Source: Planctomycetota bacterium
Lineage (GTDB): Bacteria > Planctomycetota > Phycisphaerae > Phycisphaerales > UBA5793
Assembly (NCBI GenBank): GCA_963205185.1
Contig: CAUJHZ010000046.1
Coordinates: 62,001 to 126,000, forward strand
Direction of reading: 5' to 3'
DNA: 64,000 nucleotides
Shown here: positions 1 to 64,000 of the stretch, piece by piece
How the letters are laid out: the number at the start of each line of letters is the position of its first letter
Numbering within the stretch: the first letter of the stretch is position 1
Position numbers and translations under genes: made by a program
The notes under the pieces: model-generated
The model's input: the letters and a program-made list of their open reading frames with translations, nothing else
What the model was told of the DNA's origin: nothing
Databases searched by the model: none

Positions 1-1
1 C

Positions 2-223
2 GACGCAAAGCAAAGCCTGATGATCTCCGGCCAGGGCGACGTGATCGAACCGTCCGACGGCATCATCGCCATCGGCAGCGGCGGCTCCTACGCGCAGGCT
101 GCGGCGCGAGCGCTGCTTGCTCACACCTCGCTGTCCGCAACGGCCGTCGCCGAGGAGAGCCTCAAGATCGCCGGCGAGATCTGTGTGTACACCAACACGA
201 ATGTCACGGTGCTCACGCTGTGA
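2..223 (+). CDS. hslV: HslV (ClpQ) peptidase subunit, C-terminal part only
   Basis: This is the carboxy-terminal end of the HslV threonine peptidase, the proteolytic half of the HslUV ATP-dependent protease in the cytoplasm. The frame is open from the window edge to the TGA at 221-223. It carries the family's end pattern: [20 protein letters not shown], then AARALL, then a helix with [16 protein letters not shown], stopping a few residues later as HslV normally does. The N-terminal catalytic threonine lies outside the window. No hslU follows; the next gene is a small membrane protein after a 150-base gap. Identification is firm and the start cannot be given. Confidence 0.93.
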
Positions 224-373
224 ACGAGGCGGCGGATTATCGGTGTGTTGCGACGAGGCAACGGACCGATCCATCATCAGGGTTTCGTTGACCGGACGGG
301 GCCGACCGCGCTTCCGCGGCGGCGAGGCTCCGGCGCCGAGATCCGATCGAATCGTGCCGATTCTGTTTGAGTC

Positions 374-763
374 ATGTTCATGAGTGCACAACGCCGCAAA
401 CATGCCGCGCGCACTGCCCGCCAGCGGCTCGGATCGATGATGCTCACCATGCTGCTCGGACTGCAGGCGATCTGCCTGGCTGTCTTTGCCTCTGACCCCG
501 GTGGAGCGCCGCTGCGCGGCGGCCTGCTCGAAGCGATGTGGATGAACCGCAGGCCGGGTCTGGCCATGGCTTTTGTAGCGCTCATCGGACTCGGTCCGGT
601 GCTCTCGCTCGCGCTGTGGCGCTGCGCCGGCTGGCGCAGGTGGCTCATGATCGCGATGTGGATCGCGTTCATCGTGCTGCTCGATGGCGTCAGCGCGCAG
701 AAGATGGGCTCGGTCAGTCGCGTGCTGTGGTTCTGGAAAGTCCAGCCGTGGCTCAATCCCTAA
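374..763 (+). CDS. Small predicted membrane protein, unknown function
   Basis: The product has 129 residues. A basic N-terminus (about residues 7-19) is followed by three hydrophobic stretches near residues 21-39, 62-82 and 90-105, so it is probably an inner-membrane protein with little soluble mass. No family was recognised. A second ATG six bases downstream (380) would remove two residues; neither start has a clear Shine-Dalgarno sequence. Its last 11 bases overlap the 3' end of the oppositely oriented ferredoxin gene. The reading frame is supported mainly by the ordered hydrophobic segments and by filling the gap between hslV and the ferredoxin. A chance frame in this GC-rich DNA is possible. 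Confidence 0.55.
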   Translation: MFMSAQRRKHAARTARQRLGSMMLTMLLGLQAICLAVFASDPGGAPLRGGLLEAMWMNRRPGLAMAFVALIGLGPVLSLALWRCAGWRRWLMIAMWIAFIVLLDGVSAQKMGSVSRVLWFWKVQPWLNP

Positions 764-1040
764 GCGGCTCTTCGTCACGTTCGGGCCGCTGACCCGTGGC
801 GTGATAGTCCAGCCGCTGCCTGGCATACTGCTCAGGCGAGATCGCCAGATCGGGCTCAAGGCCCGCTTCGTGCATCGCGTACAGACGCTTGAGATAGGGA
901 ATGCACCAGCCGCACCCGGTCCCCGCGCCAAGGCACTCGCTGATGAGCGACGCCACCGGCGGGTTCTCGCGCTTGAGGTAGGCAACGATCTTGCGCTGCG
1001 TCACGTGATAGCAGAGGCAGACTTCCTCGTCAGGGTTCAT
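753..1040 (-). CDS. Stand-alone BFD-type [2Fe-2S] binding protein
   Basis: The product has 95 residues. Cys8 and Cys10 (VCLCYHVT) plus Cys43 and Cys46 (GTGCGWC) form the four-cysteine pattern of the BFD-like [2Fe-2S] fold found in bacterioferritin-associated ferredoxin and in NifU or nitrite reductase domains. Here the domain stands alone, with a short polar tail rich in Arg and Glu. The start is the ATG at 1038-1040, because only from there does the sequence look like the family; an in-frame upstream extension has an unrelated composition. A role in electron transfer to or from an iron-storage or redox partner is likely, but no bacterioferritin is nearby to support a specific partner. Confidence 0.85.
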   Translation of the reverse strand: MNPDEEVCLCYHVTQRKIVAYLKRENPPVASLISECLGAGTGCGWCIPYLKRLYAMHEAGLEPDLAISPEQYARQRLDYHATGQRPERDEEPLRD

Positions 1041-1150
1041 AGGGGATGGTAGAGTCAAGAGGCACGACGCCAAACCCGGTTCAGCCGCGACTCGGAGGCT
1101 CTGCGCAGGGGAGCGCGGCGCGCGATGAGCCAGCGTGCCCCCTCCTTGCC

Positions 1151-1270
1151 TCACGCCTTCCCCTTCACCATCGCCTCGACCCACACCGGCACGTACGGAA
1201 TCGTGCAGCCCTTGGACACCGGCCAGTCCTTGTAGAGGCCGATCTTCTCGTCGTCCCGGACGTGATGGCG
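1151..1270 (-). pseudogene. Duplicated 3' fragment of the DNA alkylation repair gene
   Basis: On the minus strand this stretch encodes EKIGLYKDWPVSKGCTIPY, then VPVWVEAMVKGKA and a TGA at 1151-1153. This is nearly the same as the last 35 residues of the intact gene at 1970-2659 (EKIGLYKDWPVSKGCTIPYA, then PVWINELVKREG). Over the 72 best-matching bases I count 9 differences. The rest of the gene is missing. In frame upstream lies the stop codon of the ankyrin gene at 1289-1291. It is therefore a remnant of a duplicated or recombined copy, not a functional gene. Confidence 0.8.
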
Positions 1271-1288
1271 GATGAGATCGCGGTGAGG

Positions 1289-1948
1289 TCATTTGAAGCG
1301 CATCGCCGCCTCTTCCAGAAGTTCGAGCATTCGGTACTCAGAGTCGCCTGGCTTTGCTGGCTCCTTCCAGCCGCAAGGTGGCCCACCTTCGGGTTCACAT
1401 TGTTCGATGCGCCAGCGTGGATTCGCGCCCGCAATCATCCGTCGCGCGATGTCGATGACGGTTTGCCCCCACTTGTCGCGCAAGAGCGGATTTGCTCCGC
1501 GCTCAAGCATGAACGGAACCACGCGCTCGTACTCAAAAAGGGTCTCGTAAGAGATGTGCAGCGGCGTCTGATCATCATCGTTGGTTGCATTGATGTCGGC
1601 GCCCGCGGCGAGCAGTTGTTCGGCTGCCACGAGGTTCAATCCGTCGCCGCTCAGCGCCTCGTGCATCGGCGTGTCCCCGTGGGCATCGCGAGCGTTCGGA
1701 TCAGCTCCTGCTCGCAGGAGGGACTCGATGATCCGTCCCGTTCGCTCGTTCTCTTCGTCGCCGTCGCCATCGCCCATCCAGGCCGCGGCGTGCAAGGTTG
1801 TAAAGCCACGCTCGTCGGCAACCTGTGGATCAGCACCCGCGGCGAGCAAGGCATCAACCGCATTGGCGTCGAAGAACATGGCAGCGTCAATCAGCGGATG
1901 TCGCTGGGGAAGGCGATCGTCGGCAGAAGAGTCGGGGTCTCCGTTCAT
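1289..1948 (-). CDS. Ankyrin-repeat protein
   Basis: The product has about 219 residues and no signal peptide, so it is probably cytoplasmic. It shows consecutive ankyrin repeats: LIDAAMFFDANAVDALLAAG, then GFTTLHAAAW with LLRAGADPNARD, then GDTPMHEAL with LLAAGADINATN, then QTPLHISYE with MLERGANPLLRD. Such repeats bind partner proteins; no partner is evident. The start is taken as the ATG at 1946-1948 because a GGAG lies six bases upstream. An in-frame GTG at 1960 would add four residues. It begins 21 bases after the stop of the DNA alkylation repair gene on the same strand, so the two are probably co-transcribed. It is followed immediately by a fragment of that same repair gene. Confidence 0.85.
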   Translation of the reverse strand: MNGDPDSSADDRLPQRHPLIDAAMFFDANAVDALLAAGADPQVADERGFTTLHAAAWMGDGDGDEENERTGRIIESLLRAGADPNARDAHGDTPMHEALSGDGLNLVAAEQLLAAGADINATNDDDQTPLHISYETLFEYERVVPFMLERGANPLLRDKWGQTVIDIARRMIAGANPRWRIEQCEPEGGPPCGWKEPAKPGDSEYRMLELLEEAAMRFK

Positions 1949-1969
1949 TGTTATCTCCACACTCGACGT

Positions 1970-2659
1970 TCACCCCTCCCGCTTCACCAACTCATTGATC
2001 CACACCGGCGCGTACGGGATGGTGCAGCCCTTGGACACTGGCCAATCTTTATACAGGCCGATCTTCTCGCCGATGGAGATGGCGCGCTTGCGGTGCTTCG
2101 CGTGCCTGATGCCGATCGCAGCCAGCGCGTTGTTCATCGTCCACTTCGTTTCGGGAGCGGCTTTGGGCATCTGCTTCTCGATGCGATCGAGCAGTGCCTC
2201 CACGTCAACACCGTCTTCACCCTTGTTGATCTTCGAAGCGGTCAGATGCCAGCCGGCGCGGGCGGCCCAGCCGTCCTTCTCGCCGACCTTCATCCACTTC
2301 TCGCGCAGGGCTTCCTTTTCAGGATGGTTGGCGATGATGTACGAAATGAGCCAGTCCGCCACCCACGCGAAGCGGGCCTGGCGCACCATCTCATCGAGGT
2401 CGCCGGCGGAAAGTTCCTTCGGCTTCATGATGAGGATCGCCAGCAGCTGAGCGTCGATGTTGCCGGTTTTCCACAACTGCAGCCCGAGTTCGTGGTTGGT
2501 CTTGATCTTCTTGGCCAGAGCGCGGATGTCGCCGGTTTTGACGCCAAACTGGTTGTCGCCGGCGCCGGCGATGCCGTCTGGGCCCACCCTGGCGTTGTGC
2601 TTTCGGCGCGCCTCGTCTCCCAGCGACTCGAGTTGGGCGAGAATCTCTTTGGCGGTCAT
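1970..2659 (-). CDS. DNA alkylation repair (AlkD-like HEAT) family protein
   Basis: The product has 229 residues of alpha-helical HEAT-like sequence matching the bacterial DNA alkylation repair family (AlkC/AlkD type, COG4912). Diagnostic stretches are GVKTGDIRALAKKIK, ELGLQLWKTGNIDAQLLAIL, WVADWLISYIIANHP and KWTMNNALAAIGIR. Family members remove positively charged alkylated bases such as 3- or 7-methylpurines, although this COG4912 branch is less well characterised than Bacillus AlkD. The catalytic activity is therefore inferred. The ATG at 2657-2659 lacks a strong ribosome binding site but fits family length. The ankyrin gene follows on the same strand, and a partial copy of this gene's 3' end lies beyond it. 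Confidence 0.88.
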   Translation of the reverse strand: MTAKEILAQLESLGDEARRKHNARVGPDGIAGAGDNQFGVKTGDIRALAKKIKTNHELGLQLWKTGNIDAQLLAILIMKPKELSAGDLDEMVRQARFAWVADWLISYIIANHPEKEALREKWMKVGEKDGWAARAGWHLTASKINKGEDGVDVEALLDRIEKQMPKAAPETKWTMNNALAAIGIRHAKHRKRAISIGEKIGLYKDWPVSKGCTIPYAPVWINELVKREG

Positions 2660-2748
2660 GGCGGCATTGTACGGCCGCGTATGAATCCAGGCAGTGAATG
2701 CGCCGCGGCAGCGCGCGCCATGCGCTGGTCCCGCGCTATCCTTGGCTC

Positions 2749-4074
2749 ATGTCGCGTGCGGTTGGAATCACGGGTCTGGGGATCGCCACCGGCTTTGGAA
2801 TCGGGGTTGAGGCGCTGTGGGACGGGCTGCTGGCCGGCCGGTCGGCAATCGGGCCCATCCGGCAGTTCGATGCGTCGGCTTTTCCGGTGAATTTTGCCGC
2901 AGAGGTCGATCCCGCCGTCTCGGTGCGCGATTTCGTCCCCAAGACCTACCGCAAGGCTGTGAAAGTGATGTGCCGCGACGTCGAACTGGCCGTCATCGGC
3001 GCGGCCAAGGCCGTGGAAGATGCGAAGATGATCACCAAGGCGGCCGGGGAGGGCGAGATCACCTTCGCCCCCAACCGCGTGGGCTGCCAGATCGGCTCGG
3101 GGCTGATTGTCGCCGAAATCAACGAACTGACGACCGCATTCGCCAAAGGGTGCGATGAGAGCGGCGCCTTTGACATGAAGCGCTGGGGCCGCGAGGGGAT
3201 GAACGAACTCACTCCCCTCTGGCTGCTCAAGTACCTGCCGAACATGCTGGCGTGCCACGTCACGATCATCCATGACTGCCGCGGGCCGAGCAACACGATC
3301 ACCTGCGGCGAGGCGTCCGGGGCGCTGAGCATTGGCGAATCGCGGCGGGTCATCGAGCGCGGAGACGCGGACGTGTGCTTCTCCGGCGGCGCGGAGAGCA
3401 AGATTAACATGCTCGGCCTGCTGCGGCAGCACTACACCAGGATGATCGCCGACACCACGCCCGACATGGATCCGGGCAGCGTTGTGCGCCCCTTCGGCGA
3501 GGAAGCCATCGGCTCAATTCCCGGTGAAGGCGCCGCCATTCTGATGGTGGAGTCGATCGAAACCGCGCAGCGGCGCGGCGCGCGCATTTACGCCGAGATC
3601 GCCGGCTTCGGTGCGACGCAGTCGGCTGATCTGAGCCAATGCCCACCCATGCCCGATGCCAGCGGCGACGGTCTGGCCGACGCCATCGAACAAGCGCTCA
3701 GCGACGCGCGCGTGAGTGCGGACGCCATCGATGCGATCGTGCCTCTGGGGTGTGGTCAGGGCGAATACGACGCGGCCGAGTCGGCGGCGCTGCGCACCAC
3801 GTTCGGCCTCAATCTTCCCCGGATCCCGCTGGTCACCACCAAGCCCAACATCGGCCTGTGCGCCGCAGCGACTTCGGCTCTTGACGTGGCGGCAGGCGCG
3901 CTGTGCGTGTGCAATCAGACCCTGCCGGCGCGGATCGCGCCGCGGCCGGTCATGGACGGGCTCGACGCGGGGCCGACCAGGCAGCGCGATGCGCGGCTCG
4001 AACACGTACTCGTGTGCGGGAGCGGCTTTGGCGGCCAGAACACGGCAGTGGTACTGAAGCGGCACAAGCGGTAA
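2749..4074 (+). CDS. Degenerate beta-ketoacyl synthase, chain-length-factor-like
   Basis: The product has 441 residues with the thiolase-fold ketosynthase layout (MSRAVGITGLGIATGFG at the N-terminus, GAESKINML, GEGAAILMVE, and GSGFGGQNTAVVLKR at the end). Every catalytic residue is changed. The active-site Cys position is Glu188 (TITCGEASG), the first His position is Leu333 (IVPLGCGQGEYD) and the second is Leu370 (KPNIGLCAAA), while Lys365 is kept. It is followed after nine bases by an intact ketosynthase of identical length. This is the arrangement of KS-alpha/KS-beta (chain-length factor) pairs in type II polyketide, aryl polyene and related systems. A heterodimer is inferred. The ATG at 2749 is chosen because the family N-terminus begins there. 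Confidence 0.87.
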   Translation: MSRAVGITGLGIATGFGIGVEALWDGLLAGRSAIGPIRQFDASAFPVNFAAEVDPAVSVRDFVPKTYRKAVKVMCRDVELAVIGAAKAVEDAKMITKAAGEGEITFAPNRVGCQIGSGLIVAEINELTTAFAKGCDESGAFDMKRWGREGMNELTPLWLLKYLPNMLACHVTIIHDCRGPSNTITCGEASGALSIGESRRVIERGDADVCFSGGAESKINMLGLLRQHYTRMIADTTPDMDPGSVVRPFGEEAIGSIPGEGAAILMVESIETAQRRGARIYAEIAGFGATQSADLSQCPPMPDASGDGLADAIEQALSDARVSADAIDAIVPLGCGQGEYDAAESAALRTTFGLNLPRIPLVTTKPNIGLCAAATSALDVAAGALCVCNQTLPARIAPRPVMDGLDAGPTRQRDARLEHVLVCGSGFGGQNTAVVLKRHKR

Positions 4075-4083
4075 GTGAACGCC

Positions 4084-5409
4084 ATGGCTAAGACACGAGT
4101 CGTCATCACGGGTATGGGCTGGGTCACGCCGCTTGGGCACTCCATCGACGAGGTGTGGTCCCGGCTCATCAACGGCGAGTCAGGCGTGGACCGCATCACC
4201 CGCTTCGACGCCGAGACGTATCCGACCAACTTCGCAGCGCAGGTTCGCGACTACGACTACCGCTCGTACCTGCGCGATCCGGAGTTGCACCGGCACGCGC
4301 GGCTGAACTCGCAATACGCGTTGGGCGCGGCGGTGCAGGCCTGGCGCGAGTCGGGGCTGGACCGCTACGCCGCGCTGAACCGCAAGCGCGTCGGCATCTA
4401 CTTCGGCGCCGGTGAAGGGCCGCCCGCCTTCGAGCGATCAGTGGCCTCCAACCTGGCCGGCTGGAAGGGCGGCGGCGGGACCGGCGTTGACCCGGCGGCC
4501 TGGATCGCGGCGGCGCGAGAGCACATCGTCATGCACGAAGAGGTCGAGCAGGAGGCGAACTTCCCCCTGCTGCACGTCTCGCAGGAACTTGGCGTGCGCG
4601 GCCCAGCATACAACTGCCTGACGGCGTGCGCGGCCTCGACCCAGGCCGTAGGCGAAGGCATGGAGATTATCCGGCGCGGCGACGCGAATGTCATGATCGC
4701 CGGCGGCACGCACACCATGCTCCATCCGCTGGGCGTCACCGGCTTCAACCGGCTGACGGCACTGAGCACCCGCCGCGACTCGCCTCAGAGCGCTTCCCGG
4801 CCCTTTGATCTCACCCGCGACGGTTTTGTGATGGGCGAAGGCTCGGGAGTCGTCATCATCGAGACCCTCGAGCACGCGCTCAGCCGCGGCGCCACCGTCC
4901 TGGCGGAACTTATCGGCTTCGGCTCGTCGGCGGACGCGTTTCGCATCACCGACATTCAGCCCGAGGGGCTCGGCGCGCAGGCAGCCATGCGCGAAGCGCT
5001 GGTTGATGCCGGCATCGATCCGCACGAGCGCCTGCCTGACGGCCGGCCGCCGATTCATTACATCTCAGCGCACGGCACCGGGACGCAGGAAAACGATTCG
5101 ATCGAGTCGCTGGCGGTCAAGGGCGTGTTCGGCGAGCTGGCGCCGCACATTCCCGTCAGTTCGATCAAGTCGATGATGGGCCATCTCATCGCGGCGGCCG
5201 GAGCCGTGGAACTGATTACGTGTGTCCAGGCAATTCGCACCGGCTGGCTGCCGCCGACGATGAATCTGCAGACGCCCGATCCCGCGTGCGATCTCGATTA
5301 CGTGCCCAACCGCTCGCGCCAGGCCAAGGTGGACGTCGCGCTTTCCAACAGTTTCGGCTTCGGCGGACAAAACGACACGCTCGTGGTCAAGCGGTTCGAA
5401 GGCGCATGA
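4084..5409 (+). CDS. Beta-ketoacyl-ACP synthase, FabF-like, intact triad
   Basis: The product has 441 residues. It is a KAS II type condensing enzyme that extends acyl chains with malonyl-ACP in the cytoplasm. The triad is present: Cys182 (CLTACAAST), His330 (ISAHGTGTQEND) and His367 (KSMMGHLIAAAGAVE), with Lys362. An insertion rich in Gly and Ala around residues 125-150 is longer than in housekeeping FabF. The ATG at 4084 gives the standard N-terminus (MAKTRVVITGMGW); a GTG at 4075, directly abutting the upstream stop, would add three residues. It sits downstream of a triad-less homologue and overlaps the next membrane-protein gene by ATGA. No acyl carrier protein is nearby, so the product (fatty acid, polyene or polyketide) cannot be named. 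Confidence 0.9.
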   Translation: MAKTRVVITGMGWVTPLGHSIDEVWSRLINGESGVDRITRFDAETYPTNFAAQVRDYDYRSYLRDPELHRHARLNSQYALGAAVQAWRESGLDRYAALNRKRVGIYFGAGEGPPAFERSVASNLAGWKGGGGTGVDPAAWIAAAREHIVMHEEVEQEANFPLLHVSQELGVRGPAYNCLTACAASTQAVGEGMEIIRRGDANVMIAGGTHTMLHPLGVTGFNRLTALSTRRDSPQSASRPFDLTRDGFVMGEGSGVVIIETLEHALSRGATVLAELIGFGSSADAFRITDIQPEGLGAQAAMREALVDAGIDPHERLPDGRPPIHYISAHGTGTQENDSIESLAVKGVFGELAPHIPVSSIKSMMGHLIAAAGAVELITCVQAIRTGWLPPTMNLQTPDPACDLDYVPNRSRQAKVDVALSNSFGFGGQNDTLVVKRFEGA

Positions 5410-6086
5410 TCCGGTCCCGCGCTCGCGCTCGCAGGGCCGCGTTCTGGTCGCTCGGCGCCGCGGCTGTGATCGTGCTAGTCGTGGTGCTCGTCGTCTGGCG
5501 GCTGCTCAGCGCCCGGCCGGCGTGGTGGAATCCTGCCCAGCCGCAGCTGGTCGAAAACCTCAGTCGCGGCGAATACCTCGAAAACCAGGTCGTCACGGCC
5601 TTTCACAAGGTGCGCCCTGCGGAGTCGCGCACGTGGACGATGGAACTGGACGCCGATTGGATCAACGCGTGGCTCGCAACCCGCCTGCCGCTGTGGGCCG
5701 CCAATCGCAACCTGTCCTGGGCGCATCAGGTCAGCGAGGTCAACGTCAGCATCGACGGTGACCTCGTCCGCCTCGGCGCTCGCTACGGCAGCGAGGACGC
5801 GGGGCAGATCTACAGCATCGAATGCCGCCCGGCGCTGGGTGAAGACGGCCTGCTGACGCTCGCGGATCTGCGCCTGGTCGCCGGCCGACTTCCCGTGCCG
5901 CTGGCGCTGGCGTCGGGATCGCTCTCTGCGGTCACCCGTTCCCTGCCGCAGCTCCAGGCCGTACTCGACGAAGAGTCGATCGATCCCGTCGCCCGATTGA
6001 GCGATGGCCGGCGGGTGCGCATCCGGGAACTGCAGGTCGCGGACGGCAAGATTGCGATGACGCTGGAGACACTGCCCGAGCATTAA
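5406..6086 (+). CDS. Single-pass membrane protein with a large external domain
   Basis: The product has 226 residues. The ATG at 5406 overlaps the upstream ketosynthase stop (ATGA), indicating translational coupling. A basic start (MIRSRARARRAA) leads into one transmembrane helix at about residues 13-34, then a soluble domain of about 190 residues predicted to lie outside the membrane. The domain contains a TMELDADWINAWLATRLPLW segment followed by alternating beta-strand-like sequence (VNVSIDGDLVRLGARY). The overall layout recalls YpmS/DUF2140-type and other lipid-associated periplasmic proteins, but that resemblance is weak and no family is claimed. Its position suggests a role with the product of the ketosynthase pair. 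Confidence 0.75.
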   Translation: MIRSRARARRAAFWSLGAAAVIVLVVVLVVWRLLSARPAWWNPAQPQLVENLSRGEYLENQVVTAFHKVRPAESRTWTMELDADWINAWLATRLPLWAANRNLSWAHQVSEVNVSIDGDLVRLGARYGSEDAGQIYSIECRPALGEDGLLTLADLRLVAGRLPVPLALASGSLSAVTRSLPQLQAVLDEESIDPVARLSDGRRVRIRELQVADGKIAMTLETLPEH

Positions 6087-6165
6087 TCCCCTGCCGGTGC
6101 GACAATCGCATGTTTTGCGGACCTTGGCACTTGCGAAGCCGCGCCGAGGTGCCGATGATGATCTC

Positions 6166-6792
6166 ATGCGAATCATCCTCGACGATCATGAACTTCCCGC
6201 CGTCGCCGGCGGGGCGGCCGAGGCGCTGGCTGCGGTGCGACGCGAGTGCGAAGCGCACGAGCGGATCATCACCGATGTGTTTCTCGATGATCGCCGCCTG
6301 AGCGAGCCGGACTTGCAGGCTGTCGAATCGCACAATCCGCCGGGCGAGGTGCTTCGCTGCACGAGCACCGACCCGCTCAACCTCGTGGCTGACACGCTCG
6401 AATGCGTCGCCGACGCCCTCGAACAATTGCGCGGCGCTCACGAATCGATCGCGGACAAGTTCCAGGCCGGCCAGATGGCCGAGGGCCTGGGTGAACTCAA
6501 AGAGGCGCTGGCCATGTGGAACAGCGTGCGCCAGGGCGTCGATCACGGCTGCGCGCTCATCAGACTCGATATCGAGAAACTGCGAACGCAGGCGACCGAA
6601 GTCGATGCGGCACTCACGTCGCTGGCCAACCGCCTGACCGATATCCGCGACGGGCTCGCCGGCGAAGACTGGTCGCGCATCGCCGACACGATCGGCTACG
6701 AGATGGGGCCGGTGGTCGATCACTGGCAGACGCTGGTGCGGGTGCTGTCGGAACGGGTGGAGGCGATGCAGGACGCGGGGGATCGAGCATGA
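6166..6792 (+). CDS. Conserved-looking helical protein, unknown function
   Basis: The product has 208 residues. The start at ATG 6166 (MRIILDDHELP) is preferred because residues upstream in frame look unrelated. The middle is strongly helical and acidic (LNLVADTLECVADALEQL, GLGELKEALAMWNSVRQGVD). The C-terminal half has heptad-like spacing (IEKLRTQATEVDAALTSLAN), suggesting a coiled coil or helical bundle. There is no membrane segment or recognised catalytic motif. Its stop overlaps the start of the next gene (ATGA), so the two are likely made together. It follows the ketosynthase/membrane-protein genes on the same strand with an 80-base gap. Function unknown. Confidence 0.7.
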   Translation: MRIILDDHELPAVAGGAAEALAAVRRECEAHERIITDVFLDDRRLSEPDLQAVESHNPPGEVLRCTSTDPLNLVADTLECVADALEQLRGAHESIADKFQAGQMAEGLGELKEALAMWNSVRQGVDHGCALIRLDIEKLRTQATEVDAALTSLANRLTDIRDGLAGEDWSRIADTIGYEMGPVVDHWQTLVRVLSERVEAMQDAGDRA

Positions 6793-7529
6793 GCGCGACG
6801 ACGAGGCAGGCCCGGGGCGTGGACGCCATGATGGAGCAGGCGTCGGCGGCTCTGGCGTCCGGTGATTACTTTCAATGCGAGCGGCTCGCTTCCGAAGCGC
6901 TCCAGGCGGCCTTTGCGCGCCAGCAGTGGGAACAGGTCGCGCGCATCGCCATGCCGCTGCAGGAAGCCAGGCGGCAGCGGCGCCTCATGGCGATCGACGC
7001 CGACCGACTGTTCGTCTTCGAAAAGGACCCGCCGAGCGGCGAGAAGCCGCTGGAGGCGGGTTGCTACGTCATTTGCGCGCCATGCGTGGCGGCCGACGCC
7101 CGCCGGATCAACGAAGCCGCGCTCGAACAGGGCGTGCCCGTCATCGCAATGGCCTGCGAGCCGCGGACGCAACTGGGCCTGCTGCCCGTGGCCGTGGTCG
7201 GCCCAACGACAATCCGCGCCAAGATGAAGCCGGTCAAGACCTTCACGCCCCGATGGTGCCTGCAGGCGATCGACGCGCTGGCCCAGTCGGCGCTGGAGAC
7301 GTTCGATCCCGGCCGGGCCGTGCACCGGCAGGTTGAGGACCTCGTCGAAAAGGTGATGACGCTGCCCGAAAGCGAGTTGCTGCATCAGAAACTGGCCGAA
7401 GTGGCGCACAACGCCGCGAGGGTGACACAGGAATCGGCCCGTCCCGCGCGCTCCGCCGCCGCGCCGCGCGCCACGCCGCGACGGGGCAAGGCGGGCCACA
7501 AGGGCCCTCGGCGCAGGCGCAGCACCTGA
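6789..7529 (+). CDS. Unknown protein, TPR-like N-terminus and very basic tail
   Basis: The product has 246 residues, coupled to the preceding gene by an ATGA overlap. Residues about 12-65 form paired helices resembling a tetratricopeptide unit (ALASGDYFQCERLASEALQA, then a second helix). The central 120 residues look like an alpha/beta domain with repeated hydrophobic strands (GCYVICAPCVAADARRINEA, GVPVIAMACEP, LGLLPVAVVGPTTIRAK). The last 40 residues are Arg/Lys/Ala-rich (RATPRRGKAGHKGPRRRRST), a tail that could bind nucleic acid or be disordered. No known family was recognised. A structural or regulatory role together with its upstream partner is the most that can be inferred. Confidence 0.7.
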   Translation: MSATTRQARGVDAMMEQASAALASGDYFQCERLASEALQAAFARQQWEQVARIAMPLQEARRQRRLMAIDADRLFVFEKDPPSGEKPLEAGCYVICAPCVAADARRINEAALEQGVPVIAMACEPRTQLGLLPVAVVGPTTIRAKMKPVKTFTPRWCLQAIDALAQSALETFDPGRAVHRQVEDLVEKVMTLPESELLHQKLAEVAHNAARVTQESARPARSAAAPRATPRRGKAGHKGPRRRRST

Positions 7530-7763
7530 TCCGCCGCACCACCCAGATAAACGACATCGACCGCATTGAAACAACACGATCGAAGTCGGAAGGAGAGAAA
7601 GCGGATTTGAGGCGGCCGGACTCGCGTGCGCCAGCGGGCTGCAGGCAATCGGGCCCAACATTGATACGGACAGGCGGGTAGGTCGGTTCCGAGAACTTCT
7701 TCTCCCGCCCCACCCCGCCGTATCATCTCCACCCGCCCCCGCCGCCACGAACGGAGACGCCAC

Positions 7764-8705
7764 ATGACTGTTGTCGCGACCGCCCTCATGTTCGCCACTT
7801 TCTTGAGCCCCGCGGGCGCCTGGCACGCCGGCGCTGCCGCAACAACGCAAAGCGGACCGCCGGTTCTCAGCGCCGCCGCCCGGCCCGATCCGACCAACAC
7901 GCTCTGGACGCCCGACATCGTCTACGGCCAGGGCGACGGGATGGAACTCCAACTCAACCTGGCGCAACCTCCCGACTCGCCGGAGGTCGTTCATCCGTGC
8001 GTCGTGATCATCCACGGCGGCGCGTGGCGGGCCGGCAATCGCGCTATGCACGACGACCTGGCCCGCGAACTGGCGGCGCGCGGCTACGTTGCGGCGACGA
8101 TCAGTTATCGCTTCTGTCCCCAGTTCACGTTCCCGGCGCAAGTTGAAGACGCCAAGTGTGCCGTGCGCTTCCTGCGGGCCCACGCCGAGGAATACGGCAT
8201 CGACGCTGAGCGCATCGGCGCCATCGGCTTCTCGGCCGGCGCGCATCTCGCGATGATGCTCGGCACCCTCGACGCGGACGCGGGCATGGAAGGCGATGGC
8301 GGCTGGGCGGATCAGTCGAGCAAGGTGCAGGCCGTCGTCGCGTTCTTCGGCCCCACCGACCTGCTCGCAGAATACCCTGCAGAAAGCGTGCGCCTCGTGA
8401 GCGACTTCATCGGCGGGTCGATTGAAGACAAGCCGGCTGCATATCAACTCGCTTCGCCCATCGCGCACGTGGACCGCGGCGACGCGCCAATGATGCTCTT
8501 CCAGGGAACCAGGGACAACCTTGTGCCGTGGACGCAGGCCACGAGCATGGCCGACGCCCTTACGAAGGCCGGCGTCACCGGACGCGTCGAACTGCTCATC
8601 GGCAAGCCGCACGGCTGGCTGGGGCCTGAACTCATTCGCACGCTCGAAGAGGGCGTCGTGTTCTTCAATGAGCAGCTCAAGCCTGCGGCCGCGCCCACTC
8701 CATGA
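7764..8705 (+). CDS. Secreted alpha/beta-hydrolase (BD-FAE-like esterase)
   Basis: The product has 313 residues with an N-terminal signal peptide (about residues 1-25, ending in a run of Ala). Fold motifs are the oxyanion HGGAW (VVIIHGGAWRAGN), the nucleophile elbow GFSAG with Ser157, the acid Asp251 (GTRDNLVPW) and His283 (KPHGW). This is the catalytic triad of the esterase/lipase group that includes bifunctional feruloyl and acetyl-xylan esterases. It probably removes ester groups from plant- or algal-type glycans outside the cytoplasm. A GGAGA lies six bases before the ATG. The stop overlaps the next gene (ATGA). Substrate specificity is not readable from sequence. Confidence 0.9.
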   Translation: MTVVATALMFATFLSPAGAWHAGAAATTQSGPPVLSAAARPDPTNTLWTPDIVYGQGDGMELQLNLAQPPDSPEVVHPCVVIIHGGAWRAGNRAMHDDLARELAARGYVAATISYRFCPQFTFPAQVEDAKCAVRFLRAHAEEYGIDAERIGAIGFSAGAHLAMMLGTLDADAGMEGDGGWADQSSKVQAVVAFFGPTDLLAEYPAESVRLVSDFIGGSIEDKPAAYQLASPIAHVDRGDAPMMLFQGTRDNLVPWTQATSMADALTKAGVTGRVELLIGKPHGWLGPELIRTLEEGVVFFNEQLKPAAAPTP

Positions 8706-9175
8706 CGCAAGCCGAGGCGAACCCGCGCGTGCTGCTGACCTGGCGCGACCATCCTGCAGCGCGCCGCCCCCGCGCTGCGGTCACCGCCGGCATGGTCATC
8801 GTCGCGTTCGCCACGGTGCTGGGCTTGGCCTTCAACAGCATCGTATGGGCGGCTGTCAGCATTCTCGTGCTGCTGCTCTCGCTCAATCGCTTCTTCCTGC
8901 CCAGCACGTACGCCATCGACGACAGCGGCCTGGCCGCGAAATTTCCATTCAGCACGCGCCGGATCGAATGGCGGCACATCCGCCGCATCCACGTCACCCG
9001 CTACGACCTGCTGCTGGCGGCAAATCCGCGGCGGACGTGGCTCAACGCCGGCCGCGAATTGCGCGTGCCCTTCGGCGATCAGAGACCGGCCATCCTCGAA
9101 CTCGTCCGCTCCCGCGTCCGCGATGATCTGGGGAATGCGACATTGCCGCAAAAAGACACAGAAGCCGCAAAATGA
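8702..9175 (+). CDS. Two-helix membrane protein with a PH-like cytoplasmic domain
   Basis: The product has 157 residues and overlaps the esterase stop by ATGA. Two adjacent hydrophobic helices at about residues 28-60 (AGMVIVAFATVLGLAF, IVWAAVSILVLLLSLNRFFL) precede a domain beginning YAIDDSGLAAKFPFSTRRIE, with IEWRHIRRIHVTRYDLLL. That order (a two-helix hairpin, then a beta-rich segment with I.W..I..I) is typical of small bacterial PH-like membrane proteins, but assignment to that family is tentative. Co-translation with a secreted esterase need not mean shared function. It ends 44 bases before the convergent rnhA. Confidence 0.7.
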   Translation: MTQAEANPRVLLTWRDHPAARRPRAAVTAGMVIVAFATVLGLAFNSIVWAAVSILVLLLSLNRFFLPSTYAIDDSGLAAKFPFSTRRIEWRHIRRIHVTRYDLLLAANPRRTWLNAGRELRVPFGDQRPAILELVRSRVRDDLGNATLPQKDTEAAK

Positions 9176-9218
9176 GCATGGCCCATGCGGTGCTGCGAGC
9201 GCAGCGCCACTGCCGCGC

Positions 9219-9686
9219 TTACCTGAACTGCTCGATCGCGGCGACGGCGAGCCGGTCGCAGCGTTCGTTCTCGGGGTGCTCGCTGTGGCCGCGCACCCAG
9301 TGCAGTCGGACGGTGTGCGCGTTGCGGAGGTCGTCGAGGGTCTTCCAGAGATCGACGTTCTGCACCGGCTCGCGCTTCTTGCCGCGCGTCCAGCCCTGGC
9401 GCTTCCAGCCGGCGACCCACTCCTTCAGGCCGTTGATGACGTACTGGCTGTCGGAGTAGAGATCGACGATGCTGGGCTTCTTGATGGCGCGCAGGCCTTC
9501 GATGGCGGCGATGAGTTCCATGCGGTTGTTGGTCGTGGCGCGCTCTCCGCCGCTGCACTCGCGCTCGGTCCCGCTGGCGGGGTGGCGGAGAATGTACGCC
9601 CATCCTCCCGGCCCGGGATTGCCGCTGCAGGCGCCGTCGGTGAAGAGTTCGACTTGAGGTGTGTCCGCTGAGGCAACTTCAGGCAT
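9219..9686 (-). CDS. rnhA: Ribonuclease HI
   Basis: The product has 155 residues. It is the classic RNase HI that cleaves the RNA strand of RNA-DNA hybrids using two metal ions. The four carboxylates are present: Asp17 (ELFTDGACSGNPGPGGWA), Glu57 (NNRMEL), Asp79 (DLYSDSQYVINGL) and Asp144 (ERCDRLA). The flap His134 (VRGHSEHPEN) and the basic handle (WVAGWKRQGWTRGKK) are also present. Length matches the E. coli enzyme. It is transcribed away from the preceding plus-strand genes and lies downstream of the diguanylate cyclase on the same strand. Confidence 0.97.
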   Translation of the reverse strand: MPEVASADTPQVELFTDGACSGNPGPGGWAYILRHPASGTERECSGGERATTNNRMELIAAIEGLRAIKKPSIVDLYSDSQYVINGLKEWVAGWKRQGWTRGKKREPVQNVDLWKTLDDLRNAHTVRLHWVRGHSEHPENERCDRLAVAAIEQFR

Positions 9687-9722
9687 GGGGCGGATGGTAG
9701 GAACAGATCATCGGCTGCGCCA

Positions 9723-11099
9723 TCAGGCGGGTGGCTCGGCGCCGCCTTGGCAGACATCGTTCGCCCCCGGGCCGAAGGTGATCGCGTTCTTGCCGCTGCG
9801 CTTGGAGGCGAGGGCGTTGCGGTCGGCCTGTTCGAGCAGCGGCGCCACCTCCCCGCCGTCCCACGGGAACGTGGCCAGGCCGCCCGAGATGGTCAGCGTG
9901 CCGCGCGCCTCGGCGGAGAGTTTGGGGAAGCGGTGCTGGCAGATCTGCTGCTGGAAGCGGCGGGCGATCTTCTGGATGTCGTCGGGGTGGCTCGAGCCGC
10001 GCTCGCGCTGGCCCTGCGGGTCGTGGAAGATGACGACGAACTCATCGCCGCCGATGCGGCAGACGCGGTCGTTGGGCCGGATCACGCTGCGCAGCAGTTT
10101 GACGGTTTCGACGAGAATCTCATCGCCCGCCGCGTGGCCGTAGGCGTCGTTGTAATGCTTGAAGTCGTCGATGTCAAAGAGCAGCAGGCTCACGCACTGG
10201 CGCTGGGTACGCGCGTCGGCCAAGGCCCGATCCATGTACTGCTCGAAGAAGCGGCGGTTGTAGGCGCCCGTCAACTGGTCGGTGTACGCCTCCTCGCGCA
10301 GGTCGCGCATGGAGCGGTCGAGGTGCAGCCAATGGCCGAGCCAGTCGGCCCACGGCTTGAGATCCTCGGGCCGCGGCGCCGTTGCGTTCGACTCAGCCGA
10401 AGCCACGAGCCAGCCGTAGGAAACGGGGCCAGCGCCCTCGGCCGCGGCGCAGATTTCGGCGCATGGCGCGGTGCGTGATGCGGCGGCGTCGATCCGCAGC
10501 CCGCTCCAGCCGGTCTCCTGCTCCACAAGACGAAGCGCCACCGCCCGCACCTGCTCGGGCTGGCGCAGCAGCGCCGCCACGAGATCGACATCGCCCAGCG
10601 GGCCGCTCGAGGCGGGCGCCGCGCACGCGGCTGAATTCGCCGCGGCAGCCGGCGGCCGCTTGGCATCGCTGTCCGGTTGCGGCGTGGCGCCGGCCTGCCC
10701 GGTAATGGCGCGCTCGAGCGAGTCAGAATCAAGCGGTGATCGAAGCAGCGCATCAAAGCCGGTCGTGTCAAAGCCTGCGGCGCCGTTGTTGACCACGCCC
10801 ACGAGTTCCACGTTGGGATCGATGCGGCGCACCGCCTGCACGAAGGGTTCTGTGCGGGCGCCCAGGGTCTCGATGGAGGCCACGATGGCGTCGGGCGCAT
10901 CGAGCACGCCCGTCTGCACCAGTTCGCCGATGACATCGTACATGTGGTGCGCGAGCGTCGTAGGCCGCTGCGTCGAGCGTGCGACGGATTCGACCAGCCG
11001 CTCGTCGCCCAGCACGATGATGCGGCCGCGCCTGCCGCGCCGCCCCGAATCAGAGCGCGATGTCGCCGCAGCCCCGTTGATGAGACGCGACTCGCTCAT
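9723..11099 (-). CDS. Diguanylate cyclase (GGDEF) with divergent sensory domains
   Basis: The product has 458 residues. The C-terminal GGDEF domain (about residues 280-440) makes the second messenger c-di-GMP. It has the intact GGDEF motif at 350-354, DIDDFKHYND for metal and substrate, and an RPND inhibitory site exactly five residues before GGDEF, predicting product inhibition. Residues about 20-135 resemble a response-regulator fold without an obvious phospho-acceptor (GRIIVLGDERLVE, DAPDAIVASIETLG, VELVGVVNN). Residues about 175-270 form a GAF-like segment. It overlaps the 3' end of the upstream partner gene by ATGA, so stoichiometric production with that receiver-like protein is likely. 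Confidence 0.92.
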   Translation of the reverse strand: MSESRLINGAAATSRSDSGRRGRRGRIIVLGDERLVESVARSTQRPTTLAHHMYDVIGELVQTGVLDAPDAIVASIETLGARTEPFVQAVRRIDPNVELVGVVNNGAAGFDTTGFDALLRSPLDSDSLERAITGQAGATPQPDSDAKRPPAAAANSAACAAPASSGPLGDVDLVAALLRQPEQVRAVALRLVEQETGWSGLRIDAAASRTAPCAEICAAAEGAGPVSYGWLVASAESNATAPRPEDLKPWADWLGHWLHLDRSMRDLREEAYTDQLTGAYNRRFFEQYMDRALADARTQRQCVSLLLFDIDDFKHYNDAYGHAAGDEILVETVKLLRSVIRPNDRVCRIGGDEFVVIFHDPQGQRERGSSHPDDIQKIARRFQQQICQHRFPKLSAEARGTLTISGGLATFPWDGGEVAPLLEQADRNALASKRSGKNAITFGPGANDVCQGGAEPPA

Positions 11100-11779
11100 G
11101 GCCCCTGCTCCCCTCGCGCCGTCTCTGGTCCGAGGTCTTCGCCGAGCAGCATGGCCAGTTCCGCCTGCGTGATCAGCGCTTCATGCTCCGGCTGCGAATC
11201 CTGCGCATCTTCTTCATCGAAGGGCGAATCCGCGGCGGGCTCGGCGCGCGGTGCGAGCGGGGCGGGCGCATCAGTCAAGCGAAGCGGCGGCGGTCCGCCG
11301 CGAGAGCGGCCGTTCGAATCTGCTTCCCGGGCGGACGCCGCCGCACAGCGCTCCGCCGCTCGGCCCCGGCGCAGCACCTCCAGCCCCGCGCCGGACTGCG
11401 GGCTGTACATCGCGACGGTGACCTGCGGCATGGTGCGCTCGACGCACGCGACCAGGTCATCAAAGTCATCCCACCGGGCCGGCTCGACGACGACGAGAAT
11501 GAGCATCGGATGCGGCGCACTCGACTCGCCCGTGGCGTGAAAGGTCCCCTGCCGCGCAGCCTGCTGACGATGCTCCACGATCATCGCCCCCAGCGCCGCC
11601 AGCGCCAGCACCGGCTCGGCTTCGATGCTGATCTCCGCGCCGCGAGAGCGAAAAGACTCGATCAGCGTGTCCGGGCTCGACTCAAGCGGATGCTGCACCA
11701 GGACGCAACGGATGAGCCCTGGGCACGGCTTATCGGAGCACCCATCTGCAGCCTGCTTCGGTCGGAGCGCATCGCCCAT
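11096..11779 (-). CDS. Receiver-like protein coupled to the diguanylate cyclase
   Basis: The product has 227 residues. The N-terminal 140 residues alternate hydrophobic strands and helices (GLIRCVLVQHPLESSPDTLI, LALAALGAMIVEH, PMLILVVVEPARWDDF, PQVTVAMYSP), like a degenerate response-regulator fold. They resemble in style the N-terminal part of the next gene. The remainder is a low-complexity linker rich in Pro, Ala and Arg, ending in an acidic segment (DSPFDEEDAQDSQPEHEALI) and a short helix containing AELAMLLGEDL. The ATG at 11777-11779 is taken as the start. The stop overlaps the cyclase start. A regulatory partnership with the cyclase is inferred from coupling only. Confidence 0.7.
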   Translation of the reverse strand: MGDALRPKQAADGCSDKPCPGLIRCVLVQHPLESSPDTLIESFRSRGAEISIEAEPVLALAALGAMIVEHRQQAARQGTFHATGESSAPHPMLILVVVEPARWDDFDDLVACVERTMPQVTVAMYSPQSGAGLEVLRRGRAAERCAAASAREADSNGRSRGGPPPLRLTDAPAPLAPRAEPAADSPFDEEDAQDSQPEHEALITQAELAMLLGEDLGPETARGEQGP

Positions 11780-11928
11780 GACTCAATTGTACCACGAATG
11801 CAGGATTTCACGTTCAATTCTTTCCACGCGCCGTGCGAGCCATTAGAATGGGCGACAATTCGAGCTTCAGCAGATGCCCATTGCCCAAACCACGCGCCGT
11901 TTCCGAGATCTGGATGAAGGAGGTTTTC

Positions 11929-12312
11929 ATGAAATCAGGACTTATGATCGCCGTCGCCCTGCTGGGCACGGTGCTGTCCACTTCGGCAGCGTCGGGACAG
12001 AATCCGGCAATGCGCGTGGAGGGCGCCTGTCCGGGCTCGCTCAACATTGAGGTGCGGGGCGCCACCCCGAACGGAATCATCGCCATCTTGATCGGATTCC
12101 AGACAGGCTCCACGCGCATTCCCTCAGGAGCCTGCCAGGGCACAATGCTCGGACTGGACAGCCGCGGATTGCGCGTTGCCACCATCCAGCGCGCCGATCG
12201 CGAGGGGACGCTCGCGCTGATGCCGCGCGTCGGGCCCGCCGCGTGCGGCAAGTATCTCCAGGCCATCGACGGGCGCACCTGCGGCACGACCAACGTCGTG
12301 CAGATCAACTGA
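11929..12312 (+). CDS. Small secreted single-module protein
   Basis: The product has 127 residues. An excellent AAGGAGG lies at 11917-11923, five bases before the ATG, deciding the start. A signal peptide (MKSGLMIAVALLGTVLSTSA) is followed by one beta-rich module: ACPGSLNIEVRGATPNG, then IGFQTGSTRIPSGAC and GTMLGLDSRGL, ending CGKYLQAIDGRTCGTTNVVQ. Paired cysteines probably form disulfides outside the cell. The same module appears at the C-termini of three larger exported proteins in this window. Function unknown; it may be a cell-surface or sorting-associated domain. Confidence 0.85.
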   Translation: MKSGLMIAVALLGTVLSTSAASGQNPAMRVEGACPGSLNIEVRGATPNGIIAILIGFQTGSTRIPSGACQGTMLGLDSRGLRVATIQRADREGTLALMPRVGPAACGKYLQAIDGRTCGTTNVVQIN

Positions 12313-12378
12313 CGCCGCGGCCGACTGAAGCGCCATCGCGGCTTCGCCGGGGAGTATGATGGCTGAGGGAAGGGCCCC

Positions 12379-14283
12379 ATGACGCGCCGGCGAAGCCGCC
12401 GCTCAATCTGGCTCGCCATCACCCTGGCGCACCTCGCGCTGGGCGCGGCGCTGGCCGTGTTGTACGCCTGGCTTGCCGCTTCGCTGCCGGCGCTGCAGCC
12501 GGCGCTCTACCAGCAGCCGTACGGGAACTGGAACGGCTGGTCGATCAGCGAATATCGGGGCGAGGCCACGGTGCTGCGATCCGCGCGCGTCAGCGATGAC
12601 ACGCGCCGCGATCGCATGCTCGAAGCCCAGCCGTGGATCGAGCGAGCCGTGCGCCGCGATGAAGGCGTGGCCTCCGTTTACGAAGAGGTCCGCGGCTGGC
12701 CGTGGCCGTGTCTGTCATTTCGGACGATCGGAAGCGGGTCGGCTGTGTTCGATGGTGACTATGAGTTGCGCGGCGGTATTCCCATCGAACCCATGCCCGA
12801 TTCGATGAGTCAGGTCGCCGGATTGCAGCGCCATTACGAACTGCATCGCGCCTTGCCGTGCACGATCGAGCCGCGTCCGTTCGCGGCCACTGTTCTGGCG
12901 TGGACGGGCGGGCTGGCGCTGCTCACGGCGCTGGCGGTCGCGTTCCGGGCGCAGTGTCGGCGGCATCGCATTCGCTGCGGCCAGTGCGTGTCGTGCGGCT
13001 ACGACCTGCACGAATCGACCCGGCCACTCTGCTCCGAGTGCGGCTTTGCGCGCGGCGAGCGACCGGCGCTCGCCTCGAAGCGCTTCGCGCTGCTGCCTCT
13101 CTCTGGCGCGGCGCTGGCCGTGATTGCGATGGTGCTGCTCGTGGCGTGGAAATCCGCGGGCCGGCCGCGCCTCGACCCGCTTCACGCGGCAGCGCGCGAT
13201 GGCGATGTCGAGACCGTGACCGAACTGCTCGCGAACGGCGCGGATGTGAACGCGCCGTGTCACGAGGGGCCGTGGGACTACACCGATCTCACGCCGCTCA
13301 TGTGGGCGGCGCGGCGGGGCCGGTCCGATGTGATCCAGCGCCTCATCGACGCCGGCGCGGATGTGAAAGCGGTCGACTCGAAGAACCAGACGGCGCTGCA
13401 CTGGGCGGCGTGGCGCGGTGATGTGGAGTCGATTCGGCTGCTGCTCGCAGCCGGGGCGGATGTGGAAGCGATCAGCGACGATGGCAGCATTCCGCTGTCG
13501 TGCGCGATTCTGCAGGGCGCGCCGCGCCGCCAGGCGGTTATCGCCCTGCTCGACGCCGGCGCCGATGTGCACCGCAAAGTCGGCGGCGTCTCGCTGCTGT
13601 ACTGGATCGGCGCTCGCCCGCCGGGCGATCTCGAACTGCTCCGCATCCTGCTCGACCGCGCGCCCGACCTGCTTGAAGATGAGAAAGATGTGCGCTTGAC
13701 CGTGCTCTGGATGATCAAATACTGCCGGCTCGCTGAACTCCGCGAACTCGGCGATCGCGGTTGCGACATCGCCGCGATCGCGGCCGAATTCACTACGACA
13801 GCCGCTGGCGCCGGCAACGTCGAACTCGTGCAGTATCTGGCGGATTTGGGTGTGGTAATCACGGAGTCGCCCGAGAACGACATCCTGCACTCGGCCTTCA
13901 CCTCCGGCAACGTGGAGATGGCTCGCTACATGCTCGCGCAGGGACTCGACCCCACCGCGCGAAACAGCCGCGGCGAGACGATCCTCTTCTGGGGCGTCTG
14001 GGCGAGCACGCCCGAGATGGCCGACCTGGCGCTGAGCCTGGGCGTGGATGTGAACGCCACCGCAGATGACGGCAGCACGGCGCTGATGACGAGTGCGGGA
14101 AATGGCCAGACGGAAGCCGTGCGGCGGCTGCTGGCGGCGGGCGCCGACCCCATGGCGCAGGACAAGGCCGGCATGGACGCGCTTGGCTACGTCAAACGCC
14201 GGGACGCAGCCTATCCGTATGACCCCAAGCCGGAGATCATTCGCATGCTCGAAGAAGCGATGGCGGATGCTTCGCGAAAGTAG
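12379..14283 (+). CDS. Membrane protein: zinc ribbon plus ankyrin repeats
   Basis: The product has 634 residues. In order: a transmembrane helix (about 10-35), an external domain (about 40-165), a second helix (about 168-190), a Cys4 zinc ribbon (Cys203, Cys206, Cys218, Cys221; CVSCGYDLHES then CSECGFARG), a third helix (about 235-255), then roughly nine ankyrin repeats to the end (for example DPLHAAARDGDVETVTELLA, ADVNAPCHEG, TALHWAAWRGDVESIRLLLA, GSTALMTSAGNGQTEAVRRL). It has the domain set of a membrane-anchored protein-binding scaffold. Its ribbon closely matches those of three other proteins in the window. No enzyme motif is visible. It converges on the UDP-sugar pyrophosphorylase with 21 bases between stops. 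Confidence 0.85.
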   Translation: MTRRRSRRSIWLAITLAHLALGAALAVLYAWLAASLPALQPALYQQPYGNWNGWSISEYRGEATVLRSARVSDDTRRDRMLEAQPWIERAVRRDEGVASVYEEVRGWPWPCLSFRTIGSGSAVFDGDYELRGGIPIEPMPDSMSQVAGLQRHYELHRALPCTIEPRPFAATVLAWTGGLALLTALAVAFRAQCRRHRIRCGQCVSCGYDLHESTRPLCSECGFARGERPALASKRFALLPLSGAALAVIAMVLLVAWKSAGRPRLDPLHAAARDGDVETVTELLANGADVNAPCHEGPWDYTDLTPLMWAARRGRSDVIQRLIDAGADVKAVDSKNQTALHWAAWRGDVESIRLLLAAGADVEAISDDGSIPLSCAILQGAPRRQAVIALLDAGADVHRKVGGVSLLYWIGARPPGDLELLRILLDRAPDLLEDEKDVRLTVLWMIKYCRLAELRELGDRGCDIAAIAAEFTTTAAGAGNVELVQYLADLGVVITESPENDILHSAFTSGNVEMARYMLAQGLDPTARNSRGETILFWGVWASTPEMADLALSLGVDVNATADDGSTALMTSAGNGQTEAVRRLLAAGADPMAQDKAGMDALGYVKRRDAAYPYDPKPEIIRMLEEAMADASRK

Positions 14284-14304
14284 CGGCAGGCATGACCCCA
14301 GCCG

Positions 14305-15774
14305 TTACAGCACCACCTCGGCGCCGGGCGCGATTGACGCGGGCAAATCCTTCGCGTTCTGCAAATCCGCCGCTTCGAGCGCCGTGAGCGGGCTGATTTC
14401 GATGATCGCCGTGCACTCGCGGCGATCGTTGCGCGGCGTCCTGACGCCCGCCGCCTCGAGCCAGCGCGCTGCCCGCTCGATCTGCAGCGCCCGGCTCGAC
14501 TCGGCCGAATCGACGCCACTGAGGTTCTTGATCGGCGCGAACTCTTCGACGCGGTCAGTCTCGAGAATGATCGACGCTTCGCACAGCGGCAGGGCGTCGA
14601 AGACGAAGGTTTCGAGTTTCACGCCGTTGGGTTCGGCGGGCTCGACGATGTGTCCGGTGTCGAGATCGACGTGCGGGATCTTCTTGTCCGCGCGGTGGAG
14701 CGGGAGGGCGAAGCCACCCCCACCCCGGCCCTCCCCCGCAGAGCCGGAGGAGGGAGTCGTATTGAGTCGCCTGATGAAATCGACGCCGATGCAGTGAATG
14801 GCGAGCGACCCGGCGCCGAAGCGCAGTTCGCCGCGCTCATCGCGCTGCTCGGCGAGTTCATCGGGCAGGTCGGAGTACTCGATGATCGTGGTGCGGCCGT
14901 CGACGCGGCAGAAGTTGCCAAGTTTTTCGAACGGCCCGGTCTTGGGGAGCATCTTGCTGCTCATCTCACCGGACGAGTCTTCGGCGGCGGCGTGCAGGCC
15001 GATGAAGAGCGGGTCGATGACGCGCACGTGCGGGTTGTCCACCTGGATGTAACTGATGTGCTGCACGCCGCGTTTGATCATGTCATCGATGGCGCCGCTG
15101 CGATAGAGCGCGCGGAGCGAGCCGCCGTGCCCGTCGGGGTTGACGGCCAGTTCATCCCTGGCGGCCAGCAGGATGCGGCCGCTCTGACGATCGAAACTCG
15201 GCATGACGCCCTGTTGGAAGAACATGACATCTTCCCGCGGCAGGCCGAAGTATTCGCGCTGGGCAAAGAACTCGACCGTCGGCTCGTGGTTGAGCGGGCT
15301 GGTCATCACGTAGAGCGGAATGGACCTCCCCCACCGCCGGCCCGCGGCGAACAGCTGCTCGGCGAACACTTGAAAGAGCGGCTTGCGCGTGATGGGCGTG
15401 GCGGGATACGTGCCCTTGGGCCCATCCCAGCCGAGGCGCGTGCCCTGGCCGCCGGCGACGCAGAACGCAGACACCCTGCCCTGGCGGACGAGGTCTTCGC
15501 CCGCGGCGCGGAACCTGCCCGCGTCGTACGGCCGCCGGGGATTGCCCGGGTCGCGCGGGTACCACACCGGCGGCTCGATGCGCTGAGGCAGTTCGAACTC
15601 CGGCTTGTGCAGCACGTACTGGTCGATCCACTGGGGCAGGCGATCAAACTCGATCGCTTCGATCTGCGCGGCCAGGTGGTCCCGCCGGCGATCGTCGAGT
15701 TCTTCCCAGAAGCGCAGCAGGTGCTCCTGCCCGACAGCCTCGAGTTGCGCCCGCAGTGCTTCGATGTCCTTCAT
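14305..15774 (-). CDS. UDP-N-acetylhexosamine/UDP-sugar pyrophosphorylase
   Basis: The product has 489 residues. It belongs to the eukaryote-like UDPGP/UAP1 family, which makes UDP-GlcNAc or related UDP-sugars from UTP and the sugar 1-phosphate. The nucleotide-binding signature VAGGQGTRLGWDGPKGTYP lies near residue 105. Further family landmarks are the PLNHEPTVEFFAQREYFGL region, QGVMPSFD, HGGSLRALYRSGAIDDM, QVDNPHVRVIDPLF and FALPLHRADKKIPHVD. Between FIRRLN and GGFALP lies an extra, in-frame Gly/Ser-rich segment (TTPSSGSAGEGRGG) encoded by a palindromic repeat; it probably forms a surface loop. The true sugar substrate (GlcNAc, GalNAc or glucose) is not decided by sequence alone. Confidence 0.9.
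   Translation of the reverse strand: MKDIEALRAQLEAVGQEHLLRFWEELDDRRRDHLAAQIEAIEFDRLPQWIDQYVLHKPEFELPQRIEPPVWYPRDPGNPRRPYDAGRFRAAGEDLVRQGRVSAFCVAGGQGTRLGWDGPKGTYPATPITRKPLFQVFAEQLFAAGRRWGRSIPLYVMTSPLNHEPTVEFFAQREYFGLPREDVMFFQQGVMPSFDRQSGRILLAARDELAVNPDGHGGSLRALYRSGAIDDMIKRGVQHISYIQVDNPHVRVIDPLFIGLHAAAEDSSGEMSSKMLPKTGPFEKLGNFCRVDGRTTIIEYSDLPDELAEQRDERGELRFGAGSLAIHCIGVDFIRRLNTTPSSGSAGEGRGGGGFALPLHRADKKIPHVDLDTGHIVEPAEPNGVKLETFVFDALPLCEASIILETDRVEEFAPIKNLSGVDSAESSRALQIERAARWLEAAGVRTPRNDRRECTAIIEISPLTALEAADLQNAKDLPASIAPGAEVVL
14714..14758. repeat. GC-rich palindromic (REP-like) repeat inside a coding sequence
   Basis: The plus strand reads CCACCCCCACCCCGG, then CCCTCCCCCGCAGAGCCGGA and GGAGGGAG. 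The CCCTCC and GGAGGG arms flank an 11-14 base loop. On the coding (minus) strand this is the widespread type of extragenic repeat that reads CCCTCC...GGGGGAGGG followed by CCGGGGTGGGGG. It is placed in frame and contributes about 14 residues to the UDP-sugar pyrophosphorylase. Confidence 0.7.
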
Positions 15775-15878
15775 CTCTCATCCGTCCGGTGTGATGTTTC
15801 GAGTGCAACTGCATTGAATGCGCGCATGGCCAGCGCGGCTACAGGGAATCGACTCGCGAAGGCTGCGGTGCATTGAGT

Positions 15879-16556
15879 TCAGGCCGGCATCGGCTCGGAC
15901 CAGCCGGCGCTGAGGTGCCGGACGATCTGGCCGGATTCGACGTAGATCACCTGCTCGGCGATGTTGGTCGTGTGGTCGGCCATGCGCTCGATGGCGTTTC
16001 CGATGGTCCAGAAGGCGGAGGCGAAATCCACCGTGCAGGCGCCGCGGGACAGTTCCTCCTGCACCTCGCGCAGCAGGGTGCGGCTGAACTTCTCGACCAG
16101 ATCGTCGCTGGCAAGCACCTGCCGGGCCCGGCTCGAATCGAGATCGCGCATGGAGACGTTGGCGTCGCGGATCATGCCGATCACGCTGTTCACGGTGACC
16201 CGCAGCGTCGGCGGGAACGCTTCCTTGCACCGGGAGACCAGCACGACCAGTTCGGCCACGCCGGCGCCCAGGTCGGCGATGCGCTCCAGTTCGTTGTTCA
16301 CCTTCACGATGGTGAGCACCATCCGCAATTGCGTGGCGTTGCTGTCGCCCAGGGCGAGCAGTTCAACGGCCGCCTTTTCGATTTCGATGTCCACGCGGTC
16401 GATGAGGTCGTCGTCCTTGATGACCTGTTCGGCCTTGGCGCGGTCGGCGTCGAAGACCGCCTCGAAAGCCCGCTCGACCATGGCTTCCACGCGCTGGCCC
16501 TGCTGCACGATGTCGTGATGGAGTCGGTCGAGTCTCTGGCGGAATGCGTCTGACAT
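15879..16556 (-). CDS. phoU: Phosphate signalling protein PhoU
   Basis: The product has 225 residues, the usual size. PhoU is a six-helix, two-repeat cytoplasmic protein that links the PstSCAB phosphate transporter to the PhoR/PhoB sensor and represses the Pho regulon under phosphate sufficiency. Both metal-site helices are visible: KVNNELERIADLGAGVAELV in the first repeat and FWTIGNAIERMADHTTNIAE in the second, with the E..R.AD(H/L).. pattern. The ATG at 16554-16556 (MSDAFRQRLDRLHHD) is chosen by homology; a longer frame exists upstream with unrelated sequence. No pst, phoR or phoB genes adjoin it, which is unusual but not rare in this phylum. Confidence 0.95.
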   Translation of the reverse strand: MSDAFRQRLDRLHHDIVQQGQRVEAMVERAFEAVFDADRAKAEQVIKDDDLIDRVDIEIEKAAVELLALGDSNATQLRMVLTIVKVNNELERIADLGAGVAELVVLVSRCKEAFPPTLRVTVNSVIGMIRDANVSMRDLDSSRARQVLASDDLVEKFSRTLLREVQEELSRGACTVDFASAFWTIGNAIERMADHTTNIAEQVIYVESGQIVRHLSAGWSEPMPA

Positions 16557-16732
16557 GGCCCGGTCACCCCCGACGGAGCGTGCGCCCCGGTCGATGATCC
16601 CCCCGCTGCCGCGCGTTCGCGGCATCTCACCCTTCACGATAGGCACTCCCGGCACACCGGAAGGATGAATCCGCGCCTCCGGAACCGGTGCGTGCTGGTG
16701 TCCGCACCAACAGCCGAATACCGTTTGGCGGC

Positions 16733-17536
16733 ATGGTTGAACTGGGCGTCAACATCGATCACGTGGCCACGGTGCGCCAGGCGAGGCGCGGCGTCGAACC
16801 CGACCCCGTCTGGGCCGCGGTGGAGGCGCTGCTGGGCGGGGCCGATGGCATCACCTTTCACCTCCGCGAAGACCGCCGGCACATGCAGGACCGCGACATC
16901 GAGCGGCTCAAAGAGGTCGTGCCGGGTCCGCTGAACTTCGAACTCGCCGCGGTGGATTCGATTGTCGATTTTGCGTGCGCGATCAAGCCGGCGATGGCGA
17001 TGCTCGTGCCCGAGCGGCGCGAGGAGGTGACGACTGAAGGCGGCCTCGACGTCGCGGGCCAGAAGACTCGCATGCGCGAAGTGGTTGCGAAGTTTGCAGC
17101 CTCCGGAATCCGCGCCAGCGCATTCATCGACGCCGAAGCGAGGCAGATCGACGCGGCGCGCGAGTGCGGATTTGAGGTGTGCGAAATTCACACGGGGCCG
17201 TACGCTCACGCCTTCAACCGCCTGCATGATGAAACGCTGCCGGAGGTCGCGCGGGAACTGGAGCGCGTGGCGGAAGCGGGCCGATTGATCCAGAGCGCCG
17301 GCATGCAGTTCAACGCCGGGCACGGGCTGAACTACCGCAACGTCGGGCCGATCGCGGCCTTGCCGGGCGTGAGCGAACTGCACATCGGCCACAGCATCGT
17401 GAGCCGGGCGATCTTCGACGGCATGCGCGAGGCCGTGCGCGAAATGAAACGGCTGATCGAGCAGGCGAGTCGGGCCATCGACCCGCAACATTCACCACAA
17501 AGGGACGAAGGGCACAAAGGAAACACAAAGAAATGA
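16733..17536 (+). CDS. pdxJ: Pyridoxine 5'-phosphate synthase
   Basis: The product has 267 residues. PdxJ condenses 3-amino-2-oxopropyl phosphate with 1-deoxyxylulose 5-phosphate to give pyridoxine 5'-phosphate, the last ring-forming step of the DXP-dependent vitamin B6 route. Signature segments are VELGVNIDHVATVRQARRG, GADGITFHLREDRRHMQDRD, CEIHTGPYAHAFN, NAGHGLNYRNVGPIA and ELHIGHSIVSRAIFDG. The ATG at 16733 gives the canonical N-terminus. The last 14 residues (SPQRDEGHKGNTKK) are not family sequence. They are encoded by a purine-rich extragenic-type repeat read through to the TGA. dapA follows 40 bases downstream. Confidence 0.96.
   Translation: MVELGVNIDHVATVRQARRGVEPDPVWAAVEALLGGADGITFHLREDRRHMQDRDIERLKEVVPGPLNFELAAVDSIVDFACAIKPAMAMLVPERREEVTTEGGLDVAGQKTRMREVVAKFAASGIRASAFIDAEARQIDAARECGFEVCEIHTGPYAHAFNRLHDETLPEVARELERVAEAGRLIQSAGMQFNAGHGLNYRNVGPIAALPGVSELHIGHSIVSRAIFDGMREAVREMKRLIEQASRAIDPQHSPQRDEGHKGNTKK
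17492..17534. repeat. CACCACAAAGG-type repeat forming the end of pdxJ
   Basis: The plus strand reads TCACCACAAAGGGACGAAGG, then GCACAAAGGAAACACAAAGA. It is a degenerate direct repetition of (C)ACAAAGG units, a purine-rich extragenic repeat type. It supplies the C-terminal residues of PdxJ and its stop codon follows at once. A related element in two inverted copies lies at 55840-55953. Confidence 0.6.
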
Positions 17537-17576
17537 ACCGGATTGCGAGGCAATTCAGCATCGCCGGAGCAGCGCT

Positions 17577-18455
17577 ATGAACTTTGCCGGCTGTTATACT
17601 GCGATCGTGACTCCCTTCGGCGGCGACGGCGGGGTTGATCTGGCGGCGCTGCGCCGGCAGGTCGAGTTCCAGGCCAAAGGCGGCGTGTCGGGCGTCGTTC
17701 CCTGCGGCACGACCGGCGAGTCGCCCACGCTCAGCGACGCCGAGTGGGAAAAGGTGGTCAGCGCGACCGTCGAGATCGCCCGGCCTCTCGGAATGAAGGT
17801 GATCGCCGGCACGGGGTCCAACAACACGCACCATGCGGTGGAATTGCAGAAGCGGGCCGCGGCGCTGGGCGCCGACGCCGGCCTGAGCGTCAACCCCTAC
17901 TACACAAAGCCGACGCAGGAAGGCATGCGCCGGCACTTCCTCGCCGTCGCCGAATCGACCGATCTGCCGGTCGTGCTCTACAACATCCCCGGCCGCACCG
18001 GCGTGGCGCTCCAGCCCGAAACGATCGCCCGGCTGTGCGAGCATCCGAACATCGCCGCCGTGAAAGAAGCCACGGGCTCGATGGACTCGGCCAGTTCGAT
18101 CGCGGCATTGTGCGACATCACGATCCTCTCGGGCGATGACTCGATGACGCTGCCTTTCTGCAGCATCGGCGCGACAGGCGTGGTGAGCGTGGTGTCCAAC
18201 ATCCTGCCCCGCCGCGTGCAGGATCTGTGCGATGCGTGCAACGGCGGGCAGTGGAGCCGGGCCCGCGACATCCACTTCGAACTCTTTGACGTCTGCCGAA
18301 GCCTGCTCTCGCTCGAAACGAATCCGATTCCCATCAAGACGGCCATGCGCCTGCTCGGCCGCGACAGCGGCACACTGCGATTGCCGATGACTGAGGGCAC
18401 CGAGCAGACCGCCGCGGCGATCCGCGCTCTGCTCACGCGCCTGAAGATGCTCTGA
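17577..18455 (+). CDS. dapA: 4-hydroxy-tetrahydrodipicolinate synthase
   Basis: The product has 292 residues, the normal length. DapA condenses pyruvate with aspartate semialdehyde, the committed step to diaminopimelate and lysine, in the cytoplasm. The Schiff-base Lys163 (AAVKEATGS) and Tyr135 (VVLYNIPGRTGVAL) align with the E. coli residues at 161 and 133. The substrate loop PCGTTGESPTLS is intact. A GGAG sits eight bases before the ATG. dapF follows after 41 bases, so a pdxJ-dapA-dapF transcription unit is likely. Together with the L,D-transpeptidase at 51.8 kb it fits a DAP-type peptidoglycan. Confidence 0.97.
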   Translation: MNFAGCYTAIVTPFGGDGGVDLAALRRQVEFQAKGGVSGVVPCGTTGESPTLSDAEWEKVVSATVEIARPLGMKVIAGTGSNNTHHAVELQKRAAALGADAGLSVNPYYTKPTQEGMRRHFLAVAESTDLPVVLYNIPGRTGVALQPETIARLCEHPNIAAVKEATGSMDSASSIAALCDITILSGDDSMTLPFCSIGATGVVSVVSNILPRRVQDLCDACNGGQWSRARDIHFELFDVCRSLLSLETNPIPIKTAMRLLGRDSGTLRLPMTEGTEQTAAAIRALLTRLKML

Positions 18456-18496
18456 TCCGTATCCTGATGCGACCGCCCCGGAGGGAATGTCCAATC

Positions 18497-19408
18497 GTGC
18501 TCAAGTTCACCAAGATGCACGGCATCGGCAACGACTACGTCTACCTTGACGCCGTGACCACCCCCGCCATCGCCGAGCGGACTGATCTGCCCGAACTGGC
18601 CCGGCGCCTTAGCGACCGGCACAAGGGCATCGGCTCGGATGGGCTCATCGTCATCGCCCGCCCGACAAGCCAGAGCGGGCTCACCGACGCCGTGCGGATG
18701 ATCATGTTCAACGCCGACGGCTCGGAAGGCGCCATGTGCGGCAACGGCATCCGCTGCGTCGCCAAGTTCGCCGTCGAGCACGCGCTGGTCTCAGTCAACG
18801 CGCGGCCGCTGCTGGTGGAAACAAAATCCGGCGTCAAGTCGATCGACTACACGATGGACAACGGTCGCGTGCTCAGCGCGACGGTGGACATGGGCGAGCC
18901 GATTCTCGATCTGCCGCGCATCCCCGTCAACGTCGAGCAACTCGACGAAGTCGGCGACGCCGGCGGCGTGCACCGCCTGAGCATCAAATCGCAGGGCCGG
19001 CGCTCGACCGACCCGCCCAAGACGCTTGAGGGAACATTCGTGAGCATGGGCAATCCGCACGCGGTGTTCTTTCATCCCGACGTCAACGCCATCAACCTCG
19101 AGACCATCGGGCCGCTCGTCGAGACGCACCCGGCGTTTCCCGACCGCGTCAACGTGCACTTCGTGCAATGCATTTCGCGGACCGAAGTGCGCATGCGAAC
19201 CTGGGAGCGCGGCAGCGGGATCACCATGGCGTGCGGCACGGGCGCGGCGGCGGTGTGCGTAGCCTGCGTCCTGCGCAGCCGCACCGAGCGGAGCATTCTC
19301 ATGCACCTGCCCGGAGGCGATCTGCGCATGGAGTGGCGCACTGGCGATCACCACGTCTACAAGACCGGGCCGGCTGAGGAAGTGTTCAGCGGAACGTGGG
19401 AAGAGTGA
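18497..19408 (+). CDS. dapF: Diaminopimelate epimerase
   Basis: The product has 303 residues. It interconverts LL- and meso-diaminopimelate using two cysteine acid/base residues: Cys81 (AMCGNGIRC) and Cys246 (MACGTGAAA). The N-terminal LKFTKMHGIGNDYVYLDAV is diagnostic. The start is taken as the GTG at 18497, because a GGAGGG stands 11 bases upstream and the family N-terminus begins there; an ATG at 18467 would add ten residues without a ribosome binding site. It lies directly downstream of dapA and upstream of an M20 peptidase gene. A stretch around residues 150-175 is longer than in E. coli DapF. Confidence 0.95.
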   Translation: MLKFTKMHGIGNDYVYLDAVTTPAIAERTDLPELARRLSDRHKGIGSDGLIVIARPTSQSGLTDAVRMIMFNADGSEGAMCGNGIRCVAKFAVEHALVSVNARPLLVETKSGVKSIDYTMDNGRVLSATVDMGEPILDLPRIPVNVEQLDEVGDAGGVHRLSIKSQGRRSTDPPKTLEGTFVSMGNPHAVFFHPDVNAINLETIGPLVETHPAFPDRVNVHFVQCISRTEVRMRTWERGSGITMACGTGAAAVCVACVLRSRTERSILMHLPGGDLRMEWRTGDHHVYKTGPAEEVFSGTWEE

Positions 19409-19438
19409 TGGGGTGATGGGGATTCACACCGGGTTGTC

Positions 19439-20644
19439 ATGCCGCTGAATGAACTGCAGCAACGCGTGCGCGATGATCTCGCCTGCTGCGGCGAGGCGAT
19501 GCTGGTCGAACTGGCCGAGCACGTGGCGATCCCCACGGGCAAAGGCTTCGAGCCGGGGTTGAATGCGTATCGCGAGATTCTCGTCGCGCGACTCGCGGCG
19601 CTCACCAACACCATCGACCGCATTCCCGGCGCAGCGCGGCCGTCGTGGATCGACGTCACGCCCCGGCCGCAATCAGCCCAGCCGCCCGTCACCATCATCG
19701 CCCGACATCACGTCAGTGATGCGCTGCCGCGACTGCTGCTCGCCGGTCACATCGACACCGTGCACGAGCCCGCCGGGTCGTTTCGCACCCTGACGGTTTC
19801 GCCTGATGGCAAGACCGCCGTCGGCCCGGGCGCTGCGGATATGAAGGGTGGCATTCTCATCGCACTGCACGCGCTTGAAGCACTGCACCGGTGCGGCGCG
19901 CAGATCAACTGGTCGTTCCTGCTCAACAGCGACGAGGAGACCGGGTCGTTTCACTCCGATCCGGCGCTCGAAGCCGAAGCAAAGCGCCATGACTTCGGCC
20001 TGGCGCTCGAACCGGCACTGCCCGGCGGCGCCCTGGCCATCGAACGCATGGGCAGCGGCCAGTTCAAGATCGAAGTGCACGGCCGCTCGGCGCACGTGGG
20101 GCGCGACTTTGCGTCGGGCATTTCGGCGGTGACGCGTCTGGGCGAGATCATCGCCGCGATCGGCTCCTGGCCGCGCCCCGCAGAGGGCGTCATCATCAAC
20201 ATTGGTCCGTTGCAGGGCGGCAGCGTGACCAACGCCGTCGCTGACTACGCCGCGTGCTGGGGCAACGTGCGCTTCGCTGATGAACGTGCTGCCGCGGAAC
20301 TCGAGACGAAACTTCTCGCTCTGGGCACGCCGGCGGATGTGCTGCCGCGTGTTGTGGTGCACCACCGCTGGAACCGGCCGGCCAAGCCGCTCATTCCCGC
20401 CACCCAGCAACTGGCCGACCGGGCCGCGGTCGTGGCCCGGTCGCTCGGCCAGGAACTGCCGTTTACGAAAACCGGCGGCGTGTGCGATGGCAACATCCTC
20501 CAGCACGCCGGTCTGCCGACCATCGACACGCTTGGCGTGCGCGGCGGCGGCCTGCACACCACCGACGAATGGATCGAGGTCGCGAGTCTGGTCGAGCGGA
20601 GCCAGTTGCTGGCGACCCTGATGCTGGCGCTTTCGGGCAATTGA
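19439..20644 (+). CDS. M20-family zinc metallopeptidase/deacylase
   Basis: The product has 401 residues with all five di-zinc positions of the M20 (carboxypeptidase G2/DapE/ArgE) group: His in LLLAGHIDTVHEP, bridging Asp in GPGAADMKGG, the EE pair in LLNSDEETGSFHSD, Glu in FGLALEPALPGG, and His in GGGLHTTDEWIE. The dimerisation domain with VHGRSAHVG is present. It looks closer to the carboxypeptidase G2 (glutamate-releasing) subgroup than to true DapE. It starts 30 bases after dapF, so a desuccinylase role in lysine synthesis is possible. It also immediately precedes the aminotransferase-astA-astD genes, where it could hydrolyse N-succinylglutamate. Family is firm, substrate is open. Confidence 0.88.
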   Translation: MPLNELQQRVRDDLACCGEAMLVELAEHVAIPTGKGFEPGLNAYREILVARLAALTNTIDRIPGAARPSWIDVTPRPQSAQPPVTIIARHHVSDALPRLLLAGHIDTVHEPAGSFRTLTVSPDGKTAVGPGAADMKGGILIALHALEALHRCGAQINWSFLLNSDEETGSFHSDPALEAEAKRHDFGLALEPALPGGALAIERMGSGQFKIEVHGRSAHVGRDFASGISAVTRLGEIIAAIGSWPRPAEGVIINIGPLQGGSVTNAVADYAACWGNVRFADERAAAELETKLLALGTPADVLPRVVVHHRWNRPAKPLIPATQQLADRAAVVARSLGQELPFTKTGGVCDGNILQHAGLPTIDTLGVRGGGLHTTDEWIEVASLVERSQLLATLMLALSGN

Positions 20645-20768
20645 GACCGCGTCGCAGGCGATCGCAGCCGCGAGAGGCAATCGGCGGGCTGAAAGTGCCG
20701 ATTATTCAGGTGTCTGCCGCATTCGCCGTTCACTCCGCCCCACCGCCTGACCCGGATACAGTCCTCCC

Positions 20769-22262
20769 ATGAACGCCAGCACCACCACCGCCGCCCCCGG
20801 CACCCGAGCCTCGAAACTCAACGCCAGCCCCATCGTCGAAGAGGCAATTGACCGCGCTATCGACGAAATCCGCAAAGTGCAGTCGGGCATCACCGCCGTA
20901 CGCCCGCCGCTGAGCGAAGAACTCGCGGCCAGATACCGGGAACTGCTCGCCCAAGCCAGCGAGGTGCGCGGCAAGAGTAAGCTCTTTTTCGATTACCACG
21001 GCTCGGGTCTGGGCAATGGACCTTTTGTCGAACTCGCCGATGGCTCGGTGAAGCTGGATCTCATCTGCGGCATCGGGCCGATGTTCTTCGGCCACAGCGA
21101 TCCGGAGTTGACGCGCATCGCCATGCGGGCCGCGATGAGCGATCTCGTCCTCCAGGGCAACCTGCAGATGAACGAAGACTCGACGCAGTTCTCGAATCTG
21201 CTCGTTGAAGAAGCGTCTCGCTGCAGTCGGTTGGCGCACGTATTCCTGACCAACTCGGGCTGCATGGCCAATGAATCAGCGCTGAAGATCTGCTACCAGA
21301 AGCATGCGCCCGCCAGCCGCGTCATCGCGTTTGAGAACTGCTTCATGGGCCGCAGCGTAACCATGAGTCAGATCGGCGACAACGCCGGCAATCGCGCCGG
21401 GATTCCGCTCTCCACGCTGGTCGACTACCTGCCCTTCTACGACGCAGAGCGCGGCGAGGCCTCGACGCGCGACGCTCTGGCCCGTCTCGACCGGCTCATC
21501 GAACGCTACCCCGGACAGCACGCGTGCATGATCTTCGAACTCGTCCAGGGCGAGGGCGGCTTCAATCCAGCGCCGCGCGAGTTCTTCGTCGCCCTCATGG
21601 AGCGGTGCAGGAAAGCCGGCATCGCCGTGTGGGTCGATGAAGTGCAGACCTTCGGCCGCACGGGCGAAATGTTTGCGTTCGACCTGCTCAAACTCGGCGA
21701 GTACGTGGATGTGTGCACGATCGGCAAACTGAGCCAGATCTGCGCATGCCTCTATTCGAAAGACTACAACCCCAAGCCCGGCCTGCTCAGCGGCACGTTC
21801 GTCGGCTCGACCGTGGCGATCCAGGTGGGCATGCACATTCTCGACACGTTGCGCAACGGAAACTACTACGGCGCGAACGGATCGATCGCGCAACACCACC
21901 AGCGCTTCGTGGCAGGCATCGAAGGCATCGCCTCGCGCCACCCGGAGTGGTTCGGCCCGATTCTCAGCCCCGACGACACGGCGATGAAGCACATAAAAGT
22001 TGCCGGCGGCCTGGGCGGAATGATGCGATTCACGCCGTTCGGCGGCCGCAAAGAGCCGGTGAACAAGTTCATGTACAACCTCTATGACGAGGGTGTGCTG
22101 TCGTTCTACTGCGGCCACGGGCCGTACCACATCCGCTTCCTGCCCCCGCTGGGCGTGATGAAACTTCAGCAGTGGGACGCGGCATTCGAGGTCGTTGAGC
22201 GGGCCCTGGCGCGCACGTTCGAAGAGATCAGCCGCAAAGAGGCGCCAAAGGCGCAGAATTGA
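20769..22262 (+). CDS. Class III PLP-dependent aminotransferase
   Basis: The product has 497 residues, about 90 longer than AstC/ArgD. It is an ornithine/acetylornithine-type fold I aminotransferase with PLP Lys320 (TIGKLSQICA), NSGCMANESALKICY for the cofactor phosphate, and GIAVWVDEVQTFGRTGEMFA carrying the PLP-pairing Asp. The extra length is an N-terminal extension of about 75 residues plus insertions. Next come astA and astD on the same strand, so the most economical role is the transamination of N2-succinylornithine to succinylglutamate semialdehyde (the AstC step). Lysine or gamma-aminobutyrate transamination remains possible. Intergenic distance to astA is 122 bases. Confidence 0.88.
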   Translation: MNASTTTAAPGTRASKLNASPIVEEAIDRAIDEIRKVQSGITAVRPPLSEELAARYRELLAQASEVRGKSKLFFDYHGSGLGNGPFVELADGSVKLDLICGIGPMFFGHSDPELTRIAMRAAMSDLVLQGNLQMNEDSTQFSNLLVEEASRCSRLAHVFLTNSGCMANESALKICYQKHAPASRVIAFENCFMGRSVTMSQIGDNAGNRAGIPLSTLVDYLPFYDAERGEASTRDALARLDRLIERYPGQHACMIFELVQGEGGFNPAPREFFVALMERCRKAGIAVWVDEVQTFGRTGEMFAFDLLKLGEYVDVCTIGKLSQICACLYSKDYNPKPGLLSGTFVGSTVAIQVGMHILDTLRNGNYYGANGSIAQHHQRFVAGIEGIASRHPEWFGPILSPDDTAMKHIKVAGGLGGMMRFTPFGGRKEPVNKFMYNLYDEGVLSFYCGHGPYHIRFLPPLGVMKLQQWDAAFEVVERALARTFEEISRKEAPKAQN

Positions 22263-22384
22263 GCCGAAGCGGCCGCGGATAATCGCCCACGCGGCGATTT
22301 CGCCGATAGAAGACGAATTCCCTGACTTGCTCTTATGACTCTTGAGCCTTTACGCGGCTGACCGAGCCGCCGGACCTGCCCGCC

Positions 22385-23449
22385 ATGTACGTCATCCGTC
22401 AAGCCCGGCCCGATGATGCCTCCATCCTGCTCAAACTGGCGCGGATGGTGCACTTCATCAACCTGCCGGCCGATCCCGAAATCATCGCCGACAAGATTCG
22501 CCGCTCGCAACTGAGTTTCGAAGGCGCGATCACGGACCTGACGCGCGCCATCTACATGTTCGCCATGGAGGATGACACCACCGGGAACCTGCTGGGCACG
22601 TCGCAGATCATTCCGCAGATCGGGACGCCCGAAGCGCCCAACACCTACTTCCAGGTCCGCAGCCGCACGATGTACGCCGACGACCTGCAGCAGGGCATGA
22701 CGCACACGACGCTCCAACTCGGCGCCGTGACAGACGGCCCGACCGAAGTCGGCGGACTCATCCTCGCACCGAGTTATCGCGGGCATCCGGCCCGGCTCGG
22801 CAAGACGCTTTCGCTCATCCGGTTCCACTACATGGGCCTCTACCCGGAGCGGTTCCGCGAGGAACTGCTCGCCGAGATGATGGCGCGACTCACGCCCGAG
22901 GGCACCAACGCCTTCTGGGAACACCTCGGCCGCCGGTTCATCAACCTCACGTACACGGAGGCGGATCGGCTCTCCTCGCGGTCCAAAGGGTTCATCCTGA
23001 AACTCATGCCCCACGAAGAGATCTACGTGACGATCCTGCCGCCCGAGGCGCGCATGCTCATCGGCAAAGTCGGCAAGGACACCGAGCCCGCCAAGGCGAT
23101 GCTCGAACGCATGGGCTTCAAGTACGAAGATCACATCGACCCCTTTGACGGCGGTCCGCACCTGCACGCGAAGACCGCGGATGTTTCCGTCGTGCGCGAC
23201 ACGAAGCGCCTGAAACTCGGCAAGGCGTGCACGAAGGCGCAGGCCAAAGGCGAAGCACTCGTAAGTTTCGAAAGCGAGGACGGCTTCCGCGCCGTCGCAA
23301 CGAGTGCGATGCTCAGCAGCGACGGCAAGTGCGTCCGCATTCCCCGCGACGAAATGAGGGCCATCCGCGCCAGCGAAGGCGATCGCGTCGGCTTCACGCC
23401 GCTGAGCAAAGGCGAGCGCAAGCGCGGCGGGCAACGCAAGCGAGCCTGA
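22385..23449 (+). CDS. astA: Arginine/ornithine N-succinyltransferase
   Basis: The product has 354 residues. AstA/AruF-type GNAT enzymes move the succinyl group from succinyl-CoA to the alpha-amino group of arginine (and of ornithine in some species), opening the AST catabolic route. Family landmarks are YVIRQARPDDASILLKLA, EVGGLILAPSYRG with GKTLSLIRFHYM, AEMMARLTPEGTNAFWEHLG, RRFINLTYTEADRLS, IYVTILPPEAR and IDPFDGGPHLHA. The start ATG at 22385 fits the family. The C-terminus ends in a basic run (KGERKRGGQRKRA). It lies between an aminotransferase and astD; astB was not found in the window. Confidence 0.93.
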   Translation: MYVIRQARPDDASILLKLARMVHFINLPADPEIIADKIRRSQLSFEGAITDLTRAIYMFAMEDDTTGNLLGTSQIIPQIGTPEAPNTYFQVRSRTMYADDLQQGMTHTTLQLGAVTDGPTEVGGLILAPSYRGHPARLGKTLSLIRFHYMGLYPERFREELLAEMMARLTPEGTNAFWEHLGRRFINLTYTEADRLSSRSKGFILKLMPHEEIYVTILPPEARMLIGKVGKDTEPAKAMLERMGFKYEDHIDPFDGGPHLHAKTADVSVVRDTKRLKLGKACTKAQAKGEALVSFESEDGFRAVATSAMLSSDGKCVRIPRDEMRAIRASEGDRVGFTPLSKGERKRGGQRKRA

Positions 23450-23511
23450 GCGTCCGCATCGCCGCACTTGAAGCAGAGTTCTCTGCCGGGCTTGCGGTCA
23501 TACGATCGTCC

Positions 23512-25038
23512 ATGGTTCACTCTTCACTGCTCGAGCGGGCCCCGGCGAACTACATCGACGGACGGTGGATCGAACTGGCCGCGGGCGATGGCATCACCTC
23601 GACGAATCCCGCAGCGCCCGATGAGATCATCTGGCAGGCCGCGTCGAACATCGCGCATGTCGGCGAGGCGGTCGCGGCGGCGCGGCGGGCGGCGCCGGGC
23701 TGGGCGCAGCTGTCCATCGCCCGGCGGCACGAATACCTCCGCCGCTACCAGCAGGTCGTCAAGGCGCATCTTGATCGCATCGCGGGACTGATCTGCGACG
23801 AGAGCGGCAAGACCATGGCCGAGTCGCGCTTTGAAGCGAACGCCCTTATCGGCAAGGTGGACATCACGCTCGATACAGACGGCGCGCTCGGCCGCATCAC
23901 CGACTTTGAAGTGCCTGTCAGCGCGACGCGGCGTGGAATCAACCGCTTCAAGCCGCACGGGGTCATGGCCGTCGTCGGCCCGTTCAACTTTCCCGCCCAC
24001 CTGCCCAACGGCCACTTCATTCCGGCGCTGGCCGCGGGCAACACGATCGTCTTCAAGCCCAGCGATAAGACGCCCGCCGTCGGACAGGCGATCGCCGAAG
24101 TGTGGCACGAAGTTGGTCTGCCGCCGGGCGTCTTCAATCTTGTGCAGGGCGCCGCGGATGTCGCTTCGACGCTGGTGGGCCACGAGGGTATCGACGGCAT
24201 TCTCTTCACCGGCTCGTGGGGCGTCGGCCGGCGCATTCTCGAAGCCAACCTCGATCGGCCGGGGCGCATCGTCGCGCTGGAGATGGGCGGCAACAACGCG
24301 GCCGTCGTCCTGGACGACGCCGATCTCCGCCAGGCGGTGATCGAGTGCGTGCGGGCCGGCTTTGCGACCACGGGGCAGCGCTGCACCTGCACGCGGCGGG
24401 TGATTGTGCACGAAAGGATCGCCGATCGATTCCGCCGGGCGTTTGTCAAGGCGGCGCGCAGCCTGACGATCGGGCCCGGCCGCAGCGAGCCGGGAGCATT
24501 CATGGGCCCGGTCATCAGCGAGGCGACCGTGCGGGCGGTGATTGACTTTCAGAAGCGCCTGGTGCAGCGCGGCGGGCAGATCCTGCTCGAAGCGCGCAAA
24601 CCTGACCTCCCGGGACACTTCGTCTCCCCGGCGATTGTGCAGGTGGACGGCGCACAATACAGGCCCGGCGACGCCGAGCACGATTGCGAGGTCTTCGGCC
24701 CGCTCGTGCAACTGAGCACCTGCCGCGATCTGGATCACGCCATCGCCCAGGCGAACGCGACTCATTACGGCCTGGCGGCGGCGATCTTCACGCGCGACGC
24801 CGAGGCGGCGGAGAGCTTCTTCTGGCAGGTGCGGGCCGGGTGCATCAATTGGAACACCGGCACGGCCGGCGCTTCGAGCAAACTCGCATTCGGCGGCCTG
24901 GGCCACAGCGGCAACCACCGACCGGCCGGGGCGTTCAGCGTGGACTACTGCGCGTACCCGGTGGCGGCCATGGTTGAATCTTCGAGCGAGGCGCCAGTCC
25001 CCGCCGGCATGGCTTTCGACGACGCCTGGCTGGACTGA
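23512..25038 (+). CDS. astD: N-succinylglutamate 5-semialdehyde dehydrogenase
   Basis: The product has 508 residues. AstD is an NAD(P)-dependent aldehyde dehydrogenase that oxidises succinylglutamate semialdehyde to succinylglutamate. The catalytic Cys291 sits in the AstD-specific GQRCTCTRR, the general base Glu in VALEMGGNNAAV, and the cofactor loop in FTGSWGVGRRI. Also typical are YIDGRWIE at the N-terminus and VVGPFNFPAHLPNGHFIPAL. The ATG at 23512 is preferred; a long frame upstream overlaps astA in another frame and is spurious. It is the last gene of the plus-strand catabolic run and is followed by a strong palindromic terminator. Confidence 0.94.
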   Translation: MVHSSLLERAPANYIDGRWIELAAGDGITSTNPAAPDEIIWQAASNIAHVGEAVAAARRAAPGWAQLSIARRHEYLRRYQQVVKAHLDRIAGLICDESGKTMAESRFEANALIGKVDITLDTDGALGRITDFEVPVSATRRGINRFKPHGVMAVVGPFNFPAHLPNGHFIPALAAGNTIVFKPSDKTPAVGQAIAEVWHEVGLPPGVFNLVQGAADVASTLVGHEGIDGILFTGSWGVGRRILEANLDRPGRIVALEMGGNNAAVVLDDADLRQAVIECVRAGFATTGQRCTCTRRVIVHERIADRFRRAFVKAARSLTIGPGRSEPGAFMGPVISEATVRAVIDFQKRLVQRGGQILLEARKPDLPGHFVSPAIVQVDGAQYRPGDAEHDCEVFGPLVQLSTCRDLDHAIAQANATHYGLAAAIFTRDAEAAESFFWQVRAGCINWNTGTAGASSKLAFGGLGHSGNHRPAGAFSVDYCAYPVAAMVESSSEAPVPAGMAFDDAWLD

Positions 25039-25061
25039 CATCGCGGTCCGCGCAAATAAGA

Positions 25062-25087
25062 AGACCCCGGCGAATTCGCCGGGGTCT
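25062..25087. terminator. Perfect 26-base palindrome, bidirectional terminator
   Basis: AGACCCCGGCGAA is followed directly by its exact reverse complement TTCGCCGGGGTCT. The palindrome lies in the 76 bases between the convergent ends of astD and the haloperoxidase gene, with AATAAGA on one side. It probably terminates both transcripts. Confidence 0.8.
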
Positions 25088-25114
25088 GTGGCACAGGTAC
25101 AGGATGCACGAGCG

Positions 25115-26683
25115 TCAGCGCGGGAAGTAGCCTTCCACGAGATTGCTGATGGTGCAGGTCGGCCTCTGGACCGCCTGGCCATAGCGGGTTTGATTGCGGA
25201 AGGCCGGCGGCACGCGGTGATCCACCACGACGTAGCCGTTCGCGTCCGCAACGCACCGGCCGAAGCGACGGGGCCGACGGAGTTCAATGTACACACCGGG
25301 GCACGCGCGAAGCTCACGTGAGCCGATTTCGCGATCCCAGAAGAAGTACACGAGCGATCCCGGCGTGAAGTTGAACGCCTCGAACACGTTGATGTACTCG
25401 GTCCGGTAGTAGGTCGGCAGGCAGAGGATCGGCCCATTGCTCGTCACGGGCTGGAAGAAGTTGTCCTGGATGTAATCCGCCAGGTCGCGACCGTTCTGCT
25501 GCGCGTTCTGGTTCGAGAACTCGTAGTGGATGCCGCCGTAGATGCGGCTGCGGCCGGCCTCTTCCGCGGCCTCGGTGAACGAGTCGTAGTACCGCGGAAT
25601 GCCGGGCAGGGTATCGGAAACATCGACAAAGGACAGGTGATCGGTCCCGAACTCATTGGCCAGGATCTTGGCCGCGGCAGCACTGAAGGTGCTGTGGCCT
25701 GAGGTGTACTCAGGGAACGGCGGCGTCACGACGAAACTCGACCACGTGGGATCGGGCTCGGTCAGCGGATTGTTGTCCTGATCGGCGAGGGTGATGGCAT
25801 GGAACGGGCGCCACAGGCTGTAGTTGTACTTGTTGTCCCAGCAGAGAATCGCAGCATCAGCCATCGCAACGTTCAACTTCGCGAACAGCAGCGCGTTCTT
25901 GCCCAGGCCGTAACCGAGCGATTCAGAGCAATTCTCCGCGATCATGTTCCAGTGGCCCGGCGGCGTGCAGGTGCCGGGGTTGTCGGACCAGAACAGCGCG
26001 ATCTCGGACTGATCGGCGGTGCGGCTCTGGCTGTCCACGCGACCGAGATCCTTGACCTCGTTCACGTCGGTGCCGTATTGAACGCTGTCCAGCGCCGGCG
26101 GAGCCGGTGCCCGGAACTGCGAGCCGCTCGTCATTGCCCAAGGCGTGACCAGCGGCCACTGGGGCAGCAGAGCGGGAGCGTAGTTGGGAGGCGTCGGCCG
26201 CCACTGCCCGGGCAGCGTGCCGGGCGTGTATTCGACATGGCGATCCCAGCCATCATTGGCGCGCAGGTCAATGATCTGCTGCGCAACGTACTCACCCAGC
26301 GCGATGCCATCGGTCTTCGCCGGGCTGTCGGCTACGGTCTTGAGCGACTCATAGAGATGGAAGTCGAAAAACTCCACCTGATCCGGATAGAGGCTGACGA
26401 GCACGTTGTAAGCCGCCGTCGCAGCGGCCGCCTCGCGCGAGGTGTTGTACGCCGGCTGCGAGACCACGAAGTATGGCTCGTGCGCGCCGTCGATGGCATT
26501 GACGGCGTCGTAGATCGCCACATGCATCATCGCCAGGGCGCGGGTCGCCATGGGCGGGTTGGTGCGCGTCTCACGGATGGTGTCGATCGCGACGCGATTC
26601 CACCGAATGACCAAGTCCGTCCCGCCGAAGCAAGGAGCGGCGGCGCCGACGGCGGCAACAACACAAAACAACAGCTTTTTCAT
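25115..26683 (-). CDS. Secreted vanadium-dependent haloperoxidase-like (PAP2) protein
   Basis: The product has 522 residues with a signal peptide (MKKLLFCVVAAVGAAAPCFG) and a GGGGAG seven bases before the ATG. It is all-helical with the three vanadate/phosphate-binding motifs of the vanadium haloperoxidase/PAP2 superfamily: K-x6-RP (KYNYSLWRPFHAI), SGH (EYTSGHSTFSAAA) and SR-x5-H (SRIYGGIHYEF). Members oxidise halides with peroxide or act as acid phosphatases; sequence does not decide which. After the core domain comes a C-terminal segment of about 85 residues not typical of the family. It is convergent with astD across a palindromic terminator and divergent from the ureohydrolase gene. Confidence 0.9.
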   Translation of the reverse strand: MKKLLFCVVAAVGAAAPCFGGTDLVIRWNRVAIDTIRETRTNPPMATRALAMMHVAIYDAVNAIDGAHEPYFVVSQPAYNTSREAAAATAAYNVLVSLYPDQVEFFDFHLYESLKTVADSPAKTDGIALGEYVAQQIIDLRANDGWDRHVEYTPGTLPGQWRPTPPNYAPALLPQWPLVTPWAMTSGSQFRAPAPPALDSVQYGTDVNEVKDLGRVDSQSRTADQSEIALFWSDNPGTCTPPGHWNMIAENCSESLGYGLGKNALLFAKLNVAMADAAILCWDNKYNYSLWRPFHAITLADQDNNPLTEPDPTWSSFVVTPPFPEYTSGHSTFSAAAAKILANEFGTDHLSFVDVSDTLPGIPRYYDSFTEAAEEAGRSRIYGGIHYEFSNQNAQQNGRDLADYIQDNFFQPVTSNGPILCLPTYYRTEYINVFEAFNFTPGSLVYFFWDREIGSRELRACPGVYIELRRPRRFGRCVADANGYVVVDHRVPPAFRNQTRYGQAVQRPTCTISNLVEGYFPR

Positions 26684-26977
26684 CTTCTGACTCCCCTCAT
26701 CTCTGAGACTTTGTCTAACCCTGAGCCAACGATTGCAGGAACCTCGCCGCGGCTTGACCGTCCCGCGCGATGCTCCCGCATCATTTCCAATTCCGCAATC
26801 TGACGCTATAAGGATGCGTCAAACTGCACAAAAGTCAAGGCTAAACAGCCGTACCGGACGAAAAACTCCTCTGAAAAGTCCATTTCGGGGAATTGGACCC
26901 CATCTTTTCGGACACAGACGCGAGCGGTTCCCAACAAACTGCTGACTTCCGCCCCGCCGACACGCTAGCCTATCCCC
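26684..26977. promoter_or_regulatory. Divergent intergenic region, haloperoxidase/ureohydrolase
   Basis: These 294 bases separate two divergently transcribed genes and are visibly less GC-rich than the flanks, notably around 26800-26890 (TATAAGGATGCGTCAAACTG and following). Promoters for both genes must lie here. I see no convincing paired -35/-10 boxes, no operator palindrome and no small gene. Confidence 0.4.
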
Positions 26978-27934
26978 ATGGCCGAACCGCCCAAAACCCG
27001 CCTGCCCAATGCCCGCCAGTTTCCCCGTTTCGCGGGTATCTCCACGTTTTGCCGCTTCCCGCTGATCGAAACACTCGAAACGCCTCCCGACTGGGCGCTG
27101 TACGGCATTCCCTTCGACGGCGGTGTGACTTATCGGCCCGGGGCCCGGTTCGGGCCGCGGGCCATCCGCGAGCAGTCCGCCTACGTCAAGCCCTACCACC
27201 TGGAACACGATCTGAATCTCGCCGAACGGCTCAGCATGTGCGACGCCGGCGATGCGCCGGTGCGGCCGTACTCGACGCGCGAGACCCAGCAGGCCGCGTG
27301 CGATTTTGCACTGGGGCTGGGCGATGCGAGCACGAGGCTGCTGGCGGTGGGCGGCGACCATTCGATCGCTTTGGCCAATCTGCGCGCCACGCAGCAACGT
27401 CACGGAGGCGGGCGCCCGCTGGCGGTGCTGCACTTCGATTCTCACCTCGACACCGTCGATGTCGCGTGGGGCGAAAAGTACACCCACGCGTCGCCGTTCA
27501 TTCGCGCCATCGAAGAAAACCTCATCGACCCCAGGCAAATGCTCTCCGTGGGCATCAAGGGACCACTCAATACCGCAACCGATCTCGACTACGGCCGCGC
27601 GCAAGGCATCGAACTCGTCACCTGGGCCGATTGGAAGCATCGCAGCGGCGTCGAGCGCATCGAACGTTTCCTCGAGCGGCTGCGCCAGAGCGGCGATCCG
27701 GTGTATCTCACCTTCGACATCGATTCGGTCGATCCGGCCTACGCGCCCGGCACCGGCACGCCGTCGATCGGCGGCTTCACCTCGGCCGAAGCGCTCGATC
27801 TGCTTCGCACCTGCCGGGGCGTGAATCTCGTCGGCGCCGATGTGGTCGAAGTGCTGCCCGCGATGGACCCGGCCGGCATCACCGCGCTGCTCGCGGCCCA
27901 CATCATCTTCGAAATCCTGTGCATCGCGGCGTAG
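26978..27934 (+). CDS. Ureohydrolase of the agmatinase/guanidinobutyrase type
   Basis: The product has 318 residues and belongs to the arginase superfamily, binuclear manganese enzymes that release urea from guanidino compounds. All metal motifs are present: GGDHSIALAN, HFDSHLDTVD (the usual DAHxD with Ser for Ala) and LTFDIDSVDPAYAPGTGTPS. The N-terminal YGIPFDGGVTYRPGARFGPR and GEKYTHASPFIRA are more typical of agmatinase or guanidinobutyrase than of arginase. Substrate could be agmatine, guanidinobutyrate or arginine. It starts about 1.9 kb beyond the astA-astD genes, across the haloperoxidase, and so may belong to the same arginine-related metabolism. It converges on leuS with only six bases between stops. 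Confidence 0.9.
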   Translation: MAEPPKTRLPNARQFPRFAGISTFCRFPLIETLETPPDWALYGIPFDGGVTYRPGARFGPRAIREQSAYVKPYHLEHDLNLAERLSMCDAGDAPVRPYSTRETQQAACDFALGLGDASTRLLAVGGDHSIALANLRATQQRHGGGRPLAVLHFDSHLDTVDVAWGEKYTHASPFIRAIEENLIDPRQMLSVGIKGPLNTATDLDYGRAQGIELVTWADWKHRSGVERIERFLERLRQSGDPVYLTFDIDSVDPAYAPGTGTPSIGGFTSAEALDLLRTCRGVNLVGADVVEVLPAMDPAGITALLAAHIIFEILCIAA

Positions 27935-27940
27935 GCGGAT

Positions 27941-30900
27941 TCAGTTCGCAACAAAGTTGAGCAGGCGATTGGGCACGTAGACCACCTTGCGGATCGTCTT
28001 GCCCGCCAGCAGTTCGGCGATGCGCTCGTTGGCCAGCGCCGCGGCACGGGCCGCCGCTTCGTCGGCCCCGTTGGGCACCGTGACCGTCGCGCGCAGCTTG
28101 CCCATGATCTGCACGGGGATTTCGATCTCATCATCACGGAGCCACTTCGACTCGGCGACGGGGAACGGCTCGTACATCACGTCGCTCTCGTGCCCCAGCC
28201 GCTCCCACAGTTCGGCGGCCAGATGCGGCACGAACGGCGCGAGCATCTTCACCAGCGCCTCGGCCACTCCGCGCGGCAGCGCCTCCAGCGGCACCAGCGC
28301 GTTGTTGAACTCGATCAACGCCGCAATGGCGGTGTTGAATCGCAGGTGGCGCATGTCTTCATCCACCTTGGCGATCGTCTTGTGCAAGGCGCGGAGGATC
28401 TCATCGCCCGGCGGCGCATCAGTCACCTTCCACGCGCCGGATTCGGCATCGATGAAGTTCCGCCAGACGCGCTGCAGAAAGCGATGCGACCCGATGATGT
28501 CGCGCGTGTTCCAGGGTTTGCTCTGCTCCAAGGGGCCCATGTACATCTCGTAGAGGCGCAGCGTGTCGCAGCCGTACTCGGCGAAGATGTCATCGGGCGT
28601 GAGCGCGTTCTTGAGGCTCTTTCCCATCTTGCCGTATGAGCGGGTGACTTCCTTGCCGTTGTAGAAAAACTTGCCCTCGCGCTCCTGCACCGCTTCGGCA
28701 GGAACGTACACGCCGCGCTCGTCGGTGTAGGCGTAGGCCTGGATGTAGCCCTGGTTGAAGAGCCGGCCGAAAGGCTCGGGCGTGCTCACGTGGCCGAGAT
28801 CGAAGAGCACCTTGTGCCAGAAGCGCGCGTAGAGCAGGTGGAGCACCGCGTGCTCGACGCCGCCCACGTAGAGATCGACGCCGCCGATGTGATGGATCGC
28901 GGGGTTGAAGTGCGTCGCGCTGCATACGCCGCCCCCGCGCGGACTGAGCATCCAGTAGCGCTCGATGTCGGGATCAACGAAGTGCTGACCGTCGTTCGGA
29001 TCGAGGTAGCGCAGGTAGTACCAGCACGAGCCGGCCCACTGCGGCATGGTGTTCAGTTCGCGGCGATACGGCTTGCCGTCGATCTCGACGTCGATCCACT
29101 CCTTGGCGCGGCCCAGCGGAGGTTGCGGCGGAGCATTCGGATCATCGCTCGCGGCCGGAGTGAAATCATCCAGCGGCGGCAGTTCGACGGGCAGCGCACT
29201 CTCGGGCAGCGCGATCGGTTGACCGGCGCTGTCGTAGACGATCGGAAACGGCTCACCCCAGTAGCGCTGACGCGAGAAGAGCCAGTCGCGCAGTTTGTAG
29301 TTCGTCGTGCCTTCGCCGTGGCCGTGCTCCTCGAGCCAGGCGATCATCTTCTGCTTGGCTTCAGGCGTCTCGCACCCATTGAGACTGACTTGGTCGTTGG
29401 CGGAGTTGATTGAAGCCCCAGATCCGGCGAACGCCGAATCGGTAATCCTGAAGAGCAGTTCATCCCCTGCAGACTCATAAACCTTCGCACTGGTGTTGGC
29501 GCCTAACCCGTCCTCTGTCACTTCATGGAATTCACCAACGTGCGCGGAGATCCACTCAGCGTCGGGGCGAACCACCGGCCGAATCGACAGGTTGAATACC
29601 TCTGCAAACTCGAAATCCCGCTGGTCATGCGCCGGTACGGCCATGATCGCGCCGGTGCCGTAGCCCATGAGCACGTAGTCGGCGATGAAGATGGGAATCG
29701 GTTTGCCTGTGGCGGGATTGATGGCATGCGAGCCGATGAAAACCCCGGTCTTCTCCTTCGCATCCGCCTGCCGCTGCACCTCGGACTTGCTCTGGGCGAA
29801 CCGGCGGTACGCGATGACAGCGTCGCGCGGCGCGGCTGCGGGCGGTGCGCCCTTCCACGCCTCGCGCGTCTCCGCCGGCCAGGCGTCCGCGATCAACTCA
29901 TCGACCAAGGGGTGCTCGGGCGCGAGCACCATGTACGTCGCGCCGAAGAGCGTGTCGGGCCGCGTGGTGAAGACGCGAATCGCGTGCGGCTCGGCCTTGC
30001 CTGATGCCTTGGCGCCTCGATCCCTCGACGCCTCGAAGTCAATAAACGCGCCCTCGCTGCGGCCGATCCAGTTGCGCTGCATCAGTTTCGTCGACTCGGG
30101 CCACGCGAGCGGCTCGAGGTCTTCGAGCAGACGCTCGGCGTACGCGGTGATGCGCATCATCCACTGCTTCATCGGCCTCTTGTAGACGGGATGGTTGCCG
30201 CGCTCGCTGCGGCCGTCGGCGGTGACCTCTTCGTTGGCCAGCACCGTGCCCAGCGCGGGGCACCAGTTCACCGGCACCTCGGCGAGGTAGGCGAGACGGT
30301 GCGCATCAATCACACTTCGTTTCGCGTCTTCGCTCAGGCTCTGCCAGCCGCCCAGATCGCCGGGGACGCTGCGCCGGCCGGATTCGAACTCGGCGATGAG
30401 TTCGTCGATCGCTCGCGCGCGACCGCTGGTCCCCGCCGGGTTGGTCGCGTCCGCGTCGTACCACGAGTTGTAGATCTGGAGGAAAATCCATTGCGTCCAG
30501 CGATAGAACGACACATCGGTCGTGGAGACCGAGCGCGTGGGATCATGCGCCAGGCCGAGGCGTCTGAGTTGGGCCCGCATCGTCGCGATGTTGCGCTCAG
30601 TCGTGAGGCGCGGATGCACGCCATGCTCGACGGCAAACTGCTCTGCGGGCAGGCCGAATGCGTCGTAGCCCATGGCGTGCAGGACGTGGTGGCCCTTGGC
30701 GCGCAGGAAGCGCGCGTAGATGTCGGTGGCGATGTAACCCAGCGGATGGCCCACGTGCAGCCCGACGCCGCTGGGATAGGGAAACATGTCGAGAATGTAC
30801 TGCTTGGGCCTGCCGGCGAACGGCTCGAAGCCCGGCTCACCTGGATTGGGCGTGACGAACGAGCGCCGCTGCTCCCAGCGCTGCTGCCACTTGGTTTCGA

Positions 30901-30976
30901 TGGCGCCGGCCGCGGCCGCGTCGTAGCGATGGCCGGTTGATTCGCCGGCGGCTCGAGATGGAGTGTCAGTGGTCAT
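27941..30976 (-). CDS. leuS: Leucine--tRNA ligase
   Basis: The product has 1011 residues, about 150 longer than E. coli LeuRS. It charges tRNA-Leu. The HIGH motif is H74-V-G-H77 (PSGVGLHVGHPLGYIATD). The editing domain has the threonine-rich signature TTRPDTLFGATYMVLAPEHP. The KMSKS loop reads KMGKS (783-787, RSYGKMGKSLKN), with Gly for the first Ser. Extra length includes an insertion around residues 155-220 rich in Gly and Ser, one around 290-310, and a Pro-rich linker near 595-610. A GGAGAG lies eight bases before the ATG. It lies downstream of folC on the same strand. Confidence 0.97.
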   Translation of the reverse strand: MTTDTPSRAAGESTGHRYDAAAAGAIETKWQQRWEQRRSFVTPNPGEPGFEPFAGRPKQYILDMFPYPSGVGLHVGHPLGYIATDIYARFLRAKGHHVLHAMGYDAFGLPAEQFAVEHGVHPRLTTERNIATMRAQLRRLGLAHDPTRSVSTTDVSFYRWTQWIFLQIYNSWYDADATNPAGTSGRARAIDELIAEFESGRRSVPGDLGGWQSLSEDAKRSVIDAHRLAYLAEVPVNWCPALGTVLANEEVTADGRSERGNHPVYKRPMKQWMMRITAYAERLLEDLEPLAWPESTKLMQRNWIGRSEGAFIDFEASRDRGAKASGKAEPHAIRVFTTRPDTLFGATYMVLAPEHPLVDELIADAWPAETREAWKGAPPAAAPRDAVIAYRRFAQSKSEVQRQADAKEKTGVFIGSHAINPATGKPIPIFIADYVLMGYGTGAIMAVPAHDQRDFEFAEVFNLSIRPVVRPDAEWISAHVGEFHEVTEDGLGANTSAKVYESAGDELLFRITDSAFAGSGASINSANDQVSLNGCETPEAKQKMIAWLEEHGHGEGTTNYKLRDWLFSRQRYWGEPFPIVYDSAGQPIALPESALPVELPPLDDFTPAASDDPNAPPQPPLGRAKEWIDVEIDGKPYRRELNTMPQWAGSCWYYLRYLDPNDGQHFVDPDIERYWMLSPRGGGVCSATHFNPAIHHIGGVDLYVGGVEHAVLHLLYARFWHKVLFDLGHVSTPEPFGRLFNQGYIQAYAYTDERGVYVPAEAVQEREGKFFYNGKEVTRSYGKMGKSLKNALTPDDIFAEYGCDTLRLYEMYMGPLEQSKPWNTRDIIGSHRFLQRVWRNFIDAESGAWKVTDAPPGDEILRALHKTIAKVDEDMRHLRFNTAIAALIEFNNALVPLEALPRGVAEALVKMLAPFVPHLAAELWERLGHESDVMYEPFPVAESKWLRDDEIEIPVQIMGKLRATVTVPNGADEAAARAAALANERIAELLAGKTIRKVVYVPNRLLNFVAN

Positions 30977-31093
30977 CGAGGCGGCTCTCCCGGCCCTTGG
31001 GCCGCCATCGGCCCGGGCCGGTCATTGCAGTTCCAAAAACACAACGGCAAGGGTAGTCCGACAGGATGCGCCGAGCCGCCAAATCCTGTGACC

Positions 31094-32452
31094 TCAGGCG
31101 CCGCCTGTGGGCGAAACGAACATCTTGCGCGCCTCGCCGGCGAGGTAGAACGAGCCGGTGATGCAGATGAGATCTTCGCGATTGACCGCCCGCCTGGCCA
31201 GGTCGAGGGCGTCGGACAGCGATGCGGCCGTCTGCGACATCTTGCCCGAGAGTTCGGCGAAGCGCTGGGCCAGGAACTCCGGATCGCGCGCCTTGGGATT
31301 GAGCCGGGTCCGCGTGAAGATGATCTTGTCGGCCCCCATCGCGACGGCCTTGAGCATGCTGTCCGCGTCCTTGTCGCGCCCGCAGCCGAAGACCACGACG
31401 AGCGAGTCGTAGCGCACGTGGGCCGGAAGGGTTCGCATCAGGGCGGCGATCGACAGCGGGTTGTGCGCGCCGTCGATGATGATGCGCGGATTGCTGCAGA
31501 CCTGCTCCAGGCGGCCGGCGAGCGTGGTCTGCGCCAGTCCCTCGACGATCGCTTCTTCGGCCAGGGCGTCGCCGCGCTCGCGCAGGCAGTCAACCACCGC
31601 CAGAGCCAGGCCGCAGTTCAGCGCCTGGTGCTCTCCCTTGAGCGGCACGGGAACGTGGTCAAAGACCGTGCGCGGCGTTTCGAGGCAGATGCGGCTTCCC
31701 GGCCCGGCTTTCGCAGCGGTTTCGAAGCGACTGGTAAACTCGATCTCCTTTTCGAGGAATCGAATCGGCGCGCCCACGCTCTCCGCCACGTCGCGCAGTG
31801 CGGCCTCGGCTTCCGGATCCTGGGGCGTGCTCACTGCCGGCACGCCGGGCTTGAAGATGCCCGCCTTCTCGCGCGCGATCAGATCGAGCGTGTCGCCGAG
31901 GATCTCGGTGTGGTCGTAACTGATCTGCGTGATGGCGCAGACTTCAGGGGTGATGACGTTGGTCGCGTCCAGCCGCCCGCCGAGGCCGACTTCCATGATC
32001 GCCAGATCGACCGCCTGCTGGGCGAAGTGGAACAGCCCGGCCGCAGTGAGAATCTCGAAGAAGTGAAGCCGCTCGACGTTGGCCGCCTCGGCGGCCCGGG
32101 CCACCTCCGCCAGCGCCTGGCACAACTGGCCTTCGGAGATGTCGCGCCGGTCCACGCGAATGCGTTCGCGCACGTCGATGAGATGCGGCGAGGTGTACTG
32201 GCCGACCGTCCAGCCGCAGCCGCCCAGAGCCGCGGCGAGCATGGCGACGGTCGAACCCTTGCCCTTGGTGCCCGCGACGTGCACGGTGCGCAGGTGATCC
32301 TGCGGATCGCCAAGCTGCTTGAGAATCACGCGCGTGCGGTCGAGTCGAAACGCCTGCTCCGGCTGGGGGATGCGGTGGGTGCGTTCGAGATCGACGTGTT
32401 CAAAGAGCCAGCGCAGCGCGCCGGAGTAGGTTTCGAAAGATGCCCCGTGCAC
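31094..32452 (-). CDS. folC: Folylpolyglutamate synthase/dihydrofolate synthase
   Basis: The product has about 452 residues. FolC adds glutamate to dihydropteroate and to folates, using ATP, in the cytoplasm. Motifs: ALRWLFEHVDLERT at the N-terminus, the P-loop VHVAGTKGKGSTVAML, YTSPHLIDVRERIRVD, MEVGLGGRLDATNVITPEV, SYDHTEILGDTLDLIAREKA and IIDGAHNPLSIAALM. The start is taken as the GTG at 32450-32452, since AGGAA stands six bases upstream and the family's N-terminus follows; a GTG at 32500 would add 16 residues without a ribosome binding site. It is followed by leuS and divergent from the LOG gene. Confidence 0.95.
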   Translation of the reverse strand: MHGASFETYSGALRWLFEHVDLERTHRIPQPEQAFRLDRTRVILKQLGDPQDHLRTVHVAGTKGKGSTVAMLAAALGGCGWTVGQYTSPHLIDVRERIRVDRRDISEGQLCQALAEVARAAEAANVERLHFFEILTAAGLFHFAQQAVDLAIMEVGLGGRLDATNVITPEVCAITQISYDHTEILGDTLDLIAREKAGIFKPGVPAVSTPQDPEAEAALRDVAESVGAPIRFLEKEIEFTSRFETAAKAGPGSRICLETPRTVFDHVPVPLKGEHQALNCGLALAVVDCLRERGDALAEEAIVEGLAQTTLAGRLEQVCSNPRIIIDGAHNPLSIAALMRTLPAHVRYDSLVVVFGCGRDKDADSMLKAVAMGADKIIFTRTRLNPKARDPEFLAQRFAELSGKMSQTAASLSDALDLARRAVNREDLICITGSFYLAGEARKMFVSPTGGA

Positions 32453-32654
32453 GTGCGGTTCCTGAAGTCGTCGCGGACTCGGCTTTCCCCCCGTCACCAC
32501 GCGGGCATGGTACTGACGGCTTGGGGGTGGTCAAGAGACGTCCCGGTCGCCTGAAAAACGCCAGTCCCGCGGGTGCGCCGACCCGGCATCGTCCGACCGC
32601 GTACGATCGAGACCGCCGTTTTCTGCCGTCCGAGTTTGAAAGGCCGCCCACTCC

Positions 32655-33446
32655 ATGAGTGTTGAAGAGATCAGGCACCACAGCAGTTTCGGCTACGAGT
32701 CGTGGCGCGTGCTGCGCATCGTCGGGGAATTCGTCGAGGGCTTTGAGACCCTGGCCAGCATCGGCCCGGCCGTGTCGATCTTCGGCTCGGCCCGGACTCC
32801 GCCCAGCGATCCGTGGTACCAGGAGGCGGAAAAGTGCGGTCGCCTGCTGGCCCAGTCCGGCACGGCGGTCATCACCGGCGGCGGGCCGGGCATCATGGAA
32901 GCCGCCAACAAGGGCGCCTGCGACGCCGGCGGCATCAGCGTCGGACTCAACATCACCCTGCCCATGGAGCAGGACCCGAACCGCTACCAGACGCACGAAC
33001 TCACATTCAATTACTTCTTCTGCCGCAAAGTCATGTTCGTCAAATACGCCAAGGGCTTCATCATCTTCCCTGGCGGCTACGGCACGTTCGACGAGTTCTT
33101 CGAAGCGCTCACGCTCATCCAGACTTTCAAGATCGAGCCGTTCCCCATCGTCTGCGTGGGTCGGGAGTTCTGGACTGATCTCGTCGAGTGGATGCGCAAG
33201 ACACTTGGCGAGAAGTTTCAGACCATCAGCCCGGAAGACATCGACCTGTTCAAAGTGACCGACACCGCCGAGGAAGCCGTCGAGATCGTTCAGGCGCACA
33301 TCGCCGGCGAGGCGGTCACGGCGGCGGGCCTGCCGCAGTTTCCGGGCTCGGCGGGCGAGAAGTCCGCCGAGGGCACGCGCGTGGGCGTGGACAAGCACCA
33401 CCACCGGCGGCCGAGGCGCAACGGCAAGAACCGGCCCGCCGACTGA
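32655..33446 (+). CDS. LOG family (lysine decarboxylase-like) nucleotidase
   Basis: The product has 263 residues. It is a Rossmann-fold protein of the LOG/TIGR00730 family, whose members cleave the N-glycosidic bond of nucleoside monophosphates and, in some organisms, activate cytokinins. Motifs: VSIFGSARTPPSDPWYQEAE, VITGGGPGIMEAANKGA for phosphate binding, and the signature FIIFPGGYGTFDEFFEALTL. The core ends near residue 215; the last 45 residues are a basic, His-rich tail (KHHHRRPRRNGKNRP) that is probably disordered. The old name lysine decarboxylase is not meant functionally. The zinc-ribbon protein gene follows 33 bases later. Confidence 0.93.
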   Translation: MSVEEIRHHSSFGYESWRVLRIVGEFVEGFETLASIGPAVSIFGSARTPPSDPWYQEAEKCGRLLAQSGTAVITGGGPGIMEAANKGACDAGGISVGLNITLPMEQDPNRYQTHELTFNYFFCRKVMFVKYAKGFIIFPGGYGTFDEFFEALTLIQTFKIEPFPIVCVGREFWTDLVEWMRKTLGEKFQTISPEDIDLFKVTDTAEEAVEIVQAHIAGEAVTAAGLPQFPGSAGEKSAEGTRVGVDKHHHRRPRRNGKNRPAD

Positions 33447-33479
33447 CTCTCGCGTGAAACCGGCCGCGCGCTGCGCCAT

Positions 33480-35099
33480 ATGAGCAGGAAGATGCGACCA
33501 ACGCCCCGCAGCCGCCGCACATTCTCCCGCGCGCTTGCCATGGGTCTGCTTCTCAGCTGCTGCGCGGCGAGCAGCCTGAACGCGGCGACCGGGCGTCAGG
33601 ACAATCCGCCCGAGACGATCGACTTCTCGAGCGCTGAGCCTGAGCAGGTCATCGAACCGACGGCCACCTGCGAGCTGCCAGCCGATGAATTCCCAGACCA
33701 GGTGATCGTCGATGGCGAGCGCCACGTGGCGTACGCAGCGACCGAGTACGTGGCGATCAATCTCTTCTCGGTGGCGGCGACGGTCTGGATCGAAGCGGTC
33801 GCGTTCGTGCTGGCCGGCTTGCTGCTCGTGCTGCTGCGAAGGACCTGGCGGCGGCCGCAGTCGCCCGGCAGCGCGTACTGCCGCCGGTGCAATTATGAAC
33901 TGACCAACCTCGCGGGCTCCGTGTGCCCGGAGTGCGGCTCTGATGTGAGCGGTCGCGGCCGAATGCGCGGCCGCCGCCGCTGGCCGCGCGCGATGGCAAC
34001 GGCTCTCCTGCTGCTGGCGGTGATCGCCGGGTACGCGCTGGGCTTCCGGCGCGTGCCGCGCCTCATCTGGCCGCAGCACTGGCCCGCGTGGTGGTCGAGT
34101 CGGATGGACAGGGTCGCCGAAGCGAACTCGAAATACCCCTGGCTCATCCAGCACAGCCGGGTGCTCTCGCGCCTCGTTCAGATCGACCTCGCGAGCGGTT
34201 CGGCGCACACCATCGCCACGGGCCATCATCCTGAAGCCGATCACATCAACGCACTGTTCCTGTCTGACGATGGCGGCAGGCTCACGGTATGGCGGGCCGG
34301 GCGAATCGAGACGCGCTCCGCGCCGGACTGGCACGTCGAAGCGAGCATCGACCTGCCGCACCTGCTCGATCGACACCGCTTGCTGAGTGTGATCGAGGTC
34401 CTGGCCGACCGCGACGGCGCCGAGCTGCTCGTGCTTGCCCGGGCGCTTGGCAGCGGCAATCGAGCCGACTCGCCGTGTGCCGGCATGCTCATCGACGCCC
34501 TTTCCGGCGAAGTGATCTGGCAACTGGAGGACTTCGCGGGCCAGAGTCTCACGTCGCTGCGCGCGGTGCATTCCGGCGACTTTGATCGCTTCATCCTCGC
34601 CGGCGATCTGCCGGCGACCGGGCAGACGGCGCTTTCCGAGTGGTATGTCAGTGGTGGCCAGCCCGTGCGCATGCGCCACTTCGACACCGCCGCGTACGTG
34701 CTCGGGCCGCGGCTGGCGCGCAGCGGATTCGGCCATCTCATCTGGGCGAGCAACATGGACAGTCTCGAAGCGTGGAACCTGCAGACCGAGCGCATCGAGA
34801 AGCGCATTACCCTGCCGGCCGCAACCTCGCTGCTCACTGCCTGGCCGGGGCAGACGCCCAGGCTGATCGTCACGATGCTCGACAAGGAAACGACCGTGTG
34901 GATCATCAACCCTGAAGCCGGTCGCGTGCTTGCGCGGCTGGCCGAGGCGCCGTCGCGCACGCGCGGCGTGCAGGTGCTGGGCGACGGGCAAACTCTGGCC
35001 CTCTGGGGATACGACGACAACCTCGGCGACAAAGTCGTGCTGCTCTTCGATGTTTCGAGTGTGGCGGGGAGCGGTGGCGCCGGCGATGCATCGCGCTAG
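33480..35099 (+). CDS. Membrane protein: zinc ribbon plus beta-propeller-like domain
   Basis: The product has 539 residues. Signal-like N-terminus (about residues 15-35), an external segment (40-95), a transmembrane helix (about 98-120), a Cys4 zinc ribbon (Cys134, Cys137, Cys149, Cys152; CRRCNYELTN then CPECGSDV), a second helix (about 170-190), then 340 residues of repeated beta-strand-like blocks (RLVQIDLASGSAHTIATG, DDGGRLTVWRAGRIETRS, MDSLEAWNLQTERIEKRI, TVWIINPEAGRVLARLAEA). That spacing suggests a WD40/PQQ-like propeller. Function unknown. Its TAG stop lies on a CTAG tetranucleotide shared with the stop of convergent galK. Confidence 0.8.
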   Translation: MSRKMRPTPRSRRTFSRALAMGLLLSCCAASSLNAATGRQDNPPETIDFSSAEPEQVIEPTATCELPADEFPDQVIVDGERHVAYAATEYVAINLFSVAATVWIEAVAFVLAGLLLVLLRRTWRRPQSPGSAYCRRCNYELTNLAGSVCPECGSDVSGRGRMRGRRRWPRAMATALLLLAVIAGYALGFRRVPRLIWPQHWPAWWSSRMDRVAEANSKYPWLIQHSRVLSRLVQIDLASGSAHTIATGHHPEADHINALFLSDDGGRLTVWRAGRIETRSAPDWHVEASIDLPHLLDRHRLLSVIEVLADRDGAELLVLARALGSGNRADSPCAGMLIDALSGEVIWQLEDFAGQSLTSLRAVHSGDFDRFILAGDLPATGQTALSEWYVSGGQPVRMRHFDTAAYVLGPRLARSGFGHLIWASNMDSLEAWNLQTERIEKRITLPAATSLLTAWPGQTPRLIVTMLDKETTVWIINPEAGRVLARLAEAPSRTRGVQVLGDGQTLALWGYDDNLGDKVVLLFDVSSVAGSGGAGDASR

Positions 35100-36310
35100 T
35101 TGCCGCGCGGTGGCAGGGCCGTGGCGCCGCCGGCCGCGGCAGTGGCGAAGATGGCCGGAAAGCGCGCAAACCGGGCGTTGAACGAATCGCCGATGGATCG
35201 GGCGACGTGATCCGCGCTTTGAGGATCGCACAGCACGATGGCGCAGCCGCCGAATCCACCGCCCGTCATTCGTGCGCCCATGACGCCGCCGGCCGCGCCG
35301 AGCTGGCGGGCGGCCGCCACGATGCAGTCCAGTTCCGCGCAGGAGACTTCATAGCGATCGCGCAATGAATCGTGCGAGGCGTACATGAGTTGGCCGAATT
35401 CGTCCAGTCGTCTGCTCCGCAGCGCTGCCACCGCGTCGAGCACACGCTCGTTTTCGGTGACCACGTGTTCGGCTCGCCGGCGAATCAGCGGATCAAGCCG
35501 CGCAGCGCAGAATGCGAGCATGGGTGCATCGACATCGCGGAGCGAGGTGATTGGCCGCCCCGTGAGCCTTGCAATGGCGGTGACGGCCTGCGCGCACTGC
35601 CGCCGGCGCAGGCCATACTCATTCGTCGCCAGGTCATGGTGCACTCCCGTGTCGATGACGAGCACGACGGCCCGATCGCGCGGCGGCATGGGCACGTGCT
35701 CAACCGCGCCGCTTCGGCAGTCGAGATGGAGGCAATGATCGGAGCGGCCCATGATCGAGGCACTCTGGTCCATGATGCCGCACGGCACGCCCGCGAACTC
35801 ATGCTCGACGCGCTGGCACAGCAGCGCCTTGGCGCGCGGCTCGAGGTGCTGGCCGCTCACCTGCTCAAGCAGCGTCGCCAGCGACACGCACAGAGCCGCG
35901 CTGCTGCTCAGGCCCGAGCCGACGGGCACGGTGCTGAAAATCACCGCGTCGATGTTGGGCAATGCAGAGCCGAGGTTCTGGAACTGCCGCACGGCGCCGC
36001 GCACGTAGTTCGACCAGCCGCGGCCGACTCGTTCGATCGGCTGCGCGAAATCAACGTGCAGCGCTTCCTCCTGCGCCATGCTGAAGATGGTGGAGCGACC
36101 GCCATCCGACAGGTCTGCGGCAACAGTGCACCAGCGCTCGATCGCCATGGGCAGGACGTGGCCGTCGTTGTAGTCGGTGTGTTCGCCGATGAGATTCAGC
36201 CGTCCCGGCGCCGCCGCCATCCAGCGCGGTGAGCGGCCGAAGCGCAGAATGAAGGCGTTGGCAGCCTGATCGGCAAGGGATTCGAGATTCGGCGACGCGG
36301 CGAGCGACAT
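35096..36310 (-). CDS. galK: Galactokinase
   Basis: The product has 404 residues. It is a GHMP-family kinase that phosphorylates alpha-D-galactose at C1 with ATP, the first Leloir step. Motif 1 is APGRLNLIGEHTDYNDGHVL near residue 33, motif 2 PVGSGLSSSAALCVSLA, and motif 3 MGARMTGGGFGGCAIVL. The catalytic Asp region GIMDQSASIMG is intact. The ATG at 36308-36310 (MSLAASPNLES) is chosen because an in-frame upstream extension overlaps the divergent mutL start region and is compositionally different. No galT or galE is adjacent. Ends overlap the upstream convergent gene by four bases. Confidence 0.95.
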   Translation of the reverse strand: MSLAASPNLESLADQAANAFILRFGRSPRWMAAAPGRLNLIGEHTDYNDGHVLPMAIERWCTVAADLSDGGRSTIFSMAQEEALHVDFAQPIERVGRGWSNYVRGAVRQFQNLGSALPNIDAVIFSTVPVGSGLSSSAALCVSLATLLEQVSGQHLEPRAKALLCQRVEHEFAGVPCGIMDQSASIMGRSDHCLHLDCRSGAVEHVPMPPRDRAVVLVIDTGVHHDLATNEYGLRRRQCAQAVTAIARLTGRPITSLRDVDAPMLAFCAARLDPLIRRRAEHVVTENERVLDAVAALRSRRLDEFGQLMYASHDSLRDRYEVSCAELDCIVAAARQLGAAGGVMGARMTGGGFGGCAIVLCDPQSADHVARSIGDSFNARFARFPAIFATAAAGGATALPPRGN

Positions 36311-36395
36311 GGGGCAACTCCAGCACGCCGGCCGTGCCGAGTCAACCGCCGATCGCTCGCGACCCGCCGAGGCCGCTTCGATACAATGCCGCCGG

Positions 36396-38219
36396 ATGCC
36401 CGAGATTCGCTCACTCGATCCACTGCTGGTGAACCAGATCGCGGCCGGGGAGGTCGTCGAGCGCCCCGCGTCCGTCGTCAAGGAACTCGTTGAGAATTCC
36501 ATCGACGCCGGCGCGCAGCGCATCCGCATCGAACTCGAGCAGGGCGGCATCGAGCGCATCGAGATCGTCGATGACGGCTGCGGCATCAACGCGGACGAGT
36601 TGCCCCTGGCTGTGGCGCCCCACGCAACGAGCAAACTCTCGCGGGCCGAAGACCTGCACGCCATTGCGACGATGGGTTTTCGCGGCGAGGCGCTGGCGGC
36701 GATCACCTCGGTGAGCCGATTTTCCATCATCAGCCGCGCGACCGGCCAGGCCAGCGGCGCCCGGCTCGACGGCGAAGGCGTTTCCCTCGCCACCCCCGCT
36801 CCCTGCGGCTGCCCGCCGGGCACAAGCATCATCGTTCGCAATCTCTTCTTCAACACGCCGGCGCGGCGGAAATTTCTGCGCACGGTGCAGACCGAATTCG
36901 GTCACATCTCCGATCTCGTCGGCCGATTGGCGATGAGCCACCCGGCCCTGGGTTTCGTGCTCGTGCACGACGGCCGAACCTTGCTTGACCTGCCGCCCCA
37001 GCAGTCGCCGCGCCAGCGCATCATCGAAGTGCTCGGCAGGGAACTCGAGAGCGAACTGCTCGAAGTGAGCCTCGATAACGCGGCCATCGAGCGGCCCATC
37101 ACGGTGTGGGGCTTTGTCGGCACGCCTTCGGTCGCGCGGAGCAGCGCGCGCTTTCAGCACTTCTTCATCAACGGCCGATTCGTGCGCGACAAGACCATCG
37201 CGCACGCGCTCAAGGAGGGCTACCGCGGCCTGCTCGATCCCACGCGCCTGCCCTTGGCGGTGCTCTACATTGAAATGGATCCGGCGATGGTCGATGTCAA
37301 CGTGCACCCGACCAAGGCTGAGGTGCGCTTCCGCGAGACGCAGTCGATCCACGGGCTCGTGCTTACGGCAGTGCGGCAGCGGCTGCTGCTGGCGGATCTG
37401 ACGCCTGATGCGAGCATCGCGCCCTCGCGCCCGCCCTTCGCCTGGCCGGGCAGCGAAGCGCCGGTCGTCTCGACGCAGCCCAGCGCCGCGCGCGCCTTCG
37501 TCGAGCATTTCCGGCAGCTCGACCCCGTGCAGCGCGGATTCGCCTACCAGGAGATTCGCGAGGCGCTCAAGCAAGACGGCGTCGATGAGCCCGACATCTT
37601 CGGCTCAGCGCCGGCGGCGACCAACGGGTCGGCGACGCACACGGCGGTGCGCATTCTGCAGGTGCATTCGAGTTACATCGTGGTCGAAGACGCCGAGGGG
37701 CTGAGCATCATCGACCAGCATGCATTGCACGAGCGCGTCATGTTCGAGGAACTCAAGTCCCGCGTGCTCGTGGGGAGCCTCGAATCGCAGCGCCTGCTCA
37801 TGCCGGCGGTGGTCGAGGTCCGGGCCGAGCAGATGGATCTGCTCGACACGCTGGCGGGGCTGCTGGAGAAGATCGGCGTGCAGGCCGAGCCGATCGGGCC
37901 GCGCTCGATTGCGGTGCATGCTTTTCCGAGTTTTCTGTTTGAGCGGCGCGTCGATCCCGTCGTGTTTCTGACGGAACTGTTCGACCGCGCGGCTGAAGAC
38001 GGCTTCTCGCCGGAGGATGAGGCGGCCCTGCACGAGGTGCTCGACATGATGAGCTGCAAGGCCGCGGTCAAAGCCGGCGATCGGCTCAGCGAAGCCGAAC
38101 TGCTCGAACTGCTCCGCCGACGCGAAGCCATCGAGCGCGGCGGCAGTTGCCCGCACGGCCGGCCGACGACCATCCGCATGACGCTGCGCGACCTCGAGCG
38201 GCAGTTCGGCCGGCGGTGA
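36396..38219 (+). CDS. mutL: DNA mismatch repair protein MutL
   Basis: The product has 607 residues. It has the GHKL ATPase N-terminus: LVNQIAAGEVVERPASVVKE, ENSIDAGAQRI, DDGCGI, ATSKLSRAEDL and GFRGEALAAI. The C-terminal domain has the metal-dependent nicking-endonuclease motifs of MutL from organisms lacking MutH: DQHALHERVMFEE starting at Asp440, CKAAVKAGD, and CPHGRP at Cys585. So this MutL probably nicks the daughter strand itself. It is divergent from galK and followed 70 bases later by the exbB gene. No mutS is present in the window. Confidence 0.96.
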   Translation: MPEIRSLDPLLVNQIAAGEVVERPASVVKELVENSIDAGAQRIRIELEQGGIERIEIVDDGCGINADELPLAVAPHATSKLSRAEDLHAIATMGFRGEALAAITSVSRFSIISRATGQASGARLDGEGVSLATPAPCGCPPGTSIIVRNLFFNTPARRKFLRTVQTEFGHISDLVGRLAMSHPALGFVLVHDGRTLLDLPPQQSPRQRIIEVLGRELESELLEVSLDNAAIERPITVWGFVGTPSVARSSARFQHFFINGRFVRDKTIAHALKEGYRGLLDPTRLPLAVLYIEMDPAMVDVNVHPTKAEVRFRETQSIHGLVLTAVRQRLLLADLTPDASIAPSRPPFAWPGSEAPVVSTQPSAARAFVEHFRQLDPVQRGFAYQEIREALKQDGVDEPDIFGSAPAATNGSATHTAVRILQVHSSYIVVEDAEGLSIIDQHALHERVMFEELKSRVLVGSLESQRLLMPAVVEVRAEQMDLLDTLAGLLEKIGVQAEPIGPRSIAVHAFPSFLFERRVDPVVFLTELFDRAAEDGFSPEDEAALHEVLDMMSCKAAVKAGDRLSEAELLELLRRREAIERGGSCPHGRPTTIRMTLRDLERQFGRR

Positions 38220-38289
38220 TCGGGGTATTGTTCAGCGGCGACGGGCAGGCCGGACACTGAATTCGTTTGGAGCATCACAAGGAGTTCAC

Positions 38290-39108
38290 ATGTCACGGCT
38301 GATGCGAATGTCTCTCCTGGCCACGGCCATCAGCAGCGCCTGGCCCGCCGCCACCTTCGCGCAGGGCGAAGCGGCCGCCAAGGCGACCGAGACATCGTTC
38401 GCGGCCGCGTTCTTCCTGTCGCGCGGCTCGATCTTCGGCACGGCCATCATCTGGTTTCTGCTGGCTCTGTCAGTCTTCAGCGTCGGCCTGATGGGCTACA
38501 TGTGGGTGATCAACCGCCGCATCCACATTCTGCCCGAAGGACTGGCCGAACGCTCGCGCCAGCTCATCCAGACGCAGCAGTACCGCGAATTGCTCGGCCT
38601 GCTCTCGGCCGATGTGAGCTATTTCGGCAAGGTGCTGGGCGCCTCGCTGCAGGAGTCATCGCACGGCTTTGGCGCCATGATCCGCGCGCTCGAGCAGGCT
38701 GCCGACGAGCACACGACCCGCCGCCTGCGCCAGATCGAGATTCTCAACGTGATCGGCAACGTGGCCCCCATGATCGGGCTCTTCGGCACGGTGTACGGAA
38801 TGATTCTCGCCTTCCAGAGCATTGTTGCCGCGGGAGGCCGGCCGAGCCCCGTCGAACTCGCAGCCGGCATCGGCACCGCGCTGGTGACGACGTTCTGGGG
38901 GCTGATCATCGCCATTCCATCAGTCGCGGTTTACGCGCTCATCCGCAATAACGTCGATGCGCTCACGAGCGAGGCGATGCTCGAAGCCCAGGACCTCGTG
39001 AACCGCTTCCGCCCGAGCCAGGCGGCGCCGCCGGCCGCTTCACCCGCGCCGCCGGCGCGACTGAACCGGCCGAGCGCGCCCGGCGGTGCAGCGGGCCCGA
39101 GCGCCTGA
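38290..39108 (+). CDS. MotA/TolQ/ExbB proton channel protein
   Basis: The product has 272 residues with a signal-like N-terminus, an AAGGAG five bases before the ATG, and three transmembrane helices at about residues 50-75, 155-180 and 195-215. The conserved central block (LNVIGNVAPMIGLFGTVYGM, then GIGTALVTTFWGLIIAIPSV) is diagnostic for the pentameric ExbB/TolQ stator that conducts protons. The C-terminus is a Pro/Ala-rich tail. It is followed by two ExbD genes. No TonB or TonB-dependent receptor lies nearby, so the driven process is unknown. Confidence 0.93.
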   Translation: MSRLMRMSLLATAISSAWPAATFAQGEAAAKATETSFAAAFFLSRGSIFGTAIIWFLLALSVFSVGLMGYMWVINRRIHILPEGLAERSRQLIQTQQYRELLGLLSADVSYFGKVLGASLQESSHGFGAMIRALEQAADEHTTRRLRQIEILNVIGNVAPMIGLFGTVYGMILAFQSIVAAGGRPSPVELAAGIGTALVTTFWGLIIAIPSVAVYALIRNNVDALTSEAMLEAQDLVNRFRPSQAAPPAASPAPPARLNRPSAPGGAAGPSA

Positions 39109-39115
39109 GATCTGC

Positions 39116-39604
39116 ATGCCACGCGCCCGCGCCATTCAACCCGGTGCCGCCAAGGTTCGCATGAACCTGACGCCGATGATCGACATGACGTTTCTGCTGA
39201 TCGTGTTCTTCATTCTGACGTCGCAGATCAGCAACGTGGAGGTGGCCGAGGAGATCGACCTGCCCGAGCCGCACGAGTCCGTCGCCGCCGCACCGGCCGA
39301 AGAGCATCGAATGGTGATCAACCTGATTCCCGACGCGGAGAACCGTTCGCGCGTGGCGTCGATGCGGCTTGGCTTTCGCACCCTGGCCGCCGACAGCGCC
39401 GGGCGTCGCGCGCTGCGCGATGAGCTTCTCGCCGCGGTGGCCGCCGACCCGAGCCTCAAGGTGGACATCCGCGCCGACCGCCAGGCCGCTTACAGCGAGG
39501 TATACCCGATCCTGCGCCTGGCTTCGGCCAGCGGCGCCCGGCGCGTGGACCTGGTCGTGGCGGCTACGCTCCACGGCGCCGGAACGCAGGAGGTGCAGCC
39601 GTGA
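39116..39604 (+). CDS. ExbD/TolR-family protein, first copy
   Basis: The product has 162 residues. A short cytoplasmic start is followed by the single transmembrane helix with the proton-carrying Asp: LTPMIDMTFLLIVFFILTSQ. The periplasmic domain has the usual ExbD end pattern (SLKVDIRADRQAAYSEVYPI, then ASGARRVDLVV). The ATG at 39116 is eight bases after the exbB stop. The gene overlaps the second ExbD copy by GTGA, so the three proteins are probably made together as one complex. Confidence 0.92.
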   Translation: MPRARAIQPGAAKVRMNLTPMIDMTFLLIVFFILTSQISNVEVAEEIDLPEPHESVAAAPAEEHRMVINLIPDAENRSRVASMRLGFRTLAADSAGRRALRDELLAAVAADPSLKVDIRADRQAAYSEVYPILRLASASGARRVDLVVAATLHGAGTQEVQP

Positions 39605-40161
39605 GCAGCCCCTCGAACAGAGGCGCCGCCTCGGTCGAACCGGGTCCAGCGGCGAGCCCGGCCGACGCGCTGGGTGGGTACCACCGCCCGCTGTCGCGGC
39701 GTCATCGCGTCGAGTCGGATCTTCGGCTCAATCTCGTTTCGATGATCGACGTGGTTTTTCTGCTGTTCATGTATTTCCTGCTCACGGCGAACTTCACGCT
39801 CGGCGAAGAAGTGTTTCTCATCGACGTGCCGCAGAGCAAGCAAGCGGGATTTGACGATCCTTTCGAGTTGCCCGACCGGCCGCTGAGCGTGCGCATCGCG
39901 ACGATCGGCCCGGGCCCGGGCGACTGCAGCATCCGCATCGATCTGCCGGGCCTCGAGCCCACGCCGGACTTCGAGTCGCTCTACCGGCGCCTCATCGACC
40001 ACCAGGTGCGGCCGGGCAATCTGACCGGGCTGTTCATGCCCGACAACCCCATTCACATCGTGCCCACCGCCGGCACGCGCTGGGAGCACGCGGTGGAAGC
40101 GCTCAACGCGTGCCTGCGCGCCGATTACACCAGCGTCCGCCTCATTCAGCCGGGCTCGTAA
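39601..40161 (+). CDS. ExbD/TolR-family protein, second copy
   Basis: The product has 186 residues, starting at a GTG that overlaps the previous stop. It has a cytoplasmic segment of about 40 residues, then the helix LNLVSMIDVVFLLFMYFLLT with the conserved Asp, then a periplasmic domain ending TRWEHAVEALNACLRADYTS. It differs clearly from the first copy (longer N-terminus, a 20-residue insertion FDDPFELPDRPLSVRIATIG), suggesting a hetero-dimeric ExbD pair. A hairpin terminator follows 17 bases later. Confidence 0.9.
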   Translation: MSSPSNRGAASVEPGPAASPADALGGYHRPLSRRHRVESDLRLNLVSMIDVVFLLFMYFLLTANFTLGEEVFLIDVPQSKQAGFDDPFELPDRPLSVRIATIGPGPGDCSIRIDLPGLEPTPDFESLYRRLIDHQVRPGNLTGLFMPDNPIHIVPTAGTRWEHAVEALNACLRADYTSVRLIQPGS

Positions 40162-40178
40162 GTGGGATCGAATAAAAA

Positions 40179-40210
40179 GGGGCGCCGCCGGCCTGAGCCG
40201 GTTGCGCCCC
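40179..40210. terminator. Hairpin terminator between exbD and sulfatase
   Basis: GGGGCGCCGCCGGC, a CTGA loop and GCCGGTTGCGCCCC pair with one small mismatch. AATAAAAA precedes it, giving a T-run on the minus strand. It is placed between convergent genes and probably serves both. Confidence 0.75.
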
Positions 40211-40243
40211 GAGGGTGTCACTTCAGCCGCGAAGGTGACTCGA

Positions 40244-42580
40244 TCACGGCTCGGGCCGGCGATCAAGCGTCAGGCGGATGCCCGCAGCGCGCAGGAAGTT
40301 CACCTGCTGATCGCCGGGCAGCGTGTCGATGCGATCGACAACGAGCGCCACGCCGTTGTTGCTCCGCGGATTGTCGAACCAATCGCGCACCACGTCGAGC
40401 AGGTCCTCGCTGTGGCCGAAACTCACCGGCGCCTGCGGCGGCAGGGGAACCGTGCGGATTTTCGGATGCGACGCCTGCCAGATCACGTGTGGCGGCAGGT
40501 CGAGTGCGCCCAGCGCCGAGGATGACCAGTTCGACCACGGGTTGCGATTCCATGCGCCGTTGACCCGGTGCACGGTGATCAGCCCCGTCTCCTGGTCTTC
40601 GACCGGGTAGAGCGGATCACTGCTCGGCCGGGAGTCTTCCTTGAACGCGACCACGAGCTGCGCGTCGGTTACGTCGTCGATCGTGAAGCCTTCGGGCATC
40701 ACGCCGTTGACGTTGAACTTGAGGAACGCGCGGTATTCCTTGGCGTTGCCGCCCACGTCCATGTGACCCAGCGTGAGCGGGCCATTGACGATCGAATTGC
40801 CGCCCGTCAGCACCAGCGTGGCCGAGAGCGGCAGGTCGATGACGCGCACGTCAGGCGAAAACTCGCCTTCATCCAGCAGCACGAGCACTTCGCTCTGCAG
40901 TGCGTTGTAGGCATTCTGCTGGCTGCTGTTCATCTGCTGGCCGACAAGGTCGTTGACCCGGTCGGGATCGCTGGCGAGGTCGTAGAACTCCTGCTCGCCG
41001 GTCAGTTCGCCTTCTTCGACGTAGACGACCAGCACGTACTGCCGCGTCGAGTCGAAGTGTTCGACGGTGTAGCGCGAGAGCGTGCCGGGATCGAACGCGA
41101 CAGACAAGGCCGACGGCCAGTAATCCACGATCTTGTCGCGCATGTCGTAGTAGGCGGTGGCCTGCTCGTGATTCATGCCGGTGGCGACGAGGTTGTTGTT
41201 TTCGCCGGGGTCGGCCAGCAGGTCGTAAAACTCATCCTCCGTCATGTCGTCGAGTTGAGCGCCGCCGGAGTTGCAGATCAGCTTGTACTGCTCGCCCACG
41301 AAGGCGACGCGCTGGATCTGCTGGTAGTTGCCGTTCTGCATCACGGCGTCACCGAGGCTGAGCAGGCTGTACTGCCGCCGCGGCAGCGAGTTGGGCGCCG
41401 CCCAGCCGATCGAGTCGGCAAAGCTCATGCTCTGCCGCGGGAACGAACCGTTCGGGTTGTCGCGCACGTTGCCGGGCGCGCCGATGATGTCGCAGATCGT
41501 GTCGTAGTAGTCCACGTGCATGATCTGCCGTTCATCGGCGATGGGCGTATTGAGGTTGCGCGGCACGTTTTCGCCCAGCACAAACGAAGGCACCCGAATC
41601 CCTCCCTCATAGAGCGAGTTCTTCGACCGCTGCCCGGTTGCTGAAACGAGCGGGTCGGTACCGTTGTCGCCAAGGAAAAAGACGACGGCGTGGCTGTCGG
41701 GGTCGTAGAAATCGTTGGACTGGATCACGCCGAGATTGCGCAGCATGCGGCGGATGACCGTGTCGAGCGCCTCGATGTTCTGGGCGAAGCGGGCAGAGTT
41801 GGTATTGCCAAGCGAACCCGTCAGCGGCGTGAGGCTCGGATCGACCGCCCACCAGTTGCGGCCACTGCTGTCGGTGTCGCGGCGGTGGGGCACGATGGTG
41901 TGGAAGAACAGCGCGTAGGGCTTGCCTGCATGCTCGGGCGCGCGATTGAGCACCGCCTGCTCTGCGAATTGCTGGGCGCGCACGACGTGCTCATCGCCCA
42001 CGGCATCGGGATTGTCCTCGTTGAGGTAAGCCGCCCAGTCGTAGAAGACGTCGAAGCCCTGCTGCGTTGGCAGTTCGCCGCGCGACGCGTCGTAGCCGAC
42101 GTGCCACTTGTCGATAAGCACGGTGTAGTAGCCGCTGTCGCGCAGCACCTCGGCGATGGTCCGCTCCTGGTTCTGCATCGAAAGCAGGTAGACGTCTTCG
42201 GGCAGTTCGTTGGTGTCGAGTTCGGCATCGCTCACCAGCGGCGGCGGCGTCATGCCGCCCGTCGCCCACCGGCCGATCACGCCGGGAACGCCCGCCGCCA
42301 GCGCGCTGCGGCCGGTCATGAGCGCTGCGCGCGTCGGCGAACAGTTCGGATTCACGCGGCAGTTGGTGAACGAAACACCCTGCTCGGCCAGACGCTCAAG
42401 CGTGGGCGTGGCGATGTTGGACTGCGCCTGCCAGTAAGGACCCTCGACCGCGTCCACTCCCTGGTCGTCGGTGAGAATGAAGATGATGTTCGGGCGGTTC
42501 TGTGCCAGTGCCGTCGACGCAAACAGCGCGACGGCGAGTGCGGAGCAACAACTCCGCATCGGTCCGAAAGCGGGAAGCAT
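40244..42580 (-). CDS. Secreted Cys-type sulfatase with C-terminal binding domain
   Basis: The product has 778 residues. AAGGAG lies seven bases before the ATG at 42578-42580 and a signal peptide follows (MRSCCSALAVALFASTALAQ). The catalytic domain has the metal Asp pair (IIFILTDDQGVD) and the formylglycine motif C80-S-P-T-R with AALMTGR, so Cys80 must be oxidised by a formylglycine-generating enzyme. The KWHVGY and FFLGDNGTDP segments are standard. From about residue 615 a separate beta-rich domain follows (LVLTGGNSIVNGPLTLG, YRAFLKFNVNGVMPEGFTI) resembling DNRLRE/CBM96 carbohydrate-binding modules. It probably desulfates polysaccharides outside the cytoplasm. Formylglycine-generating enzyme is not encoded here. 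Confidence 0.92.
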   Translation of the reverse strand: MLPAFGPMRSCCSALAVALFASTALAQNRPNIIFILTDDQGVDAVEGPYWQAQSNIATPTLERLAEQGVSFTNCRVNPNCSPTRAALMTGRSALAAGVPGVIGRWATGGMTPPPLVSDAELDTNELPEDVYLLSMQNQERTIAEVLRDSGYYTVLIDKWHVGYDASRGELPTQQGFDVFYDWAAYLNEDNPDAVGDEHVVRAQQFAEQAVLNRAPEHAGKPYALFFHTIVPHRRDTDSSGRNWWAVDPSLTPLTGSLGNTNSARFAQNIEALDTVIRRMLRNLGVIQSNDFYDPDSHAVVFFLGDNGTDPLVSATGQRSKNSLYEGGIRVPSFVLGENVPRNLNTPIADERQIMHVDYYDTICDIIGAPGNVRDNPNGSFPRQSMSFADSIGWAAPNSLPRRQYSLLSLGDAVMQNGNYQQIQRVAFVGEQYKLICNSGGAQLDDMTEDEFYDLLADPGENNNLVATGMNHEQATAYYDMRDKIVDYWPSALSVAFDPGTLSRYTVEHFDSTRQYVLVVYVEEGELTGEQEFYDLASDPDRVNDLVGQQMNSSQQNAYNALQSEVLVLLDEGEFSPDVRVIDLPLSATLVLTGGNSIVNGPLTLGHMDVGGNAKEYRAFLKFNVNGVMPEGFTIDDVTDAQLVVAFKEDSRPSSDPLYPVEDQETGLITVHRVNGAWNRNPWSNWSSSALGALDLPPHVIWQASHPKIRTVPLPPQAPVSFGHSEDLLDVVRDWFDNPRSNNGVALVVDRIDTLPGDQQVNFLRAAGIRLTLDRRPEP

Positions 42581-42936
42581 CACAAGTCTCCTTCGTTGAA
42601 CTGAGGCGAAATGACGACGTGGCCTGAACATGAGCCACCGCGACTCATCTGTCACGCCGCCCCCCGGGAAGGCTGTGCCCAATTCAAGATAACGAATGCT
42701 CCGATAAAACGCAAGCGGTAAGATGGGAAAAATGCACAAATTCCAAAATTCCCTCACCTACCCTTGTGCCTCACGGACACCCGAACAGGTCAAATCTCCC
42801 CTGCTGGTCCTGATTTCGCTCTCCGTACCGCGTCTGGCTGCACGACGGAACTTCGCGAGTGCGATATCCTTGTGAGAGAGTCATGCCTCGCCGGCCCATT
42901 GTGCCACCGCTGCCGGCAGGCCGGGGAGGGGTCGCC
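42581..42936. promoter_or_regulatory. Divergent intergenic region, sulfatase/HAF protein
   Basis: These 356 bases hold ribosome binding sites for both flanking genes (AAGGAG on the minus strand at 42588-42593; GGGAGGGG on the plus strand near 42924-42931). The middle, around 42675-42760, is relatively AT-rich (GATAACGAATGCTCCGATAA and following). Divergent promoters are expected here. No RNA or repeat was recognised. Confidence 0.4.
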
Positions 42937-44304
42937 ATGAATCGTCGTTGGCTCAAGGTCGTCGGCGTTTCGGTTTTCCCGGTGCTGTGCAGCCCGCCCG
43001 CTCTGGCGCAGCCGCCCGGGGTCATCGGCTACGAAACCACGATCGTCCCCACGCTCCAAGGCCATCGATCGAGCAGCGCCATCGGGCTCGATGAGGTGGC
43101 GCGCGTCATCGGCCGCTCGACTCCGTTCAGCGGCGCTTCCACTCCGCTGGCCTGGGTGGACGGCCAGATCTTCGCCGTGCCCGCGCCGCCGAATCACCAT
43201 GGCGCTGTCGTCAACGGCATCAGCCCCACCACCGGAATCATCGTCGGCTACGCGCTGGCCGACGCCAACTCGCTCGAGCAGGCCACGGCGTGGCGAATCG
43301 GCTCGGGCATTCACGTGCTTTCCAACCTTCCTGACACGATCGCCGGCATCGCGATGGCCGTCGAGGACACGCCCTGGCCGATGACGCGCATCGTCGGCCG
43401 TTGCGCCGCGTTCGGACCCGATTACGCATCGCTCTGGGTCAACGAGCACGTCATCGACATCGGCGGGATCTCCAGCGCGGCCAATGATGTCAACGAGGCG
43501 GATCAGATCGTCGGGTGGTGGCGCAACCAGATGGGAGCGTACCGGCCGGTGCTCTGGCAGAACTCCCAGCGCATTGATCTCGGTGGCGAACCGCCCGATG
43601 CATCCGGCGACGCGTATTCCATCAATGGCCTCGGCGAGATCGTCGGCCACCTCTCCGGACTCGGCCCCGTGCTCTGGCGCGATGGGCAGCGCGTGGCCCT
43701 GCCGGCCCCGAGCCCGTGCTGGACCATACCGCACGCAATCAATGACGAAGGCATCATCGTCGGCGAGTACAACATTGACGCCCAATGCCGGGCCGGCTAC
43801 GAGCACGCCCTGCTCTGGACGCTCGACCAAGGTCAGTACATCGCGCGCGATCTGAACGAACTCAATGCGCTGCATCCCGAAATCGAGCTGACGCAGGCGT
43901 GGGACATCAACTCGGGCGGCCAGATCGCCGCAGTCGGCAAACTCTCCGACGGCAACCGACGCGGCGTGCTGCTCACGCCATATCACTTCACCCTCGACGC
44001 GCCCGCGCCGGGCATTGCCGGCCAATGGAACATGATCGTGGCGACTGGCGCCGAGCCGGGCGCCACGATCACACTCGTTTGGGGAACCTCGGACGGAGCG
44101 CGGCCGATCAACGGCGGCTGCGGCGGCGCCCCGATCCTGATCCGCAATCCGAAGATTGCCGGCACGTCGCGCGCCGACGCGAAGGGCAACGCGGAGTTTC
44201 GGATTCTGGTGCCGCCGCAGGGCAGCGGCGTGAGTGTGCGCTTTCAGGCGCTCAGTGCGTCGCGCTGCGAGGTCAGTCACGTTGTGGCGCACACCTTTGA
44301 CTGA
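42937..44304 (+). CDS. Secreted HAF-repeat protein with C-terminal module
   Basis: The product has 455 residues. GGGAGGGG precedes the ATG, and a signal peptide (KVVGVSVFPVLCSPPALAQ) follows. It then has HAF-type repeats, each about 40-50 residues with an (A/S/D)IN..G.IVG core: VVNGISPTTGIIVGYA, DVNEADQIVGWW, SINGLGEIVGHL, AINDEGIIVGEY, DINSGGQIAAVG. This is a probable beta-propeller. The final 90 residues (from about 365) match a module shared with other exported proteins here: VATGAEPGATITLVWG, DAKGNAEFRILVPPQGSG, VRFQALSASRC. Function unknown. It converges on the FG-GAP protein with a five-base gap. Confidence 0.85.
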   Translation: MNRRWLKVVGVSVFPVLCSPPALAQPPGVIGYETTIVPTLQGHRSSSAIGLDEVARVIGRSTPFSGASTPLAWVDGQIFAVPAPPNHHGAVVNGISPTTGIIVGYALADANSLEQATAWRIGSGIHVLSNLPDTIAGIAMAVEDTPWPMTRIVGRCAAFGPDYASLWVNEHVIDIGGISSAANDVNEADQIVGWWRNQMGAYRPVLWQNSQRIDLGGEPPDASGDAYSINGLGEIVGHLSGLGPVLWRDGQRVALPAPSPCWTIPHAINDEGIIVGEYNIDAQCRAGYEHALLWTLDQGQYIARDLNELNALHPEIELTQAWDINSGGQIAAVGKLSDGNRRGVLLTPYHFTLDAPAPGIAGQWNMIVATGAEPGATITLVWGTSDGARPINGGCGGAPILIRNPKIAGTSRADAKGNAEFRILVPPQGSGVSVRFQALSASRCEVSHVVAHTFD

Positions 44305-44309
44305 GGCGC

Positions 44310-46133
44310 CTACGGCTCGACTTGGGGCGAGATGGTGTTTGACATCACCGATGCGCCGCCGCGGGGACCGCGGCGAATGACGGCCTGGAAATGCAGTATG
44401 CGGCCCGCCGCTCCGGGCGGTACCTGCAGTTCGAATTCCGCATTGCCATCTGCGTCGGTCCAGCGCGCCGCTTGTTCACTCACAGGTGGAAGGAGCCGGA
44501 GTTGCAGCCCGCCCAACTGGGACACCTGGGGCCCTTCGCCCACTCCCTGAAGACTCATCAGCAAGTGAACGAACTCGTCTTGTTCCGCCCCAGTCACGGT
44601 AATCGCCGCCCCTGAGCCGGCGACGAAATTCGAATGCGTCAGAAAGATCGGGCTGCCGAAGAAGACATACGCACGCCCGGCGTCGGGTCCGCCGGCATCG
44701 TTGTAGACCGCTCCGACGGTGAAGTCGGCGAAGCCGTCTCCGTTCATGTCCCCGGCTCGGTTGATTGAATACCCGAACTGATCGCCTGCTGTTTCACCGG
44801 TCAGGCGAAGCAGTTGTTTTCCGGTGCGCCCCGAAAAAACGTAAGCGCGTCCGATTTCTGAGCCGCCCTCTCCGGTCGTCACGAACGGCGAACCGATGGC
44901 GAAGTCATTGAAACCGTCATGGTTGAGATCGCCCACCCCCTGTACGACGCGGCCGAGGCGGTCATTGGCGAGATCGCCGTCGTATCGATAGAGCAGTTCC
45001 CGCGATGCGCCTGAGTGAATGAAAACGCTGCCCGAACCGATCCCGTTGGCGTCCGCATAGGTCGCGCTCATGGCGATCTCAGGCACCTGGTCCCCGTTCA
45101 GATCTTCGAGAAACTTCACGCGGTGGCCGAGTTGGTCGCCGGCCCGCTCGCCGTCGAAAGTGCGGATCAGCGACCCGTCCAGACCTGAATAGAGATACAC
45201 GCGACCGGCGTTCGGCTTCGCCGGAGAATAGTGCAGAGAGCCTATCAGCACATCGGTGCGGCCATCGCCGTCGACGTCGAATTCGCCCGCGACGCGCTCG
45301 CCGAGCGCATCGTCTGCGTTCTCGCCGACGTAGGAGCGAATGAGTTCGCCCGTCCGTCCCGAGTAAAGGTAGACTTTGCCGGCGCCGGGGCCCGCTTCGC
45401 CGTTGCCCGGCGCGGCAATGGCGACGTCCGGCCGACTGTCGCCATCGACATCACCCAGGGGCGCGGCGCGAAAGCCGAAACGATCGCCAGCCACTTCGCC
45501 GAACCACTCGTGGATAAGCGCTCCTGAGCGGCCATCGTAAAGATAAGCCGCGCCGGAATCGACTCCGGCGCCATCATAGGTCTGGCTGCTGATGATCACG
45601 TCGTTCACGCCGTCGCCGTTGGTGTCTCCGGCGTTGCTGAGATCCCATCCGAAGAGACTCTCCTCCTGCGTGCCCGTCCAGACGTGCAGCACCTCGCCAG
45701 TGCGGCCCGAGAAGGCATAGCAGCGCCCCGTGTTGTTGTCGTGCTGGTAAGCGCCAAGCAGGACATCGGCTCGGCCATCGCCATCAAGATCGCCGATGCG
45801 ATCGAGCCGGTGACCCAGTTCGTCGTCGTTTCCTTCGCCGTGGAAGACCAGCAGTGGCTCGCTCGTCGCGCCCGAGTACACCGTGCAGCGACCGTTGTGG
45901 TAGAGGCCCTCAGTGCTGTCGAAGCGCGCCGCGATCAGCAGATCCTCAATGGTGTCGCCGTCGCAATCACCGATCGCCAGGGCCCGGGCCCCGAACCACG
46001 TCAGCTCACCCTCGCCGGTGAAAGTGCGGTCGGCGCTTGCCGCGCTGCGATCGGGAGGCATGGCCGCCGCGGAGGTTCCCAGTGCCGCACCCAGGACCAC
46101 CAGGCGCATTAAAACCCATTGGTTTGCAGCCAT
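44310..46133 (-). CDS. Secreted FG-GAP (integrin-like propeller) protein
   Basis: The product has 607 residues. The start at 46131-46133 (MAANQWVLMRLVVLGAALG) is supported by GAGGGGG ten bases upstream and gives a signal peptide. Eight calcium-loop FG-GAP repeats follow: GDCDGDTIEDLLIAA, GDLDGDGRADVLLGA, GDTNGDGVNDVIISS, GDVDGDSRPDVAIAA, FDVDGDGRTDVLIGS, EDLNGDQVPEIAMSA, GDLNHDGFNDFAIGS, GDMNGDGFADFTVGA. Together they would form a beta-propeller with Ca2+ in most loops. The C-terminal 100 residues carry the shared module (DADGNAEFELQVPPGAAG, LHFQAVIRR). It probably mediates surface or matrix binding. Confidence 0.9.
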   Translation of the reverse strand: MAANQWVLMRLVVLGAALGTSAAAMPPDRSAASADRTFTGEGELTWFGARALAIGDCDGDTIEDLLIAARFDSTEGLYHNGRCTVYSGATSEPLLVFHGEGNDDELGHRLDRIGDLDGDGRADVLLGAYQHDNNTGRCYAFSGRTGEVLHVWTGTQEESLFGWDLSNAGDTNGDGVNDVIISSQTYDGAGVDSGAAYLYDGRSGALIHEWFGEVAGDRFGFRAAPLGDVDGDSRPDVAIAAPGNGEAGPGAGKVYLYSGRTGELIRSYVGENADDALGERVAGEFDVDGDGRTDVLIGSLHYSPAKPNAGRVYLYSGLDGSLIRTFDGERAGDQLGHRVKFLEDLNGDQVPEIAMSATYADANGIGSGSVFIHSGASRELLYRYDGDLANDRLGRVVQGVGDLNHDGFNDFAIGSPFVTTGEGGSEIGRAYVFSGRTGKQLLRLTGETAGDQFGYSINRAGDMNGDGFADFTVGAVYNDAGGPDAGRAYVFFGSPIFLTHSNFVAGSGAAITVTGAEQDEFVHLLMSLQGVGEGPQVSQLGGLQLRLLPPVSEQAARWTDADGNAEFELQVPPGAAGRILHFQAVIRRGPRGGASVMSNTISPQVEP

Positions 46134-46500
46134 TTGCCCGAACCCCCTCGTTCGTTTAGTCCAGCCACGGACTCGGCGGAGTTGTTCCGCCTGTCGTCTC
46201 CCGCATGAATCCAACCGCCGGCGAGAGCCACTGCGGAGGCCATGAGGGGGACGCAACCGTACACATTACCTCGTTTTTCGCGAGTTGCAACGGTCGCTTG
46301 AGAAAACATCGAATTCTGACCTCGTCAAATCCCTGCCATAGCCGCCACTTTTCCAGCCCCTGACATTGTCAGCTCTCGGCGTGTTAGAGCGGGTTTCACC
46401 CATCGACGCCGGCTGGCGGCAGAGCGCTTCATCGGTACAATGCTGCCGCCGGCGGCCCCACTCTCATTCCCGCACGCGCCGGAAACGTAAGGAGACCCTC
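46134..46500. promoter_or_regulatory. Divergent intergenic region upstream of fructose aldolase
   Basis: These 367 bases lie between the FG-GAP gene and the aldolase gene. The segment 46260-46360 is noticeably less GC-rich (TTTTTCGCGAGTTGCAACGG and following) and probably contains the promoters. The aldolase ribosome binding site TAAGGAG is at 46488-46494. I found no riboswitch-like structure. Confidence 0.4.
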
Positions 46501-47556
46501 ATGTCCGCTGTCAAGGAATACCTGTCCGGCGAAGACCAGCCGCTGCTTTCGTATCGCTGTAAGGGCATCAGCGCCGAGCATCTCCATCTGCCCGGGCCTG
46601 ACTTCGTCGATCGCGTGCTCGCGGCCTCCGACCGGAACCCAGCCGTGCTGCGCAACTACCAGACGATCATCAACCACGGCCGGCTGGGCGGCAGCGGTTT
46701 TGTCTCGATCCTCCCGGTCGATCAGGGCATCGAACACACGGCCGGCGCTTCGTTTGCTCCCAACCCGATCTATTTTGATCCGGAGAATATTGTCCGCTTA
46801 GCAATCGAGGGCGGGTGCAACGCCGTCGCCTCGACCTTTGGCGTGCTGGGATCGGTGGCGCGCAAATACGCGCACAAGATCCCCTTCCTCGTCAAACTGA
46901 ATCACAACCAGTTGATGTCGTACCCGAACACCTACGACCAGATCTCGTTCGGATCGGTGAGACTGGCTTACGAAATGGGCGCGGTCGCCGTGGGCGCGAC
47001 GATTTACTTCGGCTCGGAGGAGTCAAACCGTCAGATCCAGGAAGTGACCGAGTGGTTCGAAGAAGCGCACGCGCTGGGCATGGTGACCGTGCTCTGGTGC
47101 TATCTGCGCAACAGCGCTTTCAAGGTGGACGGCAAGGACTACCACGTCTCGGCCGACGGCACCGGCCAGGCCAATCACCTCGGCGTGACCATCCAGGCGG
47201 ACATCATCAAGCAGAAGCAGGCCGAGAACAACGGCGTCTTCAACGCCATCAAGTTCGCCAAGACCAACAAGAAGGTCTACGACGAACTCACGCCTGGCGA
47301 TCACCCCATCGAACTCTGCCGCTACCAGGTCGCGAATTGCTTCATGGGTCGCTCAGGCCTGATCAATTCCGGCGGCGAGAGCAAAGGCGGCAGCGACTTC
47401 GCCGACGCCGTGCGCACCGCCGTGATCAACAAGCGAGCGGGCGGCATGGGCCTGATCTCCGGCCGCAAGGCGTTCCAGCGCCCCATGAGCGAAGGCGTGA
47501 AACTGCTCAACGCGATCCAGGATGTGTATCTCGACCAGGACGTCACGATCGCGTGA
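46501..47556 (+). CDS. Class I fructose-bisphosphate aldolase (DhnA type)
   Basis: The product has 351 residues. It cleaves or makes fructose 1,6-bisphosphate through a lysine Schiff base, in glycolysis and gluconeogenesis. It is of the archaeal/bacterial DhnA class I type, recognisable by [80 protein letters not shown] and [27 protein letters not shown] stands six bases before the ATG. The gene stands alone between exported-protein genes, with the next gene convergent 33 bases away. Confidence 0.94.
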
Positions 47557-47588
47557 GGCGCGGGGGCCGGGCAGACGGCGCTATGCGA

Positions 47589-49400
47589 TCACTTGAGCTG
47601 CGGGCCGTAGCCGCCGATCTGGCGGTGAATGTAATCCGGCGCCACGATGATGACCACATCTCCCCAGTAGCGGATGATCGCCGGCTTGTAGTGCGCCACG
47701 TACTGCCTGCCGGCGCCGATCGGCACGTTGCTCGTCACCGCAGGTCGGGCGGGATCGGGGTTCGCCGGCCGTAGATTCTTGTTGTAACCCTCGAGAAACG
47801 CGCTTTCCTCCTCATCGGGATCCTGCCCCCAGTCCCACGCTTCCGGTTCGACGGCTCCCACTACGGCTTCGACGAAATCCAGTCCCAGCGCTTCGGACGG
47901 TTTGCGCCCCTTCCCTTCAGCACGGTCTCCCCCGCCGAGCGTTGGCGCTTCCCACATGAGATCGCGAATGTTGTAAACGCGGAGGTCGCGGGCGGCGTCC
48001 GCTGACAAGCTCTCTTTCGTGCCGACTTCGATGAAACCCGGTCGGATCTGCCAGGTGCAGTCGAAGCCCGCTTGCTCGCTGCACTGGCTCACAAGTGCTT
48101 CGATCACAGCGCGAAGGCTGAGGCGGTCATGCGCGAAGGTGATCGAAGCGTCGGTCGGCATCCCCCACGGCACCCCGTCCTCCGTAAAGCGAGCGATGAT
48201 CGGCACGCCGGATTTGCGGCTCAGTTGCGCAAACGCCTCGCGGGCGGGCACGGCGTTCAACGTCACCGGCACGATGCGAGACTCGATCGCCTTCGCAAGC
48301 CGCGTTCGAACTTCTTCGACGCTGCTCATTCCGCTGAGCACGGTGCCGCGGTCAGTCTCGTCGCTCATTTCACTCTGCTCGATGCGAATCGGATCCGGCA
48401 GCCCGCCCGGGTGCATCGCCGCGCCAGACTTTGTATCGACACGAACGAGGCGGATGAAGTCGGCTTCGCCGTCGGCGTCCGGCGGCGACGACGGCGACGA
48501 CGGCGACGACGGCGTCTCGATCATCCCACGATCGGGCGCAATGGGTTTGGGATATCCACCCATAGCGCGGTGCATGAAGTCGGGAGCCGCGACCGTAAGA
48601 ACGCCATCCTTGAGGATGCGCATCTGTGCTATGCAATGTTCGGTCTCGGCCTGCGTGTGGGTGCGATAGCGTCGATCCGCCGGGAGAACATTCTTGAGCT
48701 GGTCACCAAACTCCCAGTTGCCCGGTTCGATGAAATCGACAAACCCGCGCACGAGAGCGCGCTGGATTTCGCCGCGGCTCTGCCGGATCTCGCCCGCGGC
48801 GCCGCGGTATTGCGCTTTCATGTGCCCGTCATAGAGCGCGGCGGCCCGATGCGAATGCCTGTTGAACGCATCGGTATTCGGCAGCGGCCTTCGACCGCCT
48901 ACTGGGTCGGGCGATTGGAAGTATGGCTTGCTCGCCAGTAGATCGTTCAAGTCATAGAGGCGCTGCTCGCGCGAGCCTCGCTCTGAGAGGCGCGACTTGG
49001 TTCCAACCTCGATCACACCAGGACCGATCTGCCAGGTGAGCGCATCGGCAAACGCCGCCTGCGCGATGATCATCTCCAGCGCCAGCGCGGCGCTCACATC
49101 GCGCGCTTCCAGGGTGATGCGTGTGTCCGGCCGGCCAGCCTCGCCCAGCGATTCGTCGGACCAATAGTCGAGCACCGTCCAGCCGATCGCATCGCCGAGC
49201 ATCATGAACGCTTCATGCGACGGCCGGTCGTGAAGACGCACATCCACCCGGGTGAACAGCAGAGAGCCGAGAATCTGCCCCTTGATCTGATCGTCCGGCG
49301 GATCGGCGGCCGTGGCGCGCGCGGATTGCAGAGCCGCCGCGACGAGCAGCACGAAACAGAATCGATCGAATCCGCGGAGAAAGGGACTCCCATTCATCAT
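47589..49400 (-). CDS. Exported protein of two tandem homologous modules
   Basis: The product has about 603 residues. GGAG precedes the ATG pair at 49395-49400 and a signal peptide (FCFVLLVAAALQSARA) follows. The protein is an internal duplication. Module 1 has ADALTWQIGPGVIEVGTKSR, RLYDLNDLL, GVLTVAAPDFMHRAMGGY. Module 2 has DCTWQIRPGFIEVGTKESLS, RVYNIRDLM, DVVIIVAPDYIHRQIGGY. Each begins with a segment like the small N-domains of secretins/STN (PSHEAFMMLGDAIGWTVLDY, AREAFAQLSRKSGVPIIARF). A Ser-Ser-Pro triplet repeat marks the linker. Function unknown; the secretin-like element hints at envelope assembly or protein binding. Confidence 0.78.
   Translation of the reverse strand: MMNGSPFLRGFDRFCFVLLVAAALQSARATAADPPDDQIKGQILGSLLFTRVDVRLHDRPSHEAFMMLGDAIGWTVLDYWSDESLGEAGRPDTRITLEARDVSAALALEMIIAQAAFADALTWQIGPGVIEVGTKSRLSERGSREQRLYDLNDLLASKPYFQSPDPVGGRRPLPNTDAFNRHSHRAAALYDGHMKAQYRGAAGEIRQSRGEIQRALVRGFVDFIEPGNWEFGDQLKNVLPADRRYRTHTQAETEHCIAQMRILKDGVLTVAAPDFMHRAMGGYPKPIAPDRGMIETPSSPSSPSSPPDADGEADFIRLVRVDTKSGAAMHPGGLPDPIRIEQSEMSDETDRGTVLSGMSSVEEVRTRLAKAIESRIVPVTLNAVPAREAFAQLSRKSGVPIIARFTEDGVPWGMPTDASITFAHDRLSLRAVIEALVSQCSEQAGFDCTWQIRPGFIEVGTKESLSADAARDLRVYNIRDLMWEAPTLGGGDRAEGKGRKPSEALGLDFVEAVVGAVEPEAWDWGQDPDEEESAFLEGYNKNLRPANPDPARPAVTSNVPIGAGRQYVAHYKPAIIRYWGDVVIIVAPDYIHRQIGGYGPQLK
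48484..48510. repeat. 9-base tandem repeat, three copies
   Basis: Three exact copies of GGCGACGAC encode the SSP triplets in the linker between the two modules of the surrounding exported protein. A copy-number change would keep the frame. Confidence 0.9.
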
Positions 49401-49596
49401 GGTTCTCCGGTCAAACGTAAATACCCGGTTCTGGACGCAGGGATTGCTCCCCGCTGTCTGAAATGCCCAAGGTGCAGCCGCAATTGCACCGTGAGGCGGT
49501 AGAAATGCCGCGGCTGGAGGTCGCCGACGGGCGAGAACGCAGCCGTTCAATCGATTCGTCTTCGGGCTGTATGGCTCTCGATTGGATTGAAAGAAC

Positions 49597-49637
49597 GCTC
49601 ATTCGCGGCAAGCCGCCGGGGCTTGCCGCGAATGAGC
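49597..49637 (-). terminator. 17-base-pair perfect hairpin terminator
   Basis: GCTCATTCGCGGCAAGC is followed by a 7-base spacer CGCCGGG and the exact reverse complement GCTTGCCGCGAATGAGC. On the minus strand the hairpin is followed by GTTCTTTC. It sits 35 bases past the stop of the secreted-protein gene at 49672 and probably terminates it. Confidence 0.8.
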
Positions 49638-49671
49638 TGCGGGATGTCGATGTTCGTGCCGCGCCGTCGAG

Positions 49672-50721
49672 TTACCGCCGCTCCACGACGCCCGACTTGA
49701 CCTGCGAGAGCGCTTCGCTCGCCACGGCCTGGAAGTGCAGTTCGAGGCCGGCGATGCTCGGTGGGACGAGAATCGGCAGCGCGGCGTTGCCGAGCGGATC
49801 CGCGGGAACAACGTCCAGCAGCCTCGGCAGCGCAAGGTCGATCTCGAAGCCGAGTTGCGGGATGAACGCGTTGCCGGTGTTCAGGCCCCAGAGGAAGCCG
49901 ACCGGCTGGTTCGGCTGCGCGCCCTGCACCTGGAAGATCGTGATCTGCCCGGCCACGAGTTGGTCGAAGTCGAGCCAGAGATTGGGGAATCCAAGCGCGA
50001 GCGCGCCGCCGCAGCCTTCGCTGGGAGAATCCGTGCCCCACGTCACACCGCCGGTGTCGATGACCGACTGCGGATCGAAGCGCACAAGAATCTGATCGCC
50101 CACAAGACCGACCTGCGCTCCGAGTTGCTGGGCCTGGGGTGCGAGCAACTGGCACAGCGAGGCGCAGATGGTCGGCCCGTCGGTCTGGAAGTTGAGATCG
50201 GCAGCGCTGACGCTGCACGAGGCCTGGCCGTGATCGGTGATGATGCCCGCGGAGAAAATCGCGGGCTGGCCATCGGGCGTGTGCGGCTCGAATACGCCGC
50301 GGAAGTTAATCTCGCCCGCGACGGGCGCCTGGCAGGTGATCACATCATGCTCCATCGTCCCGCCGTTGTCGAAGTGGACTTTCACCTTGCTGTCGATGTT
50401 CGAAAGGATGAGCCCCCGGTCGCCGCTCGTGCGCGCGGTGAAGCCATTGAACTGCAAGCGGCTGAGAATGATGTCGCGCTTCTGCCGCGCATTGGTGTCG
50501 GGCGGGATCGTGGCGATGACGTACCGGTACTTGCGCGGGTCGCCGTCCTGCTTGGCGGTGTCTTCGAACTGGAGGATGACCTGCGCCTCGCGCACGTTTC
50601 CGGGATCGGAAAACTGCATGAACACGGCGCGCGTGTCGGCCGAGGCGATCGGCGTACCGAGCGTGCCGAGCACGCCTGTGGTAAGAAGGGCCGCTTGGAG
50701 TGTCTTGATCCGGCTGAGCAT
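49672..50721 (-). CDS. Secreted protein with shared C-terminal module
   Basis: The product has 349 residues. AGGAGA lies seven bases before the ATG, and a signal peptide (LQAALLTTGVLGTLGTPIAS) follows. The first 150 residues are beta-rich (AQVILQFEDTAKQDGDPRKY, LQFNGFTARTSGDRGLILSN). A middle segment contains paired cysteines (ASCSVSAADL, ICASLCQLLAP) and WGTDSPSEGCGG. The final 100 residues are the recurrent module: FQVQGAQPNQPVGFLWGLN, DPLGNAALPILVPPSIAG, LELHFQAVASEA. No enzyme motif was recognised. It lies upstream of the two-module exported protein on the same strand but is separated from it by a strong hairpin. Confidence 0.8.
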   Translation of the reverse strand: MLSRIKTLQAALLTTGVLGTLGTPIASADTRAVFMQFSDPGNVREAQVILQFEDTAKQDGDPRKYRYVIATIPPDTNARQKRDIILSRLQFNGFTARTSGDRGLILSNIDSKVKVHFDNGGTMEHDVITCQAPVAGEINFRGVFEPHTPDGQPAIFSAGIITDHGQASCSVSAADLNFQTDGPTICASLCQLLAPQAQQLGAQVGLVGDQILVRFDPQSVIDTGGVTWGTDSPSEGCGGALALGFPNLWLDFDQLVAGQITIFQVQGAQPNQPVGFLWGLNTGNAFIPQLGFEIDLALPRLLDVVPADPLGNAALPILVPPSIAGLELHFQAVASEALSQVKSGVVERR

Positions 50722-51082
50722 GATGGGTCTCCTGGTCTCGGGACTTTGAATCGCAGTGGCTCACTTTGACCCTCGCGATGCGCGTGCCGGCAGGGCAAGG
50801 AAATGTCGCACCGGCGGCCGACATAGGCGGCGAAACTGCCGCGGGGCTCGGGAATTTGCCTGACAGCGCGGTTAAAACCCGCCAAAACGCGCAACTTTCG
50901 AAACCATGCCGACGCGACGTGCGAAAGATCGATTCGTGCAGAAACGCGACAATCCTGCCCGAAATGATTCAACCCGGCGGGCCAACGCCCGATCTTCAGA
51001 GGGTGGGCTCGGCGCCTTGCTTGCCGAGTCGGATCAGCCGAGCCGGTTTACCGCCCTCATGGCGGAAATGGAGACCAGGCGC
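50722..51082. promoter_or_regulatory. Divergent intergenic region before the cyclo-ligase
   Basis: About 360 bases separate the secreted-protein gene from the formyl-THF cyclo-ligase. A frame reads into the cyclo-ligase from 50906, but its sequence is not family-like, so most of this is taken as non-coding. It should contain two divergent promoters. No defined RNA was identified. Confidence 0.35.
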
Positions 51083-51703
51083 ATGGGCGGTCAGGATCGC
51101 AGCCTTCTGCAGGCCAAGCAGGCGATGCGGGACCAGATGAAGGCCCGGCTCGCCGAGTACGACGCCCCGGCCCTGTACAGTCTCTCGATCCAGGCGTGCG
51201 AGAATCTCGTTTCCAGCGAAGCGTTCCAGCACGCCCGGACGATCATGATGTACGCCCCCCTGCCGCAGGAGGTGGATGTCTCGCACATCGCCTTGCGGTG
51301 TTATCAGGACAATCGCACCGTCTGCCTGCCCAAGATCGACTGGGACCACCACCGCATGTGGCCGGTTCCCGTCAACAGTTTCGACGATCGATCTCTCGTC
51401 GAAGACCGCTACGGGCTGCGCTGCCCCGATCGCGGCTGCCCGATGCCCGTCGAGATGATCGACCTGGTGATCGTCCCGGGCGTGGCGTTTGACACGGATG
51501 GCCACCGGCTCGGCCGCGGCGGCGGGTATTACGACCGCTTTCTGGGCCAGAGCGGCTTCATCGGCCGATGTATTGGCCTGTGCTTTGACTGCCAGATCGT
51601 TGACGCCGTTCCCCGCGCCGGTCACGACATCGTGATGGATCTTGTCGCGACCGATCGGCGGCTGATCTCCGTCGACCCGGCGGTCCGAGGACACCGGTCC
51701 TGA
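51083..51703 (+). CDS. 5-formyltetrahydrofolate cyclo-ligase
   Basis: The product has about 206 residues. It converts 5-formyl-THF to 5,10-methenyl-THF with ATP (MTHFS/YgfA family), returning the storage folate to use. Landmarks are KQAMRDQMKARL at the N-terminus, ARTIMMYAPLPQEVDVSHIA, VCLPKI, DLVIVPGVAFDTDGHRLGRG with GGYYDRFL for phosphate binding, and LVATDRRLI near the end. The ATG at 51083 has GGAG nine bases upstream; ATGs at 51059 and 51068 are possible and would add eight or five residues. It stands alone, 107 bases before the L,D-transpeptidase gene. Confidence 0.92.
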   Translation: MGGQDRSLLQAKQAMRDQMKARLAEYDAPALYSLSIQACENLVSSEAFQHARTIMMYAPLPQEVDVSHIALRCYQDNRTVCLPKIDWDHHRMWPVPVNSFDDRSLVEDRYGLRCPDRGCPMPVEMIDLVIVPGVAFDTDGHRLGRGGGYYDRFLGQSGFIGRCIGLCFDCQIVDAVPRAGHDIVMDLVATDRRLISVDPAVRGHRS

Positions 51704-51810
51704 CCCGCGCTCGCCGCCTCCCGCACCGCATCTGCTGAATCGGCGGCCGTGCGACGCCCGCGGCGACGTACCATCCAACTTCAGACCTCCACCCGCAGAC
51801 GGAGCCTCCC

Positions 51811-53136
51811 ATGGTTCTCGCCTCCCAGATGGCACGCCCCGGCACCACTCGATCGAACATGTACGCGCGCGGCGGCGCTCGGCGCAACCGCCTCATCGCC
51901 GTCGGCGGCGGCGGCCTCGTGCTGCTGGTCGCGGCATGGTGGCTGTGGCCGAACTCCTCATCCGGCGCCGAGAGCCAGAGCGGCGGCCCGCAGCCGCAGG
52001 AGGCGGGGCTGGTCAGCGGCGGTCATGACGCCAAGCCTGCTACGCGCGAAGGCGACCCGGCGCTTGCGAGCCAGTCGCAACCCGAGCGACAGCAGCCGCG
52101 CGTCCGCAACGAGCATCGCGAGATCGAGCCCATGCTGCCCCAGGGAATCGATCCGGGAGATGCACCGGTCGAATCGCCCGACGAAGACGCCCAGCGGCTC
52201 GCGGATACGCCCACATCGCCACCTCTAACCATGGGCGAAGCGCCTCAGCAGCCCGGTGGTGAAGCGGGTTCCTTCGGCGCTGCGACTCCGAAAGAAAGCC
52301 CGACGGCGAGTCCGGCCAGAGAGAGTGCACAGCCGGCCCCGTCCTTCGTGGTCAACGACGCCGACGCCGCCGTGGCGGCGCTGCTCGAGCGGGCCGACCG
52401 CGAGATCACCGCGGGACAACTCGTGCAGGGACGGGCCACGCTCAACGAAGCGCTCACTCACCCGCGCGTCGGCGTCGCCGCCGAGCAGATCCGCACGCGA
52501 CTGGCGGAACTCAACGCCATGATGGTGTTCGGCAAGACGGTCACCAAAGGCGATCCCTTCGCCGGCACGCACATCATCAAGTCCGGCGACCGGCTGGTGT
52601 TCATCGCGCGCGACCACAACATCGACTACCGAATCCTCGCGCACATCAACGGCATGAGCAATCCGGACCAGATTCGACTCGGTCAGAGCCTCAAGGTGAT
52701 CAATGGACCGTTCCACGTCGAGATCGACAAGAGCGACTATCGCCTCGATGTCTACCTCGGTGAGCCGGGCTCGGCACAGCGCACCTATGTGCGGTCATTC
52801 TTCATCGGCCTGGGCGAACTGGGATCGACGCCCACGGGTCAGTTCCGCGTGCGGCCCAACAGCAAACTCGAGAACCCCGCGTGGACGAACCCGCGCACCG
52901 GCGAGCACTACACCGCCAACGATCCGAAGAATCCCATCGGGGATTACTGGATCGGCCTCGAAGGCACCGACGAGCAGACGAAACTGCTCGACGGCTACGG
53001 CATCCACGGCACCATTGACCCGACCTCCATCGGCCGGCAGATGAGCATGGGCTGCGTGCGGCTGTACGACGCCGACATCAAACTGCTCTACGGCATGCTC
53101 GTGCCCGAGAAGAGCACGGTGATGATTCGCGACTAG
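51811..53136 (+). CDS. L,D-transpeptidase with LysM domain
   Basis: The product has 441 residues. A short cytoplasmic start and one transmembrane helix (about residues 28-47) lead into a long low-complexity Pro/Gln/Glu-rich periplasmic spacer (50-185). Then come a helical segment (about 190-235), a LysM peptidoglycan-binding domain (HIIKSGDRLVFIARDHNIDY, INGMSNPDQIRLGQSLKVI), and a YkuD catalytic domain with His399 (GIHGTIDPTSIG) and Cys415 (SMGCVRLYD). It would make 3-3 cross-links or attach proteins to peptidoglycan, acting in the periplasm. A strong hairpin follows the stop. Confidence 0.94.
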   Translation: MVLASQMARPGTTRSNMYARGGARRNRLIAVGGGGLVLLVAAWWLWPNSSSGAESQSGGPQPQEAGLVSGGHDAKPATREGDPALASQSQPERQQPRVRNEHREIEPMLPQGIDPGDAPVESPDEDAQRLADTPTSPPLTMGEAPQQPGGEAGSFGAATPKESPTASPARESAQPAPSFVVNDADAAVAALLERADREITAGQLVQGRATLNEALTHPRVGVAAEQIRTRLAELNAMMVFGKTVTKGDPFAGTHIIKSGDRLVFIARDHNIDYRILAHINGMSNPDQIRLGQSLKVINGPFHVEIDKSDYRLDVYLGEPGSAQRTYVRSFFIGLGELGSTPTGQFRVRPNSKLENPAWTNPRTGEHYTANDPKNPIGDYWIGLEGTDEQTKLLDGYGIHGTIDPTSIGRQMSMGCVRLYDADIKLLYGMLVPEKSTVMIRD

Positions 53137-53167
53137 CTCCGGCGCGCAGGAGTCGAGCGCACTCGTC

Positions 53168-53197
53168 AAAGCCCGGGCACAGCCGTGCCTGGGCTTT
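53168..53197 (+). terminator. Rho-independent-type terminator
   Basis: AAAGCCCGGGCAC, an AGCC loop and GTGCCTGGGCTTT form a 13-base-pair stem with one G-U pair, ending in T residues. It lies 32 bases after the L,D-transpeptidase stop. Confidence 0.85.
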
Positions 53198-53338
53198 GCG
53201 TCGTCAGTGGGCCTGCGCGTGTCCTGATTTCAGCCTTCTTCGGACACGCCAACTCGCGATCTCGCCGGTATACCCTATCACTCCCCCTGCTGCGCGGTCG
53301 GCGCGGCTGGCGTGTAAGTCCTGCAAGGAGCGATCCCA

Positions 53339-54289
53339 TTGGATGCAGCCATTGACATACGCGGCGTAACCAAGACCTTTGGCGAGAAGGTCGCGGTGGA
53401 TGAACTCGATCTCGTCGTGCCCACCGGCAGCCTGTGCGGCTTTCTCGGGCCCAACGGCGCGGGCAAATCCACCACCATCCGCATGATCATGTCGATCTAC
53501 TTTCCCGACAAGGGCGAGATTTCCGTGCTCGGCAGGAAGTCCGCCGTCGAGAGCAAGGACCGCATCGGCTACCTGCCCGAAGAGCGCGGCATTTACCGCA
53601 AGATGCGCGTCGGCGAGTTCCTCATCTACATGGCGCGGCTCAAGGGCGTGGACAGCGGCGCCGCGAAACGACGCGCGGCCGATTGGCTGGAGCGCGTGGC
53701 CCTGCCGGATGTGTTCAAGAAGAAGTGCGAAGAACTGAGCAAGGGCATGCAGCAGAAGGTGCAGATTGTCGCCGCGCTCATCCACGATCCTGAGCTGATC
53801 ATTCTCGACGAGCCCTTCTCGGGGCTTGATCCCGTCAATTCGATGCTGCTCCAGCGGCTCATTCACGACCTCAACGACCAGGGCCGCACGATCATCTTCT
53901 CGACGCACGTGCTCTTCCAGGCCGAACAGATCTGCAATCGCATCTTCCTCATCAACCGCGGCAAAAAGGTGCTCGACGACACGATGGAGGGCATCCGCCG
54001 GCGCTTCGACCCGCGCACGATCCTGCTCCGCACGCGCGGTGAGCGCAACGGCTTTGACCCGCGGGTGGTCTCGGGCGTGCGCAAGGTCGAGGAGCGCAAG
54101 GGCGATCTGGAGGTGTACCTCGATGAAGACACCGATCCGATCGAGACGATGCGGCAGATGATGAACCTTGCCGACCTTGAAAAGATCGAACTCCGCAAGC
54201 CGACGCTGGAAGATGTGTTCGTGCGGCTGGTGGAAGATGCGCGGATCAGCGAATCCGGCGCGGTTGAGATCGTCGAGCACGCCCACTGA
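53339..54289 (+). CDS. ABC transporter ATP-binding protein (NatA-like)
   Basis: The product has 316 residues. It initiates at TTG (53339), supported by AAGGAG eight bases upstream; no ATG or GTG fits. ATPase motifs: Walker A GPNGAGKST (37-45), signature LSKGMQQKVQ, Walker B LIILDEPFSGLDP and the switch His in STHVLFQAE. The DUF4162-like C-terminal extension (residues about 220-300) is typical of ABC-2 exporters of the NatA/CcmA class. The permease gene follows 63 bases later. It probably powers export of an ion, lipid or drug; sodium is suggested only by similarity to NatAB. Confidence 0.93.
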   Translation: MDAAIDIRGVTKTFGEKVAVDELDLVVPTGSLCGFLGPNGAGKSTTIRMIMSIYFPDKGEISVLGRKSAVESKDRIGYLPEERGIYRKMRVGEFLIYMARLKGVDSGAAKRRAADWLERVALPDVFKKKCEELSKGMQQKVQIVAALIHDPELIILDEPFSGLDPVNSMLLQRLIHDLNDQGRTIIFSTHVLFQAEQICNRIFLINRGKKVLDDTMEGIRRRFDPRTILLRTRGERNGFDPRVVSGVRKVEERKGDLEVYLDEDTDPIETMRQMMNLADLEKIELRKPTLEDVFVRLVEDARISESGAVEIVEHAH

Positions 54290-54352
54290 GTCGATGGAAC
54301 GAAATCGCGTCAGGCCGCCAGCGCGCCCTGCCGCCTGCCAAGGTGCTTCATA

Positions 54353-55834
54353 ATGAACAACAAATCGCTGCTCGTAGCGTCCCGCGAATACAAGTCCACG
54401 GTCATGACCAAGGCGTTCATCATCGGAGCCGTGATCCTTCCGCTGGTCATCTGGGGCCTGGCCATCGCCATTCCCATGCTCGTCAAGGATGAGATTCCGA
54501 TGATGAACGGCACGATCGCCGTGGTCGATGAAACGGGGCAGGTGGCCTCCGTCTTCGAGAGCCAGCTGTCGCCCGAATTCCTGCAGATGCAGCACGATCA
54601 GCTGGAGCAGTTCGAAGCGGACGAATATCTGCGCAAGAGCACCGAAGTGCTCAAAGACAAGGGACAGTTCGCGCAGCAACTGGCGGTCACCTCCGGCCGC
54701 CGGGCGATCGAGCGCATGAAGGAGCAGCCCGTACATCAGTTGAAGTTCACCGACATCAAGCGGGCCGAGGCGAACATCGATGAACTGAAGCAGCAGGTGG
54801 TCAACGGTGAACTGCTCGCGCTGGTGTGGATCAAGGCCGATGCGCTCACAGCCAGTTCGGACTGGCTGGCGGGCCTGATGCGCGGCGCGATGGGCGGCGC
54901 GCTGGGCGGTGCGCTGCCCAAGACGCCCGCTGATGAAGAAGCTAAAGCGAAAGAGCCGAGCGTCGTCATCTACACGGGCAAGACCATGCACGTGGACAAT
55001 GCCGACCTGCTCTCGCAGCGCCTTTCTGGCGCCATCGTCTCGATGAAGATGGTGGAGAACGAAGTCGATCCGATCAAGGTGCAGATGGTCATGACGCCGC
55101 CGGACATCTCGGTGCGCAATGTCTCGGAGTCCGGTGAGACGGAGTCGAGCGAAGCGGCGAATATTCTCATGCCCATCGCCTTCATGATGCTGCTGTGGAT
55201 CAGCACGTTTACCGGCGGGCAGTACCTGCTCACCTCGACTGTCGAAGAGAAGACCAACAAGATCATTGAAGTCGTGCTCAGCGGCACCTCGCCGATGCAG
55301 CTGATGACGGGCAAAATCCTCGGCCAGGGCGCGGTGGCGTTGACGATGCTCGTGCTCTACGCCGCCCTGGCGGTGGGCGCCTTGCAGAAGTTCGAACTTG
55401 GATACCTCGTCGAACCGGGCAAGGTGGTGCTGTTCGCCCCCTATTTCTTCATGGCGTTTTTCTTCATCGCCTGCATGATGGCCGCCGTCGGTTCGGCGGT
55501 GAATGAGATGCGCGAAGCGCAGGCCCTGATGGGGCCCGTGATGATGATCGTCATCCTGCCGTGGCTGGCGTGGATGCCGATTGTCAAGAGTCCCAACGGC
55601 TCGCTCGCGACCATTCTGAGTTTCATTCCGCCGATGACGCCTTTTGTGATGGCGCTGCGACTCGGGACGAATCAGGTCATTCCGATGTGGCAGATCGCCG
55701 CCACGCTCATCATCGGCTTTGCCGCGGTGTTCCTCTTCATCTGGATGACGGCGAAGATTTTCCGCATCGGCATCCTCATGCACGGCAAGGCGCCCAACTT
55801 CATGACCCTGCTGCGCTGGGTGCGCATGGCATAA
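54353..55834 (+). CDS. ABC-2 type permease (NatB-like)
   Basis: The product has 493 residues. One N-terminal transmembrane helix (about residues 18-42: AFIIGAVILPLVIWGLAIAI) is followed by a large external domain of about 220 residues, then five or six helices from about residue 270. The hallmark VEEKTNKIIEVVLSGTSPMQ lies after the first of these, as in NatB/YhaP exporters. A Met/Gly-rich patch (GLMRGAMGGALGGALPKTPA) lies in the external domain. It forms the membrane half of the exporter with the upstream ATPase. The stop is followed within six bases by an inverted repeat element. Confidence 0.92.
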   Translation: MNNKSLLVASREYKSTVMTKAFIIGAVILPLVIWGLAIAIPMLVKDEIPMMNGTIAVVDETGQVASVFESQLSPEFLQMQHDQLEQFEADEYLRKSTEVLKDKGQFAQQLAVTSGRRAIERMKEQPVHQLKFTDIKRAEANIDELKQQVVNGELLALVWIKADALTASSDWLAGLMRGAMGGALGGALPKTPADEEAKAKEPSVVIYTGKTMHVDNADLLSQRLSGAIVSMKMVENEVDPIKVQMVMTPPDISVRNVSESGETESSEAANILMPIAFMMLLWISTFTGGQYLLTSTVEEKTNKIIEVVLSGTSPMQLMTGKILGQGAVALTMLVLYAALAVGALQKFELGYLVEPGKVVLFAPYFFMAFFFIACMMAAVGSAVNEMREAQALMGPVMMIVILPWLAWMPIVKSPNGSLATILSFIPPMTPFVMALRLGTNQVIPMWQIAATLIIGFAAVFLFIWMTAKIFRIGILMHGKAPNFMTLLRWVRMA

Positions 55835-55839
55835 AGGCC

Positions 55840-55953
55840 TTTTACCGCGGAGACCGCTGAGTGCGCGGAGAAATCATGGGTGCTGACAACCTCAGCATTT
55901 CCAGCCTCTGGCTCAGTCCTCTCAGCGCTCTCTGCGATCTCCGTGGTGAAAGA
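55840..55953. repeat. Inverted pair of purine-rich repeats filling an intergenic gap
   Basis: Arm 1 (55840-55873) begins TTTTACCGCGGAGACCGCTG. Arm 2 (55914-55953), read on the minus strand, begins CTTTCACCACGGAGATCGCA. The arms match at most positions over about 30 bases and face each other across 40 bases. The element occupies almost all of the gap between the convergent ABC permease and MFS genes and could act as a bidirectional terminator. Confidence 0.7.
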
Positions 55954-57321
55954 TCAGGCCGACGGCGCCTCATCCTCCACCACCACTGTCTCGGCGCCGG
56001 CGGCGTGGAAACGGTGCGTCATCACCCGCAGCCGCCAGTACATGACGATCGCGCTGACAGCGCTGAAGCCGGCGCAGATGAGAAAAGCGCGGTTCGCCTC
56101 CATCTCCAGCGGCCGCCGCGCCACCCACACGATGCCGGCGCCGATGGTCATGAAGATGGAGGACATCGCGTTCGCGGCGGCGAGGTAGCGGCCGCGCGAG
56201 GCGTCGGGCGACAGCTCCTGCAGCAGCGCCTGCAGCGGCACGAGATACAGACCGGCCGAGATGCCCGCCCCGCCGAGGAAGAACGCCACGTTGTGCCGGT
56301 TCGGCGGCACGAGCCCCAGCAGCAGCAGGAACAGCGTCAGTCCAATCGCGCCCACCGGTACGAGGCGCGGCTCGATGTGATCGCCCGAGAGCAGCCCGGC
56401 CAGCGCGCTGCCCACGCCGATCGACACCGCCAGCACGCCCAGCAGGTACGACGCCTCGGTGTACGTGATGTTCAGCAGCCCCTTGTACTCAGGGACCAGC
56501 AGGATCGACATCATCGCGATGAGATAGAAGTACGACCACGACACCGCCACGAGCAGGATCGGCCCGCGACTCATCTCCCGGATCGACACCCAGTAGGTCG
56601 TGAAGGGGTTGGGATCGAAGCGCAGTCTTTCGTTCTGCGACTTGAGTTTGGGCAGGAAGAGCACGGCGACCACGCCGGCAATGGCGAAGGCGACCATCAC
56701 GACAAACGGCAGCCAGTGCACTGCATCGGGCAGCGTGCCATCGCCGCGCGGCTTACTGGGAAAGAAGCGGTCGCTCACTGGCCCGGCGATCATCGTGCCG
56801 ACGATGATGGCGATGTTGGTGAGCATGTTGATCATGCCGTTGGCGCGGCTGAGTTCGGTGGATTTGACGAGTTCGGGGATCATGCCGTACTTGGCCGGGC
56901 TGAAGAGCGTGCTCTGGATCGACATGGCGATAAAAGCGAAGAGGGTGATATAGAGTTCACCGAACCACAGGCCGATGCCGGCGATGGCCACGATGGGGAT
57001 CTCGGCGATCTTCATCCACACGGCCACGCGCTGCTTGCTGATGCGGTCGTTGAGTTGCCCGGCGTAACCCGAGAGGAGCACGAAAGGCAGCGTCAGGCAC
57101 CAGGCGATGATGGATTGGCCGCCGGCGCCGAGCTGGTCTTTCCAGAGCCCCTCGGTGACCATGAAGATGAGCACCTGCTTGAGGATGTTGTCGTTGGCGG
57201 CGCCGAGCGACTGGGTGACGAGCAGGGACGAGAACCCCTGGCCGAGCAGGTTCCGGCCGTTGCGCCCCTTGCGCCCGGAGCGCGAGGAGTGTGCCTGAGA
57301 ATGATCGCCACGTCCACCCAT
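55954..57321 (-). CDS. MFS transporter, LplT-like
   Basis: The product has 455 residues with about 12 transmembrane helices. The first helix carries LLVTQSLGAANDNILKQVLI, the LGAxNDNxxK pattern typical of lysophospholipid transporter (LplT) and related MFS proteins. The inter-helix loop GQLNDRISKQRVAVWMKIAE is the usual MFS D-R-x-x-R/K region, followed by STLFSPAKYGMIPELV, also LplT-like. It may flip lysophospholipids inward, but substrate is inferred. The ATG at 57319-57321 is chosen by homology; an in-frame extension upstream is rich in Arg and unlikely. The C-terminus abuts an inverted repeat. Confidence 0.88.
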   Translation of the reverse strand: MGGRGDHSQAHSSRSGRKGRNGRNLLGQGFSSLLVTQSLGAANDNILKQVLIFMVTEGLWKDQLGAGGQSIIAWCLTLPFVLLSGYAGQLNDRISKQRVAVWMKIAEIPIVAIAGIGLWFGELYITLFAFIAMSIQSTLFSPAKYGMIPELVKSTELSRANGMINMLTNIAIIVGTMIAGPVSDRFFPSKPRGDGTLPDAVHWLPFVVMVAFAIAGVVAVLFLPKLKSQNERLRFDPNPFTTYWVSIREMSRGPILLVAVSWSYFYLIAMMSILLVPEYKGLLNITYTEASYLLGVLAVSIGVGSALAGLLSGDHIEPRLVPVGAIGLTLFLLLLGLVPPNRHNVAFFLGGAGISAGLYLVPLQALLQELSPDASRGRYLAAANAMSSIFMTIGAGIVWVARRPLEMEANRAFLICAGFSAVSAIVMYWRLRVMTHRFHAAGAETVVVEDEAPSA

Positions 57322-57411
57322 GTCGGCGTGAGGGTATGGGGGTCGCTCGCTTCGGGCGCGAACGTGCACAAGGCAACCGGGCAAGGAAATCGCGGCGGCG
57401 ACGGCGGACGA

Positions 57412-59088
57412 TTACCGATCATTCTGCTCGATTTGTCGGATTGCACTTTCGATCATCTCAACAAACTCCCGCTCGTACGCACCGGGATTTGTGGTCTTGA
57501 GCCGCCTCACATCCTCTCGGAGAATTGGACCGGCGACGACTGCAGCCGAGCCGAATGATCCAAGCGTTTGCGCGATGCATTTTGAGAAGTCTTCTCGCGC
57601 GGTGGCCTTGGTGATCTGACGCTGCATTGTCAGGGCTTGGCGATCCTGCATGCGCCGAAACGACTCATCCACGTTCTGCCGCCAGAGCTCGATGAGAACG
57701 GGCACGAGGATGGAGGCGTGTGTCGAGTATCCCTGCATGGAGCAGACCGCTGCACTCGCGGCGCTCCACTCATCTTCGGTTTTGGAGGGACGCTGAGCGA
57801 TCGCGACAAGAACTGCAACCGCCAGGTCGCCACATGCGGCGTATCGTGCGAGTTGGCCAGCCACATCTCTGGCCACGGCCACATCTTCAACTGATGCAAG
57901 AATCGTCTCAAGCAGTGCGGCAGATGATGCGTCCATTCGACAGAGCGTGACGATTGACGAGCCGCGAACGTGGGCCTCCGGATCCGTCAGCTGCTGCACG
58001 GCGATCTGATAGAGTTGTTCCCGCGGATATTCCAGTTCGAAGAGTGCCGCGAGACAATCTCCGCGAATCTCGAGCTGCCCGTTGGCCGCACCTTCCACAA
58101 TAGCGTCCTTCGCATTCTGCGGAAGATCACCCATCTCGACGAGAGTCTCGAGCGCGATCCACGCGGACTCGTCTCCAGGTTTCAAGCGGGCGACAAGGTC
58201 GGGAATCGCTATGCGACTCGCGGTTCCGAACCCTTGGAGCACGATGCAGGCCTCCCAGGCCAGTGTCCCATCATCTTCTCTTATAATGCCTCTGAGGATC
58301 GGAAGGACCTTCTCTGCGTGATCCGGAAACATCTCCAATGAGAAGATGGCCATTCCTGCCACAGACGGGTCGCTGTCTGAAGTGAGTTCAATCAACCGCC
58401 TCAGCAGAGCGGCTTCGTCGCTGGCTGCGAGGCGCACTTCGGACCTGGTTTCCCGCTCATCGAACAGTTCGAGAGCCAGGTAGCGCATGTCGGGATCGGG
58501 GTGGTCGAGCAGGTCAATCGCCAGTCGTATCTTCGCCGTGTGCCGGTCGCGACAATAGAGCAGGAGGAGGAGCCCCTCATCGACGACTGCAGGTTCTCGT
58601 GGGGATCCGAAGTCCGTGAGCGCCGCATGAATGCGCGCATCGAGCAAGTTCGACTGCCACGCCCAGAGCCACTCCTTCAGCTCACCTTCAGAATCCCGAG
58701 ACTCGAAGTGCCGATCCGTCAGCTCGTTGATCGGCCAACCATCTTCGAACCACGGGACCATGATGATCAATGCAGTGTTGGGCAGCACCGTCGGCCATCC
58801 ATCGCGCCTGCCTTTGATCACAACGGGCATCGAAGCGCCCAGGAGGATCAGTAGAACGCTGACCGCCGCCCAGCGCCACCGCCGCCGCGTCTTGAAAAGT
58901 TGCCGCTCGCGCCTGGCCGTGTAGCCGCATTCGGAACAGATGAGCGAATCGCTTGCTCGCAGGTCATACCAGCACTTCGGGCACCTGCGCCGGCCGCGCG
59001 GGCGGTCGTGAAAGAGCGACCGCCAGGCCAGCGCCGCGCCGGCCAGCGCGAGAACCACCCCGAGCGTCTGGTACGCGATGTCGGGCAT
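57412..59088 (-). CDS. Membrane protein: zinc ribbon plus HEAT repeats
   Basis: The product has 558 residues. A short transmembrane helix (about 5-24) precedes a Cys4 zinc ribbon (Cys36, Cys39, Cys51, Cys54; CPKCWYDLRA then CSECGYTA). A second helix (about 73-92) follows, then about 460 residues of alpha-helical HEAT-like repeats (LAIDLLDHPDPDMRYLALEL, LTSDSDPSVAGMAIFSLEMF, QQLTDPEAHVRGSSIVTLCR). HEAT arrays bind proteins. The ribbon is the same type as in three other proteins of this window, each joined to a different repeat scaffold. Codon use is slightly less GC-biased than its neighbours. Function unknown. Confidence 0.83.
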   Translation of the reverse strand: MPDIAYQTLGVVLALAGAALAWRSLFHDRPRGRRRCPKCWYDLRASDSLICSECGYTARRERQLFKTRRRWRWAAVSVLLILLGASMPVVIKGRRDGWPTVLPNTALIIMVPWFEDGWPINELTDRHFESRDSEGELKEWLWAWQSNLLDARIHAALTDFGSPREPAVVDEGLLLLLYCRDRHTAKIRLAIDLLDHPDPDMRYLALELFDERETRSEVRLAASDEAALLRRLIELTSDSDPSVAGMAIFSLEMFPDHAEKVLPILRGIIREDDGTLAWEACIVLQGFGTASRIAIPDLVARLKPGDESAWIALETLVEMGDLPQNAKDAIVEGAANGQLEIRGDCLAALFELEYPREQLYQIAVQQLTDPEAHVRGSSIVTLCRMDASSAALLETILASVEDVAVARDVAGQLARYAACGDLAVAVLVAIAQRPSKTEDEWSAASAAVCSMQGYSTHASILVPVLIELWRQNVDESFRRMQDRQALTMQRQITKATAREDFSKCIAQTLGSFGSAAVVAGPILREDVRRLKTTNPGAYEREFVEMIESAIRQIEQNDR

Positions 59089-59141
59089 TGCGGGATTCTA
59101 CAGCGAGTGGGCCCAGTCCGGCACGGTTCCTGATCTGCCAA

Positions 59142-60596
59142 CTACACGGCCAGGTCATCGGCGCGGGCGCCGCTTGCGCCTTCGTGCGGGCGCAGCAGCG
59201 CCAGGCCGATGGTCAGCGGCCCGCAGCGGCCGGCAAACATGAGCACGATGACGACCAACTTTCCGGCGAACGTCAGTTCCGGGGTGATGCCCATGGAGAG
59301 GCCAACGGTGCCGATGGCACTGGCCGCTTCGAAGACCACGGGCAGAAACGGCTTGGTCTCAGTGAAGCACAGCAGCAGCACGCCGGCGCACAAACCAATC
59401 AGGTAGAGCGACGCTGCGGCGAAAGCGCTGAACACCCGCACGAGTGGAATCTCGTGCCCCAGCCACACGATGCGCTCGCGGCCGCGCAGCACGCTGGAGA
59501 GATTGCCGAGGATGGCCGAGACGGTCGTCGTCTTGATTCCGCCGCCGGTGCCGCTGGGCGAAGCGCCGATCAGCATGGCGACCATGATCACGACGAGACC
59601 GGCCGCGGACATGGAGCCGATCGGAATGGTGTTGAATCCCGCCGTGGAAGACGCCGTCATGACCTGGAAGGCGCTGGCGAGAAGGCGCTGGGGCGCCGGC
59701 AACTCCGAGACGCTCGGCTCGCAGAAGCAGAGCACGAGGGTTCCTGCGACGAAGACCGCTGCAGTGAGTGAGAGAATGACCTTCGAAGTGAACGTGAGCA
59801 GGCGCTCGCGGAGTTTGATCGAGTACCACACGTCCTGCACGACGATGAAGCCGATCGCGCCAAGGTAGGACAGCACACCGATGATGAGATTGAGCACCCA
59901 GTCAGAGCGGAACGACTCGAGACTGTCGTTCTGCAGGCTGAAGCCGGCCGTGGCGAACGCGGAGACGGAGTGAAACACGGCCCGCCACAGCGGCTGCTCG
60001 ACGCCGAGCGCCGCAAAGCGCCCATAGAGCGCCGCGGCGCCCAGAGTTTCGATGATGGCGGTGAAGACCACGACGTGGATGAGAAAGTGCTGCATCACAA
60101 AGTAGTGCGGCACGGCGAATCCCGCCCTGAGCACATCGACGCGCGGCTCGGAGAGCGCTTTGCCGCGCGCCAGGATGACCATCGACGAGAGCGTCATGAA
60201 GCCGACGCCGCCAATCTGAAACATCGCCACCAGCACGAACTGGCCGAGGAAGGTGTAACTGTCCACGGTGCTGATGGTGGTCAGGCCCGTCGTCGAAATG
60301 GCGCTGGCGGCGCTGAAGAGGTGGTCGATGAGGTGGTGCGACCCCTTCTGCGCCAAAGGCAGGCTCAGGAGCATCGTGCCGATGGTCGTGTACAGCGCGA
60401 AGCCCGCGACGAGCTGCTGCACCGGGCGCAGGCGCGACCAGGCGCGCAGTCCGGCGCGAGGCGGCGCCAGAACAGCCCAGGTCGCAATTCGGGCGGCGGC
60501 CAGAACCAGCCTGCGCCAGCCGCGGACCGCAATGTGGTTTGAGTGAAGTGAAAGAGACAAACGCGACAACCAACGGGGCGACGATCGGCGATTCAT
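59142..60596 (-). CDS. TrkH/KtrB-family potassium uptake protein
   Basis: The product has 484 residues. It has four M-P-M units, each with a filter glycine: AASAISTTGLTTIST, SVSAFATAGFSLQND, MTASSTAGFNTIPIG and ASAIGTVGLSMGIT. The gate-loop region SPSGTGGGIKTTTVSAIL is standard. It imports K+ (possibly with Na+), normally gated by a KtrA/TrkA RCK subunit, which is not encoded nearby. The ATG at 60594-60596 is preferred, with GGGAG seven bases upstream; a longer in-frame N-terminus is not family-like. Confidence 0.93.
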   Translation of the reverse strand: MNRRSSPRWLSRLSLSLHSNHIAVRGWRRLVLAAARIATWAVLAPPRAGLRAWSRLRPVQQLVAGFALYTTIGTMLLSLPLAQKGSHHLIDHLFSAASAISTTGLTTISTVDSYTFLGQFVLVAMFQIGGVGFMTLSSMVILARGKALSEPRVDVLRAGFAVPHYFVMQHFLIHVVVFTAIIETLGAAALYGRFAALGVEQPLWRAVFHSVSAFATAGFSLQNDSLESFRSDWVLNLIIGVLSYLGAIGFIVVQDVWYSIKLRERLLTFTSKVILSLTAAVFVAGTLVLCFCEPSVSELPAPQRLLASAFQVMTASSTAGFNTIPIGSMSAAGLVVIMVAMLIGASPSGTGGGIKTTTVSAILGNLSSVLRGRERIVWLGHEIPLVRVFSAFAAASLYLIGLCAGVLLLCFTETKPFLPVVFEAASAIGTVGLSMGITPELTFAGKLVVIVLMFAGRCGPLTIGLALLRPHEGASGARADDLAV

Positions 60597-60929
60597 GCCC
60601 GACTCCCGCAAGTGCATGGCGATCAGAGCGCAGCGGAACTGCGCCTGGCCATCGGGTTTTGCACGAACGGGAACGGCGGGCAGCGACAGCGCTGCGCTGG
60701 AGTTCGAGTCGTGCCCTTTCATGTGCCTGCGAGGTTAGCTGACGGGCTGGGCCTTGAAAGTGGCCTGGGATCGAGTCGATCCCTGCGCCCCGGCCGTGGT
60801 TCAACCCACGGCATTGGGTCCCCCGCTCCCCGCCTTCAGGCGGAGACTCGGCTGCAACAACGTCAAATCATCTATCGGACCGGCAATAACTTCGCCGGCC
60901 GCGATTCATCGGACAATTCAGTATCGACT
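60597..60929. other. Intergenic region with several small hairpins
   Basis: These 333 bases between rpsR and the K+ channel gene hold three short stems: GCCGTGG/CCACGGC (60793-60812), CCGCC-TTCA-GGCGG (60830-60843) and CCGGC/GCCGG (60880-60898). The last could end the rpsR transcript on the minus strand. The phrase between the first two has the look of an extragenic repeat. No gene was recognised. Confidence 0.45.
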
Positions 60930-61175
60930 TCAGAGCGTCGCGTCGGTATAGGGCAGCAACCCGAGATACCGGGCCCGCTTGATCGCCTGGGCGATCATGC
61001 GCTGCTCGCGGGCGTTGACGCCGATGCGCTTGCGGCTGTACATCTTGCCGTTGGGGCTGAGCAGGCGGCGGAGTTCATCGACATCCTTGTAATCGACGTA
61101 CATCTTGCCCTTGGCGGACTTCTTGGCGACCTTGCCGCCGCGCGGCTGGGGAGCCTGATCGAAATTGCGAGCCAT
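60930..61175 (-). CDS. rpsR: 30S ribosomal protein S18
   Basis: The product has 81 residues. S18 binds S6 on the small-subunit platform. Typical segments are VDYKDVDELRRLLSPNGKMY, SRKRIGVNAREQRMIAQAIK and RARYLGLLPYT, the end of the family. The N-terminus (MARNFDQAPQPRGGKVAKKS) is basic and low in complexity, as in many phyla. An AGAGGA lies before the ATG at 61173-61175. It is not beside rpsF, rplI or ssb, its usual partners; instead it follows a decayed gene fragment. Confidence 0.96.
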   Translation of the reverse strand: MARNFDQAPQPRGGKVAKKSAKGKMYVDYKDVDELRRLLSPNGKMYSRKRIGVNAREQRMIAQAIKRARYLGLLPYTDATL

Positions 61176-61339
61176 GAACGGTTCCTCTCGTGTCGTGGGT
61201 TCCGGCGGTCGCGACCCCGTGCCGCGAGACATCCGCCGGGCAGCCCCGGGATAGGCCCGGAGCGACACTTCGACAGCGGGTAGTTTAGGGCCGCCGGGGC
61301 GAGGCGGCAAGGGTTGGGGATTTGCCCCCGCCCGCCGGG

Positions 61340-61696
61340 CGGCGCCACGCGGTCGCGGATTGCCTCGAGTTCCATTGCCGCCTGAAGGTCCTTGGGACGG
61401 CCCAGCGCCCGTTTGGCTTCGATGAGCGCCTCGATACTGAGGACGGCACACTGAACGCCAGCCACGTTCATCTGCACCGATCGACGCCGGACCGCGTCAT
61501 AATTCCCCAAGCCCTCGATCCGGTCGAGTACATCCAATTGTCCACGGTCAGTCTGCAGGGACAGGTTGTGGAAACCTCGCCACGCCGCCCACTCGATGGG
61601 AATCGGAGGCCGGCCGGGCGACATTCGATACTTCGCCTTCAGTCTGAGCAGCACGGCATGGAGGCGCTTGAGCTGCACATCATCAAGCGGCGCATT
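61340..61696 (-). pseudogene. N-terminally truncated nucleotidyltransferase remnant
   Basis: In frame on the minus strand this encodes GFHNLSLQTDRGQLDVLDRI, GLGNYDAV, VLSIEALIEAKRALGRPKDL and MELEAIRDR. That is the C-terminal half of the small nucleotidyltransferase (AbiEii/DUF6036-like) family, with the hallmark (L/I)EALIxAKRAxGRPKDL. The N-terminal half with the GG...DxD catalytic motif is missing. The frame begins directly after the stop of the zinc-ribbon gene and has no natural stop before running into rpsR. It is read here as a decayed fragment. Confidence 0.7.
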
Positions 61697-62148
61697 CTAG
61701 CTGTCGTCGCCGAATCGCGTGCCGCACTCGGGGCATCTGCTGGCCGCCATGCCCCCGCTGCCGCGCAGGTCGTAGCCGCACTGCGTGCACACGGGGATGT
61801 GGAAATCCTCCCGCAGAGCCGCATAGAGCGCGTGGCGGCGGAAGCGGTCCTGCACCGCGCGGATGGCCAGGACGATCACCACCGTCGGCAGGGCCCAGAT
61901 GAGCATCAGGATGAGAAAGATGCGCCACGGCGGCCCGCCGGCAAAGCGAGCCCCGCGGAACACCCACAGCCAGCCAGCGAGCAAGAGCAGGCCCGGCAGC
62001 GCGACGCCGAGGCGCACGTACCACTGAATCCGCCGGTCTGCGGCGCGCGTCATCTTGCGCAGCGTCTTGCGATCGACGCGGCGGCCGATGGAGGCGAGGT
62101 ACTTCTTCGTGCTCCGCCGCCGCCAGCGCCTCGCTGCGAGAATGCCCA

Positions 62149-62152
<4 letters not shown>
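61697..62152 (-). CDS. Small membrane protein with C-terminal zinc ribbon
   Basis: The product has 151 residues. A basic N-terminal 40 residues, two transmembrane helices (about 47-66 and 78-100) and a terminal Cys4 zinc ribbon (Cys122, Cys125, Cys140, Cys143; CTQCGYDLRG then CPECGTRF). The start overlaps the lysS stop by ATGA; a second ATG follows at once. This is the minimal form of the zinc-ribbon membrane family in this window, with no repeat scaffold attached. Function unknown. Confidence 0.8.
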
Positions 62153-63701
<1,549 letters not shown>

Positions 63702-63705
<4 letters not shown>

Positions 63706-64000
63706 GACCGCAATGGTAGGGCCGTGAGCCATCGGCGGACGCCGCTGCTTTCGTTCATCGGCGACGGTCGCGGATGCATCGCACGAATGCAACCCGGAGC
63801 ATCGAGACACTGCTTCACCCAGGCGCGATCCCGCTCGTACCCGAGGTCGATGAGCGTCTGTCCGGCGTAGTGGTCAAAGACTTCCGCAGCCTGCCGGGTG
63901 AAGTGATTCCGCCAGTCTCCGGCGACGCCTTTGCGCAGAAACGAAGAGCGATCCTCCACGCCGCGGCGGCGCCCGGCCATGCGGTCGAACGAGTAGCGAT
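63702..64000 (-). CDS. Sulfotransferase, C-terminal part only
   Basis: The frame is open from the window edge. It encodes RYSFDRMAGRRRGVEDRSSF, then LRKGVAGDWRNHFTRQAAEV and FDHYAGQTLIDLGYERD. That is the end of the PAPS-dependent sulfotransferase domain (the R-K-G-x-x-G-D-W-(K/R)-N-x-F signature that helps bind PAPS). A 35-residue unusual tail follows the core, and the TGA overlaps the lysS start. The start lies outside the window. Confidence 0.88.

Follow-up and report, generated by a model that had tools for sequence, protein, structure and literature searches.

A ureohydrolase has replaced AstB repeatedly within the Phycisphaerales, in at least eight independent swaps. One such gene lies in the window (the whole stretch of 64,000 nucleotides analysed here), close to four genes that with it would make up the arginine succinyltransferase (AST) pathway with two enzymes replaced, the ureohydrolase taking the place of AstB and an M20-family hydrolase that of AstE. 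We put the probability of this reading, in which the ureohydrolase is a predicted N2-succinyl-L-arginine amidinohydrolase exchanged many times with the unrelated AstB, at about 0.7. In the proposed scheme, AstA would convert arginine to N2-succinylarginine, which the ureohydrolase, and not AstB, would split into N2-succinylornithine and urea. The class III aminotransferase would then form N2-succinylglutamate semialdehyde, AstD would turn this into N-succinylglutamate, and the M20 enzyme, and not AstE, would release glutamate and succinate. These reactions, and succinylarginine as the substrate of the ureohydrolase, are predictions throughout. That the ureohydrolase fills the place of AstB, in one order of steps or another, we regard as highly probable.

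The five open reading frames are intact, and their order on one strand (M20, aminotransferase, astA, astD, then the ureohydrolase) is as the initial annotation had described it (Table 1). AstA, present in a single copy in the host genome, matches its Pfam family over its whole length and shares 32% identity with E. coli AstA along its length, while scoring 206 bits against TIGR03244 (cut-off 391). The best models for AstD are NF006992 (501 bits, cut-off 514) and TIGR03240 (478 bits, cut-off 579), with other aldehyde dehydrogenase models about 180 bits lower. The aminotransferase reaches 135 bits with the argD subfamily model and 80 bits with the astC model TIGR03246, the cut-off of which is 610. 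None of the three proteins reaches the curated cut-offs set for the proteobacterial Ast models, so we take them to be divergent members; AstA and AstD are nonetheless clear members of their families. The opposite-strand gene separating astD from the ureohydrolase matches no Pfam or NCBIfam model at 1e-5, and a congener carries an 80% identical counterpart in the same place (L041).

Table 1. Genes of the cluster and its neighbourhood, with positions in the window.
Gene product	Position	Strand	Family models
DapF, upstream neighbour of the cluster	18467..19408	+	TIGR00652, 270 bits
M20-family metallohydrolase, proposed N-succinylglutamate desuccinylase in the place of AstE	19439..20644	+	PF01546; NF005602/PRK07338
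Class III aminotransferase, proposed N2-succinylornithine 5-aminotransferase in the place of AstC	20769..22262	+	PF00202
AstA, arginine/ornithine N-succinyltransferase	22385..23449	+	PF04958, 316 bits
AstD, N-succinylglutamate 5-semialdehyde dehydrogenase	23512..25038	+	NF006992; TIGR03240
Product of the gene between AstD and the ureohydrolase, called a haloperoxidase in the initial annotation	25115..26683	-	
Ureohydrolase, proposed N2-succinylarginine amidinohydrolase in the place of AstB	26978..27934	+	PF00491, 275 bits; TIGR01230

The host genome (4.55 Mb, a draft of 76 contigs, 97.4% complete) has no match to AstB (PF04996), with E. coli and Caulobacter as positive controls, and none to AstE (TIGR03242), with E. 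coli as positive control. The lack of both genes, which had been claimed from the window, is thus borne out by a search of the whole genome. To follow the exchange across genomes, we surveyed a class sample of 298 genomes and a denser, overlapping order sample of 325, and counted as members of the ureohydrolase clade proteins scoring above 500 bits (the next best score was 192). AstA occurs in 75 genomes of the class sample, AstB in 48 and the ureohydrolase in 28. Among the 75 with AstA, 45 have AstB only, 28 have the ureohydrolase only and none has both; no AstA-negative genome carries the ureohydrolase. Neither enzyme is found in the remaining two, the 58%-complete G163 and G131. The latter, 98% complete, has consecutive genes for M20, aminotransferase, AstA and AstD (L042, C14:330700-350600), and it either uses ornithine only or has a third solution to the AstB step.

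The order sample gives the same picture: the ureohydrolase is present in 137 genomes and AstB in 116, and a single genome has both, where chance predicts 48.9 (Fisher p = 8e-36, relatedness ignored). In the class and order samples the two enzymes are nearly mutually exclusive; the initial annotation had proposed to examine gene co-occurrence across the phylum. In the one exception, G478, 3 kb separate the ureohydrolase from astA, and AstB, 56% identical to the AstB of family f2, is on a separate contig (L279, L280); the genome may be in transition between the two states, or it may be wrongly binned. An AstA tree of 72 rows, 67 of them within one 100/100 clade, requires at least eight changes between the AstB and ureohydrolase states on supported branches. 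When we corrected for relatedness, eight of eight independent pairs switched in opposite directions (sign test p = 0.008). Three genera of the order sample (g2, g28 and g260) include both AstB species and ureohydrolase species.

The ureohydrolase gene lies within 10 kb of astA, often directly after astD, in 16 of the 28 genomes and is unlinked to it in the other 12; such proximity is never seen in AstB genomes. Named public genomes (L167, L168, L171, L182, L189, L191 and L192) likewise carry it close to ast genes. Among the best 80 loci of our scan, those beyond the clade are mostly actinobacterial proteins of at most 49% identity with no AstA nearby, and on these sequences the clade appears to be confined to Phycisphaerales-type MAGs. 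A MAG titled Singulisphaera sp. GP187 has a Phycisphaerales-type AstD-ureohydrolase pair (L188), and its title is probably wrong. We also considered an in-place swap at the AstB locus and rejected it: AstB loci and unlinked ureohydrolase loci have scattered neighbours in common, and no shared site.

The ureohydrolase has the arginase-type binuclear manganese ligand motifs GGDH (127-128), DxHxD (154-158) and DxD (247-249), which are invariant in all aligned relatives. By profile, the window protein and its clade are closest to guanidinopropionase, guanidinobutyrase and proclavaminate amidinohydrolase (PAH), with 343 bits for 3nip versus 171 for plant arginase and about 105 for bacterial arginase. 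The substrates of these three enzymes lack a free alpha-amino acid head. An AlphaFold2 model (pLDDT 92.6) finds 3niq, 3nip, 1gq6 and 3nio as its top fold matches, the best at a TM-score of about 0.87 to 3niq. GpuA (3nip) and GbuA (3nio), the nearest solved structures in both sequence and fold, share the metal-ligand motifs at 36-41% identity, but the Asn of DxHxDxN is Val in the window protein, and its genome context is that of the ast genes and not of guanidinobutyrate or guanidinopropionate use. PAH (1gq6) belongs to the same ureohydrolase branch, with 40% identity by structural alignment, and acts on an arginine derivative with an acylated alpha-nitrogen, although in clavulanate biosynthesis, whereas the window protein stands in a catabolic context.

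The known recognition residues of arginases are lacking as well. The alpha-carboxylate is recognized through Asn130 in animal and bacterial arginases, and through a Ser-Thr-Asn motif plus Tyr191 in plant arginase (PMC8125230, PMC7370999). In our alignment, the position equivalent to Asn130/Tyr191 is V160 in the window protein and Val, Ala, Leu or Ile in the clade, so that the arginase residue is absent; the plant Ser-Thr-Asn motif is absent too, and loop L2 reads S-[QA]-Y-x-[KR]. Lys71 is conserved in the clade, where the outgroup has Arg. Compared with the nearest outgroup in the alignment, the ureohydrolase has the changes W160V, Y163V and Y198N; the clade has small residues at these three positions, which suggests that its substrate pocket may be wider. 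Most of the clade has gained an Arg at 296, a position occupied by Met in the window protein.

If the ureohydrolase were itself an arginase, it would make free ornithine and urea, AstA would succinylate the ornithine, and the rest would run as in AST without AstB. This order of steps, which the initial annotation had proposed, would explain the loss of AstB as well, and would yield the same products. The AstA of E. coli and P. aeruginosa accepts ornithine in addition to arginine, so an unchanged AstA could also serve an arginase-first order (PMC12375414, PMC9007349). In A. baumannii, astNOP encodes a dedicated ornithine succinyltransferase, AstO, and in that species ornithine is known to enter AST without AstB (PMC12375414); astNOP, however, is an additional operon in a genome that also has the complete astCADBE, whereas here AstB is absent, a ureohydrolase is present instead and AstA is single copy. 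The host also has no other arginase-like gene. Nevertheless, without AstB any free arginine that AstA went on to succinylate would reach a dead end, and the enzyme sits far from arginases in profile scores and lacks both of their recognition sets. Moreover, an arginase and AstB could well exist side by side, whereas the ureohydrolase and AstB are hardly ever found in one genome. We consider ornithine-first possible but less likely than hydrolysis of succinylarginine.

AstA itself bears on this choice, as it is 74-85% identical between AstB and ureohydrolase species of the same genus. No AstA residue changes with the switch beyond chance (the best does so in 4 of 10 pairs, and the usual null maximum is 4), a comparison of limited power. 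With AstA so little changed and no residue changing recurrently, it should still make succinylarginine. Thus, succinylarginine-first is favoured because AstA is much alike in AstB species, where succinylarginine is obligatory, and in their ureohydrolase-bearing sisters, because the switches bring no recurrent change at any position of AstA, and because the ureohydrolase resembles guanidino-acid hydrolases; direct substitution for AstB also explains the near-total mutual exclusion. Counting against direct substitution are the NCBIfam agmatinase score, Met296, the 12 of 28 unlinked genes, G478 and the opposite-strand gene that separates astD from the ureohydrolase in the window. Of the earlier claim, then, the part that made the ureohydrolase a pathway member standing in for AstB stands, and the part that had it supply free ornithine to AstA is the less likely one.

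Three further features of AstA came to light. In family f2 (for example L081, L082 and L064), the PF04958 alignment is often split near position 50, in AstB and ureohydrolase species alike; this suggests an insertion in that region. Second copies of AstA occur in G240 and G078 (L087, L088, L091, L092), and in G240 one copy is beside AstB and the other is not. The second AstA of G119 and of G279 is a very remote homologue, at 54-58 bits.

Could the ureohydrolase be an ordinary agmatinase of polyamine synthesis, linked to ast by accident? It passes the NCBIfam agmatinase model TIGR01230 (193 bits, cut-off 174.3), and speA is present in most of the genomes. However, the model is broad, and the window protein is not the host's only ureohydrolase. 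Of the two others, one lies about 40 bases 3' of speA and passes TIGR01230 as an agmatinase too, and the other overlaps hutI, with HutG as its best model, so the polyamine and histidine roles are already filled. In addition, speA occurs in AstB genomes as well and was not found in the ureohydrolase-bearing G096 and G294, and an agmatinase leaves the exclusion of AstB unexplained. We therefore find this reading very improbable. The use of agmatine-derived amines, also raised in the initial annotation, we reject, as speA has its own agmatinase neighbour.

The M20 protein has NF005602/PRK07338, a 'hydrolase', as its best curated model, below whose cut-off it falls (327 bits versus 357), and carboxypeptidase G2 as its closest solved structure, a likeness that had already been recognized. 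Three families of the order, f1, f2 and f5, conserve the cluster of M20, aminotransferase, AstA and AstD, and in most relatives the aminotransferase is kept between M20 and AstA. In several genomes of f4, f10 and f12, other families of the class, M20 or the aminotransferase accompanies AstA with AstB adjacent. As M20 goes with AST regardless of AstB, it is a natural stand-in for AstE, which is over its cut-off in none of the 298 class genomes. We thus agree that it is the best candidate and likely the desuccinylase of the pathway, with N-succinylglutamate as an inferred substrate.

In the genomes of f1 and f5, and in some of f2, DapF is encoded directly upstream of M20. M20 or the aminotransferase might also serve diaminopimelate synthesis. 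A cluster devoted to lysine and diaminopimelate, with M20 as DapE and the aminotransferase as DapC beside dapA and dapF, would fit this conserved neighbour, the membership of DapE among M20 proteins and the below-cut-off score of the host DapL (TIGR03542 type). It would leave no place for AstA and AstD, though, and the succinylarginine-specific AstB alternates with the ureohydrolase in genomes having the same cluster. DapL is above cut-off in most f5 genomes tested, yet the cluster is kept, and M20 scores far lower on the DapE models (TIGR01900, 74 bits versus a cut-off of 304; NF009557, 72 versus 284; TIGR01246, 50 versus 362). We give this explanation little credence. As for AstB having merely dropped out of an incomplete MAG, the host is a draft, but its completeness, the lack of AstB in the four congeners searched as well and in nearly all other ureohydrolase genomes, including the single-contig G167 and G261, and the class and order surveys rule this out: the missing AstB is a recurrent pathway variant.

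Compared with astCADBE of E. coli and the aru genes of P. aeruginosa, the cluster shares homologues of AstA and AstD, a class III aminotransferase and, as its proposed end products, glutamate and succinate. It differs in having no AstB, so that the guanidino group would not be lost as CO2 and ammonia, no AstE, a ureohydrolase and an M20 hydrolase instead, and an aminotransferase that is not of the astC model. Since it follows the logic of AST but is without two of its five defining enzymes, we regard it as a pathway variant and not as a plain member.

In the literature searched, in which subscription journals were little represented, we found no paper linking succinylarginine with a ureohydrolase, arginase or urea, and none combining Phycisphaer* with succinyltransferase; a search on AstE and M20 proteins gave nothing pertinent. 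The GapMind paper treats AST, and we found no substitute for AstB there. The predicted activity, N2-succinyl-L-arginine amidinohydrolase, is thus absent from the literature searched. If our reading is true, many Phycisphaerales genomes would encode arginine catabolic enzymes that annotation labels 'agmatinase' and 'M20 hydrolase', and any pathway tool demanding AstB and AstE would wrongly score arginine use as absent. The fate of nitrogen would also differ between species, with urea released by the ureohydrolase and CO2 plus two ammonia by AstB. One pathway step would then have two non-homologous, freely exchanged solutions, a natural experiment in which a single catabolic step has been filled repeatedly by either of two unrelated enzymes within one order.
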